This document shows positions 1 through 64,000 of a DNA stretch of 64,000 nucleotides, piece by piece. The DNA comes from Rhizobiaceae bacterium. Its GTDB lineage: Bacteria > Pseudomonadota > Alphaproteobacteria > Rhizobiales > Rhizobiaceae. The stretch is taken from contig JAMLJB010000001.1 in assembly GCA_023953835.1 (NCBI GenBank), positions 3,321,501-3,385,500 on the forward strand, read 5' to 3'. A program made the position numbers and the translations under genes. How positions within the stretch are numbered: the first letter of the stretch is position 1; every line of letters starts with the position of its first letter. The notes under the pieces are model-generated. The model was not told where the DNA came from. It did no database searches and worked only from the letters and a program-made list of their open reading frames with translations.

Positions 1-3000
1 GACGAACCGAAGGGTGGTCGTCCGGACGAAGGCTTGCAGGCTGTTTTCAAGTCGGTGTTTCCGATCAAGGATTTTTCCGGCACATCCATGCTGGAATTCG
101 TCAAGTATGAGTTCGAGGCGCCCAAGTTTGACGTTGACGAATGCCGCCAGCGCGACCTCACTTACGCTGCGCCGCTGAAGGTGACGCTGCGCCTCATCGT
201 GTTCGATGTGGACGAGGATACGCAGGCGAAGTCCATCAAGGACATCAAGGAGCAGGACGTCTACATGGGCGACATGCCGCTCATGACGATGAACGGCACC
301 TTCATCGTGAACGGCACCGAGCGCGTGATCGTTTCGCAGATGCACCGTTCGCCGGGCGTCTTTTTCGACCACGACAAGGGCAAGTCGCACTCCTCTGGCA
401 AGCTGCTTTTCGCGGCCCGGGTGATACCCTATCGCGGGTCCTGGCTCGACATCGAGTTCGACTCGAAGGACATCGTGCATGCGCGCATCGACCGTCGCCG
501 CAAGATCCCGGTGACCTCGCTGCTGATGGCGCTTGGCATGGACGGTGAGGAAATCCTCTCCACCTTCTACAACAAGATCACGTACAAGAAGTCGGGCGAT
601 CACTGGCGCATTCCGTTCAGCACGGAGCGCTTCAAGGGCCTCAAGGCCGTCAACGATCTCGTTGACGCCGACACCGGCGAAGTCGTGGTCGAGCAGGGCA
701 AGAAGATCACTGCCCGCCAGGCTCGCCAGCTTGCCGAAAAGGGCCTGAAGGCGATCAAGGCGACGGATGACGACCTTTACGGTTCGTATCTCGCGGAGGA
801 CATCGTCAACTACGCGACCGGCGAGATTTATCTCGAAGCCGGCGACGAGATCGACGAGAAGACGCTCAAGGTTCTGCTCGAAGCGGGCCAGGAAGAAATC
901 CAGGTCCTCGACATCGACCACATCAATGTGGGCGGCTACATCCGTAACACGCTTGCCGCGGACAAGAACGAAAGCCGTCAGGATGCGCTGTTCGACATCT
1001 ATCGCGTGATGCGGCCGGGCGAGCCGCCGACACTCGAAACGGCGGAGGCGATGTTCAACTCGCTGTTCTTCGACCCCGAGCGCTACGACCTTTCCGCTGT
1101 CGGTCGCGTCAAGATGAACATGCGCCTCGAACTCGACGCCGAGGACACGGTGCGCGTGCTGCGTAAGGACGACATCATCGCGGTGGTCAAGACGCTGGTG
1201 GAGCTTCGCGACGGCAAGGGCGAGATCGACGATATCGACAATCTCGGCAACCGCCGCGTGCGCTCGGTCGGTGAGCTGATGGAAAATCAGTACCGCGTCG
1301 GTCTGCTGCGCATGGAGCGTGCGATCAAGGAGCGCATGTCGTCCATCGAGATCGACACCGTGATGCCGCAGGACCTGATCAACGCCAAGCCGGCGGCTGC
1401 CGCCGTGCGCGAGTTCTTTGGTTCCTCGCAGCTTTCGCAGTTCATGGACCAGACCAACCCGTTGTCCGAGATAACGCACAAGCGTCGTCTTTCGGCCCTC
1501 GGGCCCGGCGGCCTGACCCGCGAGCGCGCGGGCTTCGAAGTGCGCGACGTTCACCCGACGCATTATGGCCGCATCTGCCCGATCGAGACGCCTGAAGGCC
1601 CGAACATCGGCCTCATCAACTCGCTGGCGACCTTTGCGCGCGTCAATAAATACGGCTTCATCGAAAGCCCGTATCGCAAGATCGTGGACGGTCATCTCAC
1701 CAATGAGGTTGTCTACCTGTCCGCGATGGAGGAGGCCAAGCACTTCGTTGCGCAGGCCAATGCCGAGCTGGACAAGGACGGCAAGTTCACTGACGAATTC
1801 GTCATCTGCCGCAATGCGGGCGAGGTGATGATGGCGCCGCGTGAGAACGTGGACCTCATGGACGTGTCGCCGAAGCAGATGGTGTCGGTTGCCGCCGCGC
1901 TGATCCCGTTCCTGGAAAACGACGACGCCAACCGCGCCCTGATGGGCTCGAACATGCAGCGTCAGGCCGTGCCTCTGGTGCGTGCCGAGGCTCCGTTCGT
2001 TGGCACCGGCATGGAGCCGATTGTCGCGCGTGACTCAGGCGCGGCGATTGCGGCGCGTCGTGGCGGCGTGGTCGACCAGGTTGACGCGACGCGTATCGTC
2101 ATCCGCGCGACGGAAGACCTCGATCCGGGCAAGTCCGGCGTCGACATCTACCGCCTGATGAAGTTCCAGCGTTCGAACCAGAACACCTGCATCAACCAGC
2201 GACCGCTGGTGAATGTCGGCGACCGGATCGAAAAGGGCGACATCATCGCGGACGGTCCCTCGACGGATCTTGGCGATCTGGCGCTTGGTCGCAACGTGCT
2301 CGTCGCGTTCATGCCGTGGAACGGCTACAACTACGAGGACTCGATTCTCCTGTCCGAGCGCATCGTTGCCGATGATGTCTTCACCTCGATCCACATCGAG
2401 GAATTCGAGGTCATGGCGCGCGACACCAAGCTTGGGCCTGAGGAAATCACGCGCGACATTCCGAACGTCTCGGAAGAGGCGCTGAAGAACCTCGACGAGG
2501 CCGGCATCGTCTATATCGGCGCGGAGGTTCAGCCGGGCGACATTCTGGTCGGCAAGATCACGCCGAAGGGCGAAAGCCCGATGACGCCGGAGGAAAAGCT
2601 CCTGCGCGCCATCTTCGGCGAAAAGGCGTCGGATGTGCGGGACACCTCCATGCGGATGCCGCCCGGAACCTTCGGTACCATTGTCGAAGTGCGCGTCTTC
2701 AATCGCCACGGCGTTGAAAAGGACGAGCGCGCCATGGCGATCGAGCGCGAGGAGATCGAGCGTCTCGCCAAGGACCGTGACGACGAGCAGGCCATTCTGG
2801 ACCGCAACGTCTACAGCCGCCTGGCCGACATGCTGGTTGGCAAGTCCGCGATCGCGGGGCCGAAGGGCTTCAAGAAGGGCACCAGCCTTTCCGTTGAAAT
2901 CCTTGGCGATCATCCGCGTTCGCAATGGTGGCAGTTTGCCGTCGATGACGAGAAGCTACAGGGCGAACTGGAAGCGCTGCGCGGCCAGTATGACGAGTCG

Positions 3001-4011
3001 AAGAAGGCGCTGGAACAGCGCTTCATGGACAAGGTCGAGAAGGTGCAGCGCGGCGACGAGATGCCCCCCGGCGTCATGAAGATCGTCAAGGTTTTCGTCG
3101 CGGTGAAGCGCAAGATGCAGCCCGGTGACAAGATGGCGGGCCGTCACGGCAACAAGGGTGTCGTGTCGCGCATCGTTCCGGTCGAGGACATGCCGTTCCT
3201 TGAGGATGGCACGCATGCCGATATCGTGCTCAATCCGTTGGGCGTGCCGTCGCGTATGAATGTCGGCCAGATTCTGGAAACGCATCTCGGCTGGGCCTGC
3301 GCGGGCATGGGCCGCAAGATCGGCGACCTGATCGAAGCGTACAGGCGGGGCGGTGATATCAAGCCGCTGCGCGGCACGCTCGAGTCGATCTTCCCGGACA
3401 ACGACCGCAACGAGCCGGTGCGCGCCTATGACGACGAATCCGTACTTCGCCTGGCCAGCCAGTTGAAGCGCGGGGTGTCGATCGCGACGCCGGTGTTCGA
3501 TGGAGCGCATGAGGCCAACATCAACGAGATGCTGGAACAGGCGGGCCTGCACACCAGCGGCCAGTCGCAGCTCTATGACGGGCGCACGGGCGAACCGTTC
3601 GATCGCAAGGTGACGATGGGCTACATATATATGCTCAAGCTGCACCATCTGGTTGACGACAAGATCCACGCGCGCTCGATCGGTCCGTACTCGCTGGTTA
3701 CCCAGCAGCCGCTGGGCGGCAAGGCTCAGTTCGGCGGGCAGCGTTTCGGCGAAATGGAGGTCTGGGCGCTGGAGGCTTACGGCGCCGCCTACACCTTGCA
3801 GGAAATGCTGACGGTCAAGTCCGACGACGTGGCGGGACGTACCAAGGTCTACGAGGCCATTGTGCGCGGCGACGACACGTTCGAGGCGGGCATTCCGGAG
3901 AGCTTCAACGTTCTCGTCAAGGAAATGCGTTCGCTCGGCCTCAATGTCGAACTCGAAAACACCAAGGTCGATCCGGCGCAGCAGCAGCAATTGCCGGACG
4001 CAGCCGAGTAA
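1..4011 (+). CDS. rpoB: DNA-directed RNA polymerase subunit beta (5' end missing)
   Basis: Beta subunit of RNA polymerase, which forms the catalytic core with beta'. The reading frame is open from base 1 and begins inside the conserved N-terminal region ([11 protein letters not shown]), so roughly 40 N-terminal residues lie outside the window; the TTG at 34 is internal and is not a start. The rifampicin-binding cluster is visible at about 1425-1620 ([22 protein letters not shown]), with the usual sensitive-type Asp, His, Arg and Ser residues. The core motif [12 protein letters not shown] is near 3120-3165. The end (LPDAAE) is typical of Rhizobiales. It is followed 124 bp later by rpoC in the same orientation, as in the standard rpoBC operon. 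Confidence 0.98.
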
Positions 4012-4021
4012 GGCCGCTTAT

Positions 4022-4120
4022 CGGTCGCGGGCCTCTTCCCGCGACCGTTCGAAATTCGCCGGCTGAGGCCGGACCCGCCGGGTGTCTCCCGGCAAACGAT
4101 GCAAAGGGGCCGAAGGCCCC
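4022..4120 (+). promoter_or_regulatory. three tandem hairpins in the rpoB-rpoC intergenic RNA
   Basis: The 124-bp gap holds three perfect stem-loops in a row. The first has 10-bp arms 4022-4031 and 4038-4047 with loop CCTCTT. The second has 6-bp arms 4077-4082 and 4088-4093. The third has 6-bp arms 4106-4111 and 4115-4120 with a GAA loop, ending 2 nt before the rpoC ribosome binding site AAAGGAGA (4123-4130). None is followed by a T-run, so they do not look like intrinsic terminators. A role in RNA processing, mRNA stability or control of rpoC translation is inferred. Confidence 0.6.
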
Positions 4121-4135
4121 GCAAAGGAGAACGGC

Positions 4136-8332
<4,197 letters not shown>

Positions 8333-8356
8333 AGCGGCATGGCATGAAAAATCGAA

Positions 8357-8386
8357 GGCCGCCGGAGCAATCCGGCGGCCTTTTTG
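8357..8386 (+). terminator. Rho-independent terminator of the rpoBC operon
   Basis: A perfect 10-bp GC-rich stem (8357-8366 with 8371-8380) is closed by a GCAA tetraloop (GNRA type) and followed at once by TTTTTG. It starts 24 bp after the rpoC stop codon. Confidence 0.93.
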
Positions 8387-8469
8387 TTTGCCCGGCCAGC
8401 ATCCATCGAAAGGATATCTCCCATTTTCCGTGTGGACTGAGCAGCGCACGATCTGGCATTTCGACCGGC

Positions 8470-9567
8470 ATGGAACATGTGGATTGCATCGTCATCGGGG
8501 CAGGGGCGGTCGGACTGGCTTCCGCGCGTGCATTGGCGCGGGCAGGCCGCGACGTCATCGTTCTTGAGGCGGAGCAGGCGATTGGGCTCGGCATCAGTTC
8601 GCGCTCCAGCGAGGTGATCCATGCGGGCATCTACTATCCGACCGGGCTGACCAAGACCGGCCTTTGCGTTTCGGGCAAGGAGCTGCTGTACCGCTTCTGC
8701 GAGGATTATGCGGTGCCCCATCGCCGCTGCGGCAAACTGCTGGTCGCAACCAGCGACGACGAGATCGCAAAGCTCAGCGCGATCCGCGCGCAGGCGGCGG
8801 CGAACGGCGTGACCGACCTGCGTCCGCTTGCTCGCGAAGAGGCGCGCGAGATGGAACCGGCGCTGAACTGCGTCGCAGCCGTGCTTTCACCCTCAACCGG
8901 CATCATCGACAGCGCCGCCTATATGAGTGCGCTGCTCGGCGATGCCGAAGCGCATGGTGCGATGGCGGCGCTTGCAACGCCCGTTGCGGGCGGCAGTGTG
9001 GAACCCGACGGCATCGTGATAGAGACCGGCGGCGCGGAGCCGATGACGCTCAAGGCCAGCTTTGTGGTCAATGCCGCAGGGCTCGGTGCGCAGGCTATCG
9101 CAGGCAGCCTCCACGGCATGCCTCCGGACAAAATACCGCCGCTGCACCTGGCCAAGGGCAACTATTACGCGCTGGGGAGCCGTGCGCCGTTCTCGCGCCT
9201 GATCTATCCCATGCCGGAAAAGGGCGGGCTCGGCGTGCATCTGACGCTCGACCTTGGCGGACAGGCGCGTTTCGGCCCCGATGTCGAATGGCTCGATGCG
9301 ATCGACTATCATGTCGATCCCCGTCGGGCGGACAGCTTTTACGCAGCGATCCGGCGTTATTGGCCGGGCCTGCCGGACGATGCGCTCCAGCCCGCCTATG
9401 CAGGAATCCGGCCCAAGATCGAACGTCCCGGCGGACCGAACACGGATTTCATGATCCAGACGTCAGACGCGCACGGCATTCCGCATCTGGTCAATCTGTT
9501 CGGCGTGGAATCACCGGGCCTGACCTCCAGCCTGGCCATAGCGGAACTGGTCGCCGGCCGGGCTTAG
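8470..9567 (+). CDS. FAD-dependent oxidoreductase, L-2-hydroxyglutarate dehydrogenase-like
   Basis: A 365-residue flavoprotein of the DAO/L2HGDH family. The N-terminal dinucleotide-binding motif [14 protein letters not shown] is at residues 9-22. The segment [17 protein letters not shown] that follows matches the L-2-hydroxyglutarate oxidase/dehydrogenase group (LhgO, L2HGDH), which oxidises L-2-hydroxyglutarate to 2-oxoglutarate. The ATG at 8470 is chosen because the protein then opens with the expected beta strand; upstream in-frame codons run through the rpoC terminator. Its stop shares bases with the stop of the convergent gene (TTAG, 9564-9567). The exact substrate is inferred from family resemblance only. 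Confidence 0.85.
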
Positions 9568-10682
9568 CCCGCCACAGCCTCATCGAAGGCGAACGAAAAA
9601 GCCCCGCCAGCAAGGAAAGTTTCGAAGCGGGCTTCGTGTTCGGCGGTGGCCAGCCCGTTTTCCGACAGCCAGTTGTCGTCATGGTAGGTGTGCACGTAGC
9701 GCTCGCCTGAATCGCAGATCAGCGACACGATCGAGCCGTGTTCTTCTTGCTCGCGCATGCGGGCTGCCATCAGGCAGACCCCTGCGAAATTCGTTCCGGT
9801 CGAGCCGCCGACGCGCCGCCCGAGCAGCCGCGAAAGGACCCGCATCGCCGCAAGCGAAACCGCATCCGGCACGCGTAGCATATGATCGATCACGCCGGGC
9901 ACGAATGATGGCTCCACGCGGGGTCGTCCGATCCCCTCGATGCGAGTGGACTGTTCACAGCAACAGCCCGGATCGCCGCTCGCATAGCCGTCGAAGAAGG
10001 CGGAGTGCTCGACATCCGCCACCGAAAGGCGCGTGGCGTGGCGTTTGTAGCGAATGTAGCGTCCGATTGTGGCGCTGGTTCCGCCCGTGCCCGCGCTCAT
10101 GACGATCCATGCAGGGATGGGGTGCTCCTCCGAACGCATCTGCTCGAAGATGGATTCGGCGATGTTGTTGTTGCCGCGCCAGTCGGTTGCGCGCTCGGCA
10201 TAGGTGAACTGATCGATGTAGTGGCCGCCGAGCCGCGCGGCGAGTTCTGCGGCCTCCGCGTAGAGCCTGCGCCCGTCGTCCACGAAATGGCAGACCCCTC
10301 CGTGATGCTCGATTGCGGCGATCTTCTCCCTTGAGGTCGAGCGCGGCATGGCCGCATAAAAGGGCGCGCCGATCATGCGTGCGAAATAGGCTTCCGACAC
10401 CGCTGTCGAGCCGGATGACGCATCAACGACGGCGGTGCCTTCCCTGATCAATCCGTTGCAGAGTCCATAGAGAAACAGCGACCGCGCGAGCCTGTGCTTG
10501 AGGCTGCCTGTCGGGTGGGTCGATTCGTCCTTGAGGTAGATGTCCACACCCGCAAGCGCCGGGAGCGGCAGCTTCCACAAATGCGTATCCGCTGAACGCC
10601 GCGCGTCGGCTTCGATCCGCGCAACAGCGTCATCCACCCATTTTCGGCATCCGGGTGCATTGCTTGTCGTTCGATGAGTCAT
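9564..10682 (-). CDS. PLP-dependent cysteine synthase family protein
   Basis: A 372-residue fold-type II PLP enzyme. The probable Schiff-base lysine is K62 in [11 protein letters not shown], and the phosphate-binding loop [14 protein letters not shown] lies in the middle. The family includes O-acetylserine sulfhydrylase and cystathionine beta-synthase; this branch has a longer C-terminus and no assigned substrate. The ATG at 10682 is preceded on the minus strand by GGAGGAGA, a strong ribosome binding site. It is convergent with the oxidoreductase downstream and divergent from the OmpA-type lipoprotein, with a 257-bp shared upstream region in which no clear operator was seen. Confidence 0.85.
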
Positions 10683-10939
10683 CTGGTTCTCCTCCCCAAG
10701 CCGAGCGTTCCTCTGCACCGTTTGACACCGCTGATCAATGGCTCTTACTCTGGCGGTCGCGGGATTTCGCACAATATGCGCGAATGACTCTGTGGCGGAA
10801 ATCACCGCAAGCAGGCCGGTTGCGGAGCCGAACCTGCACGGGGCCATGCGGCCCGAAAACGTGCGAACCGTCAACCGACCTGAAACTGCGCATGCCGGTT
10901 CGGCTGGCCGGCCTGCTCGATTTTGGGAGGCGGAGACAC

Positions 10940-11590
10940 ATGCGCGAAACCAGCGGATTGGTGCCCGCATTGGTCATTGCGGCCAGTCTGGCGATATCCG
11001 GCTGCATGTCCGGCGGCGAAGCCGACCAGGGCGAGCGTTCCTTCATCGAACGAAGCTGGGATTCTGTGACGGGCCTTGTCGGACGCGACCGCGCCGAGCG
11101 CAACGATGCGCTGATCAACGCCGGTGTCGATGCCGTTGGCGCAGCCGAAACGAACCCCTACATGGACCGGCAGGAGCAGGAACTGAAACGGCAGCTTTCC
11201 GGCAAGTCCGTCGATATCGCGCGCGCGGGCGACCAACTGGTGATTGCCATTCCGAGTAGTGACCTCTTCGATGCCAACAAGGACAGCCTGAAGCGCGGTT
11301 CACTGGATGATCTCAACATCATCGCCGCGGTTCTCAAGAAGAACGCGCGCACCACGGTCGATGTCTATGGTCACACCGACAATGGCGGCGATGAGAAGAA
11401 GAACCTCGACCTGACCCAGAAGCGCGCATTGGCCGTTGCGCGCCATCTTGCGGCGCAGGGCGTGGATGCCCGCCGGATGTCGGTCACCGGGTTCGGAAGT
11501 TCGCGCCCCGCAGAAGCGAATGAAACCGAGGCGGGAAAAGCGGCGAACCGGCGTATCGAAATTCAGGTGTCGCCTGTGAAGAAGCGATAG
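10940..11590 (+). CDS. OmpA-family outer-membrane lipoprotein
   Basis: A 216-residue lipoprotein. The signal peptide ends in a lipobox, ISGC, with the acylated cysteine at 22, which predicts anchoring in the outer membrane. Residues of about 95-216 form an OmpA C-terminal peptidoglycan-binding domain, seen from VDVYGHTDN and the closing NRRIEIQV. The short central part carries no other domain I recognise. The ATG at 10940 has GGGAGG about 9 nt upstream. A role in tethering the outer membrane to the cell wall is inferred from the family. Confidence 0.88.
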
Positions 11591-11593
11591 ACT

Positions 11594-12541
11594 CTAATCT
11601 CCGTCGCCCGGATCGATTTCCGATTCCTGGTTAGCCACCACTTCGAGTTCGGTGTCCTTGCCGCCCTCGACGAGAATATTGCGCTGGTAAATGTGCTCGC
11701 GGTTCTTGGCGATGACCGTGTAGTTGCCGTTTGCCAGCACCATGGATGCGTATGGCCCCACCTTTTCCGTGACCGGGTCGCCGGATTCAGTGAGGATCGA
11801 CCAGCTCGTATCGGCAAGCGCCTCGCCGCCCGGCTCGCGAACAAGCTTGAGCGTGATTTCAGCCGCCGAATGCTCGACGGCGGCTTCCGTCAGCTTGCCC
11901 GCTTCCACCCTGATGTCGGAGCGCACAACGGCATTGATCGCGCCATAGGTGGAAACGACATGATACATGCCCGCATTCAGCCGAACCACGGTGTTCGGCT
12001 TCACATCCTTGGCGACGAGCGCCCGGTCGCCATTGGCGTCCTGCTTCGTCTCGTAGATCGAAAACCGCAGCTTTTCGCCATGAACCTGCGTTCCGTTCGG
12101 CCCGACCGCGTTCAGCTTGAGCCCGCCGGCATCGAGTACGACAATTTCGGTGGCCGCATTTTTCTGGAGCGTGATGCGCTTGGTTGCGCCAGCGCGCCCG
12201 AAGGCTGCGTGCACCAGATAACTGCCCGGCACGAGTTCGAATGTCGCGCTGCCCCCTTGCGAAGTGGCGACCAGCGGCAGTTTTCCGTCCGGTCCGGGGT
12301 CGGGGCGAAAAACGCGCCAGGTCAATCCGCGCGCGACGTCCTTGCCGTCCTCGGTCAGCTTTGCCTTGAGGTTGAGCGCGATGTTGCCGGTGCGTGCGAC
12401 CGGCCCGGCGGGCACTGCCGGCGCGTAGCCGGATATGCCCGGAAGCCCGGGGTCGGGCATGCCGGGCGAGCTGAAATCCTGCGCTGCGGCGGGCCAGGCC
12501 AGCGCAGCCAGAATCGAAGCAAGAGCAAAATTGTGTGTCAT
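11594..12541 (-). CDS. secreted protein with three beta-sandwich-like repeats, function unknown
   Basis: A 315-residue exported protein with a Sec-type signal peptide (cleavage likely after AWPAAA, residue 20). I do not recognise a named family. Three repeats of about 80-90 residues can be seen. Each ends in a pattern L-x-x-G-x-Y-x-V: LVPGSYLV at 103-110, LNAGMYHV at 188-195 and LANGNYTV at 269-276. This resembles PEGA or carboxypeptidase-regulatory-like domains, which often face the periplasm or cell surface. It is convergent with the lipoprotein gene (3 bp between stops). An ATG four codons upstream (12553) is an alternative start; neither has a well-spaced ribosome binding site. A CTAG-bounded inverted-repeat element starts about 60 bp upstream. 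Confidence 0.72.
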   Translation of the reverse strand: MTHNFALASILAALAWPAAAQDFSSPGMPDPGLPGISGYAPAVPAGPVARTGNIALNLKAKLTEDGKDVARGLTWRVFRPDPGPDGKLPLVATSQGGSATFELVPGSYLVHAAFGRAGATKRITLQKNAATEIVVLDAGGLKLNAVGPNGTQVHGEKLRFSIYETKQDANGDRALVAKDVKPNTVVRLNAGMYHVVSTYGAINAVVRSDIRVEAGKLTEAAVEHSAAEITLKLVREPGGEALADTSWSILTESGDPVTEKVGPYASMVLANGNYTVIAKNREHIYQRNILVEGGKDTELEVVANQESEIDPGDGD

Positions 12542-12602
12542 CCCCTCATACATAGCTTGCCATGAAGCGAGTCGCGATGGCATTTTCATGGCCGATTTCC
12601 AG

Positions 12603-12875
12603 CTAGAGCGTTTCATGGGCAGGTTGAAGCATTCTGCCGGCGACGGTTTGCGGCAAGGCCAAGGGGTTTGTCGCAGGTCGGGCTGGTGGCCCGGACAAGA
12701 CAAAGACCGAAGGATTTGGCGCAAACCGGCCCGGCCCTTCGGGTTTGCGTTTGGCGGGCGCCCACTTCGTCATGCCGCTCGACCGGGCAACCAGCCCGTT
12801 CTTCGCGACCTTCCTTGTGGATCGCCTCGCCAAACGACAAACAGAATGATTCAACCTGCCCATGAAACGCTCTAG
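12603..12875. mobile_element. MITE-like inverted-repeat element 1 (273 bp, CTAG ends)
   Basis: A 273-bp stretch is bounded by 34-bp inverted repeats, 12603-12636 and 12842-12875, with 33 of 34 positions matching. Both ends are CTAG. Inside, further matching inverted blocks (for example CGGGCTGGT and ACCAGCCCG) make the whole element a long imperfect palindrome. It contains no credible gene. CTAG ends with a TA target are known from the IS630/Tc1-mariner group, so a non-autonomous element of that kind is the best guess. It sits between the start of the secreted-protein gene and the nitroreductase gene and fills most of that 387-bp gap. Confidence 0.72.
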
Positions 12876-12928
12876 GCGTACCCCGGTGGGTTCCAAGCCG
12901 TTCCAATCATCTGCCGGGAGAATTCCTG

Positions 12929-13513
12929 TTGAACAAGACTGTCGTCGATTTTCTTTTGACCCGGGTGTCACCGCCCATCCATGAATTGCACGAGCCGGGG
13001 CCGGATGACGCCGCAATCGAAACACTGATCCGCATCGCCTCGCGCGTGCCTGACCACGGGCGGCTGGCCCCGTGGCGGTTCATCGTCTATCGCGGAGAGG
13101 CGCGTCACCGCGTCGGGGAAATGCTGGCCGATCTTGCCGAAAAGCGCGAAGGGCCGCTGGCGGAGGGTCGTCGCAATCAGGAACTGACGCGGTTTTCGCG
13201 TGCGCCCGTGGTGATCGGCGTGGTGTCCGCGCCCAAGGAAAACCCGAAAATTCCGCAATGGGAAATGTTCCTCTCGGGGGGTGCTGCGGCAATGAACCTG
13301 TTGCTTGGCGCAACAGCGCTCGGCTTCGGCGCCAACTGGATCACCAACTGGTATTCCGCCGTGCCGGAAGGCCGCGCAATTCTGGGCCTCGCTCCCGACG
13401 AGCAGGTGGTCGGATTCGTTCACATCGGCACACATACCGGCCGGCAGACAGACCGCCCGCGGCCCGATCCGGAAACGATCTATTCCGACTATTCCGGTCC
13501 GTGGAAGGAATAG
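12929..13513 (+). CDS. nitroreductase family protein
   Basis: A 194-residue FMN-dependent nitroreductase-like protein, which would use NAD(P)H to reduce nitro compounds, quinones or similar acceptors. The family pattern is clear: RIASRVPDHGRLAPWRF near the N-terminus (FMN contacts) and GAAAMNLLLGATALGFGANWIT in the middle. Its length fits the short YdjA-type group. The start is taken as TTG at 12929, with GGGAG 8 nt upstream; no ATG fits. It lies just downstream of the inverted-repeat element and is convergent with the CitE-like gene (12 bp gap). The substrate is unknown. Confidence 0.85.
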   Translation: MNKTVVDFLLTRVSPPIHELHEPGPDDAAIETLIRIASRVPDHGRLAPWRFIVYRGEARHRVGEMLADLAEKREGPLAEGRRNQELTRFSRAPVVIGVVSAPKENPKIPQWEMFLSGGAAAMNLLLGATALGFGANWITNWYSAVPEGRAILGLAPDEQVVGFVHIGTHTGRQTDRPRPDPETIYSDYSGPWKE

Positions 13514-13525
13514 CGCCCGCCGGGC

Positions 13526-14392
13526 TCAGCTATTCAGCCGGGCGAGCAGCCGCTCCGCCAATCGCAGGTGAGGGCGGTCGTACATCTTGCCATCGACGGC
13601 AACGACGCCCGGACTGCCCGCTGCGGCAAAGGCATCGATGATGGCACGGGCCTGCTCGACCGCTTCCGGAGAGGGCGTGAACGCGGCATTGATGACCGGG
13701 ATCTGATCGGGGTGAATGGCCATCTTGGCGGTGAAGCCGTCGCGCTCGGCTTCGCGGCATTCGGCCTCGAAGCCGGCCATGTCGCGAAAGTTCGGAAAAA
13801 CCGTATCGACGGCCGGCACGTCCGCAGCCGCCGACGCCAGCAAGGTCACGGCGCGCGCCAGCCTGAAGGCGTCTGTGTATCGTCCCGAACCGTCGCGTGC
13901 GGTGCGCGCGCCGAGTGCTGCGGACAGGTCCTCGGCGCCCCACGTCAATCCGGACAGGCGCGGGCTGCATCCGGCATAGGTGCCGCCAGTGAAAACTCCT
14001 GCCGGCGTCTCGGTGATGAGCGGGAGGATGCGGATGCCGCCGTCTTCCAGCCCGGCCTCGGCCTCATGGACGCGCAACATGGAGGAGAGTTGCTGCACAT
14101 CCCGTCCGCTGTTGGACTTGGGCAGCATGATGCCATCCGGCGCGGCCTTCACGATTGCGGCGAGATCGGCGTCCGTCATCCCGGTCGCAAGGTCATTCAC
14201 ACGCACATAGATCCGCGCGCGGGTCGCGTGTCGCTCGGCCCCGATGAAGGCGGCGGCTGTCGCGCGCGCGGCTTCCTTGTTGGACAGCGCGACGGAATCC
14301 TCCAGATCGACAATGACGACATCGGCCTCGGAGGCGAAGCCCTTCGCCAGCTTCCGTTCCGAATCGGCGGGTACGAACAAAAGCGAGCGCAT
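13526..14392 (-). CDS. HpcH/HpaI aldolase/citrate lyase family protein (CitE-like)
   Basis: A 288-residue TIM-barrel enzyme of the CitE/malyl-CoA lyase group. The N-terminus MRSLLFVPADSERKLAK is the standard CoA-binding start, and DVVIVDLEDSVA supplies metal-site acidic residues. LTWGAEDLSAALG and KMAIHPDQIPVIN are further family blocks. Such enzymes cleave or hydrolyse (3S)-malyl-CoA, beta-methylmalyl-CoA or citramalyl-CoA. Its start overlaps the stop of the upstream MaoC gene (TGATG), so the two are translationally coupled. A CitE-like lyase or thioesterase beside a MaoC hydratase suggests processing of a C4-C5 dicarboxyl-CoA compound; the exact reaction is inferred. Confidence 0.88.
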   Translation of the reverse strand: MRSLLFVPADSERKLAKGFASEADVVIVDLEDSVALSNKEAARATAAAFIGAERHATRARIYVRVNDLATGMTDADLAAIVKAAPDGIMLPKSNSGRDVQQLSSMLRVHEAEAGLEDGGIRILPLITETPAGVFTGGTYAGCSPRLSGLTWGAEDLSAALGARTARDGSGRYTDAFRLARAVTLLASAAADVPAVDTVFPNFRDMAGFEAECREAERDGFTAKMAIHPDQIPVINAAFTPSPEAVEQARAIIDAFAAAGSPGVVAVDGKMYDRPHLRLAERLLARLNS

Positions 14393-14844
14393 CAGGTGGG
14401 CCGCTTCTTCAACATGGCCTGCCGTATCGTCCTCGCGACCAGAACCCCGTCCTGATTGTAGGCGCGATGCTCGAATTCTACGATCCCGCGGTCATTCTTC
14501 GATTTCGACTCGCGCACGGATTTGACCTCGGTCTCCACCCTGATCGTGTCGCCATGAAAGACCGGATGCGGGAACACGGTGTCGGTCATGCCGAGATTGG
14601 CAAGGGTCGTTCCAAGAGTCGTGTCGTGCACCGAAATGCCGATCATCAGCCCGAGCGTGAACAGGGAATTGACCAACGGCCTGCCCCATTCGCTCTTGGA
14701 GGCAAAATCGAAGTCTATATGCAACGGCTGGGGATTGAGCGTCATGACCGAAAACAGCATGTTGTCGCTTTCGGTGACGGTCTTCGTCAGGCCGTGCCTG
14801 AAAACCTGTCCTGTCGAAAATTCCTCAAGATAAAGCCCGGCCAT
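14392..14844 (-). CDS. MaoC family hot-dog-fold dehydratase
   Basis: A 150-residue protein of the MaoC-like (R)-specific enoyl-CoA hydratase family. The typical ending of the catalytic segment can be seen in MTLNPQPLHIDFDFA (Asn/His region), and HPVFHGDTIRVETEV is a family block. In-frame ATGs exist at 14880, 14862 and 14844; 14844 is chosen because AGGAGG lies 5 nt upstream of it. The stop overlaps the start of the CitE-like gene. Mesaconyl-CoA hydratase is a related two-domain enzyme, so a hydratase step acting with the CitE-like partner is plausible but not shown. Confidence 0.87.
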   Translation of the reverse strand: MAGLYLEEFSTGQVFRHGLTKTVTESDNMLFSVMTLNPQPLHIDFDFASKSEWGRPLVNSLFTLGLMIGISVHDTTLGTTLANLGMTDTVFPHPVFHGDTIRVETEVKSVRESKSKNDRGIVEFEHRAYNQDGVLVARTIRQAMLKKRPT

Positions 14845-14994
14845 TCGATCCTCCTGTGCCATTCCATAGGCGCGGGACACGGCCGCCGCAAGGTCGGCCG
14901 CTGACTTCAGTGCTGGTTAATAAACATGGTGAACGCTTCGTAAACCATTTCCCGCATAGCGTCAGTGTGTGGCTTGCGGAGGTTACGATTCCCT

Positions 14995-16110
14995 ATGATT
15001 GTCGAGCATTTCTTGAAATGGGTAAAGACGGCGGCAGCTTCGGAGCGGGCTGCAGCGGCGGCTGCGCTGGCCCGCACCTACATCAATAGCGACATTCCCA
15101 TGGAGGACCGTTGCGCCGCCGATGCCGCGCTGACGCTCCTGCTGGACGACCCTGCCGTGAAGGTGCGCATGGCGCTCGCCGAGGTGCTTTCGATGAGCCG
15201 GGTCGCGCCGCCGCAGGTGGTCAGCGCGCTGGCGCATGACCAACCGGAAGTCGCCGAGCTGGTGCTGGCGCGCTCCCCTTTGCTCTCCGATGGCGACCTG
15301 ATCGAACGCGTGCGTGTCGGCGAAGCCGCCATTCAGGCGGTGATCGCAGACCGTCCGGTCGTCTCGATGTCTGTCTGCGCGGCTGTCGCCGAGATGGGCG
15401 ACGCCGATTCCTGCATCGTTTTGCTCAAGAATGATGGCGCGGATATCGCGGAACTCAGCTTCAAGCGCATCACCGAGCGCTTCGGCGGGGTGTGTCGCGT
15501 GCGCGAAGTTCTCATTGCGGATCGTCGGCTGCCCGCCGAGTGTCGCCATGAATTGCTGGTGCGACTCGGTGAAGCCTTGATGGAATCGCCGCTGGTGCGG
15601 GCCATTTTCCACGGCGAGCGGGCAGGGCGGGTCTTGAAGGACGCCTGGCTGAAAGCATCGGTCACGCTGATCGACCGGACGCGCACGTCGGAATTTCCGG
15701 CCCTTGTCGAGCATTTGCGGCTGCGCGGGGATTTGACGCCGCGCTTCCTCATCCGCTCGCTGGCGCATGGCAAGGTCGATTTCTTTGGTGCTGCGCTCGT
15801 CGCCCTGACCGGATATCCGCATGAGCGCGTCAGCGAACTCATCGCCAACGGATTTGACAGCGCGCTTCATGCCCTGTTCCGAAAGGCCGGACTTCCCGAA
15901 CGCACTTTCGAGGTGATGGAGCGGGCGTTGAAAATCTGGCGCGAGGTGGCGCGCGGCAAGCTGGTTGCCGGGGCGCAGGAAGCAAGCTGGCTCATGCTGA
16001 AGGAACTCGGCGATGACGGCAGCGATCTGGCGGCGATGCTGAAATCGGTGCATCTGGAAGCGTTGCGCGTGAACGCGCGCGGACATGCGCTTGCGATAAG
16101 GGCCGCCTGA
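14995..16110 (+). CDS. DUF2336 domain-containing protein
   Basis: A 371-residue soluble protein of the DUF2336 family, found mainly in Alphaproteobacteria and of unknown function. The sequence is rich in short amphipathic helices in pairs, for example LLLDDPAVKVRMALAEVL and ALAHDQPEVAELVLAR, which look like HEAT-type repeats and suggest a protein-binding scaffold. The ATG at 14995 is used; GGAGG lies 12 nt upstream, somewhat far. A GTG at 14965 is an alternative start. It is convergent with parE, with only 4 bp between the stops. Confidence 0.82.
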   Translation: MIVEHFLKWVKTAAASERAAAAAALARTYINSDIPMEDRCAADAALTLLLDDPAVKVRMALAEVLSMSRVAPPQVVSALAHDQPEVAELVLARSPLLSDGDLIERVRVGEAAIQAVIADRPVVSMSVCAAVAEMGDADSCIVLLKNDGADIAELSFKRITERFGGVCRVREVLIADRRLPAECRHELLVRLGEALMESPLVRAIFHGERAGRVLKDAWLKASVTLIDRTRTSEFPALVEHLRLRGDLTPRFLIRSLAHGKVDFFGAALVALTGYPHERVSELIANGFDSALHALFRKAGLPERTFEVMERALKIWREVARGKLVAGAQEASWLMLKELGDDGSDLAAMLKSVHLEALRVNARGHALAIRAA

Positions 16111-16114
16111 CCGC

Positions 16115-18166
16115 TCAGATATCGAGCGCGTCTTCCTGTGCGAATTCGGCGCGCTCCTGAATGAAGCGGAAGCGGGCATCGGCCTTGGTTCCCATCAGAG
16201 CGTCGACGCTCTTGCGGGTTTCGGCCTCGTCCTCGATGACTTCGACGCGCAGCAGCGTGCGCTTCCTGGGGTCCATCGTGGTTTCCTTGAGCTGGCTGGC
16301 CAGCATCTCGCCAAGGCCCTTGAAGCGCCCGATCTCCACCTTGCCGCGCCCGGTGAACTCCGTTTTCAGCAGTTCATCCTTGTGCGCGTCGTCGCGGGCA
16401 TACATCGTCTTGCCGCCCTGGCTGATCTTGTAGAGCGGCGGAACGGCCATGAAGAGATGGCCACCACGGATGAGCGCCGGCATTTCCTGATAGAAGAACG
16501 TGATAAGCAGCGAGGCGATGTGAGCGCCGTCCACATCCGCGTCGGTCATGACGATTACGCGGTCGTAGCGCAGGTCCTCGTCGCGGTACTTTGTCCGCGT
16601 GCCGCAGCCAAGCGCCTGAATCAGATCGGAAATCTGCTGGTTGCCCGCGAGCTTGTCATTGCCCGCGCTGGCGACGTTCAGGATCTTTCCGCGCAGTGGC
16701 AGCACGGCCTGCATCTGCCGGTCACGCGCCTGCTTTGCCGATCCACCCGCCGAATCGCCCTCGACGATGAAAAGCTCGGCGCCCGCCGCCGCATTCTGCG
16801 AGCAATCGGCAAGCTTGCCCGGCAATCGCAATTTCCGCACGGCGGATTTTCGGCTGACTTCCTTTTCCTGCCTGCGCCGCACGCGCTCGTCCGCGCGCGC
16901 AATCACCCATTCCAGAAGCTTCGACGCCTCCTGCGGATTGTCGGCAAGCCAGTGATCGAAAGCGTCCCGTACCGCGCCCTCCACAATGCGGATTGCCTCA
17001 AGCGTGGCGAGGCGGTCCTTGGTCTGGCCGACGAATTCCGGCTCGCGGATAAAGACGGACAACATGCCCGCCGCCGAAATCATCACATCCTCGCTGGTGA
17101 CGATCGAGGCGCGCTTGTTTCCGGTCAGGTCGGCATAGGCGCGCAGGCCGCGCATCAGCACATTGCGGAAACCCGTTTCGTGGGTGCCGCCCTCATGTGT
17201 CGGAATGGTGTTGCAGTAGGAATTGAGAAAACCGTCGCCGCCATACCAGGTCACGGCCCATTCCACGGAACCATGTCCGCCCTGCCGTTCGCTCTTGCCG
17301 GAGAAAATCTCGCGCGTGACCTGGAACTCGTCGCCGAGCGAAGCCGCCAGATAGTCCTTGAGGCCGCCGGGAAAATGGAACTCGGCCTTCGGCGGGGTAG
17401 GGTCCTTGTCCTTGAGCAGCGATGGATCGCAGGACCACCTGATGTTGACGCCCCCGAAAAGATAGGCCTTCGAGCGCGCCATGCGATAGAGGCGCGCCGG
17501 TTCGAACGCCGCGTTCTTGCCGAAGATTTCGGCGTCCGGGTGGAACCGCACGCGCGTTCCGCGCCTGTTGTGGACATCTCCAAGCTTTTCAAGCTTGCCG
17601 ATGGGGATGCCGCGCGTGAAGCGCTGGCGGTATAGCTGGCGTCCGCGCGCCACCTCCACCTCCAGCAGGTCGGAAAGCGCGTTCACCACCGACACGCCGA
17701 CGCCGTGCAGGCCGCCGGAGGTCTCATAGACCTTCGAGTCGAACTTCCCGCCCGCATGCAGGGTGGTCATGATGACTTCGAGCGCCGATTTGTCCTTGAA
17801 TTTCGGATGCGGGTCGACCGGAATGCCGCGACCATTGTCCGTGACCGTGAGAAACCCTTCCGCATCGAGTTCGACCTCGATGAATGTCGCGTGCCCGGCA
17901 ACGGCCTCGTCCATCGAATTGTCGATCACCTCGGCAAACAGGTGGTGGAGGGCCTTTTCGTCCGTTCCGCCGATATACATTCCGGGGCGGCGCCGAACCG
18001 GCTCCAAGCCCTCGAGAACCTCGATGTCGGCTGCGCTGTAGCTTTCGCTGCCGTCCTTCGCCTGCGCGGCGGTCTTGCGCACGGCCTGCACGATGGTGTC
18101 GGCCTTGCGCTGGGCGGCGCGGCCCGTCTCGTCGAGCTCGGAGAAAAGATCGTTGGACTGGTCCAT
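16115..18166 (-). CDS. parE: DNA topoisomerase IV subunit B
   Basis: ATPase subunit of topoisomerase IV, which with ParC separates daughter chromosomes; 683 residues. The GHKL ATP site is complete (EVIDNSMDEAVAG, DNGRGIPV, GGLHGVGVSVVNALS). The TOPRIM domain shows EGDSAGGSAKQARDR and TDADVDGAHI, and the C-terminus has FKGLGEM. It reads as ParE rather than GyrB because it is short and lacks the GyrB tail. The ATG at 18166 is used; an ATG three codons upstream (18175) is equally possible, as neither has a clear ribosome binding site. A 271-bp inverted-repeat element begins about 35 bp upstream, so parE may be transcribed from or through it. Confidence 0.93.
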   Translation of the reverse strand: MDQSNDLFSELDETGRAAQRKADTIVQAVRKTAAQAKDGSESYSAADIEVLEGLEPVRRRPGMYIGGTDEKALHHLFAEVIDNSMDEAVAGHATFIEVELDAEGFLTVTDNGRGIPVDPHPKFKDKSALEVIMTTLHAGGKFDSKVYETSGGLHGVGVSVVNALSDLLEVEVARGRQLYRQRFTRGIPIGKLEKLGDVHNRRGTRVRFHPDAEIFGKNAAFEPARLYRMARSKAYLFGGVNIRWSCDPSLLKDKDPTPPKAEFHFPGGLKDYLAASLGDEFQVTREIFSGKSERQGGHGSVEWAVTWYGGDGFLNSYCNTIPTHEGGTHETGFRNVLMRGLRAYADLTGNKRASIVTSEDVMISAAGMLSVFIREPEFVGQTKDRLATLEAIRIVEGAVRDAFDHWLADNPQEASKLLEWVIARADERVRRRQEKEVSRKSAVRKLRLPGKLADCSQNAAAGAELFIVEGDSAGGSAKQARDRQMQAVLPLRGKILNVASAGNDKLAGNQQISDLIQALGCGTRTKYRDEDLRYDRVIVMTDADVDGAHIASLLITFFYQEMPALIRGGHLFMAVPPLYKISQGGKTMYARDDAHKDELLKTEFTGRGKVEIGRFKGLGEMLASQLKETTMDPRKRTLLRVEVIEDEAETRKSVDALMGTKADARFRFIQERAEFAQEDALDI

Positions 18167-18201
18167 GTGTGCCATTTCGTTCAGATCAACAGGCCCTGAC
18201 C

Positions 18202-18472
18202 CTAGGTCGTAGTGACGATTTAACGGTTCGCTGCGTTGGAGCGGAAAAGACCGCTGAACAGGAGAAAAGCGCAAGGCGGTGTTGACCACCGTCGAGCATT
18301 TTCGACGCATTCAGCGGCCTTTTCTGCCCAACCCCGGAGGGGCCGCGCCGAAATCGGCCATTTCTTCGTCACGCGTCGTCGAATATGCGCTGCATATCCT
18401 TCCTCCTTCTTCCTCGAACTGACCAATTTCATCTGCGGCGCAGCAAATCGTTGAATCGTCACTACGACCTAG
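18202..18472. mobile_element. MITE-like inverted-repeat element 2 (271 bp, CTAG ends)
   Basis: A 271-bp stretch is bounded by 34-bp inverted repeats, 18202-18235 and 18439-18472, with 31 of 34 matching; the first 19 bases, CTAGGTCGTAGTGACGATT, are identical. Like the element at 12603 it starts and ends with CTAG, is nearly the same length, and is weakly palindromic inside, but its terminal sequence is different. No transposase is encoded. It lies in the region between parE and the diguanylate cyclase gene. The rest of that gap (18473-18696) holds an AT-rich stretch at about 18540-18640 that could carry the cyclase promoter, without a convincing -35/-10 pair. Confidence 0.72.
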
Positions 18473-18696
18473 TGCGAATCAGTTGAGCAATACTGCCATT
18501 TCGGGGCGGTACACGACAAGCGTTCCGGTTCTGTTCGTCAATTGCGGCTTGTCAAACGTAAACGATATTTTGACCAAAAGGATAAAATTTTCCTTGTTGG
18601 TCCATGTTTCTGTAAACGTGACTGGATTACCTTTGGTTGCGCGCGTGCGAAAGCCGTTCGCGAAGGTGCGCGGCGGCGCGAGTGCGGAACGAAAAA

Positions 18697-19851
18697 ATGG
18701 ACCTTGACTACGTTTCACTTCTGTTGGCCGCTGCGCTTTCAGGTTCGTTCCTGTTTGTCGCGCTGCTGGTAGTGTGGATACCGGCACGAGAGCACAGACA
18801 TCTCGTGTCAAGCGCGGCGGGCGTGGCGGCGCTCGTCGCGCATGTCATGTTCTACTGGGCCTATGCCCACAACGCCAGCACCTGGATCGCCTGCATCATG
18901 CTCGCGCTTCTGCCGGCTGGCATGGCGCTTGTGCTGGCTTCCGCGCGCCAGCTCTACGGCATCTCGAAAGGGTTGCACGACTCGCTTTGGCTGGCCGCCA
19001 GCTCTGCTTTGGGTACGACGGTGCTCGTGCTGGCCGGCGCCGATGGCGCGGCCTTCATGCTGGCCTATTTCATGACCGCTCTGCTGCTGGTGCTGACGGG
19101 ATTGATCCACTGGCGATACAGGGCCGAGGCGCCTGCACTGATGACCCTGGTCGCGACGCTTTTCGTGCTTTGCGCCGCGTCCTTCGCCGCGTGCGGCGCG
19201 GTACTCCTGTTCAACGGCCAATGGCAGATCGGCCATGTTCCCGACAATTGGGCCGAGCGCGTGAACATCGTCATTTCCGTCGCATGCATGACCGGACTGG
19301 GCGGCCTGCTCTTGACCCTTCACAACATCAGGGCGGGCGTTCAGCACGAATCCGAGGCGATGCGCGATTCGCTTACCGGGCTGATGAACCGCCGGGCCAT
19401 GCAGACGCTGCACGCCGACAAGCAATTCGGACGTTTCACCGCCGTTGCCATGTTCGATCTCGATCACTTCAAGCGCACCAACGACCTGTTCGGTCATGCG
19501 GTGGGCGACGAGGCGCTGAGGGTGTTCGGCGCGGTGATGAATGCCCATACCCGCCCGCACGACCATTCCTTCCGGCTGGGCGGCGAGGAATTTGCGATGA
19601 TTGTCTCCCGGGTCAGCCGGGATCAGGTGCACGCCATCGCCGACAGCATCTCGCGCGAATATGCCGAGCGCGAGATCGCCACCGACCTCGGGCCGGTCCG
19701 CTGCACGGTCAGCGTCGGCATCAGCTTCGGTTCCCCGACAGGATCGAGCCTCATCGAAATCCTGACGGATGCCGACCGCGCGCTGTACGCGGCCAAGCGC
19801 GCGGGCCGCAACCGCGTGGTGTTCTTCGAGCAAAGCAGGAAGGCGGGCTGA
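18697..19851 (+). CDS. membrane-bound diguanylate cyclase (GGDEF)
   Basis: A 384-residue enzyme predicted to make cyclic di-GMP from two GTP. The first ~210 residues form about six or seven membrane segments. The GGDEF domain follows, with the active-site motif GGEEF at 295-299 and an intact inhibitory I-site RPHD at 286-289, exactly five residues before it, so product inhibition is expected. DSLTGLMNRRAM and FDLDHFKRTND are standard family blocks. There is no EAL domain. The ATG at 18697 is used. The stop codon lies in the loop of a terminator-like hairpin shared with the convergent gcvP. Confidence 0.92.
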   Translation: MDLDYVSLLLAAALSGSFLFVALLVVWIPAREHRHLVSSAAGVAALVAHVMFYWAYAHNASTWIACIMLALLPAGMALVLASARQLYGISKGLHDSLWLAASSALGTTVLVLAGADGAAFMLAYFMTALLLVLTGLIHWRYRAEAPALMTLVATLFVLCAASFAACGAVLLFNGQWQIGHVPDNWAERVNIVISVACMTGLGGLLLTLHNIRAGVQHESEAMRDSLTGLMNRRAMQTLHADKQFGRFTAVAMFDLDHFKRTNDLFGHAVGDEALRVFGAVMNAHTRPHDHSFRLGGEEFAMIVSRVSRDQVHAIADSISREYAEREIATDLGPVRCTVSVGISFGSPTGSSLIEILTDADRALYAAKRAGRNRVVFFEQSRKAG

Positions 19852-19863
19852 TCGCCCGCCTTT
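19840..19863 (+). terminator. hairpin spanning the stop codon of the diguanylate cyclase gene
   Basis: A perfect 9-bp stem (19840-19848 with 19854-19862) has the 5-nt loop TGATC, which includes the TGA stop codon, and is followed by a short T stretch. It lies between convergent genes, so it may stop transcription from the cyclase side and less well from the gcvP side. The T-run is short, so strength is uncertain. Confidence 0.6.
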
Positions 19864-19867
19864 GCGA

Positions 19868-22678
19868 TTATTCAGCGGCGTCGCTGTAGGCGCTCAGCGG
19901 CGGGCAGGAGCAGACCAGGTTGCGGTCTCCCGCCACATTGTCGATGCGCGATACCGGCGGCCAGTATTTCGCTGCCGTGTCCGGGTCCGAACCGGGATAG
20001 GCCGCTTCCATGCGCGAATAGGGATGCGACCACTCCGCGACCAGCGTTTCCGTTGCCGTGTGCGGGGCATTGAGCAGCGGGTTGTCGGTCTTCGACCACT
20101 CGCCAGAGGCAACCTTTGCCGACTCGCGCGCAATGCCGATCATCGCCTCGCAGAAGCGATCCAGCTCGTGCTTCGGCTCGGATTCCGTCGGCTCGACCAT
20201 CAGCGTGCCGGCCACCGGCCAGGACATGGTCGGCGCATGAAAACCATAGTCGATCAATCGCTTGGCGATGTCGTCTACAGTAATGCCTGCGCTGTCCTTC
20301 AACACCCGCGTATCCAGAATGCATTCATGGGCAACCCGGTCGCCACGCCCCTTGTAGAGCACGGGATAGTGCTCCTTGAGGCGCGCGGCCACATAGTTGG
20401 CGGCGAGGATGGCGTGCTCGGTCGCACGCTTGAGGCCGTCCGCTCCCATCATGCGGATATACATCCATGTGATCGGGAGGATCGACGCTGAACCATATGG
20501 CGCAGCCGAAACAGGATGCGTGCTGCCATGGTCGATATGGCCGGGCAGGTAGGGCGCGAGATGTTCGGCAACGCCGATCGGGCCGACCCCCGGCCCACCG
20601 CCGCCATGCGGAATGCAGAACGTCTTGTGTAGGTTCATGTGGCAGACATCGCCGCCTATGTCGCCGGGCCGGGCGAGGCCCACCAGCGCGTTGAGGTTCG
20701 CGCCGTCGAGATAGACCTGCCCGCCATTGTCATGCACGAGCTTGCAGATGTCCTTGATCGTCTCTTCAAACACGCCGTGCGTGGACGGATAAGTGATCAT
20801 CAGCGCCGCGAGATTGGCGGCGTGCTGCTCGACCTTGGCGCGCATGTCGTCCATGTCGATGTCGCCGCTGGCCGTGCACTTGACCACCACGACCTGCATT
20901 CCCGCCATCGCAGCGCTCGCCGGGTTGGTTCCGTGCGCCGACGAAGGAATGAGACAGATGACGCGGTTGGTGTCGCCGCGCGCGGCGTGATAGCGGCGGA
21001 TTGCCAGCAGGCCCGCATACTCGCCCTGGCTGCCCGCATTGGGCTGGAGCGAAACGGCATGGAAACCGGTAATCTCCGCGAGCCAGCGCTCCAGATCCTC
21101 GCACATGGCCTGATAGCCCTTCGAATGCGCCTTCGGCGCGAAGGGGTGCAGGTTCGCCACGCTTGGCCAGCTTACCGGGATCATTTCAGCCGCGGCGTTC
21201 AGCTTCATGGTGCAGGAACCGAGCGGAATCATCGTCCGGTCGAGTGCCAGATCCTTGTCGGCAAGCTTGCGCATGAAACGCATCATATCCGTTTCAGACC
21301 GGTTTTCATGGAACACCGGCTGGGTGAGGAACGTCCTCACGTCGCGAGTCGCGCCGGGCAGGGCGATGAGCGCCTGCGCCGGAACGGTTGCGCCGAACAG
21401 GGCGGCAATCGCCTGCACGTCCGCTTCCGTCGATGTCTCGTCGAAGGTGATGCCGATCAGATCATCACTGACCATGCGCAGCAGGCGTCCGTCCTTCTGC
21501 GCCTCCTTGGCCTTTTCCTTCGCCTTGCCCTTGAACTCGACGGTTACGGTGTCGAAGCGCTGTGCGCCAAGCACATTGAGGCCCTTCGCCATCAGCGCGC
21601 TCGCCAGCCGGGCCGCGAGTGCGTGGATCTGGTTGGCAATGGCCTGCAAGCCCTCCGGCCCGTGCCAGATCGCGTATGCTGTGGCCATATTGGCAAGCAG
21701 CGCCTGCGCGGTGCAGATGTTCGAGGTCGCCTTGTCGCGCCTAATGTGCTGTTCGCGCGTCTGGAGCGCGAGCCTGTATCCTGGACGGCCCTTGGTGTCG
21801 ACCGATTGGCCCACGAGGCGGCCCGGCATCAACCGGGTCAGCGCTTCGGTCACCGCGCAATAGGCGGCATGCGGCCCGCCGAAGCCGATGGGCACGCCGA
21901 AACGTTGCATGGACCCCACGGCGATGTCGGCTCCGAGACTTGCAGGGGGTTGCATCACCGTCAGCGCCAGCGGATCGGCGACGAAAATGACCAGCGCGCC
22001 CGCTGCCTTCGCCTCCGCGATCTTCGCCGCGTGGTTGCCATAGACGCCGTGCGTGTCCGGCCATGCCACGACCAGCGCGGCCGTGTTTTCGTCGATGGTA
22101 TCGCCGTCGATCTCTATACCGAGCGGTTCGGCGCGCGTCTGCGCCACATCGCGCGTCTGCGGATGGGGCGCGTTCGCAAAGGCAATGCGCGTCCGCTTCT
22201 CCTTGTGGTGGCGAACCGCGATGCCAATTGCCTCGGCAAGCGCGGTCGCCTCATCCAGCAGCGAAGCGGAGGCGACCGGCAGCCCGGTCAGTTCCGTCAC
22301 CAGTGTCTGGAAATTGAACAGCATTTCGAGACGGCCCTGGCTGATCTCGGCCTGATAGGGCGTGTAGGCCGTGTACCAGGCCGGGTTCTCGAACATGTTG
22401 CGCAGGATGACGGGCGGCGTGTGCGTGCCGTGATAGCCCAGTCCGACGAAGCTTTTCAGGACGACATTCGCCGACATTTTTTCGGAAAGCTCCGCCAGAG
22501 CTTCCGCTTCCGTGGCAGCGGGCGGCAGGTTCAGGGGTCGGTCCAGCCTGATCTTGTTCGGCACGGCCTGAGTGATCAGGGTTTCGAGCGAAGGCACGCC
22601 GAGCGCAGCCAGCATGGCGCGCGTGTCGGCCACATTCGGCCCGATATGCCTTGGGGCGAAAGTTGCGTAGCTGTTCAT
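19868..22678 (-). CDS. gcvP: glycine dehydrogenase (decarboxylating), P-protein
   Basis: P-protein of the glycine cleavage system, 936 residues in a single chain (not split into P1/P2). It decarboxylates glycine on PLP and passes the aminomethyl group to the lipoyl arm of GcvH. The PLP lysine is K685 in [18 protein letters not shown]. The N-terminus FAPRHIGPN is the family start, so ATG 22678 is chosen over an upstream in-frame codon. It is the last gene of gcvT-gcvH-gcvP, 4 nt after the gcvH stop, and is expected to be glycine-induced through the riboswitch in front of gcvT. Confidence 0.97.
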
Positions 22679-22682
22679 GGCC

Positions 22683-23051
22683 TTATCCAATATGTGCCTT
22701 GTAGCCGGCCTCATCCATGAGGCCCGCCAACTGGCCCTCGTCGGCCAGCTTCATCTTCCAAAGCCAGCCGTCGCCCGTCGCCGCGGAATTGACCAATGCC
22801 GGATCGGAAGCCAGCGCCTCGTTGGCCTCGACGATTTCGCCGTCCACGGGCGCGTACACGTCCGAGGCGGCCTTGACCGACTCCACGACCACCGCCGTAT
22901 CGCCCTTTTTCAACTGCTTGCCGACCTCGGCGGCCTCGACGAATACGAGGTCGCCGAGCTGTTCCTGCGCATAGTCGGTGATGCCGACCGTGGCAACGCC
23001 GCCATCGACGGTCAGCCACTCATGGTCTTCGGTGTAGTAGGTCCTGGACAT
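22683..23051 (-). CDS. gcvH: glycine cleavage system H protein
   Basis: Lipoyl carrier of the glycine cleavage system, 122 residues, full length. The lipoylated lysine is K60 in [14 protein letters not shown], and the typical start YYTEDHEWL is present. It shuttles the aminomethyl group from GcvP to GcvT. It lies 3 nt downstream of gcvT and 4 nt upstream of gcvP, in one operon. Confidence 0.97.
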
Positions 23052-23054
23052 GGA

Positions 23055-24158
23055 TTATCCCTTGAAATAGCGATGCTGGATGAAAGGAAGCGGAGCGACG
23101 TCAACCGGGATGCGGCTGCCACGCACTTCCGCGAAGAGTTTAGCCGCGCCGGGCTTTGCAAGACCGGCGCGCACATAGCCCATGGCGACCGGATGCGCGG
23201 CGGAGGGGCCAAAGCCGCCGGACGTGACGCGCCCGACCGTCTTGCCCTCGGCATCGACCAGCGTGGCGCCGCCGCGCACCGGCTGGCGGCCTTCCGGCTT
23301 CAGCCCGACGCGCTTTTCGGTGGCACCGGCCGCGATTGCCGTCCGCAGGGCCGCCGCCCCGATAAACGTTCCCGTTTCGCGCAGATCCTTTGGAATGGCC
23401 CACAGCAGCGCGGCATCGACCGGATTGGTGTTCACGTCGATGTCGTTGCCGTGCAGGCAAAGCCCCGCTTCAAGGCGAAGGCTGTCGCGGGCGGCAAGGC
23501 CGATCCACTGCACGCGCTCATCCGCCGCGAGGCGCTCGACCAGCGCGCGCGCATCGGCTTCGGGCAGGCCGATCTCGAACCCGTCCTCGCCGGTATAACC
23601 CGAGCGGCTCATGAACCAGCCGGAGCGCGGCTCGAACCCGGTCATGAACACGAGATTGCCGGTGTCGACGCCTGCCTGCGCAAGCACGGCTGCGGCTTCA
23701 GGTCCCTGAATTGCCAGGAAAACACGATCCAGAGGCTCGACCACGGCAGTGTAATGGCGGGCGACATCTCGAAGATGCGCCTCGTCGCCTTTTGCATTGC
23801 CGGCATTGGCCACGACCATGAACCGCTCGTCGCCGAGGCGCGTGACGATCAGGTCGTCCATGATGCCCGCGTCGTCGTTGAGGAAAAATGTCAGCTTCGA
23901 CTGGCCGACCGACATGGAGGCTGCATCGAGCGGGCAGGTCTTGGACAAGAGCGCCGCAGCGCCATTTCCCTCGATCTCGAAGAGCTTCATGTGGGAAATG
24001 TCGAACAGCCCCACATGCTCGCGCGTGTGCAGATGCTCCTTCATCACGCCGGGCGGATAGGTCAGCGGCATGTTCCAGCCCGCGAAAGCGCCGAATTTTG
24101 CGCCCGCCTTGCCGTGAATGTCTTTGAGTGGAAGTTCTTTTACGGTTTCGCCTGTCAT
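23055..24158 (-). CDS. gcvT: glycine cleavage system aminomethyltransferase, T-protein
   Basis: T-protein, 367 residues, which transfers the methylene group from the H-protein to tetrahydrofolate and releases ammonia. Family blocks are clear: FAGWNMPLTY, HVGLFDISHMKLFEIEG, SRSGYTGEDGFEIGLP (with the catalytic Asp region) and GLAARDSLRLEAGLCLHGND. The ATG at 24158 has AGGGAG just upstream. It is the first gene of the gcvTHP operon and is preceded by a tandem glycine riboswitch. Confidence 0.96.
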   Translation of the reverse strand: MTGETVKELPLKDIHGKAGAKFGAFAGWNMPLTYPPGVMKEHLHTREHVGLFDISHMKLFEIEGNGAAALLSKTCPLDAASMSVGQSKLTFFLNDDAGIMDDLIVTRLGDERFMVVANAGNAKGDEAHLRDVARHYTAVVEPLDRVFLAIQGPEAAAVLAQAGVDTGNLVFMTGFEPRSGWFMSRSGYTGEDGFEIGLPEADARALVERLAADERVQWIGLAARDSLRLEAGLCLHGNDIDVNTNPVDAALLWAIPKDLRETGTFIGAAALRTAIAAGATEKRVGLKPEGRQPVRGGATLVDAEGKTVGRVTSGGFGPSAAHPVAMGYVRAGLAKPGAAKLFAEVRGSRIPVDVAPLPFIQHRYFKG

Positions 24159-24208
24159 GGCTCCCTCAGAGTCGCGCCTGTTCAGCCGCTGGATGCGGCC
24201 TGTGAGCG

Positions 24209-24392
24209 CCCCTCTGTCGGAAGCCTGAGAGACTCGCGAAACCTGAACAATGCCAGCCTCGCTTACACCTTCGGCGCGGAACTTTCGTTCCGACTTTCCA
24301 GAGTGTCATTACCGGCAACGGTTCTTTTGCCTGAGAGATTTCGGGCTATTTCACCTTCGGCGGCAGCTTGCGCTGCTCTCTCCCGCATACCG
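24209..24392 (-). ncRNA. tandem glycine riboswitch (two aptamers) upstream of gcvT
   Basis: Read on the minus strand, the gcvT leader holds two copies of the glycine aptamer signature. Aptamer 1 (about 24317-24390) has GGGAGAGAG, then CCGAAGGTG, then ATCTCTCAGGCAAAAG. Aptamer 2 (about 24209-24305) has GGAAAG, GCCGAAGGTGTAAGC, then GTCTCTCAGGCTTCCGACAGAGG. This is the known tandem, glycine-sensing class that turns on gcv genes. No clear terminator follows. Instead CTCTCAG of aptamer 2 (24225-24231) can pair with CTGAGGG of the gcvT ribosome binding site region (24163-24169), which suggests control of translation. Confidence 0.92.
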
Positions 24393-24493
24393 GCAGGCCA
24401 AAATCCGATAGCAGACTCGGGCCTCTGACAATTTGCTAAATAACCCATGACCGACATCTTGTCACCACCCTGCGACACAGATTGCGATGAGCC

Positions 24494-25135
24494 TCAGTCG
24501 CCGAGCGAAACAGCGAGATTGACCGCCGCCGCCAGGATCACCGCGTTGAAGAAAAACGACACGATGCCGTGGACGAGCGAGAAGAAGCGTATATGGCGCC
24601 CGGTTATCTGGGTGTCCGAAGTTTGAGCCGTCATGCCGATGACGCAGGAAAAGTAAAGGAAATCAATGCCTATCGGGTCTTTGGTGCCGGGAAAATCCAG
24701 GCCGCGCCGGGCATCCTTGTCGGACGTCTCGGGCTGCCAGTAGAGGTGCGCATAGTGGATTGCCGCCATCAGGTGGATGGTGAACCAGCCGAGCGGCACC
24801 GCCATGAGACCAACAAAGAGATGCACGGGCTCGGGAGTGCGCTTGTTGTTTATCAACAGGAACAGCGAAATCATTGCTGCCACAACCGCACTGATCGTGA
24901 CGATGAAGATCAGCCAGACAGGCGCATCGCTGCTAGCCGCATATTTGCGCAGATATTGCGGCGTGAGGCTTTTGAGCGTCGGCAGCGTCGTCGCTATGTA
25001 GACGGCAAAAAAGGCGTTGGAGGCTATGACGAGCGTAATGTCCGTTCCCGTCCACCAGCCGACGGCCAGTCCCGCCAGCCCGAAAAGGGACGCAAGATAG
25101 AAGGGAGCATGCCTGTGAAGCAGGCCATTCGCCAT
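24494..25135 (-). CDS. DUF1345 domain-containing membrane protein
   Basis: A 213-residue inner-membrane protein of the DUF1345 family (function unknown), with about five hydrophobic segments. The C-terminal block DFLYFSCVIGMTAQTSDTQI is characteristic and resembles the pore region of ion channels. The ATG at 25135 is preferred over the GTG four codons upstream because GGTGGAG then lies 6 nt before it. It is on the same strand as gcvT and ends about 100 bp before the riboswitch; whether it is co-transcribed is unknown. It is divergent from the carboxylase gene, with a 155-bp shared upstream region. Confidence 0.85.
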   Translation of the reverse strand: MANGLLHRHAPFYLASLFGLAGLAVGWWTGTDITLVIASNAFFAVYIATTLPTLKSLTPQYLRKYAASSDAPVWLIFIVTISAVVAAMISLFLLINNKRTPEPVHLFVGLMAVPLGWFTIHLMAAIHYAHLYWQPETSDKDARRGLDFPGTKDPIGIDFLYFSCVIGMTAQTSDTQITGRHIRFFSLVHGIVSFFFNAVILAAAVNLAVSLGD

Positions 25136-25290
25136 CACCGACTCCACCTGTTTTATTAGCCGAACCTTTCAGGATTTGCCTTGCGGATCAAGCGAACGCA
25201 CAGCTTGGCCGGATGCGACGAAAGATGTGCGCAGGCCGTGCTTGACCCGAAAGCGCAAGTCCATAAAAGGAAGCCGCAGGGAGTCGCCGA

Positions 25291-27303
<2,013 letters not shown>

Positions 27304-27356
27304 GGAAATTCGACAGGGACCGACTCCGCGGCGGCGAATCCTGCTAGGCTTTGGCA

Positions 27357-30300
27357 ATGGCCAGCGACCGTCCCCCCCGTGACCCGATCTTGCGTGCAGC
27401 ACTTCAAGGCGAGCCGCAGCCGCGCAGCGCTCCGCGCCCTTTCGTGCACCTGCGGGTTCATTCCGCCTATTCGCTGCTGGAAGGCGCGCTTCCGCACGGC
27501 AAGATCATCGGCCACGCCATCAAGGACCAGTCGCCTGCCATCGCGGTGACGGACACCAACAATCTTTTCGGTGCGCTGGAGTTCGCCCAGAAGGCGTCGA
27601 AGGACGGCGTGCAGCCGATCATCGGCATGCAGCTCGACCTCAGTTTCGAGGCAGCCGATCCCGATGCGTCGCGGTCGGGGCGGCGGCAGGGACCCGATCT
27701 CGCACCCATCGTGCTTCTGGTCGCCAGCGAGCAGGGCTATTCCAACCTGATGCGCATCGTCAGCGCGGCCTATCTCGACACGCCGTCCGGCGAGCCGGTG
27801 CACCGCAGCGCCACGCAGTTGCAGGGATTCACCGACGGGCTGATCTGCCTGACGGGCGGGCCGCGCGGGCCGGTCGGCGTCGCGTTCAAGGCCGGACATG
27901 CGGATGTCGCGGAGGCGCGGCTCGAGCAGTTGCAGACGCTGTTCGGCGACCGGCTCTATGTCGAGCTTGAACGGCTGGGTGGATATGATCGCGCGCTCGA
28001 AGCAGCCACCGTCGAGCTTGCCTATGCGATGCAGTTGCCGCTCGTCGCGACGAATGGGGCATTCTTCCAGAGCCGGGACGATTTCGAAGCGCATGACGCG
28101 CTGATCGCCATTGCCGAGGGTTCGGTGATCGCGTCTGACGACAGGCGGCGGCTATCGCCGGACAATCACCTCAAATCGTCCGCCGAAATGTCGGTCCTGT
28201 TCGCGGATCTGCCGGAAGCGGTCGAGAACACGTTGGAGATTGCGCGGCGCTGTTCCTACTATCCCAGGAACCGCGCGCCGATCCTGCCGCGCTTCACGGG
28301 CGGTAACGCGTCGAACGCTGACGATGTGGTGGCCGCCGAAGCTGCCGAGCTTGCGCGGCAGGCCCGCGAGGGGTTGACGGCGCGCCTTTCGGCGCACGGT
28401 CCTTATCAGGGCTACACCGAGGAGGACTATCGGACGCGGCTGGAATACGAGCTTTCGATCATCGAGCGGATGAAATATCCGGGCTACTTCCTGATCGTCG
28501 CCGACTTCATCAAATGGGCAAAGTCGCAAGGGATTCCGGTCGGGCCGGGACGCGGTTCCGGCGCCGGCTCGCTGGTTGCTTATGCAACCACCATCACGGA
28601 CATCGATCCGCTGCGCTTCTCGCTGCTGTTCGAGCGCTTCCTTAACCCGGATCGCGTGTCGATGCCCGACTTCGACATCGACTTCTGCCAGGATCGCCGC
28701 GAAGAGGTGATCCGCTACGTCCAGCAGAAATACGGGCGCAACCAGGTCGGGCAGATCATCACGTTCGGAACCTTGCAGGCGCGCGCGGTGCTGCGCGATG
28801 TGGGCCGCGTGCTGCAAATGCCCTACGGACAGGTGGACCGACTGTGCAAGATGGTGCCGGCCAATCCCGCCAATCCGGTGACGCTGGCAAAGGCGATCGA
28901 AGGCGAGCCGCGTTTCGCCGAAGAGGCCGAGAAGGAACCGATTGTCGAGACCCTGCTCGCCATCGCGCAGAAGCTCGAGGGCCTTTACCGGCACGCATCC
29001 ACCCATGCGGCGGGCATCGTCATCGGCGACCGTCCACTCTGGGAACTGGTGCCGCTCTATCGCGATCCGCGCTCGGACATGCCGGTCACGCAGTTCAACA
29101 TGAAGAAGGTCGAGGATGCGGGGCTGGTGAAGTTCGACTTCCTCGGCCTCAAGACGCTGACGGTTCTGCAAACGGCGGTCGAACTCATCAAGCGCCGTGG
29201 AGTCCAGATCGACCTGTCGGCGCTGCCGCTGGACGACGCAAAGACCTATGAAATGCTGGCGCGCGGCGAAGTGGTCGGCGTGTTCCAGGTTGAAAGTGCG
29301 GGCATGCGCAAGGCACTGCTCGGCATGAAGCCCGACCGCATCGAGGACATCATCGCCCTTGTCGCGCTCTATCGTCCCGGTCCGATGGAGAACATCCCGA
29401 CCTACAACAACCGCAAGAACGGACAGGAGGAGATCGCCTCCATCCATCCGAAGATCGATCATCTGGTGACGGAAACCCAAGGCGTAATCGTCTATCAGGA
29501 GCAGGTCATGCAGATCGCGCAGGAATTGTCGGGCTATTCGCTCGGCGAAGCCGACCTGCTGCGCCGCGCGATGGGCAAGAAGATCCGCGCGGAGATGGAC
29601 CAGCAGCGCGAGCGCTTCGTCACCGGGGCGGTGGAGCGCGGTGTCACAAAGCAGCAGTCGGATTTCATCTTCGATCTGCTCGCGAAGTTCGCGGACTATG
29701 GTTTCAACAAGTCGCATGCGGCCGCCTATGCGGTCGTGTCCTACCAGACCGCCTATCTCAAAGCGCATTTTCCGGTGGAGTTCCTAGCGGCCTCCATGAC
29801 GCTCGACATGTCGAACACCGACAAGCTGAACGATTTCCGGCAGGACGCCACACGGCTCGGCATCGAGGTCATACCGCCCTCGGTGATGACGTCATTCAGG
29901 AATTTCGAGGTCGGCGAGCAGCGAATCTACTACGCGCTTGCGGCCATCAAAGGCATCGGCGAGGCTGCGGTCGAACATATCGTGGAAAAGCGCAAGGAGC
30001 GCCAGTTCGACAGCCTTGAGGATTTCGTGCAGCGCGTCGATCCCAAGATCGTGGGCAAGCGCGTCTTTGAAAGCCTCATCATGGCGGGCGCACTGGATTG
30101 CTTTGGGCGCGACCGCGCCGCGATGATGGCCGGTGTCGAGCAAATGATGGCTGCCGCCGCCTTTGCGCAAAGCAGCGCCTCCAGCGACCAGATCGATATT
30201 TTCGGAGCGGGCAGCGCCGCCCGCAAACCGGAGCCGCTGAGGCTGCCGATCACCGAGCCGTGGCAGCCGGCGGAACGCCTGCACAAGGAATTTCAGGTCG

Positions 30301-30887
30301 TCGGCTTCTATCTGTCGGCGCATCCCCTCGACGAATACAAGGCGGCTTTGGCCAAGATGCGCGTGCAGAGCTGGGCGGATTTTTCCGCCGCCGTGAAGCT
30401 CGGCGCGACTGCGGGACGGCTGGCGGGTACGGTTGCCTCGCGTCAGGAGCGCAAGACACGCATGGGCAACAAGATGGGCGTCGTGGTGTTTTCCGACACC
30501 AGCGGGCAATATGAGGCGGTGCTGTTTGCCGAAACGCTGGCGCAATATCGCGACATGCTCGAACCAGGAAAATCATTGGTCATCACGGTCGCGGCTGAAG
30601 ACCGCCCGGAAGGCGTGAACCTGCGGATCCAAAGCGTCAAGTCGCTTGAGGAAGAGGCGACACAGATACAGAAATCCATGCGTATCTATGTTCGCGACCG
30701 GATTCCCGTTCCAGCACTGGCATCTCAGCTTGCTGTCAGGGGTGACGGCCAGGTCAGCTTCATCGTCATCAAGGAAGAGGGCAAGGGCGAGGTCGAGATT
30801 GAACTGCCCGAGCGCTACAAGTTCGATGCGCGCGTCGCTTCCGCTATGCGCGCCATTCCCGGCGTGGTCGAGGTCGAACTGGTTTGA
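27357..30887 (+). CDS. dnaE: DNA polymerase III subunit alpha
   Basis: Replicative polymerase catalytic subunit, 1176 residues, a usual length for DnaE1. The PHP domain begins at about residue 30 (HLRVHSAYSLLEGA). The polymerase active-site aspartates are in PDFDIDF (D438, D440, D442). Further family blocks are GPGRGSGAGSLVAYA, GFNKSHAAAYA and the C-terminal OB-fold region. The ATG at 27357 is preferred to the TTG two codons upstream; there is no strong ribosome binding site. The stop is 1 bp from the stop of the convergent hydrolase. Confidence 0.97.
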   Translation: MASDRPPRDPILRAALQGEPQPRSAPRPFVHLRVHSAYSLLEGALPHGKIIGHAIKDQSPAIAVTDTNNLFGALEFAQKASKDGVQPIIGMQLDLSFEAADPDASRSGRRQGPDLAPIVLLVASEQGYSNLMRIVSAAYLDTPSGEPVHRSATQLQGFTDGLICLTGGPRGPVGVAFKAGHADVAEARLEQLQTLFGDRLYVELERLGGYDRALEAATVELAYAMQLPLVATNGAFFQSRDDFEAHDALIAIAEGSVIASDDRRRLSPDNHLKSSAEMSVLFADLPEAVENTLEIARRCSYYPRNRAPILPRFTGGNASNADDVVAAEAAELARQAREGLTARLSAHGPYQGYTEEDYRTRLEYELSIIERMKYPGYFLIVADFIKWAKSQGIPVGPGRGSGAGSLVAYATTITDIDPLRFSLLFERFLNPDRVSMPDFDIDFCQDRREEVIRYVQQKYGRNQVGQIITFGTLQARAVLRDVGRVLQMPYGQVDRLCKMVPANPANPVTLAKAIEGEPRFAEEAEKEPIVETLLAIAQKLEGLYRHASTHAAGIVIGDRPLWELVPLYRDPRSDMPVTQFNMKKVEDAGLVKFDFLGLKTLTVLQTAVELIKRRGVQIDLSALPLDDAKTYEMLARGEVVGVFQVESAGMRKALLGMKPDRIEDIIALVALYRPGPMENIPTYNNRKNGQEEIASIHPKIDHLVTETQGVIVYQEQVMQIAQELSGYSLGEADLLRRAMGKKIRAEMDQQRERFVTGAVERGVTKQQSDFIFDLLAKFADYGFNKSHAAAYAVVSYQTAYLKAHFPVEFLAASMTLDMSNTDKLNDFRQDATRLGIEVIPPSVMTSFRNFEVGEQRIYYALAAIKGIGEAAVEHIVEKRKERQFDSLEDFVQRVDPKIVGKRVFESLIMAGALDCFGRDRAAMMAGVEQMMAAAAFAQSSASSDQIDIFGAGSAARKPEPLRLPITEPWQPAERLHKEFQVVGFYLSAHPLDEYKAALAKMRVQSWADFSAAVKLGATAGRLAGTVASRQERKTRMGNKMGVVVFSDTSGQYEAVLFAETLAQYRDMLEPGKSLVITVAAEDRPEGVNLRIQSVKSLEEEATQIQKSMRIYVRDRIPVPALASQLAVRGDGQVSFIVIKEEGKGEVEIELPERYKFDARVASAMRAIPGVVEVELV

Positions 30888-30888
30888 T

Positions 30889-31563
30889 CTACCGGAGCCG
30901 CTTCGGCTTCGGCTCCGCAAGCTCCCCGGCGAGGCGGCGGTCCAGATAGTCCGCGCATTCCTCAATCAGTTGCTCGGCATGGCTTGCGAAAAAATGGTTC
31001 GCACCGGGCAGCGTTTTCTGGGTGATGGTGATGCCCTTTTGCGTGTGGAGCTTGTCCACCAGAACCTGAACATCCTTGGGCGGCGCAACCTTGTCCGCAT
31101 CGCCGTGGATAATCAGGCCCGACGAAGGGCAGGGCGCGAGAAATGAGAAGTCATATGTGTTCGGCTGCGGCGCGACCGAAATGAAGCCTTCGATCTCCGG
31201 GCGGCGCATCAGGAGTTGCATCCCGATCCACGCGCCGAACGAATAGCCCGCGACCCAGCAGCTTTTCGAATCGGGATGCAGCGACTGCACCCAGTCGAGC
31301 GCGGCGGCTGCGTCGGAAAGCTCGCCGACTCCGTGGTCGAACGCGCCCTGACTGCGGCCAATGCCCCTGAAATTGAAGCGAAGCGTGGTGAAATTTCGCT
31401 TCTGGAACATATAGAAAAGATCGTAGACGATCTTGTTGTTCATCGTTCCGCCAAATTGCGGGTGCGGATGCAGCACAATGGCAATCGGTGCGTTCTTTTC
31501 CTTGGAAGGCTGGTAGCGGCCTTCGAGCCGTCCTTCGGGACCGTTGAAAATGACCTCTGGCAT
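30889..31563 (-). CDS. alpha/beta hydrolase
   Basis: A 224-residue soluble alpha/beta hydrolase of the short dienelactone-hydrolase/YP-type group common in Proteobacteria. The catalytic triad is visible: nucleophile S108 in GYSFG, D155 in HGDADKV, and H190 in GANHFF. The oxyanion segment is HPHPQFGGTMNN. The substrate is unknown. It is convergent with dnaE, and a 7-bp stem (30894-30900 with 30910-30916) in its last codons might help termination. It is divergent from the suf operon, sharing the region with the candidate Irr site. Confidence 0.87.
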   Translation of the reverse strand: MPEVIFNGPEGRLEGRYQPSKEKNAPIAIVLHPHPQFGGTMNNKIVYDLFYMFQKRNFTTLRFNFRGIGRSQGAFDHGVGELSDAAAALDWVQSLHPDSKSCWVAGYSFGAWIGMQLLMRRPEIEGFISVAPQPNTYDFSFLAPCPSSGLIIHGDADKVAPPKDVQVLVDKLHTQKGITITQKTLPGANHFFASHAEQLIEECADYLDRRLAGELAEPKPKRLR

Positions 31564-31656
31564 AAAATACTCCGAAAGACTCCACTTATTGTGCCGGGAG
31601 ATTCGAAACCGGCCCGCTCAAGCCTTGACGCAGTGCGTTGGCCGTCCTAGAGCTAG

Positions 31657-31673
31657 TTTAGAATGGTTCAAAA
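31657..31673. promoter_or_regulatory. candidate Irr-binding ICE motif upstream of the suf operon
   Basis: The sequence TTTAGAATGGTTCAAAA matches the iron control element pattern TTTAGAA-N3-TTCTAAA with one mismatch. Irr uses such sites in Rhizobiales to repress iron-demanding genes when iron is low. It lies 128 bp before the first gene. It is nested inside an 8-bp inverted repeat (31642-31649 and 31712-31719), next to a small hairpin (31676-31681 with 31689-31694). The match is by eye from the known consensus. Confidence 0.6.
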
Positions 31674-31800
31674 TTGGATGGTGACACGCCATCCCTGCAA
31701 GAGCGGCTAGATAGGACGGCTCGACTATCAATTTCAAGGAAATTGCGAGTCCAGCAGTTCGCGCCGGGTTTTGATCGCAAGAATATCGGATCGAAAGCGC

Positions 31801-32964
31801 ATGAACGGGCGTCGCGCCTATCTCGACTACAACGCCAGTGCCCCGCTGCTCGACGCGGCGCGCTCTGCCGTGGTCGATGCGCTCGACGTGTTCGGCAATC
31901 CTTCCTCCGTTCACAGCGAAGGACGCAAGGCGCGGCAGTTGGTCGAGACCGCGCGCCGACAGGTGGCAGCGCTGGTCAACGGCAGGGCCGAGCATGTGAC
32001 GTTCACCTCGGGCGCCACCGAGGCCGCCGCGACGCTGCTGACGCCCGACTGGCAGATGGGCCGCGCGCCGCTTCGTATGAGCAGGCTTTATGTGTGCGAG
32101 GCCGACCACCCCTGCCTGTTGAACGGCGGCCGGTTCGCCACGGGCGAGATTGCGCGCGTCGGCGTCGACCGCGACGGTATTGTCGACCTTCAGGCGTTGC
32201 GGGATGCGCTCGCCCTGCATCCGCGCGACAGCGGCCTGCCGCTGGTGGCAATCCATGCGGTCAACAACGAATCGGGCGTGGTGCAGCCGGTCTTGCAGAT
32301 TGCGGCGCTGGTTCGTGATGCGGGCGGTGTACTGGTGCTGGATGCCGTTCAGGCAGCGGGACGCATCGCGCTCGACCAGGCGGCGGGAATTGCCGACTAC
32401 ATCATCCTGTCCTCGCATAAGATCGGCGGGCCGAAGGGCGCGGGGGCGATTGTCGCGACCTCCGACCTGATGATGCCGAAGCCGCTGATCGCTGGCGGCG
32501 GGCAGGAAAAAGGACATCGCGCGGGTACCGAAAACCTTGCCGCAATCGTTGGCTTCGGCGTGGCTTCCGAGCTTGCAGCCAACGCCCTGCCGCACACGGA
32601 TCGCATTCGCGCACTGCGGGACCGGATGGAGGCGCGTGTCCTCGAAATCTGTCCCGATGCGATTGTGTATGGCGCAGCCGCGCAGCGTGTCGCGAATACC
32701 ACATTCTTCTCGATCCCGGGAATGAAGGCGGAAACGGCGCAAATCGCGTTCGACCTCGCAGGTGTGGCGATTTCCGCCGGTTCGGCGTGCTCGTCGGGCA
32801 AGGTCGGCCCGAGCCATGTGCTCAAGGCCATGGGCTTTGGCGACGGCGCGGGCGGTTTGCGCGTTTCGATGGGGCATGGAACGACCGAAACGGACATCGA
32901 GGATTTCGAGCGTGCGCTTGGCGCGTTGATTTCGCGACGCGATTCAACCACACGGGCGGCTTGA
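31801..32964 (+). CDS. cysteine desulfurase (IscS/NifS group), first gene of the suf operon
   Basis: A 387-residue PLP enzyme that takes sulfur from cysteine for Fe-S cluster assembly. The PLP lysine is K207 in SSHKIGGPKG, and the sulfur-carrying cysteine is C330 in the extended loop SAGSACSSGKVGPS typical of group I (IscS/NifS) enzymes. LDYNASAPLL and GHRAGTEN are family blocks. The ATG at 31801 gives the expected N-terminus. It precedes sufB by 109 bp, so the operon codes for two desulfurases of different groups, as is common in Rhizobiales. Confidence 0.93.
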   Translation: MNGRRAYLDYNASAPLLDAARSAVVDALDVFGNPSSVHSEGRKARQLVETARRQVAALVNGRAEHVTFTSGATEAAATLLTPDWQMGRAPLRMSRLYVCEADHPCLLNGGRFATGEIARVGVDRDGIVDLQALRDALALHPRDSGLPLVAIHAVNNESGVVQPVLQIAALVRDAGGVLVLDAVQAAGRIALDQAAGIADYIILSSHKIGGPKGAGAIVATSDLMMPKPLIAGGGQEKGHRAGTENLAAIVGFGVASELAANALPHTDRIRALRDRMEARVLEICPDAIVYGAAAQRVANTTFFSIPGMKAETAQIAFDLAGVAISAGSACSSGKVGPSHVLKAMGFGDGAGGLRVSMGHGTTETDIEDFERALGALISRRDSTTRAA

Positions 32965-32972
32965 AGAATGAA

Positions 32973-33058
32973 GCGGCTGAATTTATCAGCCGCAGACACT
33001 ATATGAGGCGCAACACATAGCGCCGAGTTTGAAAACGGCCGGGTCTTGACCCCGGCAT
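32973..33058 (+). promoter_or_regulatory. hairpins between the cysteine desulfurase gene and sufB
   Basis: The 109-bp gap holds a perfect 8-bp stem (32973-32980 with 32986-32993, loop ATTTA), a small GGCGC/GCGCC stem near 33006-33023, and a GCCGGG/CCCGGC stem near 33038-33056 just before the sufB ribosome binding site. None has a T-run. They may mark an mRNA processing or stability boundary inside the operon; this is inferred from structure only. Confidence 0.45.
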
Positions 33059-33073
33059 GGATGGAGAACGCAG

Positions 33074-34585
33074 ATGCCTGCAGTGCAGGAGACGATAGAT
33101 ACTGTCCGCAAGATCGATGTGGACCAATACAAATACGGCTTCGAAACGGAAATCGAGACCGAGAAGGCTCCGAAGGGGCTGGATGAAGATATCATCCGCT
33201 ACATTTCCGCGAAGAAGAACGAGCCCGAATGGATGCTGGAATGGCGTCTTGAGGCGTTCCGGCGCTGGCTGACGCTTGAGGAGCCCACATGGGCGCGCGT
33301 CGAATATCCGAAGATCGACTTTCAGGACATTTACTACTACGCCGCGCCGAAGAACCAGACGGGACCGCGTTCGCTCGACGAAGTCGATCCCGAACTGCTC
33401 AAGGTCTACGAAAAGCTGGGAATCCCGCTGCGCGAGCAGGAGATTCTAGCCGGAGTCCAGAAGCGGGACGGCGAGGCAGAGGAAAGCGACAATGTCTATG
33501 CGTCCGGTCGCGTTGCCGTGGACGCCGTGTTCGACTCCGTTTCCGTGGTCACGACCTTCAAGGAGGAGCTGGCCAAGGCGGGTGTTATCTTCTGTTCGAT
33601 TTCGGAGGCGATCCGCGAGCATCCTGAGATCGTGAAGAAATATCTCGGCTCTGTGGTGCCGACGACCGATAATTACTATGCGACGCTCAACTCGGCGGTC
33701 TTCACGGACGGCTCTTTCGTGTTCGTGCCGAAGGGCGTGCGCTGCCCGATGGAGCTTTCGACCTATTTCCGCATCAACGAGCGCAACACCGGCCAGTTCG
33801 AGCGCACGCTGATCATCGCGGAGGAGGGCGCTTACGTCTCCTATCTCGAAGGCTGCACCGCGCCGCAGCGCGATGAAAACCAGCTTCATGCGGCCGTGGT
33901 CGAACTGATCGCGCTGGATGATGCCGAGATCAAATATTCGACCGTCCAGAACTGGTATCCCGGCGACGCACAGGGCAAGGGCGGGATCTACAATTTCGTC
34001 ACCAAGCGCGGCGATTGCCGCGGGCATCGCTCCAAGATTTCATGGACGCAGGTCGAAACCGGCTCGGCGATCACCTGGAAATATCCGAGCTGCATCCTGC
34101 GCGGCGACGATTCGCGCGGCGAGTTCTATTCGATTGCGGTTTCCAACGGCTACCAGCAGATCGACAGCGGCACCAAGATGATCCATCTGGGCAAGAACAC
34201 GTCGAGCCGCATCATCTCGAAGGGCATTGCCGCCGGTTTCTCGCAGAACACATATCGCGGGCAGGTTTCGGCGCACCGCAAGGCAACCAATGCGCGTAAC
34301 TTCACCAATTGCGATTCCCTGCTGATCGGCGACCAGTGCGGCGCGCACACCGTGCCCTACATCGAGGCCAAAAACGCAACCGCGCAGTTCGAGCACGAAG
34401 CCACAACCTCGAAAATCTCCGAGGACCAGAAGTTCTACGTCATGCAGCGCGGCATCCCCGAGGAGGAAGCCATCGCGCTCATCGTCAACGGCTTCGTCAA
34501 GGAAGTGATTCAGGAACTGCCGATGGAATTCGCCGTCGAGGCGCAGAAGCTGATCGGGATTTCGCTCGAAGGCTCCGTTGGCTGA
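33074..34585 (+). CDS. sufB: Fe-S cluster assembly protein SufB
   Basis: Scaffold subunit of the SufBCD complex, 503 residues, full length. Family blocks include [56 protein letters not shown] and [20 protein letters not shown], and the C-terminal cysteine and histidine residues of the cluster site are present. It works in the cytoplasm with SufC and SufD to build Fe-S clusters. GGAG lies 7 nt before the ATG. sufC follows 26 bp downstream. Confidence 0.97.
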
Positions 34586-34611
34586 CCGCAATAAATTTCA
34601 GGAAGAACAAG

Positions 34612-35367
34612 ATGCTTGAGATCAAGAACCTGCACGCCAAGATCGCCGATACGGATACGGAAATCATCCGCGGCCTCAATCTCACCGTGAAAGCGGGTGA
34701 AGTGGCGGCGATCATGGGGCCGAACGGCTCCGGCAAGTCCACGCTGTCCTACATTCTCGCGGGACGCGACGACTATGAAGTCACTGAGGGCGATATTCTC
34801 TACAACGGCGAATCCATTCTTGAGATGGACCCCGCCGAACGCGCTGCCGCCGGAATTTTCCTGGCGTTCCAGTATCCGATGGAAATACCGGGCGTCGCCA
34901 CTATGGAATTTCTAAAGGTGGCGATGAATGCCCAGCGCAAGGCGCGCGGCGAGGAGCCGCTGAAAGTGCCGGAATTTCTCAAGCGCGTGAAAGAGGCCGC
35001 CGCTTCTCTGTCGATGGACATGGACATGCTGAAGCGTCCGCTCAATGTCGGCTTTTCGGGTGGCGAGAAGAAGCGGGCCGAAATTCTCCAGATGAAGCTT
35101 CTCGAACCGAAGCTCTGCGTGCTGGACGAGACCGATTCCGGCCTCGATATCGATGCGCTCAAGATCGTCGCCGAAGGCGTGAACGCTTTGCGTTCGCCGG
35201 ACCGCGCGGTCCTCGTCATCACCCATTATCAGCGGCTGCTCGATCATATCGTGCCAGACACGGTCCACGTGCTCTACAAGGGTCAGGTCATCAAGTCGGG
35301 CGACAAGGGGCTGGCGCACGAGCTTGAGGCAAACGGCTATGCCGGCGTGATCGGCGAGGCGGCTTGA
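34612..35367 (+). CDS. sufC: Fe-S cluster assembly ATPase SufC
   Basis: ABC-type ATPase of the SufBCD complex, 251 residues. The Walker A motif is GPNGSGKST, the signature motif is in NVGFSGGEKKRAEILQM, and the Walker B is LCVLDETDSGLDID. It is soluble, with no membrane segment. The ATG at 34612 gives the standard start MLEIKNLHAKI, with AGGAAGA upstream. Its stop is followed after 9 nt by sufD. Confidence 0.97.
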   Translation: MLEIKNLHAKIADTDTEIIRGLNLTVKAGEVAAIMGPNGSGKSTLSYILAGRDDYEVTEGDILYNGESILEMDPAERAAAGIFLAFQYPMEIPGVATMEFLKVAMNAQRKARGEEPLKVPEFLKRVKEAAASLSMDMDMLKRPLNVGFSGGEKKRAEILQMKLLEPKLCVLDETDSGLDIDALKIVAEGVNALRSPDRAVLVITHYQRLLDHIVPDTVHVLYKGQVIKSGDKGLAHELEANGYAGVIGEAA

Positions 35368-35376
35368 GGATTGGCC

Positions 35377-36642
35377 ATGAACATGCATGCTCAAATGCAC
35401 ACGACTGCGGAGAAGGCGATCCTCGACGCTTTCGACCGCCAGATGGCCGATCTGCCGGGTGACAGCGCAATTGCCGTCAAGCGCGACAATGCCGTCGAAT
35501 TGCTGAAGTCGGGCCTGCCCACAAAGCGCGTGGAATCCTGGCACTACACGGACCTGCGCCGGCTCCTGACCTCCGTGCCGGACTTTGCCGCGGCGGGCGA
35601 CGCCAAGGTGCTGGCACCCGTCATCGAAGGCTCCACCGTGCTTGCTTTGCTCAACGGAAAGGCAGTGGGGAACCTGAGCGGGATCGAAGGCGTCACCGTG
35701 CAGCGCGTTTCGGAAAAGCTTCAGGACGGCAGCCTCGCGGCGGCGCTAGACCTTGCGGGTGACGATGATGCTATCGGCGCGTTGAACACCGCGTTCGTGA
35801 CCGATGGCTGGCATGTCCGCATCGCGGACGGTGCAGAACCCGACGCACCGCTCGAATTGCAGAACGTTCAGGGCGGCGGCCAGTCGCATGTGCGCCTGCC
35901 GGTGCGCGTCGGAAACGGCGCGAAGGCGACAATTGTCGAGCGCCATGCGGGTCGCGAGACGGGGCTGGTGAGTTCGGTGACCAACCTCCTTGTCGGCGAT
36001 GACGCGGAGGTTCTGTGGCTGATCGTGCAGGAACAGCCCGAGGCTTCCACCCATCTGGCACAGTTCAATGCATGGATCGGCAAGAACTCGCGGCTGACGC
36101 TGTTCATCATGAATTCCGGCGGCAAGCTCGTCCGGCAGGAAATCCGAGTCGTCACCAAGGGCGAAGGGTCCGACTTCCAGCTTCGCGGCGTGAATCTGCT
36201 GGCCGGCGACACACACACTGACGTCACCATGGTGCTTGACCACGCAGTTCCGAACACGACTTCGCGCGAGCTTGTCCGCAATATCGTGACCGGCAAGGCG
36301 CGCGGTGTTTTTCAGGGACGCATCAATGTGCATCAGGTCGCGCAGAAGACCGATGCCAAGATGGCGTGCAACACGCTGCTTCTCTCCGATGACGGCGAGT
36401 TTTCGACAAAGCCGGAGCTGGAGATTTTCGCGGACGATGTTGCCTGCGGCCACGGCGCGACGGTCACCGAGATCGACAGGAACCATTTGTTCTATCTGAT
36501 GGCGCGGGGCATCGACGAAAAGGACGCAAGGGGCCTCCTTGTGAAGGCATTCCTTGCCGAAGTGATCGAGGAACTGGAAGTCGAGCCGGTCGTTGAGGCG
36601 CTGGAAGCGCGGCTCGATGCGTGGTTTGCGGCGCACGGCTAG
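35377..36642 (+). CDS. sufD: Fe-S cluster assembly protein SufD
   Basis: SufD subunit of the SufBCD complex, 421 residues. It shares the beta-helix fold of SufB; KRVESWHYTDLRRLL near the N-terminus and NTLLLSDDGEFSTKPELEIFADDVACGHGATVTEID near the C-terminus (positions about 36370-36480) are diagnostic, including the conserved histidine in CGHG. The ATG at 35377 with GAGGA 6 nt upstream is preferred over the TTG two codons earlier. The sufS start is 4 nt after its stop. Confidence 0.95.
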   Translation: MNMHAQMHTTAEKAILDAFDRQMADLPGDSAIAVKRDNAVELLKSGLPTKRVESWHYTDLRRLLTSVPDFAAAGDAKVLAPVIEGSTVLALLNGKAVGNLSGIEGVTVQRVSEKLQDGSLAAALDLAGDDDAIGALNTAFVTDGWHVRIADGAEPDAPLELQNVQGGGQSHVRLPVRVGNGAKATIVERHAGRETGLVSSVTNLLVGDDAEVLWLIVQEQPEASTHLAQFNAWIGKNSRLTLFIMNSGGKLVRQEIRVVTKGEGSDFQLRGVNLLAGDTHTDVTMVLDHAVPNTTSRELVRNIVTGKARGVFQGRINVHQVAQKTDAKMACNTLLLSDDGEFSTKPELEIFADDVACGHGATVTEIDRNHLFYLMARGIDEKDARGLLVKAFLAEVIEELEVEPVVEALEARLDAWFAAHG

Positions 36643-36646
36643 GACG

Positions 36647-37888
36647 ATGGACCAGAAGGTCGAAACACCACCCTATGACGTCGAGGCCGTCCGCCGCGAC
36701 TTCCCGATCCTGTCGCGCGAAGTCTATGGCAAGCCACTGGTCTACCTAGACAATGGCGCTTCGGCACAGAAGCCGCAGATCGTGCTCGACACCATCCAGC
36801 GCGCCTATTCGCAGGAATATGCCAACGTCCATCGTGGCCTGCATTTCCTCTCCAACACCGCCACGGACGCCTATGAAAAGGCGCGCGAGATCGTGCGGCG
36901 CTTCCTGAATGCGCCGTCGGTGGACAACATCGTTTTCACCTCGAACACGACATCCGCCATCAACACTGTCGCCTATGGATTCGGCATGCCGAACATCGGC
37001 GAAGGCGACGAAATCGTGCTCTCCATCATGGAGCATCACTCGAACATCGTTCCCTGGCACTTCATCCGGGAGCGACAGGGCGCTAAGCTGGTCTGGGTGC
37101 CGGTCGATGATCTGGGCGCATTTCGCATCGAGGAATTCGAGCGCTCGCTGACGCCACGAACGAAGCTCGTCGCCATCACCCATATGTCGAATGCGCTCGG
37201 CACGATCACCCCGATCAAGGAAATCTGCCGCATCGCGCATGAGCGCGGAATCCCCGTTCTGGTCGATGGCAGTCAGGCGGCGGTGCACCTGCCGGTGGAT
37301 GTACAGTACCTCGATTGCGACTTCTATGTCTTCACTGGTCACAAGGTCTACGGCCCGTCGGGCATCGGCGCGCTGTACGGCAAGGCGGAATATCTGGAGC
37401 GCATGCGCCCTTTCATGGGTGGTGGCGAGATGATCGAGCAGGTGACGACCGAAACCGTCACCTACAACGCCCCGCCGCACCGCTTCGAAGCAGGCACGCC
37501 GCCCATCGTGCAGGCAATCGGGCTTGGCGCGGCGCTGGAATATATGGACTCGGTCGGGCGCGAGCGCATCGCGGCGCATGAGGCGAGGCTGACGGAGTAT
37601 GCACATGAGCGCCTGCGGGCGATCAATTCCCTGCGCATATTCGGTGAGGCGCCGGGCAAGGGAGCGATCGTTTCGTTCGAGCTTCAGGGCATCCATGCCC
37701 ATGACGTGTCCATGGTCATCGACCGGCAGGGCGTTGCGGTGCGCGCGGGCACACATTGTGCGCAACCCCTGTTGCAACGTTTCGGCGTGACCTCTACATG
37801 CAGGGCGAGCTTCGGCATGTACAATACGCTTGCCGAGGTTGACGCTTTGGCGGACGCGCTGGAAAAGGCGCGCAAATTTTTCGGATGA
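36647..37888 (+). CDS. sufS: cysteine desulfurase SufS
   Basis: Group II cysteine desulfurase, 413 residues. The PLP lysine is K233 in FTGHKVYGPSG, and the catalytic cysteine is C371 in RAGTHCAQP, the short-loop form of SufS/CsdA enzymes. YLDNGASAQKP and ANVHRGLHFLSN are SufS blocks. It supplies persulfide sulfur to SufB, usually through SufE or SufU; neither is present in this operon. Its stop overlaps the start of the next gene (ATGA). Confidence 0.96.
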   Translation: MDQKVETPPYDVEAVRRDFPILSREVYGKPLVYLDNGASAQKPQIVLDTIQRAYSQEYANVHRGLHFLSNTATDAYEKAREIVRRFLNAPSVDNIVFTSNTTSAINTVAYGFGMPNIGEGDEIVLSIMEHHSNIVPWHFIRERQGAKLVWVPVDDLGAFRIEEFERSLTPRTKLVAITHMSNALGTITPIKEICRIAHERGIPVLVDGSQAAVHLPVDVQYLDCDFYVFTGHKVYGPSGIGALYGKAEYLERMRPFMGGGEMIEQVTTETVTYNAPPHRFEAGTPPIVQAIGLGAALEYMDSVGRERIAAHEARLTEYAHERLRAINSLRIFGEAPGKGAIVSFELQGIHAHDVSMVIDRQGVAVRAGTHCAQPLLQRFGVTSTCRASFGMYNTLAEVDALADALEKARKFFG

Positions 37889-38292
37889 GTCTCGTGGAAC
37901 GATCCGACAGCACCGACAAGGAAACGAGCGAGCAGCATGAAAATGCTGGCGGCACGTTTTCGGCTTCAGCTATCCCTGAACAGGAACTGGCGCGCCTGAC
38001 GGACGACATCGTCTCGGCGCTGAAAACCGTCTACGACCCTGAAATCCCGGCTGACATTTATGAACTCGGCCTGATTTACAAGATCGATATCGAGGACGAC
38101 CGTTCGGTTAAGATCGACATGACGCTGACTGCGCCCGGATGTCCCGTGGCTGGCGAGATGCCCGGCTGGGTGGAAAACGCTGTTGGTGCCGTCGAGGGCG
38201 TTTCGGGGGTCGACGTGAAGATGGTGTTCGATCCGCCCTGGACGCCGGATCGCATGTCCGAAGAAGCACAGGTCGCCGTGGGCTGGTATTGA
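37885..38292 (+). CDS. sufT: SUF system assembly protein SufT (MIP18/DUF59 family)
   Basis: A 135-residue protein with a variable N-terminal tail of about 35 residues and a MIP18/DUF59 domain. The family blocks are VYDPEIPADIYELGLIYKIDI and TLTAPGCPVAGEMPGWV with its conserved cysteine. Related proteins help deliver or mature Fe-S clusters. The start overlaps the sufS stop by 4 nt, so the two are translationally coupled. Confidence 0.92.
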   Translation: MSLVERSDSTDKETSEQHENAGGTFSASAIPEQELARLTDDIVSALKTVYDPEIPADIYELGLIYKIDIEDDRSVKIDMTLTAPGCPVAGEMPGWVENAVGAVEGVSGVDVKMVFDPPWTPDRMSEEAQVAVGWY

Positions 38293-38308
38293 GGCCCGGC
38301 TTGCATCA

Positions 38309-38327
38309 GATGGGAATCTTTCCCATC
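38309..38327 (+). promoter_or_regulatory. hairpin between sufT and sufA
   Basis: A perfect 8-bp stem (38309-38316 with 38320-38327) with loop TCT lies in the 92-bp gap between sufT and sufA; a second, weaker 5-bp stem (GCAGG/CCTGC) lies near 38350-38367. There is no T-run after either. Like the one before sufB, it may set the stability or relative level of the downstream message. Confidence 0.4.
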
Positions 38328-38384
38328 TTGAGGTAGAAGAGTGCATTCCGCAGGCTTTTGAACCTGCCGTGAGTGGAGACTGCA

Positions 38385-38768
38385 ATGGGACGTTTCAGCG
38401 TCATCAGCATGACCGACAGGGCCGCCGACCGCGTCCGCGAAATCGTCGCGACACGTGAAGGCGCAAAGGGCATTCGCCTCGGCGTCAAGAAGGGTGGTTG
38501 TGCGGGCATGGAATACACGGTCGACCTCGTGACCGATGCCAGGCCGGGCGACGATCATGTGGAGCATCAGGGCGCCAATGTTTGGGTCGCGCCGGAGGCC
38601 GCCTTGTTCCTGCTGGGTACGCAGATGGATTTCGAGGTGACGACCTTGCGCACCGGCTTCACCTTCAACAATCCCAACCAGAGTTCGGCATGCGGGTGCG
38701 GTGAATCCGTCGAATTGAAGCCTGCCGACCTCAAGGCGCTGGCCGAGGCGCGCGCCGGCGCGGCTTGA
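38385..38768 (+). CDS. sufA: Fe-S cluster carrier, SufA/IscA/ErpA family
   Basis: A-type carrier protein, 127 residues. The three cluster-binding cysteines are present: one in KKGGCAGMEY and two in SACGCGES. It accepts clusters from SufBCD and passes them to apoproteins. The ATG at 38385 is preferred to the GTG four codons upstream because GGAG lies 6 nt before it. It ends 4 bp before the TfoX-like gene. Confidence 0.94.
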   Translation: MGRFSVISMTDRAADRVREIVATREGAKGIRLGVKKGGCAGMEYTVDLVTDARPGDDHVEHQGANVWVAPEAALFLLGTQMDFEVTTLRTGFTFNNPNQSSACGCGESVELKPADLKALAEARAGAA

Positions 38769-38772
38769 CCGC

Positions 38773-39093
38773 ATGGACGATGACGACCTTCGCGACATGT
38801 TTGCCGGGCTGGGTCCGATCCAGATCAGGCGTATGTTCGGCGGCAAGGGGATCTATCACAACGGGCTCATAACGGCGCTCGTCGTGCAGGGCGAAGTGTT
38901 GTTGAAGGCCGATGAAATCAGCGCGCCGGAATTCGCGGCTGCCGGTGCGCGTCAATGGACCTATCAAAGCCGAAAGGGCAAGGCTGCCGCCATGCCCTAC
39001 TGGTCGATTCCCGACAGCGCTATCGATGATCCGGAAGAAATGACCATTTGGGCGCGCAAGGCGTTCGAAGCCTCACTGCGCGCCGCGAAATAG
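38773..39093 (+). CDS. TfoX/Sxy N-terminal domain protein
   Basis: A 106-residue protein made only of the TfoX N-terminal domain (IRRMFGGKGIYHNGLITAL, MPYWSIPD). Full Sxy/TfoX proteins activate competence genes in gammaproteobacteria; single-domain versions in Alphaproteobacteria have no proven role. It starts 4 bp after sufA, so it is probably the last gene of the suf operon, and is convergent with the glycine-rich gene (4 bp gap). Confidence 0.88.
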   Translation: MDDDDLRDMFAGLGPIQIRRMFGGKGIYHNGLITALVVQGEVLLKADEISAPEFAAAGARQWTYQSRKGKAAAMPYWSIPDSAIDDPEEMTIWARKAFEASLRAAK

Positions 39094-39097
39094 CGAT

Positions 39098-39523
39098 TTA
39101 TTTCTTCGCCCTGCGGCGGAAAAAGACATATCCGCCGGCAACTGCGAGTGCAGGCAGGCCAAGGCCGAGAACCGGACCGGGCGCGGAGTGCGAAATCTGC
39201 TCGCCGCCGCCATTGCCACCACCGCCACCGTAGCCACCGCCGCCGCTGTAACCGCCGCCGCCATATCCACCACCGTTGCCGCCATAGCCGCCGCCATTGC
39301 CACTGTAGCCGCCACCACCATAGCCACCGCCGTTGCCGCCACCGTAACCGCCACCGTAACCGCCGTTGCCGCCATGCCAGCCGCTATTGCCGTCCACGAC
39401 GCTGCCGTTCGGATTGGAAAGATGCTTGCGATTTGTACTTCCCGTCTCGGCCACAGCAATTGTGGGCACAACAAGGGACAAGCCGAGTATCGCTGCGGAA
39501 GCGAAAGAGACGAGATACTTCAT
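39098..39523 (-). CDS. glycine-rich secreted protein with a membrane/Arg C-terminal tail
   Basis: A 141-residue protein of unknown function. A Sec signal peptide (residues 1-25, cleavage after AVA) is followed by a low-complexity region of GGG, GGY and NGG repeats at about 50-107. The end has three parts: a PGP..GLGLP motif (115-124), a hydrophobic stretch to about 135, and RRRAKK. This order resembles sorting tails such as PEP-CTERM, though the motif is different. The ATG at 39523 has AAGGATGG upstream. The repeated GGC/GGT/TAC-type codons make the DNA strongly repetitive at about 39200-39375. Confidence 0.78.
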   Translation of the reverse strand: MKYLVSFASAAILGLSLVVPTIAVAETGSTNRKHLSNPNGSVVDGNSGWHGGNGGYGGGYGGGNGGGYGGGGYSGNGGGYGGNGGGYGGGGYSGGGGYGGGGGNGGGEQISHSAPGPVLGLGLPALAVAGGYVFFRRRAKK

Positions 39524-39892
39524 TTCGTGTCCATCCTTAACAATGCATTATAAGATTATATCCATTTCGCGAACGCCCGACCCATCCCAAAAAAAGACTT
39601 AGCCCACTATGCATAGGGTGAAGTTGGGTTAATCCTGTGCCGTCCTCTCGTTTTGTTGATTGTCGCTTGTGGCCGGACCAGTTGCGACAATTGGCATAGA
39701 AGAATATGACACTGCCACGGATGGCGAGCGGGGCCGCAGGGCATCCGTGTGAAGCTCGTTTGCCATCTGGCGGACGAGCTTTTCCTTGTTTGATGCATCA
39801 TTGCAGTCCATCGGGCGGTGCCGATGGACCAAAGCTCCATTTTCTTCTAGGAGACTTTTGACGGACCATGCGTTCGCGTCGCAAACGATCCG
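39524..39892. other. 369-bp intergenic region before dusA
   Basis: This gap separates the divergent glycine-rich gene (minus) and dusA (plus). It is more AT-rich than its surroundings near 39540-39610 and contains the palindrome CTATGCATAG (39607-39616). An open frame at 39629-39811 on the minus strand (60 codons from ATG) has no ribosome binding site or recognisable domain and is not called. Promoters for both neighbours are expected here, but none can be fixed. Confidence 0.4.
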
Positions 39893-40924
39893 ATGAATGG
39901 ACGTAACGATTTGAATTTCTACGAAGGATCGCTGAAATCCGGAAAGCCCGTCCTGGCCGTAGCGCCGATGATGGACTGGACGGACCGGCATTGCCGCTGG
40001 TTTCACCGGCAGCTCACGAACAGCGCCTTGCTCTATACGGAGATGGTCGTGGCGGATGCCGTGATTCACGGCGACCGTGAACGGTTGCTGGGCTTCGATG
40101 CTTTGGAGCATCCCGTCGCGTTGCAACTGGGCGGGTCCGAACCCGTAAAGCTCGCCGAAGCCGCACGCATCGGTGCCGGTTTCGGCTATGACGAAATCAA
40201 TCTCAACGTCGGCTGTCCTTCAGACCGGGTCCAGTCGGGCACGTTTGGGGCCTGCCTGATGCGTACGCCAAAACTCGTCGCGCAATGCGTCGAGGCGATG
40301 AAGAATGCCATCGACGTACCGGTCACGGTGAAATGCCGTATCGGCGTCGATGACCAGGATGTGGAGCAGGCGCTCGACGAGCTTGCGGATGGTGTATTCG
40401 AGGCGGGTGCGGATGCTCTGTGGGTGCACGCGCGAAAAGCGTGGCTGGAGGGTCTGAGCCCGAAGGAGAATCGCGACATTCCCCCTTTGGACTATGAGCG
40501 CGTCTACAGGCTCAAAGCGCGTTACGCGCACAGATTTGTCGGCATCAATGGCGGCATCCAGTCGGTGGCCGAGGCGCAGCAGCATCTGAAGCATGTCGAT
40601 GGCGCAATGCTTGGCCGCGCCGCATATCATATGCCCCGAATCCTCACCGAAGTGGATCGGCTTGTCTACGGCGTGGAGGAACCGCCGACGGATATGGCGC
40701 GGCTTTGCGAGACGATGGCCGCCTATGCAGATCGTCATATCACGCGTGGCGGCAAGCTCGGACATGTGACGCGCCACATGGTGGGGCTTTTTCACGGCAT
40801 GCCGGGCGCGCGTCGTTTCCGGCAGATCCTCTCGACCGACGCGAACCGCCCCGGCGCATCGTCGGAGGTCATTCGCGCTGCCTTCGCAGCCGTATCGGAC
40901 CTTTCAGAGCAGGCCGCCGCCTAA
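39893..40924 (+). CDS. dusA: tRNA-dihydrouridine synthase A
   Basis: FMN-dependent enzyme that reduces uridines in the tRNA D-loop, 343 residues. The start of the barrel is VAPMMDWTDRHCRWFHR. The catalytic cysteine lies in NLNVGCPSDRVQSG, and KCRIGVDD and VHARKAWLEGLSPKENR are DusA blocks; the latter segment separates DusA from DusB and DusC. The start ATG 39893 is near the family N-terminus. Its stop shares bases with that of purB (CTAA, 40921-40924). Confidence 0.95.
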   Translation: MNGRNDLNFYEGSLKSGKPVLAVAPMMDWTDRHCRWFHRQLTNSALLYTEMVVADAVIHGDRERLLGFDALEHPVALQLGGSEPVKLAEAARIGAGFGYDEINLNVGCPSDRVQSGTFGACLMRTPKLVAQCVEAMKNAIDVPVTVKCRIGVDDQDVEQALDELADGVFEAGADALWVHARKAWLEGLSPKENRDIPPLDYERVYRLKARYAHRFVGINGGIQSVAEAQQHLKHVDGAMLGRAAYHMPRILTEVDRLVYGVEEPPTDMARLCETMAAYADRHITRGGKLGHVTRHMVGLFHGMPGARRFRQILSTDANRPGASSEVIRAAFAAVSDLSEQAAA

Positions 40925-42225
40925 ACCCCGAAGACACGCTTGAAGATCGTGTCGACATGCTTGGTGTGATAGCCGAGATCGAACTTCTCGCGGATTTCCT
41001 CTTCCGAGAGAGCTGCGCGCACATCCTTGTCGGCCAGAAGCTCCTCAAGGAAATCTGCCCCGTGTTCCCACACCTTCATCGCGTTTCGTTGCACGAGCCG
41101 ATAGGCGTCCTCGCGCGATACGCCGGCCTGCGTCAATGCCAGCAGCACACGCTGCGAATGCACGAGACCGCGAAACTTGTTGAGGTTCTTTTCCATGTTC
41201 TGCGGATAGACCACGAGCCTGTCGATGACATTTGTCAGCCGCGCGAGCGCGAAATCAAGCGTGACCGTCGCATCCGGTCCGATCATCCGCTCGACGGAGG
41301 AGTGCGAAATGTCCCGTTCGTGCCACAGCGCCACATTCTCCATTGCAGGCAGCGCATAGGAACGCACCATGCGGGCAAGGCCGGTCAGGTTTTCGGTCAG
41401 AACCGGATTGCGCTTGTGCGGCATTGCCGACGAACCCTTTTGGCCGGGAGAGAAATACTCTTCCGCTTCAAGCACTTCCGTCCGTTGCAGGTGGCGAATT
41501 TCGACCGACAGCCGCTCGATGGAGGAGGCGATGACACCAAGCGTCGCAAAGAACATCGCATGACGGTCGCGGGGAATGACCTGCGTCGAGACCGGCTCCG
41601 GCTTGAGACCGAGCTTTTTCGCGACATGTTCCTCTACATAAGGATCGATGTTGGCGAAGGTGCCTATCGCCCCGGAAATAGCGCAGGTCGCAACCTCCTT
41701 GCGCGCGCGCCCCAGCCGCTGGCGGCAGCGCTCGAACTCTGCATAGGCATAGGCGAGCTTGACGCCGAACGTGGTCGGCTCGGCATGGATTCCGTGGCTG
41801 CGCCCGATTGTGACCGTGTCCTTGTGTTCCAGCGCACGCTTCTTCAGCGCAGCGAGCAGGCCGTCAATGTCCGCCAGCAGAATGTCGGCAGCGCGCGTCA
41901 GTTGAACGTTCAGGCAGGTGTCCAGCACGTCCGACGAAGTCATTCCCTGATGAATGAATCGGGAGTCCGGTCCGACGAATTCAGCCAGATGGGTCAGGAA
42001 CGCGATGACGTCGTGCTTCGTTTCGCGCTCGATTTCGTCGATCCGCGCCACGTCGAACGTGGCGGCGCCGCCCTTTTCCCAGATCGTCCGCGCGGCTTCC
42101 TTCGGGATGACGCCCAGTTCGGCAAGCGCGTCGCAGGCATATGCCTCGATCTCGAACCAGATGCGAAAGCGCGTTTCGGGTGACCAGATGGCGACCATCT
42201 CCGGGCGGGAATAGCGGGGGATCAT
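40921..42225 (-). CDS. purB: adenylosuccinate lyase
   Basis: Purine biosynthesis enzyme, 434 residues, that splits SAICAR and adenylosuccinate, releasing fumarate. The fumarase-superfamily signature GSSAMPHKRNP is present, along with GMTSSDVLDTCLNVQL and GRSHGIHAEPTTFG, which carry catalytic residues. The N-terminus MIPRYSRPEMVAIWSPE is the standard start. The gene is convergent with dusA and lies 52 bp downstream of a small membrane-protein gene on the same strand. Confidence 0.97.
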   Translation of the reverse strand: MIPRYSRPEMVAIWSPETRFRIWFEIEAYACDALAELGVIPKEAARTIWEKGGAATFDVARIDEIERETKHDVIAFLTHLAEFVGPDSRFIHQGMTSSDVLDTCLNVQLTRAADILLADIDGLLAALKKRALEHKDTVTIGRSHGIHAEPTTFGVKLAYAYAEFERCRQRLGRARKEVATCAISGAIGTFANIDPYVEEHVAKKLGLKPEPVSTQVIPRDRHAMFFATLGVIASSIERLSVEIRHLQRTEVLEAEEYFSPGQKGSSAMPHKRNPVLTENLTGLARMVRSYALPAMENVALWHERDISHSSVERMIGPDATVTLDFALARLTNVIDRLVVYPQNMEKNLNKFRGLVHSQRVLLALTQAGVSREDAYRLVQRNAMKVWEHGADFLEELLADKDVRAALSEEEIREKFDLGYHTKHVDTIFKRVFGV

Positions 42226-42277
42226 GCGTGCCTCACTTCTGCGTTCGCGGGCGTCCTAACAGAGCAGGCGGCAACGC

Positions 42278-42775
42278 TCAATGCGGCAGGCGCGAGAACC
42301 ACGCGGCAGCGGCGAACAATGCACAGAAGCCGAGCGGAAAATAGAGCCTCATGCCAAGCGCCGAGAACTGATAGACGGCTGCCGCTGCGGTGAACACCAC
42401 TTCCTTGAACCAGATTCTGGTGAAAGCCTCCTCGTGCCACTCGGAATAATATTCCCGATAGTCCAGCGCGTAGAGCAGTGCGGTAATGATTGCCGTGCCC
42501 GCGCCGAACCCCACCAGCGCGGCGGCAATCCGTACCTCGGTGCCTTTGCCGCCCGAAAGCCATCTGGCAACGAACAGCCCGATGGGAAATGCGAGCAGGC
42601 CGCCGAATGCGAACAGCAACACGACGCGCCAGAGTATCTGCTCCGTTTCCCAGCCGCGCAACAGCGGGGCGGAATAGGCGCTGACCCCCATGAGCAGCGC
42701 CCACAGCGGCGCGCCGACCAGCACGGTCCGCCAATCGGGCAGCGCATCGCGCATTGCGTGTGTGCCGACCCTCAT
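42278..42775 (-). CDS. small inner-membrane protein, unknown function
   Basis: A 165-residue protein with about four hydrophobic segments and no family I recognise. The ATG at 42775 lies 4 nt after the stop of the DUF2259 gene, so it is probably the last gene of the operon that begins with the binding protein at 45582. A further ATG at 42754 is possible; neither has a clear ribosome binding site, which fits translational coupling. purB lies 52 bp downstream on the same strand. Confidence 0.7.
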   Translation of the reverse strand: MRVGTHAMRDALPDWRTVLVGAPLWALLMGVSAYSAPLLRGWETEQILWRVVLLFAFGGLLAFPIGLFVARWLSGGKGTEVRIAAALVGFGAGTAIITALLYALDYREYYSEWHEEAFTRIWFKEVVFTAAAAVYQFSALGMRLYFPLGFCALFAAAAWFSRLPH

Positions 42776-42779
42776 GCGG

Positions 42780-43505
42780 TCAGAGTTTTCCGGTAATTGC
42801 AATCCACCGATGGTCAGGACCTTCGAAGCCTTGACGTTCGACCGCAATGAGGACCGCAAGGACCCCATCGCCACCGGTTGGATAGAATGTCTGCACCGCG
42901 CCCAGCATGTAACCTGTCGGACAACCCCTGCTTTCCGGCACCTCTTTGTCGTCGTTGAGCGTGGTCGACACGCCAGGTTGATCGGGTGCTAGCTTCAGAA
43001 GGCGAAATCCCTCCATGCGCTCGGCGTCGAAACAGTTCTTTGCAGGTGGGAAATCGATCTCCTCAAGCTTCAGCGCGATCTGTTCGTCAATAGGTGGGAA
43101 GACCGGTCGCGGCAGGAACACAAACTGATGCGGATCGGCGGAAAGTTCGGTGATTGAGTTGGAAGCTGCCGTGTAGCCTCTGTTTTCATTCAGTTCTTCA
43201 TCGTCGATGATTTTGGCTCCGCGTTCGGCAGCTTGTGCCCGAGCAGTTGCGACGCTCGTGTTTTCATCGTCAATGCGCACGCGCACCGGCGTATCGGGCA
43301 GGTAGGTATCGGTGGCGGTGTCGATGTAGAAACGGTTTGCGTAGGGAAAGCCGGACCCGTCCTGCACGCCATATTCTTCGAAGGCAAAAATCTTTCCGTC
43401 CTTGCTGAAGCCCAGGATTTCAAGACTGGCTGCATCGCCTGCGACAGCCGAATTTGACAAGGCGGTCAATGCGAACATCAGGGTGCAAAGCAGGGCATGC
43501 TTCAT
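42780..43505 (-). CDS. DUF2259 domain-containing secreted protein
   Basis: A 241-residue exported protein of the DUF2259 family, of unknown function. The signal peptide ends at about AVAG (residue 23). The mature start LEILGFSKDGKIFAFEEYGVQDGSGFPYA is the conserved family block, and a YMLGAVQTFYP segment follows near the C-terminus. Two cysteines could form a disulfide in the periplasm. Its ATG overlaps the stop of the P1 peptidase (ATGA). Confidence 0.87.
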   Translation of the reverse strand: MKHALLCTLMFALTALSNSAVAGDAASLEILGFSKDGKIFAFEEYGVQDGSGFPYANRFYIDTATDTYLPDTPVRVRIDDENTSVATARAQAAERGAKIIDDEELNENRGYTAASNSITELSADPHQFVFLPRPVFPPIDEQIALKLEEIDFPPAKNCFDAERMEGFRLLKLAPDQPGVSTTLNDDKEVPESRGCPTGYMLGAVQTFYPTGGDGVLAVLIAVERQGFEGPDHRWIAITGKL

Positions 43506-44503
43506 TTCAGATCGCTCCAGCAGGGAAACAGGTCGCCCGGCGCTGCGGTAGCCGAATATACACCACGGGCGATTGCCCGCGACATCACCGCAGCCGCCGC
43601 TGCGTAAAACTCCATCGCAGCTTCGCCCGAAAGCTCCTTGCCGGAGGCGCCCGTCGAAAGCGCGAACACCAGATCGCCGTCATAGGGCGTGTGGCTCGGC
43701 CAGATGGCGCGCGCGAACCCGTCATGGGCGGAGATCGCCAGCCGCTTGGCGCTCGCCTTGGTCAGCACGGCATCAGTCGCGACAACCGCGATGGTGGTGT
43801 TGCGAAGCGGTCTGTCGTCCCGGAATTTCAGCCGGACGCGCGTGGCATCCGCAGGCATGGGGTCAGGCATTCCGAGGCCGCCGAATTCATCGCCGATCTC
43901 GAACATCGACGCCCAGAAATGGCGCGTTGCTCCGATATTCGCCGAACCGACCGCGTTGACGGCGGCAAGCGCACCGACCGTCACGCCGCTGTCCAGTACG
44001 CAGGAAGCAGATCCCAGCCCACCCTTCAGCCCGACGGTCGTCGCGCCTGTTCCCGCGCCAACGGTGCCCAGCGAAAACGCGCGGGAAGCGTGCTTCACGG
44101 CGTCGAAGCCAAGCTCGCGATAGGGCGCGAAGCGTCCCCAGTCCTTGTTGCCGCCGTTCAGCAGGTCGAACAATATCGCAGTCGGCACGATGGGAATGCG
44201 CATGCCGCCCACATCGAAGCCGACACCTGCCTCGCGCAGCGCCGTCTGGGCACCGCTCGCGGCGTCGAGCCCGAAGGCCGAGCCTCCCGATAGGACGACC
44301 GCATCGACGGTCTCGACGGTGTTGTGCGGTTCCAGCAGGTCGGTCTCGCGCGTTCCGGGCGCACCGCCCAGCACCTGCACTGCGGCCACCGTGGGCCGGT
44401 CGCACACGACGACGGTGACGCCGGATTTCAAACCGGCGTCCTGTGCATTGCCGACCCGCAATCCTTCCACATCGGTGATGAGGTTGAGCTTTCCCGCCTT
44501 CAC
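43502..44503 (-). CDS. P1 family peptidase (DmpA/NylC-type N-terminal nucleophile hydrolase)
   Basis: A 333-residue member of the S58/P1 family. These proteins cut themselves in two to expose a nucleophilic residue. Here the block RNTTIAVVATDAVLTK has the Asn235-Thr236 pair that in the nylon-oligomer hydrolase NylC is the cleavage site, so Thr236 is the predicted nucleophile. LSGGSAFGLDAASG and GTVGAGTGATTVGLKGGLGSAS are family blocks. The likely action is hydrolysis of beta-aminopeptides or similar amides; the substrate is unknown. The start is GTG at 44503, overlapping the stop of the binding protein (GTGA). Confidence 0.88.
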   Translation of the reverse strand: MKAGKLNLITDVEGLRVGNAQDAGLKSGVTVVVCDRPTVAAVQVLGGAPGTRETDLLEPHNTVETVDAVVLSGGSAFGLDAASGAQTALREAGVGFDVGGMRIPIVPTAILFDLLNGGNKDWGRFAPYRELGFDAVKHASRAFSLGTVGAGTGATTVGLKGGLGSASCVLDSGVTVGALAAVNAVGSANIGATRHFWASMFEIGDEFGGLGMPDPMPADATRVRLKFRDDRPLRNTTIAVVATDAVLTKASAKRLAISAHDGFARAIWPSHTPYDGDLVFALSTGASGKELSGEAAMEFYAAAAAVMSRAIARGVYSATAAPGDLFPCWSDLK

Positions 44504-45582
44504 TGGCTTGCCTCCACGGGGACGAAATGCGTCCCGTCGAAACGATAGAGACGATAGAGCGGACGCGTCAGGTCGCCGCGCGCGTCAAAGGCGATGTCGC
44601 CCAGTATGGTGGCAAAATGCTTCCGCGAAAGCACCGAAGCTGGGTCTTTCGGGGCTTCCTTCACGGCAGCGGCAGCAATCTGCATGGCGGCATAGGAAGG
44701 CAGGACATAGCCTTCCGGCACGATCTGGCGCGCGTTGAAGCCTGCGACGACGGAGGGCGCTGCGATCTCCGTCCAGTCGGGAAGGCCGATCATCAGCGTG
44801 CCGGCGGCAAGCGGTACGTCCGACTTGTCGCTGCGCAGCACTTCGCCGCCAGCAAACGTCATTTCATTGCCCATCGCCTTGGCGTCCCGCGCCATGATCG
44901 CGACATCGCGCAAATTGCCGCCGACGAAAATGCGCTCCGCTCCGGCCCTGCGCAGGCGTCCGACCAGCGCGACCTGATTGTCGAGGTCCGGGCGATAGGT
45001 GTCGGTGAACACCGGCTTCAATCCTGCCGCCTGTGCCGCTGCCCTGAATGCCTCGGCCAGTTCCCGGCCATAGATCGTGCCGTCATCGACAATCGCAAAT
45101 GGTGCCTCGCGCCACAGTTTCGGCAGGAGCCGGGCGACCGCGTCTGCCTCGGCATCGGCGCGGGGAGCAAGGCGAAACACCATCCATCCGGTTTTTTCGC
45201 GCGTGTCCGTCAGGCTGTTGAGGCGAACGCCCGTCGTGACCACCGGAATGCGCGCATCCTTGAGCAGGGGCAGGGCGGCTTCCAGCGCCTCGGCGCACAA
45301 AAAGCCGACAATGACGCTCGCGCCTCGCGAAATCGCTTCATGGGCCGCAGCCGCTCCACCCTCCGCGCTACACTTGTCGTCCAGCACGAAACCGCCGATC
45401 CCGGTCTCGTTCGCGGCCTGCAAAGCGCCGGCCTGGACCTGCGCCCCCAGAATGGCGGTCGGACCCGACAGCGGAGCTATGACGGCTATGGACGGCTGTT
45501 GGGCAACGACCGGCGAGACAACACCGAGCAATATGGCAACCAGGGCGATGCATCTGCGCACGATTTTGAGATCCGGGATCAT
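44500..45582 (-). CDS. ABC-transporter-type substrate-binding protein (LivK-like)
   Basis: A 360-residue periplasmic binding protein of the branched-chain amino acid/amide type (type 1 fold). The signal peptide ends near VVAQQ (residue 28), and the mature start IAVIAPLSGPTAILGAQVQAGA is typical. It is first in a four-gene operon: binding protein, P1 peptidase, DUF2259, membrane protein. No permease or ATPase gene is present in the window, so it may serve a transporter elsewhere or act as a sensor. The ATG at 45582 gives a good signal peptide. It is divergent from the flavin reductase gene with 142 bp between. Confidence 0.85.
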   Translation of the reverse strand: MIPDLKIVRRCIALVAILLGVVSPVVAQQPSIAVIAPLSGPTAILGAQVQAGALQAANETGIGGFVLDDKCSAEGGAAAAHEAISRGASVIVGFLCAEALEAALPLLKDARIPVVTTGVRLNSLTDTREKTGWMVFRLAPRADAEADAVARLLPKLWREAPFAIVDDGTIYGRELAEAFRAAAQAAGLKPVFTDTYRPDLDNQVALVGRLRRAGAERIFVGGNLRDVAIMARDAKAMGNEMTFAGGEVLRSDKSDVPLAAGTLMIGLPDWTEIAAPSVVAGFNARQIVPEGYVLPSYAAMQIAAAAVKEAPKDPASVLSRKHFATILGDIAFDARGDLTRPLYRLYRFDGTHFVPVEASQ

Positions 45583-45724
45583 TTGCCGCCACTGGTATCT
45601 TCGGTCGCGAAGCACTGCAACAAGGTCGGCGCAAATTTGCCGTTCATGGTTTGCTTGCTGCGCTGCGTATGCGGCCATATATAACGTTCGGATATCGAAC
45701 CGAATTGCGGCATGGATAAAGCGG

Positions 45725-46219
45725 TTGCTCAAGAGGTATGAAATCGGCCCTCAGGCCTACCGGGATGCGATGTCGCGTTTTGCGGGCGCGGTCCATGTCA
45801 TAACCACCGACGGCAAGGCGGGGCGTCGTGGCACGACCGTCATCGCAACATGTTCGGTTTCCGATTCTCCGCCCACAGTTCTCGCCTGCCTGAATCGCGA
45901 AAATGCCAGCAACGATCTGTTTGTGAAAAACGGGAACTTTGCGCTGAATACGCTGGCGGCAAGGCACGAGCCGATGGCGGTGGCGTTTTCGGGCGTCACA
46001 GGATTGCCTCAGGCCGAACGCTTCGCGCTTGGCGAATGGGACACCATCGAGACCGGCGCGCCGACGCTCAGGGATGCCGTTGCGGTGTTCGATTGCGAGT
46101 TGATCGACACCAAGGACGTAGCCACCCATCGTGTGCTTTTTGGCAAGGTGACAGGTCTGCGCATCGGGGATAGCGTTCGTCCGCTCGTCTATCACGAGCG
46201 CGGCTATCACGTGCTCTGA
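45725..46219 (+). CDS. flavin reductase family protein
   Basis: A 164-residue flavin reductase-like, FMN-binding split-barrel protein, a group that supplies reduced flavin to monooxygenases. Diagnostic blocks are YRDAMSRFAGAVHVITT, GTTVIATCSVSDSPPTVLACLN and FALNTLAARHE. The start is uncertain: TTG 45725 keeps the conserved YRDAMSRFAG segment, while the first ATG (45770) would cut into it. It ends 30 bp before the MoxR gene and may be first in that operon; a link between the two is inferred only from position. Confidence 0.85.
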   Translation: MLKRYEIGPQAYRDAMSRFAGAVHVITTDGKAGRRGTTVIATCSVSDSPPTVLACLNRENASNDLFVKNGNFALNTLAARHEPMAVAFSGVTGLPQAERFALGEWDTIETGAPTLRDAVAVFDCELIDTKDVATHRVLFGKVTGLRIGDSVRPLVYHERGYHVL

Positions 46220-46249
46220 ATGCCCGACGGCGACAGCCAAGGAACCAGC

Positions 46250-47179
46250 ATGACGCTCACCCCGAAACCCGCGCCCGCCAGCATCGATGAAACACTCGAA
46301 ATGTTGGCGCGGTCGGATTACGTCGCGGATCGCTCGCTGGCGACGGTGCTCTATCTTTCGCTGAAAATGAAGCGCCCGCTGTTCCTTGAAGGCGAGGCAG
46401 GTGTCGGCAAGACTGAGATTGCCAAGGTTCTCGCTTCGGCGCTTGGCCGCAGGCTCATCCGCCTTCAATGCTATGATGGGTTGGACGTCTCCTCTGCCGT
46501 CTATGAGTGGAACTATGCCGCGCAGATGATCGAAATCCGCATGGAGGAGGCATCGGGCGCAGTTGATCGCAAGGACATGGAAAAGAACGTCTTTTCCGAA
46601 AAGTACCTCATTCGCAGGCCGGTTCTCGACGCCCTGACCGGCAAGACCGGGGCCGCCCCCGTGTTCCTGATTGACGAGCTTGACCGCACCGATGAAGCAT
46701 TCGAGGCGTTTCTGCTCGAAATCCTGTCTGACTTCCAGGTCACGGTGCCGGAACTCGGCACCATCAGGGCGGAAGAGCCGCCGATCGTCATCATCACGAC
46801 CAACCGCACGCGCGAGATTCACGATGCGCTGAAGCGTCGCTGCCTCTATCATTGGGTCGACTATCCAGACGCCGGTCGCGAGCTTGAGATCGTGCGGCGC
46901 AAGGTGCCCGACGCCAATCGGAGGCTTTCCGAAGAGGTGGTGGCATTCATCCAGAAGCTTCGGCAACTCGAATTGTTCAAGGTGCCGGGCGTGGCCGAGA
47001 CCATTGACTGGGCGGGCGCCCTGACCGAGTTGGACAAGGTTGCGCTCGATCCCGAAACCGTTTCCGACACCATCGGTGTGCTGCTGAAATATCAGGACGA
47101 TATTGCGCGCATCGAGCAGGGCGAAGGCCGCCGCATCCTCAAGGAAGTCAAGGCGGAGCTTTCGACGGCGGCGGAGTAG
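46250..47179 (+). CDS. MoxR family AAA+ ATPase (CoxD-like)
   Basis: A 309-residue AAA+ ATPase. The Walker A is EGEAGVGKTEIAK, the Walker B is VFLIDELDRTD, and sensor residues follow in ITTNRTREIHDAL. In carbon monoxide dehydrogenase clusters the same protein (CoxD) works with CoxE to insert sulfur and copper into the molybdenum site. The ATG at 46250 is preferred to an ATG at 46220 because AAGGA lies 8 nt before it. The CoxE-like gene follows after 5 bp. Confidence 0.92.
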   Translation: MTLTPKPAPASIDETLEMLARSDYVADRSLATVLYLSLKMKRPLFLEGEAGVGKTEIAKVLASALGRRLIRLQCYDGLDVSSAVYEWNYAAQMIEIRMEEASGAVDRKDMEKNVFSEKYLIRRPVLDALTGKTGAAPVFLIDELDRTDEAFEAFLLEILSDFQVTVPELGTIRAEEPPIVIITTNRTREIHDALKRRCLYHWVDYPDAGRELEIVRRKVPDANRRLSEEVVAFIQKLRQLELFKVPGVAETIDWAGALTELDKVALDPETVSDTIGVLLKYQDDIARIEQGEGRRILKEVKAELSTAAE

Positions 47180-47184
47180 GCGAG

Positions 47185-48420
47185 ATGGCGTCTGCATTTG
47201 AAAGCGCGAGGCCCGACGGTCGGCTGGCTGACAACATCGTCTATTTCGCGCGCACGCTGCGCAAGGCCGGAATGCGCGTCGGACCGGCCTCGGTCAAGGA
47301 TGCAATCGAGGCGGTGCTGACGGCGGGCATAGGCAGCCGCGACGATTTCTATTGGGTGCTGCATTCCGTGCTGGTGACGCGCCACGAGGACCACGCGGTC
47401 TTTGACGAAGCCTTCCGGCTCTATTGGCGGTCGCGGGAACTGATCGAAAAGCTGCTGGCGATGTTTTCGCCGGTCGCGCCAGACATGCGCGAAAGGGAAA
47501 AGCCGCGCGCGGCCGAAAATCGCGTCAGCGAGGCTATGTTCGAGGGCCATTCCCGGCGACAGCCGCCGAAGGAGGTTCCTGAAATAGAGATCGACGCCCG
47601 CTTCACCACATCGGGCAGCGAAGTGCTGCGCGCGAAGGATTTCGCCCAGATGACGGCGAAAGAAATCGCTGACGCAAAGATCGCGATTTCGTCCCTGCAA
47701 CTGCCCTTCGACACGGTGCGAACGCGGCGCTTTCGTCCAGATTCCTCGGGGCGCTCGATTGATCCGCGCGCCATGATGCGGGCCGCCGCGCGAACCGGCG
47801 GGGTGCTGGTGCTGCCAAAATTCCGGTCGCACCGCGAGGTGCATCCGCCACTGGTCGTGCTGGCCGACATTTCCGGCTCGATGAGCCAGTACACGCGGAT
47901 TTTCCTGCACTTCATCCACGCGCTCACGGAAAAGCGGCGGCGCGTGCACACATTCGTGTTCGGAACCCGGCTGACCAATCTCACGCGGCAGATGCGCCAT
48001 CGTGACCCCGATGCCGCGCTTGCCGATTGCGCGCAGGCCGTGCGCGACTGGTCCGGCGGCACGCGCATTGGCGACACTTTGCACGAATTCAACCGGCTCT
48101 GGTCTCGCCGGGTGCTGGGGCAGGGGGCTATCGTGTTGCTCATCACCGATGGGCTGGAGCGCGACGATGTCGGCAGGCTGGCCGAGGAAACGGAACGGCT
48201 GCACAAATCCTGCCGCCGCCTGATTTGGCTCAACCCATTGCTGCGGTTTGAAGGTTTCGAGGCGCGCGCCCGGGGCGTGCGCGCCATACTTCCCCATGTG
48301 GACGAGTTCCGCGCCGTCCACAACCTTTCGGCACTCTCGGACCTCGTGGCGTCGCTGGACAAGAGCGCGAGCCGTGAGGCCGACCCGCGCCGATGGCTTG
48401 GCAACCGGCACGCGGCATGA
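47185..48420 (+). CDS. VWA domain protein, CoxE-like
   Basis: A 411-residue protein with a von Willebrand A domain in its second half. The metal-ion-dependent adhesion site starts DISGSMSQYT at about residue 228, and TDGLERDD is a later part of the site. The N-terminal half (VYFARTLRKAGMRVGP) is typical of CoxE. It is the expected partner of the MoxR ATPase in activating a molybdenum hydroxylase. The following XdhC-N gene may start at its stop codon. Confidence 0.92.
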   Translation: MASAFESARPDGRLADNIVYFARTLRKAGMRVGPASVKDAIEAVLTAGIGSRDDFYWVLHSVLVTRHEDHAVFDEAFRLYWRSRELIEKLLAMFSPVAPDMREREKPRAAENRVSEAMFEGHSRRQPPKEVPEIEIDARFTTSGSEVLRAKDFAQMTAKEIADAKIAISSLQLPFDTVRTRRFRPDSSGRSIDPRAMMRAAARTGGVLVLPKFRSHREVHPPLVVLADISGSMSQYTRIFLHFIHALTEKRRRVHTFVFGTRLTNLTRQMRHRDPDAALADCAQAVRDWSGGTRIGDTLHEFNRLWSRRVLGQGAIVLLITDGLERDDVGRLAEETERLHKSCRRLIWLNPLLRFEGFEARARGVRAILPHVDEFRAVHNLSALSDLVASLDKSASREADPRRWLGNRHAA

Positions 48421-48449
48421 CCATATTCAGCGCGAAGGAGCAGACAGCC

Positions 48450-48788
48450 ATGCAAAATGCCATCTATCTCGATGCCGAACGCGACCCGTTGCTCATCGCG
48501 GAAAGCTGGATGAAGGAAGGGCGACCCTGCGCCGTCGCGACGGTCGTCGAAACCTGGGGTTCGGCGCCGCGACCTGTCGGTAGTCATCTGGTCATCGACG
48601 CGGAGGGCAATTTTCAGGGTTCGGTGTCGGGCGGTTGCGTCGAGGGCGCGGTGGTTTCTGAGGCAGTCGACGTTATCTCAGACGGCAATCCGAGAATGCT
48701 GGAGTTCGGCGTTGCTGATGAGACGGCGTGGCAAGTCGGCCTGTCCTGCGGCGGACGTATCCGCGTCTATGTCGAGCGGTTGGGCTGA
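48450..48788 (+). CDS. XdhC family protein, N-terminal domain only
   Basis: A 112-residue protein corresponding to the N-terminal half of XdhC/CoxI (ATVVETWGSAPRPVGSHLVI, SGGCVEGAVV, LSCGGRIRVYVE). XdhC binds molybdenum cofactor and helps add the sulfido ligand before insertion into hydroxylases. The ATG at 48450 has GAAGGAG 9 nt upstream; an earlier ATG at 48417 overlaps the CoxE stop (ATGA) and is the alternative. Here the two halves of XdhC are separate genes, 3 bp apart. Confidence 0.88.
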   Translation: MQNAIYLDAERDPLLIAESWMKEGRPCAVATVVETWGSAPRPVGSHLVIDAEGNFQGSVSGGCVEGAVVSEAVDVISDGNPRMLEFGVADETAWQVGLSCGGRIRVYVERLG

Positions 48789-48791
48789 GCG

Positions 48792-49499
48792 ATGGACCCC
48801 TATGTCCTCAAGACCCTGAATGCGGAGCGGCTTGCGCGCCGCGCCGCAGCCGTCATCACCGATCTGGATGATGGGCGCGACCGCATCGTGCGCGAAGGCG
48901 ACAAGGTCGTGGGCGACCTCGGTGAAGCGCTTGCGCGCGCGTTCCGCACCGGCCAGTCGGCGACGGTGCAGGCCGAGGGCCGCCACTTTTTCGTAAATGT
49001 TCATCTGCCCAGCCCCCGGCTCGTGGTGATCGGAGCGGTCCATATCAGTCAGGCGCTGGCGCCCATGGCGCGGATTGCCGGCTTCCCCGTTGAAATCATC
49101 GATCCACGCACGGCATTTGCCACGCCGGAGCGTTTCCCTGAGGTGGCGCTTGCGGCGGAATGGCCTGAGGACGTGCTGAAAACCAATCCGCTCGACAGCT
49201 ACACGGCGCTTGCGGCCCTGACGCACGATCCCAAGATCGACGACTTCCCGCTCAAGGCTGCCCTTGAAGCAAATTGCTTCTATGTGGGAGCGCTCGGCAG
49301 CCGCAAGACCCATGCAAAGCGCGTCGAGCGTCTCGCGGCTTTGGGACTTGCTCCCTCGCAGATCGAGCGCATCCACGCGCCCATCGGGCTTGACATCGGA
49401 GCATCCAGTCCCGCCGAAATCGCGGTCGCGGTGCTGGCTCAGGTGGTCCATGCGTTCCGCTCGCGCGGCCTTGCCGTGCAGGCTGGAGTTGCAGCTTGA
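48792..49499 (+). CDS. XdhC family protein, C-terminal Rossmann domain
   Basis: A 235-residue protein corresponding to the C-terminal half of XdhC. The Rossmann-type start is LVVIGAVHISQALAPMA, and the end contains YVGALGSRKTHAKR and HAPIGLDIGASSPAEIAVAVLA, the diagnostic XdhC block. With the preceding small gene it makes a complete, split XdhC. Its stop overlaps the start of the next gene (TTGA). Confidence 0.91.
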   Translation: MDPYVLKTLNAERLARRAAAVITDLDDGRDRIVREGDKVVGDLGEALARAFRTGQSATVQAEGRHFFVNVHLPSPRLVVIGAVHISQALAPMARIAGFPVEIIDPRTAFATPERFPEVALAAEWPEDVLKTNPLDSYTALAALTHDPKIDDFPLKAALEANCFYVGALGSRKTHAKRVERLAALGLAPSQIERIHAPIGLDIGASSPAEIAVAVLAQVVHAFRSRGLAVQAGVAA

Positions 49500-51100
49500 A
49501 ATTCGGACCGGTCCCGCTCGAAGAAGCGGAAGGGGCCATCCTTGCGCATTCCGTTTCCGCCGGCGGGCGGGCTCTGCGCAAAGCGCGCCGTCTCTCGGCC
49601 GAGGACATCGTCGATCTCGGGCAGGCAGGTGTTGAGACCGTCATTGTTGCTCGCATGGAGCCGGGCGACATTGATGAAGACAAAGCTGCTCAGGCGCTGG
49701 TCGAGGCGATGCGCTTCTCGGGCATCGAGGCCAAACCACCCGCCACGGGCCGGGTCAATCTCCACGCCCGTCATGCAGGCGTTTTCGTGGTCGATGAGGC
49801 CGCAATAGACGCGTTCAACGCGGTCGATCCGGCGATAACGATTGCGACGCTTGCACAATACGCTCCCGTCGAGCCCGGGCGTATGGTGGCGACGGTCAAA
49901 ATCATTCCCTATGCCGTCACTGAAAGCGCCGTTGAACGTGCGGCGCAAACCTTGCGGGACCGGTCGGTCTTTGCCGTCCATCCCTATCGCAGCCTGTCTG
50001 TTCGCCTGATCCAGACGACGCTGCCGAGCGTCAAGTCGAGCGTGCTGGACAAGACGGCGCGCGTCACCGAAACCCGCCTCGCGCGGTCGCAAAGCCGTCT
50101 GGCGGGCGAAACCCGCGTCCCGCATGAGAGCGGCGCGGTGGCGGAGGCTCTCGCGAGCGCCGGGGAGAACGGCGACATGGTGCTGATCTTCGGCGCATCG
50201 GCGGTGAGCGATTTCGAGGATGTGGTACCCGCTGCGATCCGTGCAGCGGGCGGCGAGGTTATCCGTACCGGCATGCCCGTCGATCCCGGAAACCTGCTGG
50301 TGCTCGGTCGATTGAATGGCAAGCCGGTTATCGGTGCACCGGGATGCGCGCGCAGCCCCAAGGAAAACGGATTTGACTGGGTGCTCGACCGGACATTGGC
50401 CGGCCTGGAAATTACCGATGCCGACATCGCGGGCATGGGGGTGGGCGGATTGCTTATGGAAATCGCCAGCCGCCCGCAGCCGCGCGAGACCGTCAAGGCG
50501 GCAGCGGCGGTTCCCGCGATCCTGCTCGCGGCGGGACGCTCGAGCCGCATGGGCGGTCCCAACAAGCTGCTGGCGGAATTTGGCGGCAAGCCGCTGGTGC
50601 GCGTCATGGCGGAGCGCGCGCTCGCTTCGCGCGCTGGCGATGTCGTCGTCGTCACGGGCCATGACGACCGCCGCGTGGCGGCAGCGGTTCATGGCTTGAA
50701 TGTTCGCCTGCGACACAATCCGGCCTATATGGACGGACTGTCCTCCTCCCTCAAGGCGGGCGTCGCCGCGCTGCCTGCGGACGTGGCCGGGGCGCTGGTC
50801 GTCCTTGCCGACATGCCCGGTATCGCGTCGGCCGACCTTGACCGGATGATCGCGGCGTTTCGAAACGAGGGTGGGCGATCGATCGTCCGCGCCACGCACA
50901 ATGGCAAACGCGGCAATCCCGTCATCCTCCCGCGCAGCCTGTTTGCTTCAGTCGCCCTGCTGGAAGGAGACACCGGCGCGCGCCATCTGATCGAAGCGGG
51001 AGACGCACCCGTCATCGACATCGAGCTGGGCGAGGGCGCCTCCCTCGATGTGGACACGCGCGATGCCCTTGAGGCGGCGGGCGGCGTGCTACGCGGCTGA
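49496..51100 (+). CDS. molybdopterin-binding domain / molybdopterin nucleotidyltransferase fusion
   Basis: A 534-residue two-domain protein. Residues 1 to about 330 resemble the MoaB/MoeA-type molybdopterin-binding domain (LIFGASAVSDFEDVVPAAI). About 345-534 is a MobA-like NTP transferase (ILLAAGRSSRMGGPNKLLAEFGGKPLVR; VVLADMPGI). By analogy with MocA it should attach CMP to molybdopterin, giving the cofactor form used by molybdenum hydroxylases such as xanthine or CO dehydrogenase. The start is TTG 49496, overlapping the XdhC-C stop, so the two are translationally coupled. Confidence 0.88.
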   Translation: MKFGPVPLEEAEGAILAHSVSAGGRALRKARRLSAEDIVDLGQAGVETVIVARMEPGDIDEDKAAQALVEAMRFSGIEAKPPATGRVNLHARHAGVFVVDEAAIDAFNAVDPAITIATLAQYAPVEPGRMVATVKIIPYAVTESAVERAAQTLRDRSVFAVHPYRSLSVRLIQTTLPSVKSSVLDKTARVTETRLARSQSRLAGETRVPHESGAVAEALASAGENGDMVLIFGASAVSDFEDVVPAAIRAAGGEVIRTGMPVDPGNLLVLGRLNGKPVIGAPGCARSPKENGFDWVLDRTLAGLEITDADIAGMGVGGLLMEIASRPQPRETVKAAAAVPAILLAAGRSSRMGGPNKLLAEFGGKPLVRVMAERALASRAGDVVVVTGHDDRRVAAAVHGLNVRLRHNPAYMDGLSSSLKAGVAALPADVAGALVVLADMPGIASADLDRMIAAFRNEGGRSIVRATHNGKRGNPVILPRSLFASVALLEGDTGARHLIEAGDAPVIDIELGEGASLDVDTRDALEAAGGVLRG

Positions 51101-51137
51101 GGTTGACACGCTGCCGCCAGACAGGCACGCATCGCCC

Positions 51138-52007
51138 ATGATCCGACGCATCGCATGTTTCATTGCTCTGCTGGCGCTGTTGACTACCGCGACCGCCGCA
51201 CAGACGCTTGCGCCCTTCAAGGACGATCTGTTCGCCTATCCGGCCACGCTCTCAGAAGCCGATGGCGGCGCCTATCGCGTCGTGGACTATCGCGAGCAGC
51301 GTGACGTGAACGGGCGCGACGAAGTGCCGGAGCGGCGCGTGCGCAAGGAATATGTTTCGCTTGGCGTGCGCAGCCAGCAGAAGGAGATGAAGCTGGAGTC
51401 TCCTGTCGGTCCTTTGCGTTTCGTTGCGGTCGGAAAGCAGGAAAACGCGTCCATGATTGTGCTCTATCTGCACGGACAGGGCGGCAGCCGCGTGCAGGGT
51501 GTCAACGATTTCACCTTTGGCGGCAACTTCAATCGGGTGAAAAACCTCGTCGCCAAGGCAGGCGGCCTCTACCTTTCTCCCGATTTCAAGGATTTCGGCG
51601 ACGGCGGCGCAAGCCAGGTCCGCGAGATCATCCTGCATTTTTCGCAATTGTCGCCCAAAGCGCCGGTCATCGTCGCGTGCGGGTCAATGGGTGGAATGCT
51701 GTGCTGGAAGCTTGCCTCTGACCCAGAGGTCGCTTCGCGGCTGGGCGGGCTTTTGCTGCTCGGTTCGCTGTGGGATGACAGCTTTTTCAATAGTCCCGCA
51801 TATAAGCGCAAGGTGCCGGTGTTTTTCGGCCACGGCAGCCGCGACACTGTGTTCGCCGTCGAGAAACAGGAAGCATTCTATCGCAAATTGCGTGGAAAAT
51901 CCGGTGCTTATCCAACACGGTTCGTCCGCTTTGAGAGCGGCACGCACGGAACGCCGATTCGCATGAGCGATTGGCGGGGCGTGCTTGACTGGATGATCAA
52001 CAACTAA
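51138..52007 (+). CDS. secreted alpha/beta hydrolase
   Basis: A 289-residue exported hydrolase with a signal peptide (residues 1-21, ending TAAQ). The triad is visible: nucleophile S183 in CGSMGG, D236 in GHGSRDTVF, and H270 in SGTHGTP; YLHGQGGSR carries the oxyanion hole. The substrate is unknown. It starts 37 bp after the molybdenum cofactor gene and could be read from the same transcript, but its function does not point to that pathway. Its stop shares bases with the convergent DUF1176 gene (CTAA, 52004-52007). Confidence 0.83.
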   Translation: MIRRIACFIALLALLTTATAAQTLAPFKDDLFAYPATLSEADGGAYRVVDYREQRDVNGRDEVPERRVRKEYVSLGVRSQQKEMKLESPVGPLRFVAVGKQENASMIVLYLHGQGGSRVQGVNDFTFGGNFNRVKNLVAKAGGLYLSPDFKDFGDGGASQVREIILHFSQLSPKAPVIVACGSMGGMLCWKLASDPEVASRLGGLLLLGSLWDDSFFNSPAYKRKVPVFFGHGSRDTVFAVEKQEAFYRKLRGKSGAYPTRFVRFESGTHGTPIRMSDWRGVLDWMINN

Positions 52008-53053
52008 GGCGCGCTGTCGTAGTCGATAACCGTCACCGGGTTTATCTCGCCGTCATAGCTCGCATCTACGTCATATTTGACCAGCACGAAGCGGCCATTC
52101 TTCAAGGCCCAGATGCCGCTCGATGATGCGTCGCCGATGCCGCGCCATTTGTTCATGGCGGTCAGCCTTCCCGTTGCCGCATCGAACTCGGCGTTGACGA
52201 GTTGGTCAGCAACCTCGAAGCCGCTGACCGTGATGGAATCGACCGCACTTTCCGTGTTGCCTTCTTCCGCATAGCGAATGTCCATCGTGGGTGTTGCAAA
52301 GCCGAGCTGCCGCATCCCGGCAAGCTCATCCCATTGGTAGTAGATTGTGGACAGGTTGTAGGCGCCCATCAGGCACGGAAAGGAGATCAGCCGCGCAATG
52401 CGCTCCGGATCGCTGTCCGCATCGGATTCCTCCCTGAAACGTATCGTGTAGTCCTGCACCCCATCCTCGGGCAGTCCGGTTTCCCGGTTGATCCGGTCGC
52501 AGGCCGGCGCGTTGGTGGCGATGAAATCAGCCTTTGCCTCCGCGAGAATTGAGTCGTCGCCTGTCGACTGCGCTCCTCCGCAACTGGCGGGAAGCGCTTC
52601 GGCCAATGGTTTGTCCGAAGGCTTGAGTTCGCCCTTCTCGATATGCAGCGGTGTGAAATTGACATCCTGCACCTGCGGATTTGCAAGGCGGGCGGTGTAG
52701 CAACCCGCAAAGACCATCGTCGATCCATCCGCCGAAGTCGCCTCGATCGCTACCGGCAGGGTGTAGAAAACGCTACCGGCAGCGCCCTCGTTTTCGGTCG
52801 CGCCGAATGCGAGCTGTATGCTCTCGGTGCTGCTGTAACCCTTGGCATAGGCGTCGAGGTCGGGGGCTGGTTTCTGCTCGCCATAGTAGGACCAGGCCCG
52901 CGCATATTCCTTGCGGTTCACCGCATTGTAAAGCGAACGCACAATGGCAGAGACGCTTGATCGGTCGTCCACATAGGACTGCTCCTGAGCAAAGACCCGC
53001 GCGGGAAGCGCTGCGAGCGCCATGCCTGTAAACAAGACCGTTTTCAACACCAT
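52004..53053 (-). CDS. DUF1176 domain-containing secreted protein
   Basis: A 349-residue periplasmic protein of the DUF1176 family, of unknown function. The signal peptide ends near RVFAQ (residue 23). Family blocks are seen in RLISFPCLMGAYNLSTIYYQWDE and the closing WRGIGDASSSGIWALKNGRFVLVKYDVD (positions about 52070-52155). The ATG at 53053 has GGAGAAA upstream. It is divergent from the aldo/keto reductase gene, with 114 bp between. Confidence 0.85.
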   Translation of the reverse strand: MVLKTVLFTGMALAALPARVFAQEQSYVDDRSSVSAIVRSLYNAVNRKEYARAWSYYGEQKPAPDLDAYAKGYSSTESIQLAFGATENEGAAGSVFYTLPVAIEATSADGSTMVFAGCYTARLANPQVQDVNFTPLHIEKGELKPSDKPLAEALPASCGGAQSTGDDSILAEAKADFIATNAPACDRINRETGLPEDGVQDYTIRFREESDADSDPERIARLISFPCLMGAYNLSTIYYQWDELAGMRQLGFATPTMDIRYAEEGNTESAVDSITVSGFEVADQLVNAEFDAATGRLTAMNKWRGIGDASSSGIWALKNGRFVLVKYDVDASYDGEINPVTVIDYDSAP

Positions 53054-53167
53054 GGCTTTCTCCGCTTGAGATCGACGAAGAGAGGTGACGAATGTGGCGA
53101 CGCAGTGGCGCTTGCACCTCGTGCGATCACGACATACTGAAAGGACATTCAGCGCGGGGATTCTCAT

Positions 53168-54220
53168 ATGAAAATGCGCCGTCTCGGACGCACGGACCTT
53201 ATTGTGTCGCACACCTGCCTCGGCACCATGACATGGGGCCAGCAAAACACTGAGGTCGAAGGTCACGCCCAGCTTGATCTCGCGTTCGGAAGAGGCGTCA
53301 ACTTCCTCGACACCGCGGAGATGTACCCGATCCCTCCCAAGGCAGAAACGCAGGGGCGCACCGAGACCTATATCGGCAACTGGTTGAAGGCGCGCGGGAA
53401 TCGCGACCGGGTCATCGTCGCGTCCAAAGTCATCGGCAGGACCGCCAATGAATGGCTTCGCGGCGACCGTCCCTCGCGGCTGGTTCGCGCCGACATCATG
53501 GATGCGGCGGAAAAATCGCTGCGCAGGCTCCAGACCGACTATATTGACCTTTACCAGATCCATTTCCCGGAACGGCGCGTGCCATGGGGCGCAAATCCCA
53601 CCCGCACGGGCGAATGGCCGGCGCCCCGCGACGCGGACGAGACGCCCATTCCCGAGACGCTTTCGGTCATGGATGAGTTGGTGAAATCGGGAAAGATCAG
53701 AAATTTTGGACTGTCGAATGAAAGTTCGTGGGGAGTGATGCGATTCATCGCGGAAAGCGACAAGGGCGTCGGGCCGCGTGTCGCGACCCTTCAAAACGCG
53801 TACAATCTGGTGAACCGCACATTCGAAGTGAACCTGGCCGAGGTGAGCGACCGCGAGAATGTGAGCCTGCTCGCCTATTCGCCGGTCGCGCAGGGCTACC
53901 TCACCGGCAAGTACGACCACGGCGCACGTCCGCAAGGTTCACGCACCCAACTCTTCAACCGCGGCCAGCGCTACCAGACCCCCAACGCGGCGGAGACGTT
54001 GCTCGCCTATAATGAGCTTGCCCGCGAGTTTGGCATGGAGCCGGCACTGTTCGCGAATGCGTTCGTGCACAGCAGGCCGTTCGTGGCGTCCAACATCATT
54101 GGAGCCACCACCATCGGCCAACTCGAAATGGCGCTCGACTCAGCCGAAGTGGAGTGGACGTCCGAAATGCAGGCTGCTGTGGATGCCATCCACCAGCGAT
54201 GCGGAAATCCCTGCCCCTGA
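53168..54220 (+). CDS. aldo/keto reductase (Tas-like)
   Basis: A 350-residue NADPH-dependent oxidoreductase. The catalytic tetrad is present: D48, Y53 (FLDTAEMY), K87 (IVASKVIG) and H132 (DLYQIHFPERR). The sequence resembles E. coli Tas, a group with a longer loop after the histidine. The C-terminus reads to CGNPCP. Its last 81 bp overlap, in antisense, the end of the small membrane-protein frame at 54140-54523. Confidence 0.92.
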   Translation: MKMRRLGRTDLIVSHTCLGTMTWGQQNTEVEGHAQLDLAFGRGVNFLDTAEMYPIPPKAETQGRTETYIGNWLKARGNRDRVIVASKVIGRTANEWLRGDRPSRLVRADIMDAAEKSLRRLQTDYIDLYQIHFPERRVPWGANPTRTGEWPAPRDADETPIPETLSVMDELVKSGKIRNFGLSNESSWGVMRFIAESDKGVGPRVATLQNAYNLVNRTFEVNLAEVSDRENVSLLAYSPVAQGYLTGKYDHGARPQGSRTQLFNRGQRYQTPNAAETLLAYNELAREFGMEPALFANAFVHSRPFVASNIIGATTIGQLEMALDSAEVEWTSEMQAAVDAIHQRCGNPCP

Positions 54221-54523
54221 GGCCGGTGGAAGCGGTCGGTCAGCCGGGAACAACGGCTCCCCCGTATAGAGCTTGTAGCCGACCACCAGCCCGATCACGA
54301 TTGCCAGCCAGAGCGCAACCTGCACCAGCATGTTGCCGCCCGGCCTCGCGCGCGAGACGACGGCCATCCCCACGACGAGGGCAATCGCCCCCAGATAGAT
54401 CAATTGCGCGAAATCATTATTGTCCAGCCCAAACGTGCGGCCAGCCCGGTCATTGAGCATGAGCAAGATGGCGCCGCCACCGAGCACAGCGAGAATGATC
54501 GCAAGAACCCGGTCGGAGCGCAT
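54140..54523 (-). pseudogene. membrane-anchor remnant of a TIGR02281-type aspartic protease (or small membrane protein)
   Basis: A 127-codon frame with three hydrophobic segments, in the first ~85 residues. The segment order and NDRAGRTFGLDNNDFAQLIYLGAIALVVG (54520-54370 region) resemble the N-terminal membrane part of the retropepsin-like TIGR02281 family common in Rhizobiales. The protease domain that should follow, with its Asp-Thr/Ser-Gly site, is absent. The last 27 codons are antisense to the aldo/keto reductase gene and look like run-off. This suggests that a deletion removed the catalytic part. A genuine small membrane protein is the alternative. It starts 3 bp after the DUF1289 gene. 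Confidence 0.55.
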
Positions 54524-54526
54524 CGA

Positions 54527-54757
54527 TCAATCCTGACTTGCCGCGCCGCGCTCACGCGCCATGCGCGCCCGGCGCGTTTCGCGCCTCGGCTTGCGTTCGA
54601 CGGTCGCGAGTCGCGCCGGAAGTTCACTCATGATGGCGCGGCGGCGTTCGCTTGCCATGTCGATCCAGCCGGCTATCTCGTCGCGCGTGCGCCCGCACCC
54701 GAAGCAGTATCCGGTGCGTTCGTCAATCGAACAGACAAGAATGCAAGGCGATTCCAT
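54527..54757 (-). CDS. DUF1289 domain-containing protein
   Basis: A 76-residue protein of the DUF1289 family. The conserved cysteine pattern CILVCSIDERTGYCFGCGRT, followed by EIAGWIDMASERR, is clear and probably binds metal or an Fe-S cluster. The basic tail (KPRRETRRARMARER) is common in the family. The ATG at 54757 fits the family start; no strong ribosome binding site is seen. It is divergent from cobT, with 121 bp between. Confidence 0.87.
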   Translation of the reverse strand: MESPCILVCSIDERTGYCFGCGRTRDEIAGWIDMASERRRAIMSELPARLATVERKPRRETRRARMARERGAASQD

Positions 54758-54878
54758 GGCGACGACGCTTTTCCTTCTGCACATCAAATGGGCCAGCTTG
54801 CGGTCCGATGCAAGCCGATTGGCTATTGTGCAGGGCAGGGCGGGCGGGTAATCGAACCCAGCCCCGCCCGGAGAACCA

Positions 54879-55844
54879 ATGCACAACACCTTTCCTTTCG
54901 ACGATTTTCGTCGCCTGCTTTCCCAGATGCCACAGCCGGACGATTCCGCCGCTCAGGCAGCGCGAATGAAGCTGGCGGCGCGCGGAGAAGATATCGCCGC
55001 CAGCCGCTTTGGCGATCTGGCGGCATGGTTCGCGGCGACCGCAGGTGCATCGAGGCCGGTGCTGCGCCCGCAGGTCGCAATCTTTGCGGGGACCCATGGG
55101 GTGCTGCGCCACGGGATTTCGCGTCGCTCGCTGTCCTCGACATTGCAGGTGGTGGAAAATTGCGGAAATGGAAGCGCCGCCATCTGTCGCCTTTGTCAGG
55201 CAAACGAGTTTGGTCTCAAGGTATTCGACCTTGCGCTGGACCTTCCGACCGCCGACATCACGCGGGCGTCAGCCCTCGATGAGCGCTCATGTGCGGCCAC
55301 CATGGCATTCGGCATGGAAGCGCTGATGGACAAGCCGGACATTCTTTGCCTCGCCAGCTTCGGGGCAGGCGGCTCGACGGTTGCCGTCGCCTTGCTCGCC
55401 GCCCTGCACGGCGAACCTTCCGAGGCGTGGCTTTCAGGTGGCGACCCCGAACTGTTCGATGTGCGCAAGTCAGTCGTGGACGAAGTGCTGGCGCGTCACG
55501 AGGCGCACTGCCGCGATCCGCTGGAAGCGCTCTGTCGCATTGGAGGCCGCGAATTCGCGGCTATTGCCGGAGCGATTCTCGCGGCCCGCATGGAGCGGGT
55601 GCCGGTGGTGCTTCATGGCCACGCGGCATTTGCCGCCGCCGCCGTTCTGGCGAAAGAGACGCCGGACGCGCTTTTGCACTGCGTTCTGGCCGACATCCCG
55701 GTCAATCCCCGCGCGCGGCAGCTTGCCGATTCACTCGGCCTGCTTTCCGTTTTCGATGCCGGCTTTGGCCCGCATGACGAGCAGCCCCTGTCGGGAGCCT
55801 TGGCGCTCAGCGTGGTCAAGAGCGCCGTCGCCACCGCTCTTTGA
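54879..55844 (+). CDS. cobT: nicotinate-nucleotide-dimethylbenzimidazole phosphoribosyltransferase
   Basis: Cobalamin lower-ligand enzyme that makes alpha-ribazole phosphate from nicotinate mononucleotide and dimethylbenzimidazole; 321 residues, slightly shorter than the usual ~340. Family blocks include PQVAIFAGTHGV, FGMEALMDKPDILCLASFGAGG and VVLHGHAAFAAAAVL. GGAGAA lies upstream of the ATG. No other cobalamin gene is seen nearby, and no cobalamin riboswitch is visible in the 121-bp upstream gap. Confidence 0.9.
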   Translation: MHNTFPFDDFRRLLSQMPQPDDSAAQAARMKLAARGEDIAASRFGDLAAWFAATAGASRPVLRPQVAIFAGTHGVLRHGISRRSLSSTLQVVENCGNGSAAICRLCQANEFGLKVFDLALDLPTADITRASALDERSCAATMAFGMEALMDKPDILCLASFGAGGSTVAVALLAALHGEPSEAWLSGGDPELFDVRKSVVDEVLARHEAHCRDPLEALCRIGGREFAAIAGAILAARMERVPVVLHGHAAFAAAAVLAKETPDALLHCVLADIPVNPRARQLADSLGLLSVFDAGFGPHDEQPLSGALALSVVKSAVATAL

Positions 55845-55858
55845 CGGGAACGGGGATC

Positions 55859-57379
55859 CTAGAAGCGTTGCTGCTTGCCCTCACGGGTGGGCAGTGCGGG
55901 CAGGGCGTCCATGACCCTCGAAGCCGGGAAGATGGCAACTGCCTCCGTGCCTTCACGCAGCTTCGAATGAAGCTGGAACTCGCCGCCATGCACCTTCAGC
56001 AGCCCCTGCACAATCGGAAGCCCGAGCCCGGTGCCTTGCTCGGCGTTCTTGATCGCGATGGTCCCCTGGCCGAATGCTGAAAGCACGATTGGGATTTCAT
56101 CCGGCGGAATGCCCGGGCCGCTGTCTTTCACCGATATGTACTGGCCGCCGCCCGCCGTCCATCCGACCCTGACGCGCACTTCGCTGCCCGCTGGCGCGAA
56201 TTTGAGCGCATTCGACATGAGATTGAGCGTGATCTGGCGAATGGCGCGCTCGTCTCCCAGCAGGCGGGGAAGGTTAGGCTCCAGTTGCCGCGTGATCCTG
56301 ATGTCCTTCTTGCGCGCCCGAAGCTCCATCATATGGCAGCATTCCTCGACCACGAAATGCAGGTTCAGCGGCTCCTCGTTCAACTGGTAGCGCCCGGCCT
56401 CGATGCGGGAGAGGTCAAGGATCTCGTTGATGAGATCGAGCAGGTGGCGGCCAGATTCGTGGATGTCGCGCGCATAGTCGAGATAGGAGGGATTGTTCAT
56501 CGGCCCCAGCACCTCATTCGACATCACCTCGGAAAATCCAAGGATCGCGTTGAGGGGCGTGCGCAGTTCGTGGCTCATGGAGGCGAGGAAGCGCGACTTT
56601 GCCATATTGGCTTCCTCGGCCCGGTATCGCGCTTCGTCCGACATGGCCTTGGCCGTTTCGAGTTCGGCGATCAATTCATCCTTTTCCGAGCGAAACGCCA
56701 GCATTTGCAGCGCGGATTTGTGCATGGTCGAGGCGATATAGGTGAAGAAGACCAGCGCGCAGGCGAGCAGTGAGAAGAGGATGAAAACCAGCGGCTCGGT
56801 CGAAGTGGAATAGGTCGCGCCATAGGCGAGCACCGGCATCGTGAAGGTTGCAAGCACCGCGCCGCGCATTGCCGAGGCGACAATCGCGGTTGCGGCGATT
56901 ACCACGAGCAGCACGGCCGCCTTGAGAAGCGCCAGCGAATCCGCGCCGCAGGTGGCGCAACCCATCATCGCGAAATAGACCCAGCTCAGGCCGCTGACGA
57001 AATGGGCGAGATGGAAATCGTGATGGCTGACCGAAACCGAGATATCGCTGGTCTCGGTGCGACTGTACCGTCGAGCAATCACCGCCAGCGGAAGAGAACA
57101 GATCGCAGTCAGCAGCGGCCATATGAAGACGCGGGGTTCCGCGCCGTTCACCACGGCAGCCACCGTCAGCACAATGCTGAGAAACGGCACGACCGGGAAA
57201 TAATTGACCATCGCGCTTGCATGCAGCTTGACCAGCTCGCGATCGAATGCGGGATTGTCTGACGCTTGCGACAGTCGCTCGCGGGTCCTCCTGACCGCAT
57301 GCGCAACGTCCTTGTTGCGGCGCGTCTTGCGACGGTCCACAACAAATTTGTCGGCGATTTCCGGACTTTCCAGAGTCAT
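55859..57379 (-). CDS. sensor histidine kinase, DivJ/PleC-like
   Basis: A 506-residue membrane kinase. About six membrane segments lie at 60-215, then a coiled linker, then the phosphoacceptor domain with H270 in ASMSHELRTPLNAILGFSE. The continuation MSNEVLGPM and SGRHLLDLINEILDLSRIEAGR is the pattern of the PleC/DivJ/PdhS group that acts on DivK and PleD in Alphaproteobacteria. The ATP-binding domain has NLMSNALKFAP, DSGPGIPPDEI and GTGLGLPIVQGL. There is no PAS domain or receiver. A role in cell-cycle or polarity control is inferred. It is convergent with cobT. Confidence 0.9.
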   Translation of the reverse strand: MTLESPEIADKFVVDRRKTRRNKDVAHAVRRTRERLSQASDNPAFDRELVKLHASAMVNYFPVVPFLSIVLTVAAVVNGAEPRVFIWPLLTAICSLPLAVIARRYSRTETSDISVSVSHHDFHLAHFVSGLSWVYFAMMGCATCGADSLALLKAAVLLVVIAATAIVASAMRGAVLATFTMPVLAYGATYSTSTEPLVFILFSLLACALVFFTYIASTMHKSALQMLAFRSEKDELIAELETAKAMSDEARYRAEEANMAKSRFLASMSHELRTPLNAILGFSEVMSNEVLGPMNNPSYLDYARDIHESGRHLLDLINEILDLSRIEAGRYQLNEEPLNLHFVVEECCHMMELRARKKDIRITRQLEPNLPRLLGDERAIRQITLNLMSNALKFAPAGSEVRVRVGWTAGGGQYISVKDSGPGIPPDEIPIVLSAFGQGTIAIKNAEQGTGLGLPIVQGLLKVHGGEFQLHSKLREGTEAVAIFPASRVMDALPALPTREGKQQRF

Positions 57380-57454
57380 TCGGGATTGCGATGCATCGAT
57401 GAAAACAGGCCCGCTCAGACGCTAGTCCGCAATGCTTAAGAGACTGTTTGCCAT

Positions 57455-58087
57455 ATGAGCAAAAATCGCTTCATGCGCCCAAAACAGTGGCGGCGCGGCA
57501 GCTTCGCGAGGCCGCTTTGGCGAAAAGCGCTGGATTGGCTCGTCGCGGTCTGCCTGCTGCTGGCGCTGATTCTGCTGGTGGCGCGGCTGGATGAATTTCG
57601 CAGCGTCACACGCAGCGGAGCGCCAACCGTCAATGACGGCGATTCGCTTACATTTGCGGGAGAAAGGGTCAGGTTGTGGGGCATCGATGCGCCCGAGCTG
57701 AATCAATCCTGCACGATTGACGCAAAGCCATATGCCTGCGGGAAGCGGGCGCGCGCGGCGCTCCAGGCAATGGTCAATGCCGGAAAGGTTGATTGCCGTG
57801 GCAGCGAACATGACAAATATGGCCGCCTGCTTGCCATCTGCCGTGTGGGAACAATCGAGATCAACCGCGCAATGGTCGAATCGGGATGGGCGGTCGCCTA
57901 TGGCGGCTACGAGACAGCGCAGTCATCGGCGCGGCTCGCCGGGAAAGGGCTCTGGGCAGGCGAATTTGAACGACCGCGCGACTGGCGCGATCAGGGCGGG
58001 CATTCGCCCATTCTGAAACCGGACCTTATCGCCGGCGTTGGGGATTGGCTCCGCTCGTTGTTTTCAAAGCTGTTTCAAGGTGGTTAG
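57455..58087 (+). CDS. thermonuclease (SNase-like) family protein, membrane-anchored
   Basis: A 210-residue protein with one membrane segment at about 26-44 and a staphylococcal-nuclease-like domain after it (VNDGDSLTFAGERVRLWGIDAPELNQ; the arginine in VRLWG and acidic residues of the calcium site are present; CGKRARAAL and DKYGRLLAICRV follow). It would act on nucleic acid in the periplasm or outside the cell. The GST gene begins 23 bp after its stop. The ATG at 57455 is the only good start. Confidence 0.87.
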   Translation: MSKNRFMRPKQWRRGSFARPLWRKALDWLVAVCLLLALILLVARLDEFRSVTRSGAPTVNDGDSLTFAGERVRLWGIDAPELNQSCTIDAKPYACGKRARAALQAMVNAGKVDCRGSEHDKYGRLLAICRVGTIEINRAMVESGWAVAYGGYETAQSSARLAGKGLWAGEFERPRDWRDQGGHSPILKPDLIAGVGDWLRSLFSKLFQGG

Positions 58088-58110
58088 ATTGCATTTTCGG
58101 GAGGTCGCGC

Positions 58111-58722
58111 ATGAAACTCTATGATGGCGGCAAAGCGCCAAATCCGCGCCGGGTGCGCATTTTTCTCGCGGAAAAGGGCATCGAAGTGCCGCTTGTCCCG
58201 GTGGACATGGGCGCTATGGAACATCGCGGCGCCGATGTTTCCCGGCGCAATCCGCTCCAGCGGCTGCCGGTTCTAGAACTCGACGACGGCACGATCCTGA
58301 CCGAAAGCATCGCCATTTGCCGCTATTTCGAGGAGTTGCATCCCGAACCGGCGCTGTTTGGCAAGGGAGCGCTCGGCAAGGCGCTGGTCGAAATGTGGCA
58401 AAGGCGCGTGGAACTCAACCTTTTTCTGCCGGTCGGGCAGGCATTCCGGCATATTCACCCCGCGATGAAAGACTGGGAGGTGCCGCAAGTGCCGGAATGG
58501 GGCGAAGCAAACAAGCCGAAGGTATTGAACTTCCTTTCATTTCTTGATTCCGAACTTGCCGGGCGGCCGTTCGCGGCGGGCGATGAATTCTCTGTTGCCG
58601 ACATTACCGGAATGATCGCAATCGACTTCATGAAGCCGGCTCGCATCACACTGCCGGATGAACTCCAGCATGTGCAGCGCTGGTATGAGGCATTGAAGGC
58701 ACGACCCAGCGCGGCGGCATAA
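58111..58722 (+). CDS. glutathione S-transferase family protein
   Basis: A 203-residue protein with a thioredoxin-like N-terminal domain (MKLYDGGKAPNPRRVRIFLAEKG) and an all-helical C-terminal domain (GDEFSVADITGMIAIDF). The glutathione contacts LPVLELDDGTILTESIAI are present. Substrate unknown. The ATG at 58111 with GGGAGG 6 nt upstream is preferred over in-frame codons inside the nuclease gene. Confidence 0.92.
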   Translation: MKLYDGGKAPNPRRVRIFLAEKGIEVPLVPVDMGAMEHRGADVSRRNPLQRLPVLELDDGTILTESIAICRYFEELHPEPALFGKGALGKALVEMWQRRVELNLFLPVGQAFRHIHPAMKDWEVPQVPEWGEANKPKVLNFLSFLDSELAGRPFAAGDEFSVADITGMIAIDFMKPARITLPDELQHVQRWYEALKARPSAAA

Positions 58723-58803
58723 TCTGCCGCTCGTTAGAAAATTGTTCTTGAAATCGCCTAATATTCTGCGTCATAAGCGAATCCATTCTAATGGAGAGTG
58801 GAA

Positions 58804-59295
58804 ATGGACCGCCTCGACCGCAAGATTCTGAGAATTCTCCAGGAGGACGCGACCCTGGCGGTTGCGGACATCGCCAAGAAAGTCGGCCTTTCGACCACAC
58901 CGTGCTGGCGGCGGATTCAGAAGCTGGAGGAAGAGGGCGTCATCAAGCGCAGGGTCGCGGTGCTCGATCCCGAGAAGATCAACGTCCGGGTGACGGTTTT
59001 CGTAGCGATCCGCACAAATTCGCACAGCCACGAATGGCTCCGACGCTTTTCCGAAGTCATTCAGGAATTCCCGGAAGTCGTTGAATTCTATCGCATGTCC
59101 GGTGAGGTGGACTATCTGTTGCGGGTCGTCGTTCCCGACATTGCCGCCTATGATGCGTTTTACAAGCGGATGATCGCGAAGATCGAAATCCGCGACGTGT
59201 CGTCATCCTTCGCCATGGAGCAGATCAAATACACGACGCAGCTTCCGCTGGACTACATGCTGCTAGAAAAGGAAAGCGCATCCACCGCAGCCTAG
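58804..59295 (+). CDS. Lrp/AsnC family transcriptional regulator
   Basis: A 163-residue regulator. The N-terminal helix-turn-helix is LDRKILRILQEDATLAVADIAKKVGLSTTPCWRRIQKLE, spanning residues 3-41, and the C-terminal RAM domain (about 70-150) binds effector amino acids and forms oligomers. The ATG at 58804 has GGAGAG 5 nt upstream; GTG 58798 is a weaker choice. The AT-rich 81 bp upstream is a likely self-regulated promoter. Its targets are unknown; it does not sit next to an obvious amino acid gene. Confidence 0.93.
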   Translation: MDRLDRKILRILQEDATLAVADIAKKVGLSTTPCWRRIQKLEEEGVIKRRVAVLDPEKINVRVTVFVAIRTNSHSHEWLRRFSEVIQEFPEVVEFYRMSGEVDYLLRVVVPDIAAYDAFYKRMIAKIEIRDVSSSFAMEQIKYTTQLPLDYMLLEKESASTAA

Positions 59296-59347
59296 GCGCA
59301 TGGGCGCGCTTTTGCGCGCAAAAATGCCAAAATGGCGAAAAACGCGG

Positions 59348-59369
59348 CCGCATAAATCGCGTTATGCGG
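59348..59369 (-). terminator. hairpin after the beta-hydroxyacid dehydrogenase gene
   Basis: A perfect 8-bp stem, CCGCATAA with TTATGCGG and a 6-nt loop, lies 14 bp after the stop codon on the minus strand. A TTTTT run follows on that strand after 5 nt (59339-59343). A separate GCGCGC/GCGCGC hairpin near 59304-59320 follows the Lrp gene on the plus strand. Confidence 0.45.
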
Positions 59370-59382
59370 AAAAACCTGTGAC

Positions 59383-60252
59383 CTATGCTTCCAGACGGGC
59401 GAGCAGCGAGGACGTATCCCAGCGATTGCCGCCCATCGCCTGCACATCCTTGTAGAACTGGTCGATGAGGGCGGTGACCGGCAGCTTCGCCCCGTTGGCG
59501 TCTGCCTCGGCGAGGCAGATTCCGAGGTCCTTGCGCATCCAGTCTACCGCGAAGCCGAAATCGTATTTTCCGGCGTTCATGGTCTTGTGCCGGTTTTCCA
59601 TCTGCCACGAACCGGCGGCGCCTTTCGAAATAACATCGATGACCTTCTCGATGTCGAGCCCGGCCTTCTTGCCGAAGTGAATGCCTTCCGCGAGGCCCTG
59701 CACGAGACCTGCAATGCAGATCTGGTTGATCATCTTGGTCAACTGGCCGGCTCCCGCCGGACCCATCAGGCCGACCATGCGAGCGAAAGCGGAAATCACG
59801 GGTTTGGCGCGCTCGAAATCCTGTTCGCCGCCACCCACCATCACGGTCAGCACCCCGTTTTCGGCTCCGGCCTGGCCGCCCGAGACGGGCGCGTCCAGAA
59901 AGCCGAACCCGGCATCCGAGGCGGCGGCAAAAAGCTCGCGTGCAACGATTGCCGAGGCCGTGGTGTTGTCGATGAAGATCGACCCCTTCGCCATGGTGGA
60001 GAACGCGCCGTTCTTTCCCGTGGTCACGGACCGCAAATCGTCGTCATTGCCGACGCAGGAAAAAACGAAATCCTTGCCCTCGGCAGCTTCGGCGGGCGTG
60101 GCGGCAAATGCGCCGCCATGTTCGGCGACCCATTTTTCGGCTTTGGCGGCGGTGCGGTTGTAGACGGTAACATCGTGGCCGCCCTTGTTCTTGAGGTGGG
60201 CCGCCATCGGATAGCCCATTACGCCCAATCCAAGGAAAGCTACTTTTGCCAT
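59383..60252 (-). CDS. NAD(P)-dependent beta-hydroxyacid dehydrogenase (3-hydroxyisobutyrate dehydrogenase family)
   Basis: A 289-residue Rossmann enzyme. The nucleotide site is FLGLGVMGYPMA, the substrate site is DAPVSGGQAGAENG, and the catalytic lysine is K173 in GQLTKMINQ. The family includes 3-hydroxyisobutyrate, tartronate semialdehyde and succinic semialdehyde/glyoxylate reductases. The substrate cannot be fixed from sequence alone. The ATG at 60252 gives the standard N-terminus. Confidence 0.9.
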   Translation of the reverse strand: MAKVAFLGLGVMGYPMAAHLKNKGGHDVTVYNRTAAKAEKWVAEHGGAFAATPAEAAEGKDFVFSCVGNDDDLRSVTTGKNGAFSTMAKGSIFIDNTTASAIVARELFAAASDAGFGFLDAPVSGGQAGAENGVLTVMVGGGEQDFERAKPVISAFARMVGLMGPAGAGQLTKMINQICIAGLVQGLAEGIHFGKKAGLDIEKVIDVISKGAAGSWQMENRHKTMNAGKYDFGFAVDWMRKDLGICLAEADANGAKLPVTALIDQFYKDVQAMGGNRWDTSSLLARLEA

Positions 60253-60376
60253 TTTCGAACCTGCTCGCTGCCGTTTGAGTCGTCAAGCATCTACACCTGG
60301 CAACGCACGAGGTGCCAGAGCCAAGACGCAAGAAAAGGAAACTGCCCACCCCGGCAGGGTCAGCATTCCCTGAAAT

Positions 60377-60631
60377 TCAAAGTCGTTTGCCGGTGAGCTG
60401 GTGGTAACCCCAGATGACGATCATCGCGCCGATGACCGCGACGACAAGGCTCCAGAGGTTGAACCCAGTGACGCCGACCCCGAGCACCGCGCTAAAGATC
60501 AGGCCGCCGACGATGGCTCCGACAATCCCCAGGACGATGTCCATGATGAGGCCCTGACCTCCCGTGCCCATCAGCCTGCTGCCGATGAAGCCTGCAATCA
60601 GGCCGAGCAAAACCCAGGCGATAACTCCCAT
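60377..60631 (-). CDS. GlsB/YeaQ/YmgE family stress response membrane protein
   Basis: An 84-residue protein with three hydrophobic segments rich in glycine (GLIAGFIGSRLMG, DIVLGIVGAIVGGLIFS, NLWSLVVAVIGAMIVIWGY), the pattern of the transglycosylase-associated family. These small inner-membrane proteins are induced by stress in many bacteria; their action is unknown. The ATG at 60631 is preferred to the GTG three codons upstream because AAGGG then lies about 8 nt before it. Confidence 0.9.
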   Translation of the reverse strand: MGVIAWVLLGLIAGFIGSRLMGTGGQGLIMDIVLGIVGAIVGGLIFSAVLGVGVTGFNLWSLVVAVIGAMIVIWGYHQLTGKRL

Positions 60632-60781
60632 AGTCCGCACCCTTCATATTTCAGACATATCCAAGGATTTTGATGGTTCCACAACGGTTCCCCGAACGCA
60701 ACCGATGATAGAATCGTTGCCGAAGGTGTTTCGCAATCGCCGCCCGCGACCGCGACGCGGCACATTTCAGGGAGAACGGAA

Positions 60782-61285
60782 ATGGGACTGTTTGACGATG
60801 CGGTGCCGGGCGGCAACATCACCAAGCCGCTGCTGATTGCATTGGGCGCATTGCTTGCGGGCAGAATGCTTTCGGGCGGCGGCAAGGAGGAAGAACCGGA
60901 GGCGGAGAAGAAGTCGCTCCCGCCGCAGGCCGAGGTGCCGCAGCCGGATCAGACCGCACAGCAGGGCGCACCCGGACAGGGTGGGCTGTTGGAAGGTGGT
61001 CTTGGCGGACTACTGGAAAAGCTTGCCAATAACGGCCACGGCGAAGTTGCCGACAGTTGGGTCAAGACAGACCAGCCCAATGCACCCATCCAGCCGCAGG
61101 ATCTCGGCAAGGCGATCGGTGACCGGATGCTGACCGAACTTTCCCGCCGCACCGGAATTCCGCAGGACCAATTGCTCGACCAGCTTTCCAAGGCGCTGCC
61201 GGGCGTCGTGGACAAGCTCACGCCGGAGGGACGTGTTCCCAACAACGACCAGGTGGCGGGGCAGTTTCGAACAAGTCCCTGGTGA
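60782..61285 (+). CDS. YidB family protein
   Basis: A 167-residue soluble protein. The N-terminal hydrophobic stretch ITKPLLIALGALLAGRMLSGG is followed by a low-complexity Gln/Pro linker (about 35-68) and the YidB-type C-terminal region (NGHGEVADSWVKTDQPNAPIQ, LGKAIGDRMLTELSRRTGI). The function is unknown. AGGGAGA lies upstream of the ATG. A terminator-like hairpin follows. Confidence 0.87.
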   Translation: MGLFDDAVPGGNITKPLLIALGALLAGRMLSGGGKEEEPEAEKKSLPPQAEVPQPDQTAQQGAPGQGGLLEGGLGGLLEKLANNGHGEVADSWVKTDQPNAPIQPQDLGKAIGDRMLTELSRRTGIPQDQLLDQLSKALPGVVDKLTPEGRVPNNDQVAGQFRTSPW

Positions 61286-61318
61286 CGAGACCGCATTTCG
61301 AGTGAGCGGTTGAACGCG

Positions 61319-61354
61319 GCGCAGCCTCGTATAGAAGCTGCGCTATCGCTTTTT
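61319..61354 (+). terminator. terminator-like hairpin after the YidB gene
   Basis: A perfect 7-bp stem, GCGCAGC (61319-61325) with GCTGCGC (61337-61343), has an 11-nt loop and is followed after 6 nt by a run of five T. Confidence 0.5.
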
Positions 61355-61370
61355 CTGGCCAGTCGGATCG

Positions 61371-62267
61371 ATGAGTCCCCAAACCAAGCCGCTCGATCAT
61401 CTTGTCCTCCCAGTCTCCGGTCTCGACGAGGCGCAGACGCGCTACCGGGCGCTGGGATTCACGGTCGCGCCCGTGGGGGTGCATCCGTTCGGAACAGCCA
61501 ATTGCTGTATCTATCTGGAGGATGGAACGTTCCTTGAGCCGCTGGCGGTGGCGGATGCGGAACTGGCCGAGCGCGCAGTCGCGGAAGGAAACGCCTTCGT
61601 GGCCGGCGACCGCAGCTATCGCGAACGGGTGGGACAGGACGGGTTTGCCGCCATCGTGCTCGGGACCAATGATGCCAATGCGGATGCGGCCCGCTTCGAA
61701 GCGGCGGCAATGCAGGGCGGCGATGTCCTCGATTTTTCCCGCGAGGTCGTGGACAAGACCGGCAAATCCGGCACCGCGTCCTTTCGGCTGGCCTTTGCAC
61801 GCGACCTGCAATCGCCCGCGCCGTTCTTCTTCACCTGCGAGCGGGTCAAGACCCCCAAGGTTGACCGGTCGGCGCTCCAGCACCATCGCAATCGCGTCAC
61901 GAGGCTCAGCGCGGTGGTGCTGACGGCTCCCGAACCGCGCCTTCATGCCGGCTTCCTGGAGACGTTCTTCGACTGCACCGCCAATGCGGAGGAGGGGAGC
62001 GGTTCGCTCACCTTTTCGCTGCCGAACACGGAAGTGCGCGTCGAAACACCGGACGTGTTTTCGGAAAAATATGGCGTAGAGATCGGCCAGCATGACACCG
62101 CCGAGGGGCTTCGACCAATGGCTGTCGTGTTCGAGGTTCCGGAAATCGATGCGACGGCCAGTCTTTTCAAGGCGGACGGGATCGCCTATCTCGCGCGGAA
62201 CAACACTTTGATCGTGCCGCCCGCCACAGGGCAGGGTGCGTATTTCATATTCGAGGCCCGCGCATGA
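61371..62267 (+). CDS. VOC family (glyoxalase-like) protein
   Basis: A 298-residue protein of the glyoxalase-like superfamily with an N-terminal VOC unit ([29 protein letters not shown]) and a second, poorly conserved half ending AYFIFEARA. The metal ligands are not fully clear. Its stop overlaps the kdsA start by 4 nt (ATGA), a tight coupling with a lipopolysaccharide gene that does not explain its role. The function is unknown. Confidence 0.85.
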
Positions 62268-63097
62268 CACAGCCCAACCACAGCGTCACGGTCGGCAACG
62301 TGACCTTCGCCAATGATGCGCCGCTGGCGCTCATCGCTGGGCCCTGCCAGCTTGAATCGCGGCAGCATGCGTTCGACATGGCCGGCGCGCTGAAGGAAAT
62401 GACCGAAAAGCTCGGCATCGGACTCGTCTACAAATCGAGCTTCGACAAGGCGAACCGGACCTCGCTCGGCGCGACGCGGGGCGCGGGGCTGGAGGCGTCG
62501 CTGCCGGTGTTTGCGGATCTGCGCAAGGCGTTCGGGCTGCCGATCATCACCGATGTGCATACCGAGGAGCAATGCGCGCTGGTGGCCGATGTGGTCGACG
62601 TGCTGCAGGTTCCGGCGTTCCTCTCGCGCCAGACCGACATGCTTGTGGCGGCGGCCAAGACCGGCAAGGTCGTGAACGTGAAAAAGGGCCAGTTCCTTGC
62701 GCCCTGGGACATGAAGAATGTCGTGGCCAAGATCACCGGCTCGGGCAACCCCAATGTGCTGGTCACCGAGCGCGGCGCTTCTTTCGGCTACAACACGCTG
62801 GTGTCCGACATGCGCGCGTTGCCCATCATGGCGGAGATCGGCGCGCCGGTGATTTTTGACGCGACGCATTCGGTTCAGCAACCCGGCGGGCAGGGCGGTT
62901 CTTCCGGCGGCGAGCGCCGTTTCGTCAAGACGCTCGCCTCGGCTGCTGTGGCGGCGGGCGTTGCCGGCGTGTTCATCGAAACGCATGACGATCCCGACCA
63001 TTCCGCCTCCTCTGACGGGCCGAACATGGTGCCGCTCAAGGACATGCCCGAACTGCTCGAAAAACTCATGGCTTTCGACCGGATCGCAAAGGGATAG
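62264..63097 (+). CDS. kdsA: 3-deoxy-8-phosphooctulonate synthase
   Basis: Makes Kdo-8-phosphate from phosphoenolpyruvate and arabinose-5-phosphate for lipopolysaccharide core synthesis; 277 residues. [10 protein letters not shown] has the cysteine typical of the metal-dependent class, where the E. coli-type enzyme has asparagine. [20 protein letters not shown] and [12 protein letters not shown] are substrate-site blocks. It starts on the VOC stop (ATGA). The end overlaps a small membrane-protein frame on the opposite strand by 32 bp. eno lies about 700 bp downstream. Confidence 0.97.
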
Positions 63098-63314
63098 TCG
63101 GCCCCGCCCATTGCTCCCACTTTGTGGGAGAGAGGTGGTTTGCGCAGCAATCCGCATAGAACACATCGCGACCACGCAGGAGCGGAACATGCAGCACGAT
63201 CCACGTCATCGCGAGCAGGGAGAATGGCGGTACTGCAATCCACAGTGCCTTAATGAAGTCCGACGACGCGCGGAACGTCTGAAAGAAATCCTGCCAGAAA
63301 TGATAGCTGTCCAT
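63066..63314 (-). CDS. small membrane protein, unknown function
   Basis: An 82-residue protein with one clear hydrophobic segment ([26 protein letters not shown], about 22-47) after an amphipathic start [25 protein letters not shown] lies just before the ATG on the minus strand. The pattern is like small proteins next to kdsA/eno in Rhizobiales. Its C-terminal third crosses a GTGGGAG/CTCCCAC hairpin (63114-63130) and the last 32 bp of kdsA, so the true end may be different or the tail may be altered. Confidence 0.6.
63114..63130 (+). terminator. hairpin downstream of kdsA
   Basis: A perfect 7-bp stem, CTCCCAC (63114-63120) with GTGGGAG (63124-63130) and a TTT loop, lies 17 bp after the kdsA stop. 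There is no T-run after it. The stem core is like the centre of the long palindrome at 63658. Confidence 0.35.
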
Positions 63315-63657
63315 TGCTGCTCCCCGTGCGACACAATTTGGTCACCGAGGGGCCCCCAATAGCCCCATGCGCCCCTCTGGTGACCGGGGAGTTCAAAAAC
63401 CGCGCAAAGACGGCCGCCACGGCTTTTAAGCCGAAGCTCTGGACATTTGTCGTGGCCTCCCCGGCCCTGAGGCGCGTGGATGTGCCGTTGACGGTCGGCG
63501 CCGACCGCTTTGCGAGGGGTTTTGACGCCCCAAGGACCAGCCGGATGACCGATCCCGGCGCGACCATATTCCATCATATGCTAAAATAGAAGCGGGATTT
63601 TTGGGTTGGAGGTTCGCGCTGCCCCTCACCCTCCCCCCGTCGGCAAGGTCGCGACTA
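63315..63657. other. intergenic region between the small membrane-protein gene and the palindromic repeat
   Basis: This 343-bp stretch has open frames on both strands (for example plus 63314-63589 and minus 63250-63567), but none has a recognisable domain, a good start signal or support from its neighbours, so no gene is called. It has no repeat of note. It may hold the 5' control region of the small membrane-protein gene. Confidence 0.4.
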
Positions 63658-63722
63658 CCCCTCATCCGGCTGCCGCCACCTTCTCCCCTTGTGGGAGAAG
63701 GTGGCGGCAGCCGGATGAGGGG
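63658..63722. repeat. long perfect palindromic repeat upstream of eno
   Basis: Arms of 30 bp, 63658-63687 and 63693-63722, match perfectly around the 5-nt loop CTTGT. The core (CACCTTCTCCC / GGGAGAAGGTG) and CCCCTCATCC ends resemble palindromic intergenic repeats that are frequent in Mesorhizobium-type genomes. It ends 88 bp before eno. In RNA it would form a very stable hairpin. It could act as a terminator or processing site, but it lacks a T-run. Confidence 0.8.
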
Positions 63723-63771
63723 TGCAAGCACGACCCGGCATGACCGTTGCCTTTTTGCGTGCTTGCGCTAA

Positions 63772-64000
<229 letters not shown>

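Follow-up and report, generated by a model that had tools for sequence, protein, structure and literature searches.

A MITE upstream of parE in a Rhizobiaceae bacterium has a paired-hairpin body that recurs with different transposon ends in Alphaproteobacteria and other classes

In this study, a 271-bp element running from CTAG to CTAG was identified at positions 18202-18472 of the window, that is, the whole stretch of 64,000 nucleotides analysed (Rhizobiaceae bacterium, assembly GCA_023953835.1, contig JAMLJB010000001.1, 3,321,501 to 3,385,500); the length becomes 265 bp between the TA dinucleotides if TA is the target duplication. The element lies in a divergent intergenic region, with parE, coding for DNA topoisomerase IV subunit B on the minus strand (16115-18175; TIGR01055, 752 bits), on one side and a GGDEF-type gene on the plus strand on the other. 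Its left (18202-18235, plus strand) and right (18439-18472, minus strand) terminal inverted repeats agree at 31 of 34 positions (91% over 34 nt), and the inverted repeat as a whole reaches 46 nt at 83% identity. A neighbouring element of 273 bp, here called family 1, occupies 12603-12875, at a spacing of 5.6 kb, and has different terminal sequences. The coordinates, the CTAG at both ends, the 34-bp repeats, the two lengths, the spacing and the identity of parE had been given correctly by a first-pass annotation made from the sequence; the hairpin pair, and the solo end beside parE described below, go beyond it. The body of the 271-bp element is built from a single hairpin of about 100 nt in two inverted copies, module 1 at 18230-18344 (plus strand; 117 bits with covariance model R2, in whose training set it is included, and covariation) and module 2 at 18330-18444 (minus strand). 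They are arranged around a central 15-nt palindrome at 18330-18344, which is common to both module matches and predicted to form a helix of its own. In module 1 a non-canonical block, AGGAG at 18260-18264 facing CGACG at 18303-18307 (both plus strand), is conserved across modules.

Three full copies of the 18202 family, 98.5-100% identical, are present in the genome (4.63 Mb, four contigs), together with one deleted copy of 164 bp that has lost one hairpin, while the genomes of two congeners (G001 and G002) yielded nothing matching the element. The predicted fold of the 271 nt has an energy of -135 kcal/mol, 10 SD below dinucleotide shuffles, much of this excess coming from the terminal repeats. 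Near-identical copies and fold energy together place the element far beyond chance. TA flanks both sides of the copies at L086 and L055, and only TA is duplicated, because some copies have TTAG or CTAC at one end. The element is short and non-coding (an open frame in some copies having been judged by eye only), has terminal inverted repeats, dispersed near-identical copies and a target duplication, and is faced by empty sites, the exact empty junction at parE being blurred by a solo end of a third element type. The sequence at 18202-18472 is thus a MITE, a non-autonomous transposable element, and has multiplied recently in the species. Family 1 has 16 full-length genome matches, including the window copy.

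The first 23 nt of the 18202 element are the ends of ISNGR9-like insertion sequences (ISs) of the IS5 family, which insert at TA within CTAG or TTAG. Four plasmid records contain a transposase gene annotated as 'IS5 family' or 'ISNGR9 family' and flanked by CTAG and the 18202-type repeat or a close variant, and among the 28 stretches with an 18202-type end in a scan of named genomes, five show the two ends separated by 789-841 bp, the spacing of a complete IS. The transposase halves of ISs with such ends match NF033580 and PF13340/PF01609; these ISs may belong to the IS427 subgroup of IS5, the match itself being to 'IS5 family' NF033580 alone. Like the element, ISNGR9-like ISs (e.g. on pNGR234a, NC_000914.2) have ends CTAGGTCGTRGTGACGATTTAACG and insert at CTAG/TTAG, but they are about 850 bp long, encode the transposase in two frames without room for hairpin modules, and are absent from this genome. 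Autonomous ISs with the hairpins in subterminal position were considered as a source and set aside, as inspection by eye left no room for hairpins in the ISNGR9-like ISs. No IS with 18202-type ends was recovered from this genome; because all nine genome matches to the end are MITE copies or a solo end, the mobiliser of the family either has gone from this genome or was never resident. The solo 23-nt end lies at G000:C1:1154898-1154920 (L054 2899-2921), between two convergent open frames. A plasmid search with the whole 18202 element gave no match. For the 34-mer end of family 1, 136 plasmid records, mostly from Rhizobium, match at 80-90% and a single one at 99% or above; no IS was identified from these matches. 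Inspection by eye of the open frames at seven loci with a single module match revealed nothing transposase-like.

When relatives were searched with the whole element, its inside matched elements with different ends. Twelve elements from 11 genomes have a common fold of two large hairpins and a small central one, with two-sided changes in 60 of 85 predicted pairs. A covariance model built from hairpin 1 alone (R1) matches module 2 on the opposite strand, with 41.5 bits in the window (E 5e-7) and up to 71.6 bits in other elements, and the body is for this reason described as an inverted pair of one module. It should be mentioned that the hairpin matches itself on the reverse strand with up to 33.5 bits, thus inverted matches of 24-33 bits (G199, G278 and G251) are weak on orientation. 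Model R2 was derived from a MAFFT alignment (A7) of both hairpins, not fitted to structure, from which family 1 was excluded; it keeps 30 of 47 hits, the weak ones, echoes on the reverse strand and modules carrying inserts having been removed. Among its 32 pairs, 29 have changes on both sides, the share of paired cells is 92.0%, against 64.8% in shuffled (0/500) and at most 48.1% in slid controls, and the covariation score is 0.709, against 0.224 and at most 0.180, respectively. An earlier alignment that included the family-1 element (A2) was left unused due to the large gaps placed in it. For a further alignment (A8), which comprises 103 modules from 62 loci, none of them used in training, the score is 0.890, although this alignment was fitted to the model and its pair counts lean toward it. 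In the same 103 modules the non-canonical block reads A.G in 87, G-C in 101 and G.A in 86, followed by C.A in 50 or A.G in 41, and its last pair is G-C or A-U. This mismatch block, with its internal A.G/C.A covariation, is the best-conserved part of the module. Palindrome correction by template switching can give some compensatory changes without selection; a conserved, covarying block of mismatches is hard to explain in that way. Rfam 15 returned nothing at the gathering cut-off for either window element, in a scan of the window and in E-value mode over 12500-18600, and at 20 loci it gave only weak sub-threshold matches of miRNA type, at two loci, which we judge to be chance. A glycine riboswitch is present in the window at 24309-24395 (minus strand, 58.6 bits).

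Model R2, in whose training family 1 had no part, also matches both halves of the 273-bp element when run with filters off: module 1 at 12632-12746 on the plus strand (29.0 bits, E 3.9e-5) and module 2 at 12732-12846 on the minus strand (26.4 bits, E 1.5e-4), modest scores with rough E-values. The register and the 15-nt overlap are those of the 271-bp element, and the next unrelated match over 12000-19000 scores 9.0 bits. With default filters, nine of 21 family-1 loci match at E<=0.016, while R1 failed to match the family-1 element in the window. As R2 was trained without family 1 and recognises each half in the orientation and register expected, the model unites the two window families in one superfamily with different ends. 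A third element type in the genome is represented by two 270-bp elements, at C1:1910 kb and C1:2683 kb (L249 and L283).

Genomes with the R2 module number 89 of 397 in the order (E<=1e-3), 30 of 376 in the class and 43 of 388 in the phylum (both E<=1e-4), and 27 of the 43 from the phylum sample lie outside the class; the three samples overlap, and as nine candidates were scored per genome, copy numbers are lower bounds. At the 62 loci, which are best matches or were picked by hand among the matches listed, both modules are present in 41, always plus on the left and minus on the right and never in the reverse order, and a single module in 21; the offset between modules is 92-104 nt in 40 of the 41 pairs. 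Ends could be resolved for 30 of 37 elements, the two from the window and those at 35 loci, and 22 of the 30 measure 270-274 bp. The equal length of the two window families follows from the conserved paired body. For the common length and architecture the first-pass annotation had offered either a size constraint or one mobilising system with different end specificities. The former is supported by the same hairpin pair and register and by this length distribution. The latter is not supported as worded, the 18202 ends being ISNGR9-like and other subfamilies having other ends. Palindromic inserts bring three elements, L094, L098 and L105, to 337-351 bp, with one palindrome common to the last two, and single-hairpin derivatives of about 155-195 bp occur at L095, L097, L055, L176 and L179, as if one module had been lost cleanly. 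Exchange of ends was observed in four pairs of elements, involving two end types, in which bodies are 79-88% identical and ends 34-39% identical; in two pairs with a common end type the ends are 89-93% identical. Both ends change together in the exchanged elements. On these comparisons it is the body that persists, and not the ends. Elements with this body form a superfamily that varies little in length (about 272 bp), has many different transposon ends and is found in Alphaproteobacteria and other classes of the phylum.

How does the element compare with known repeats? Bacterial MITEs are usually viewed as the leftovers of one insertion sequence and are defined by their ends; in this superfamily it is the ends that vary, whereas the body is retained between distant lineages with little change in length and with conservation of structure that includes a non-canonical motif. 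BIMEs, or REP pairs, are inverted pairs of imperfect hairpins, often at the 3' ends of genes and linked to RAYT, and are not known to have IS5-type ends. As far as the excerpts of PMC2229807 and PMC10969869 used here describe them, Correia/NEMIS, ERIC and RUP resemble the element in being short and non-coding, with terminal repeats, TA ends and a fold predicted to be stable. Unlike MITEs in general, as portrayed in those excerpts, the element has an inverted pair of one hairpin and a covarying non-canonical block, and is common to different ends and to different bacterial classes. The CIR repeats of Caulobacter and Brucella are likewise alphaproteobacterial, with two stem-loop arms and a linker, but by the definition given in the portion of PMC2229807 drawn on they are about 110 bp, have no terminal inverted repeats and conserve GANTC. 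The element, at 271 bp with 34-bp terminal repeats, falls outside that definition, and GANTC occurs once per window element, in the end region. REP units measure 20-40 bp according to the excerpt of PMC3733652, against about 100 nt for the module, which does not fit such a unit. By the features tested, the element is neither a CIR repeat nor a REP. The R0 and R2 repeats of Pseudomonas fluorescens are also intergenic, with ends identical to those of resident ISs and a tail-repeat-tail bias, a tail-to-tail placement bias being reported for Pseudomonas repeats (PMC2718517, in the part available to us); they are 89 and 110 bp with one hairpin, and that part describes no common body with different ends. 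The superfamily is not described in the open-licence literature covered, in the portions of it that were at hand (including PMC2267715, PMC10969869, PMC2680597, PMC2229807 and PMC2718517); an earlier account elsewhere, e.g. in subscription journals, is possible.

All 80 ends of 40 elements begin with TAG when read inward (L027, whose right end is not CTA, was dropped from this count). An open frame of 100 codons or more terminates at 38 of these ends, compared with 14 and 17 in the two shifted frames, these being predicted frames and not confirmed genes. Several copies of family 1 fit precisely between two convergent frames, each of which has its stop codon at one end of the element. The choice of CTAG/TTAG as target can by itself explain this placement at stop codons. 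The reading we prefer, with a probability of roughly 60%, is that of a MITE with ISNGR9-like ends and a body of the paired-hairpin superfamily, in which the hairpin is under selection, most likely as an RNA 3'-end element. Under this reading selection would act on the hairpin, putatively as RNA. As the two copies are inverted, the element may work in either orientation: a transcript arriving from either side would meet the forward hairpin first. The hairpin function is thus most likely orientation-independent and exerted at transcript ends. Insertion would tend to place the element directly after TAG stop codons, where it might serve as a bidirectional 3'-end hairpin in the processing, protection or insulation of transcripts. 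Such a role would make insertions tolerable, so that the body could persist and be re-packaged in the ends of different IS5-type elements; the copy at parE would have landed in a leader instead of a transcript end. A bolder version, which we put forward tentatively and at odds somewhat below even, sees a phylum-wide mobile structured RNA, with the inverted hairpin pair as the lasting heritable unit, repeatedly re-packaged in IS5-type ends, as a portable two-way transcript-end element whose covarying block is recognised by a host protein.

The element could instead be a purely selfish MITE whose hairpins have no role for the host or as RNA, their structure being kept by DNA processes (template-switch palindrome correction, cruciform tolerance) or by the binding of host or transposase proteins during transposition. 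Ends shared with live IS5-type ISs and near-identical copies agree with it, target choice would account for the placement, and long palindromes are substrates for correction. Yet correction should erase mismatches, and it is precisely the mismatch block that is best conserved and covaries between A.G and C.A; besides, the same body with unrelated ends is not tied to one transposase, and we regard a purely selfish element as unlikely. It is still less probable that the active form of the hairpins is single-stranded DNA, which a nuclease or an HUH-type enzyme would recognise in the course of replication, with the IS5-like ends as a second route; the model here is REP hairpins, which are proposed to be recognised by RAYTs. 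The inverted pairs of imperfect hairpins do resemble REP pairs, and a block so asymmetric and conserved might bind a protein in DNA no less than in RNA, but the ends of the element are IS5-type with TA duplication and REPs, at the size given in the excerpt of PMC3733652, are far smaller. The suggestion that the module is a small-protein gene arose from copies at L086, L087 and L088, in which, by eye, a purine-rich, Shine-Dalgarno-like stretch is followed on the reverse strand by an ATG and a frame of about 58 codons. Given that the frame of the window copy stops after eight codons, also by eye, and that the conserved parts are structural, we hold it to be very improbable and rejected it on reading by eye alone.

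A separate question is what the copy at parE does there. The first-pass annotation had placed it 35 bp from the start codon, which agrees with an ATG at 18164-18166 and becomes 26 bp if translation starts from the ATG at 18173-18175. It had also proposed that the element supplies the promoter or leader of the gene, a proposal that would fail if the element were ancient and fixed at parE. That is not what was found: the parE leaders of G001 and G002 are without it, and the element was matched in none of the seven parE loci compared. Because the 28 nt between the element and parE (18178-18205, minus strand, two mismatches) are a solo end of the third element type, full copies of which exist elsewhere in the genome, this leader has been struck by elements at least twice. 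On the side of the element away from parE, a block at 18475-18540 (minus strand) is conserved upstream of parE in G001, with 82% identity over 66 nt; since this conservation between species lies beyond the element, the parE promoter is probably in 18475-18540, and the element would form most of the leader. In a scan for promoters and terminators no terminator-like site was found, and the single promoter-like match, at 18587-18616, is outside the element. The leader part of the proposal thus holds insofar as the element putatively sits in the leader, while no promoter was detected inside it. That parE owes its promoter or leader, or a change in either, to the element is in our opinion doubtful: the position of the element so close to the start codon, the element-free leaders of the congeners and a fold of such stability, which should matter in a leader, speak for an effect, but the conserved block and the only promoter-like match are both on the far side.

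These results turn the vague question of whether MITE bodies do anything into a testable one. The two inverted copies in each element offer a clean test of orientation, and the covarying non-canonical block leads to the prediction of a host factor that recognises it. In addition, the covariance model can be used to annotate intergenic regions in many genomes; at L242 (1501-1615), a module lies between the apparent cas9 and cas1, as judged by eye, of a CRISPR locus.
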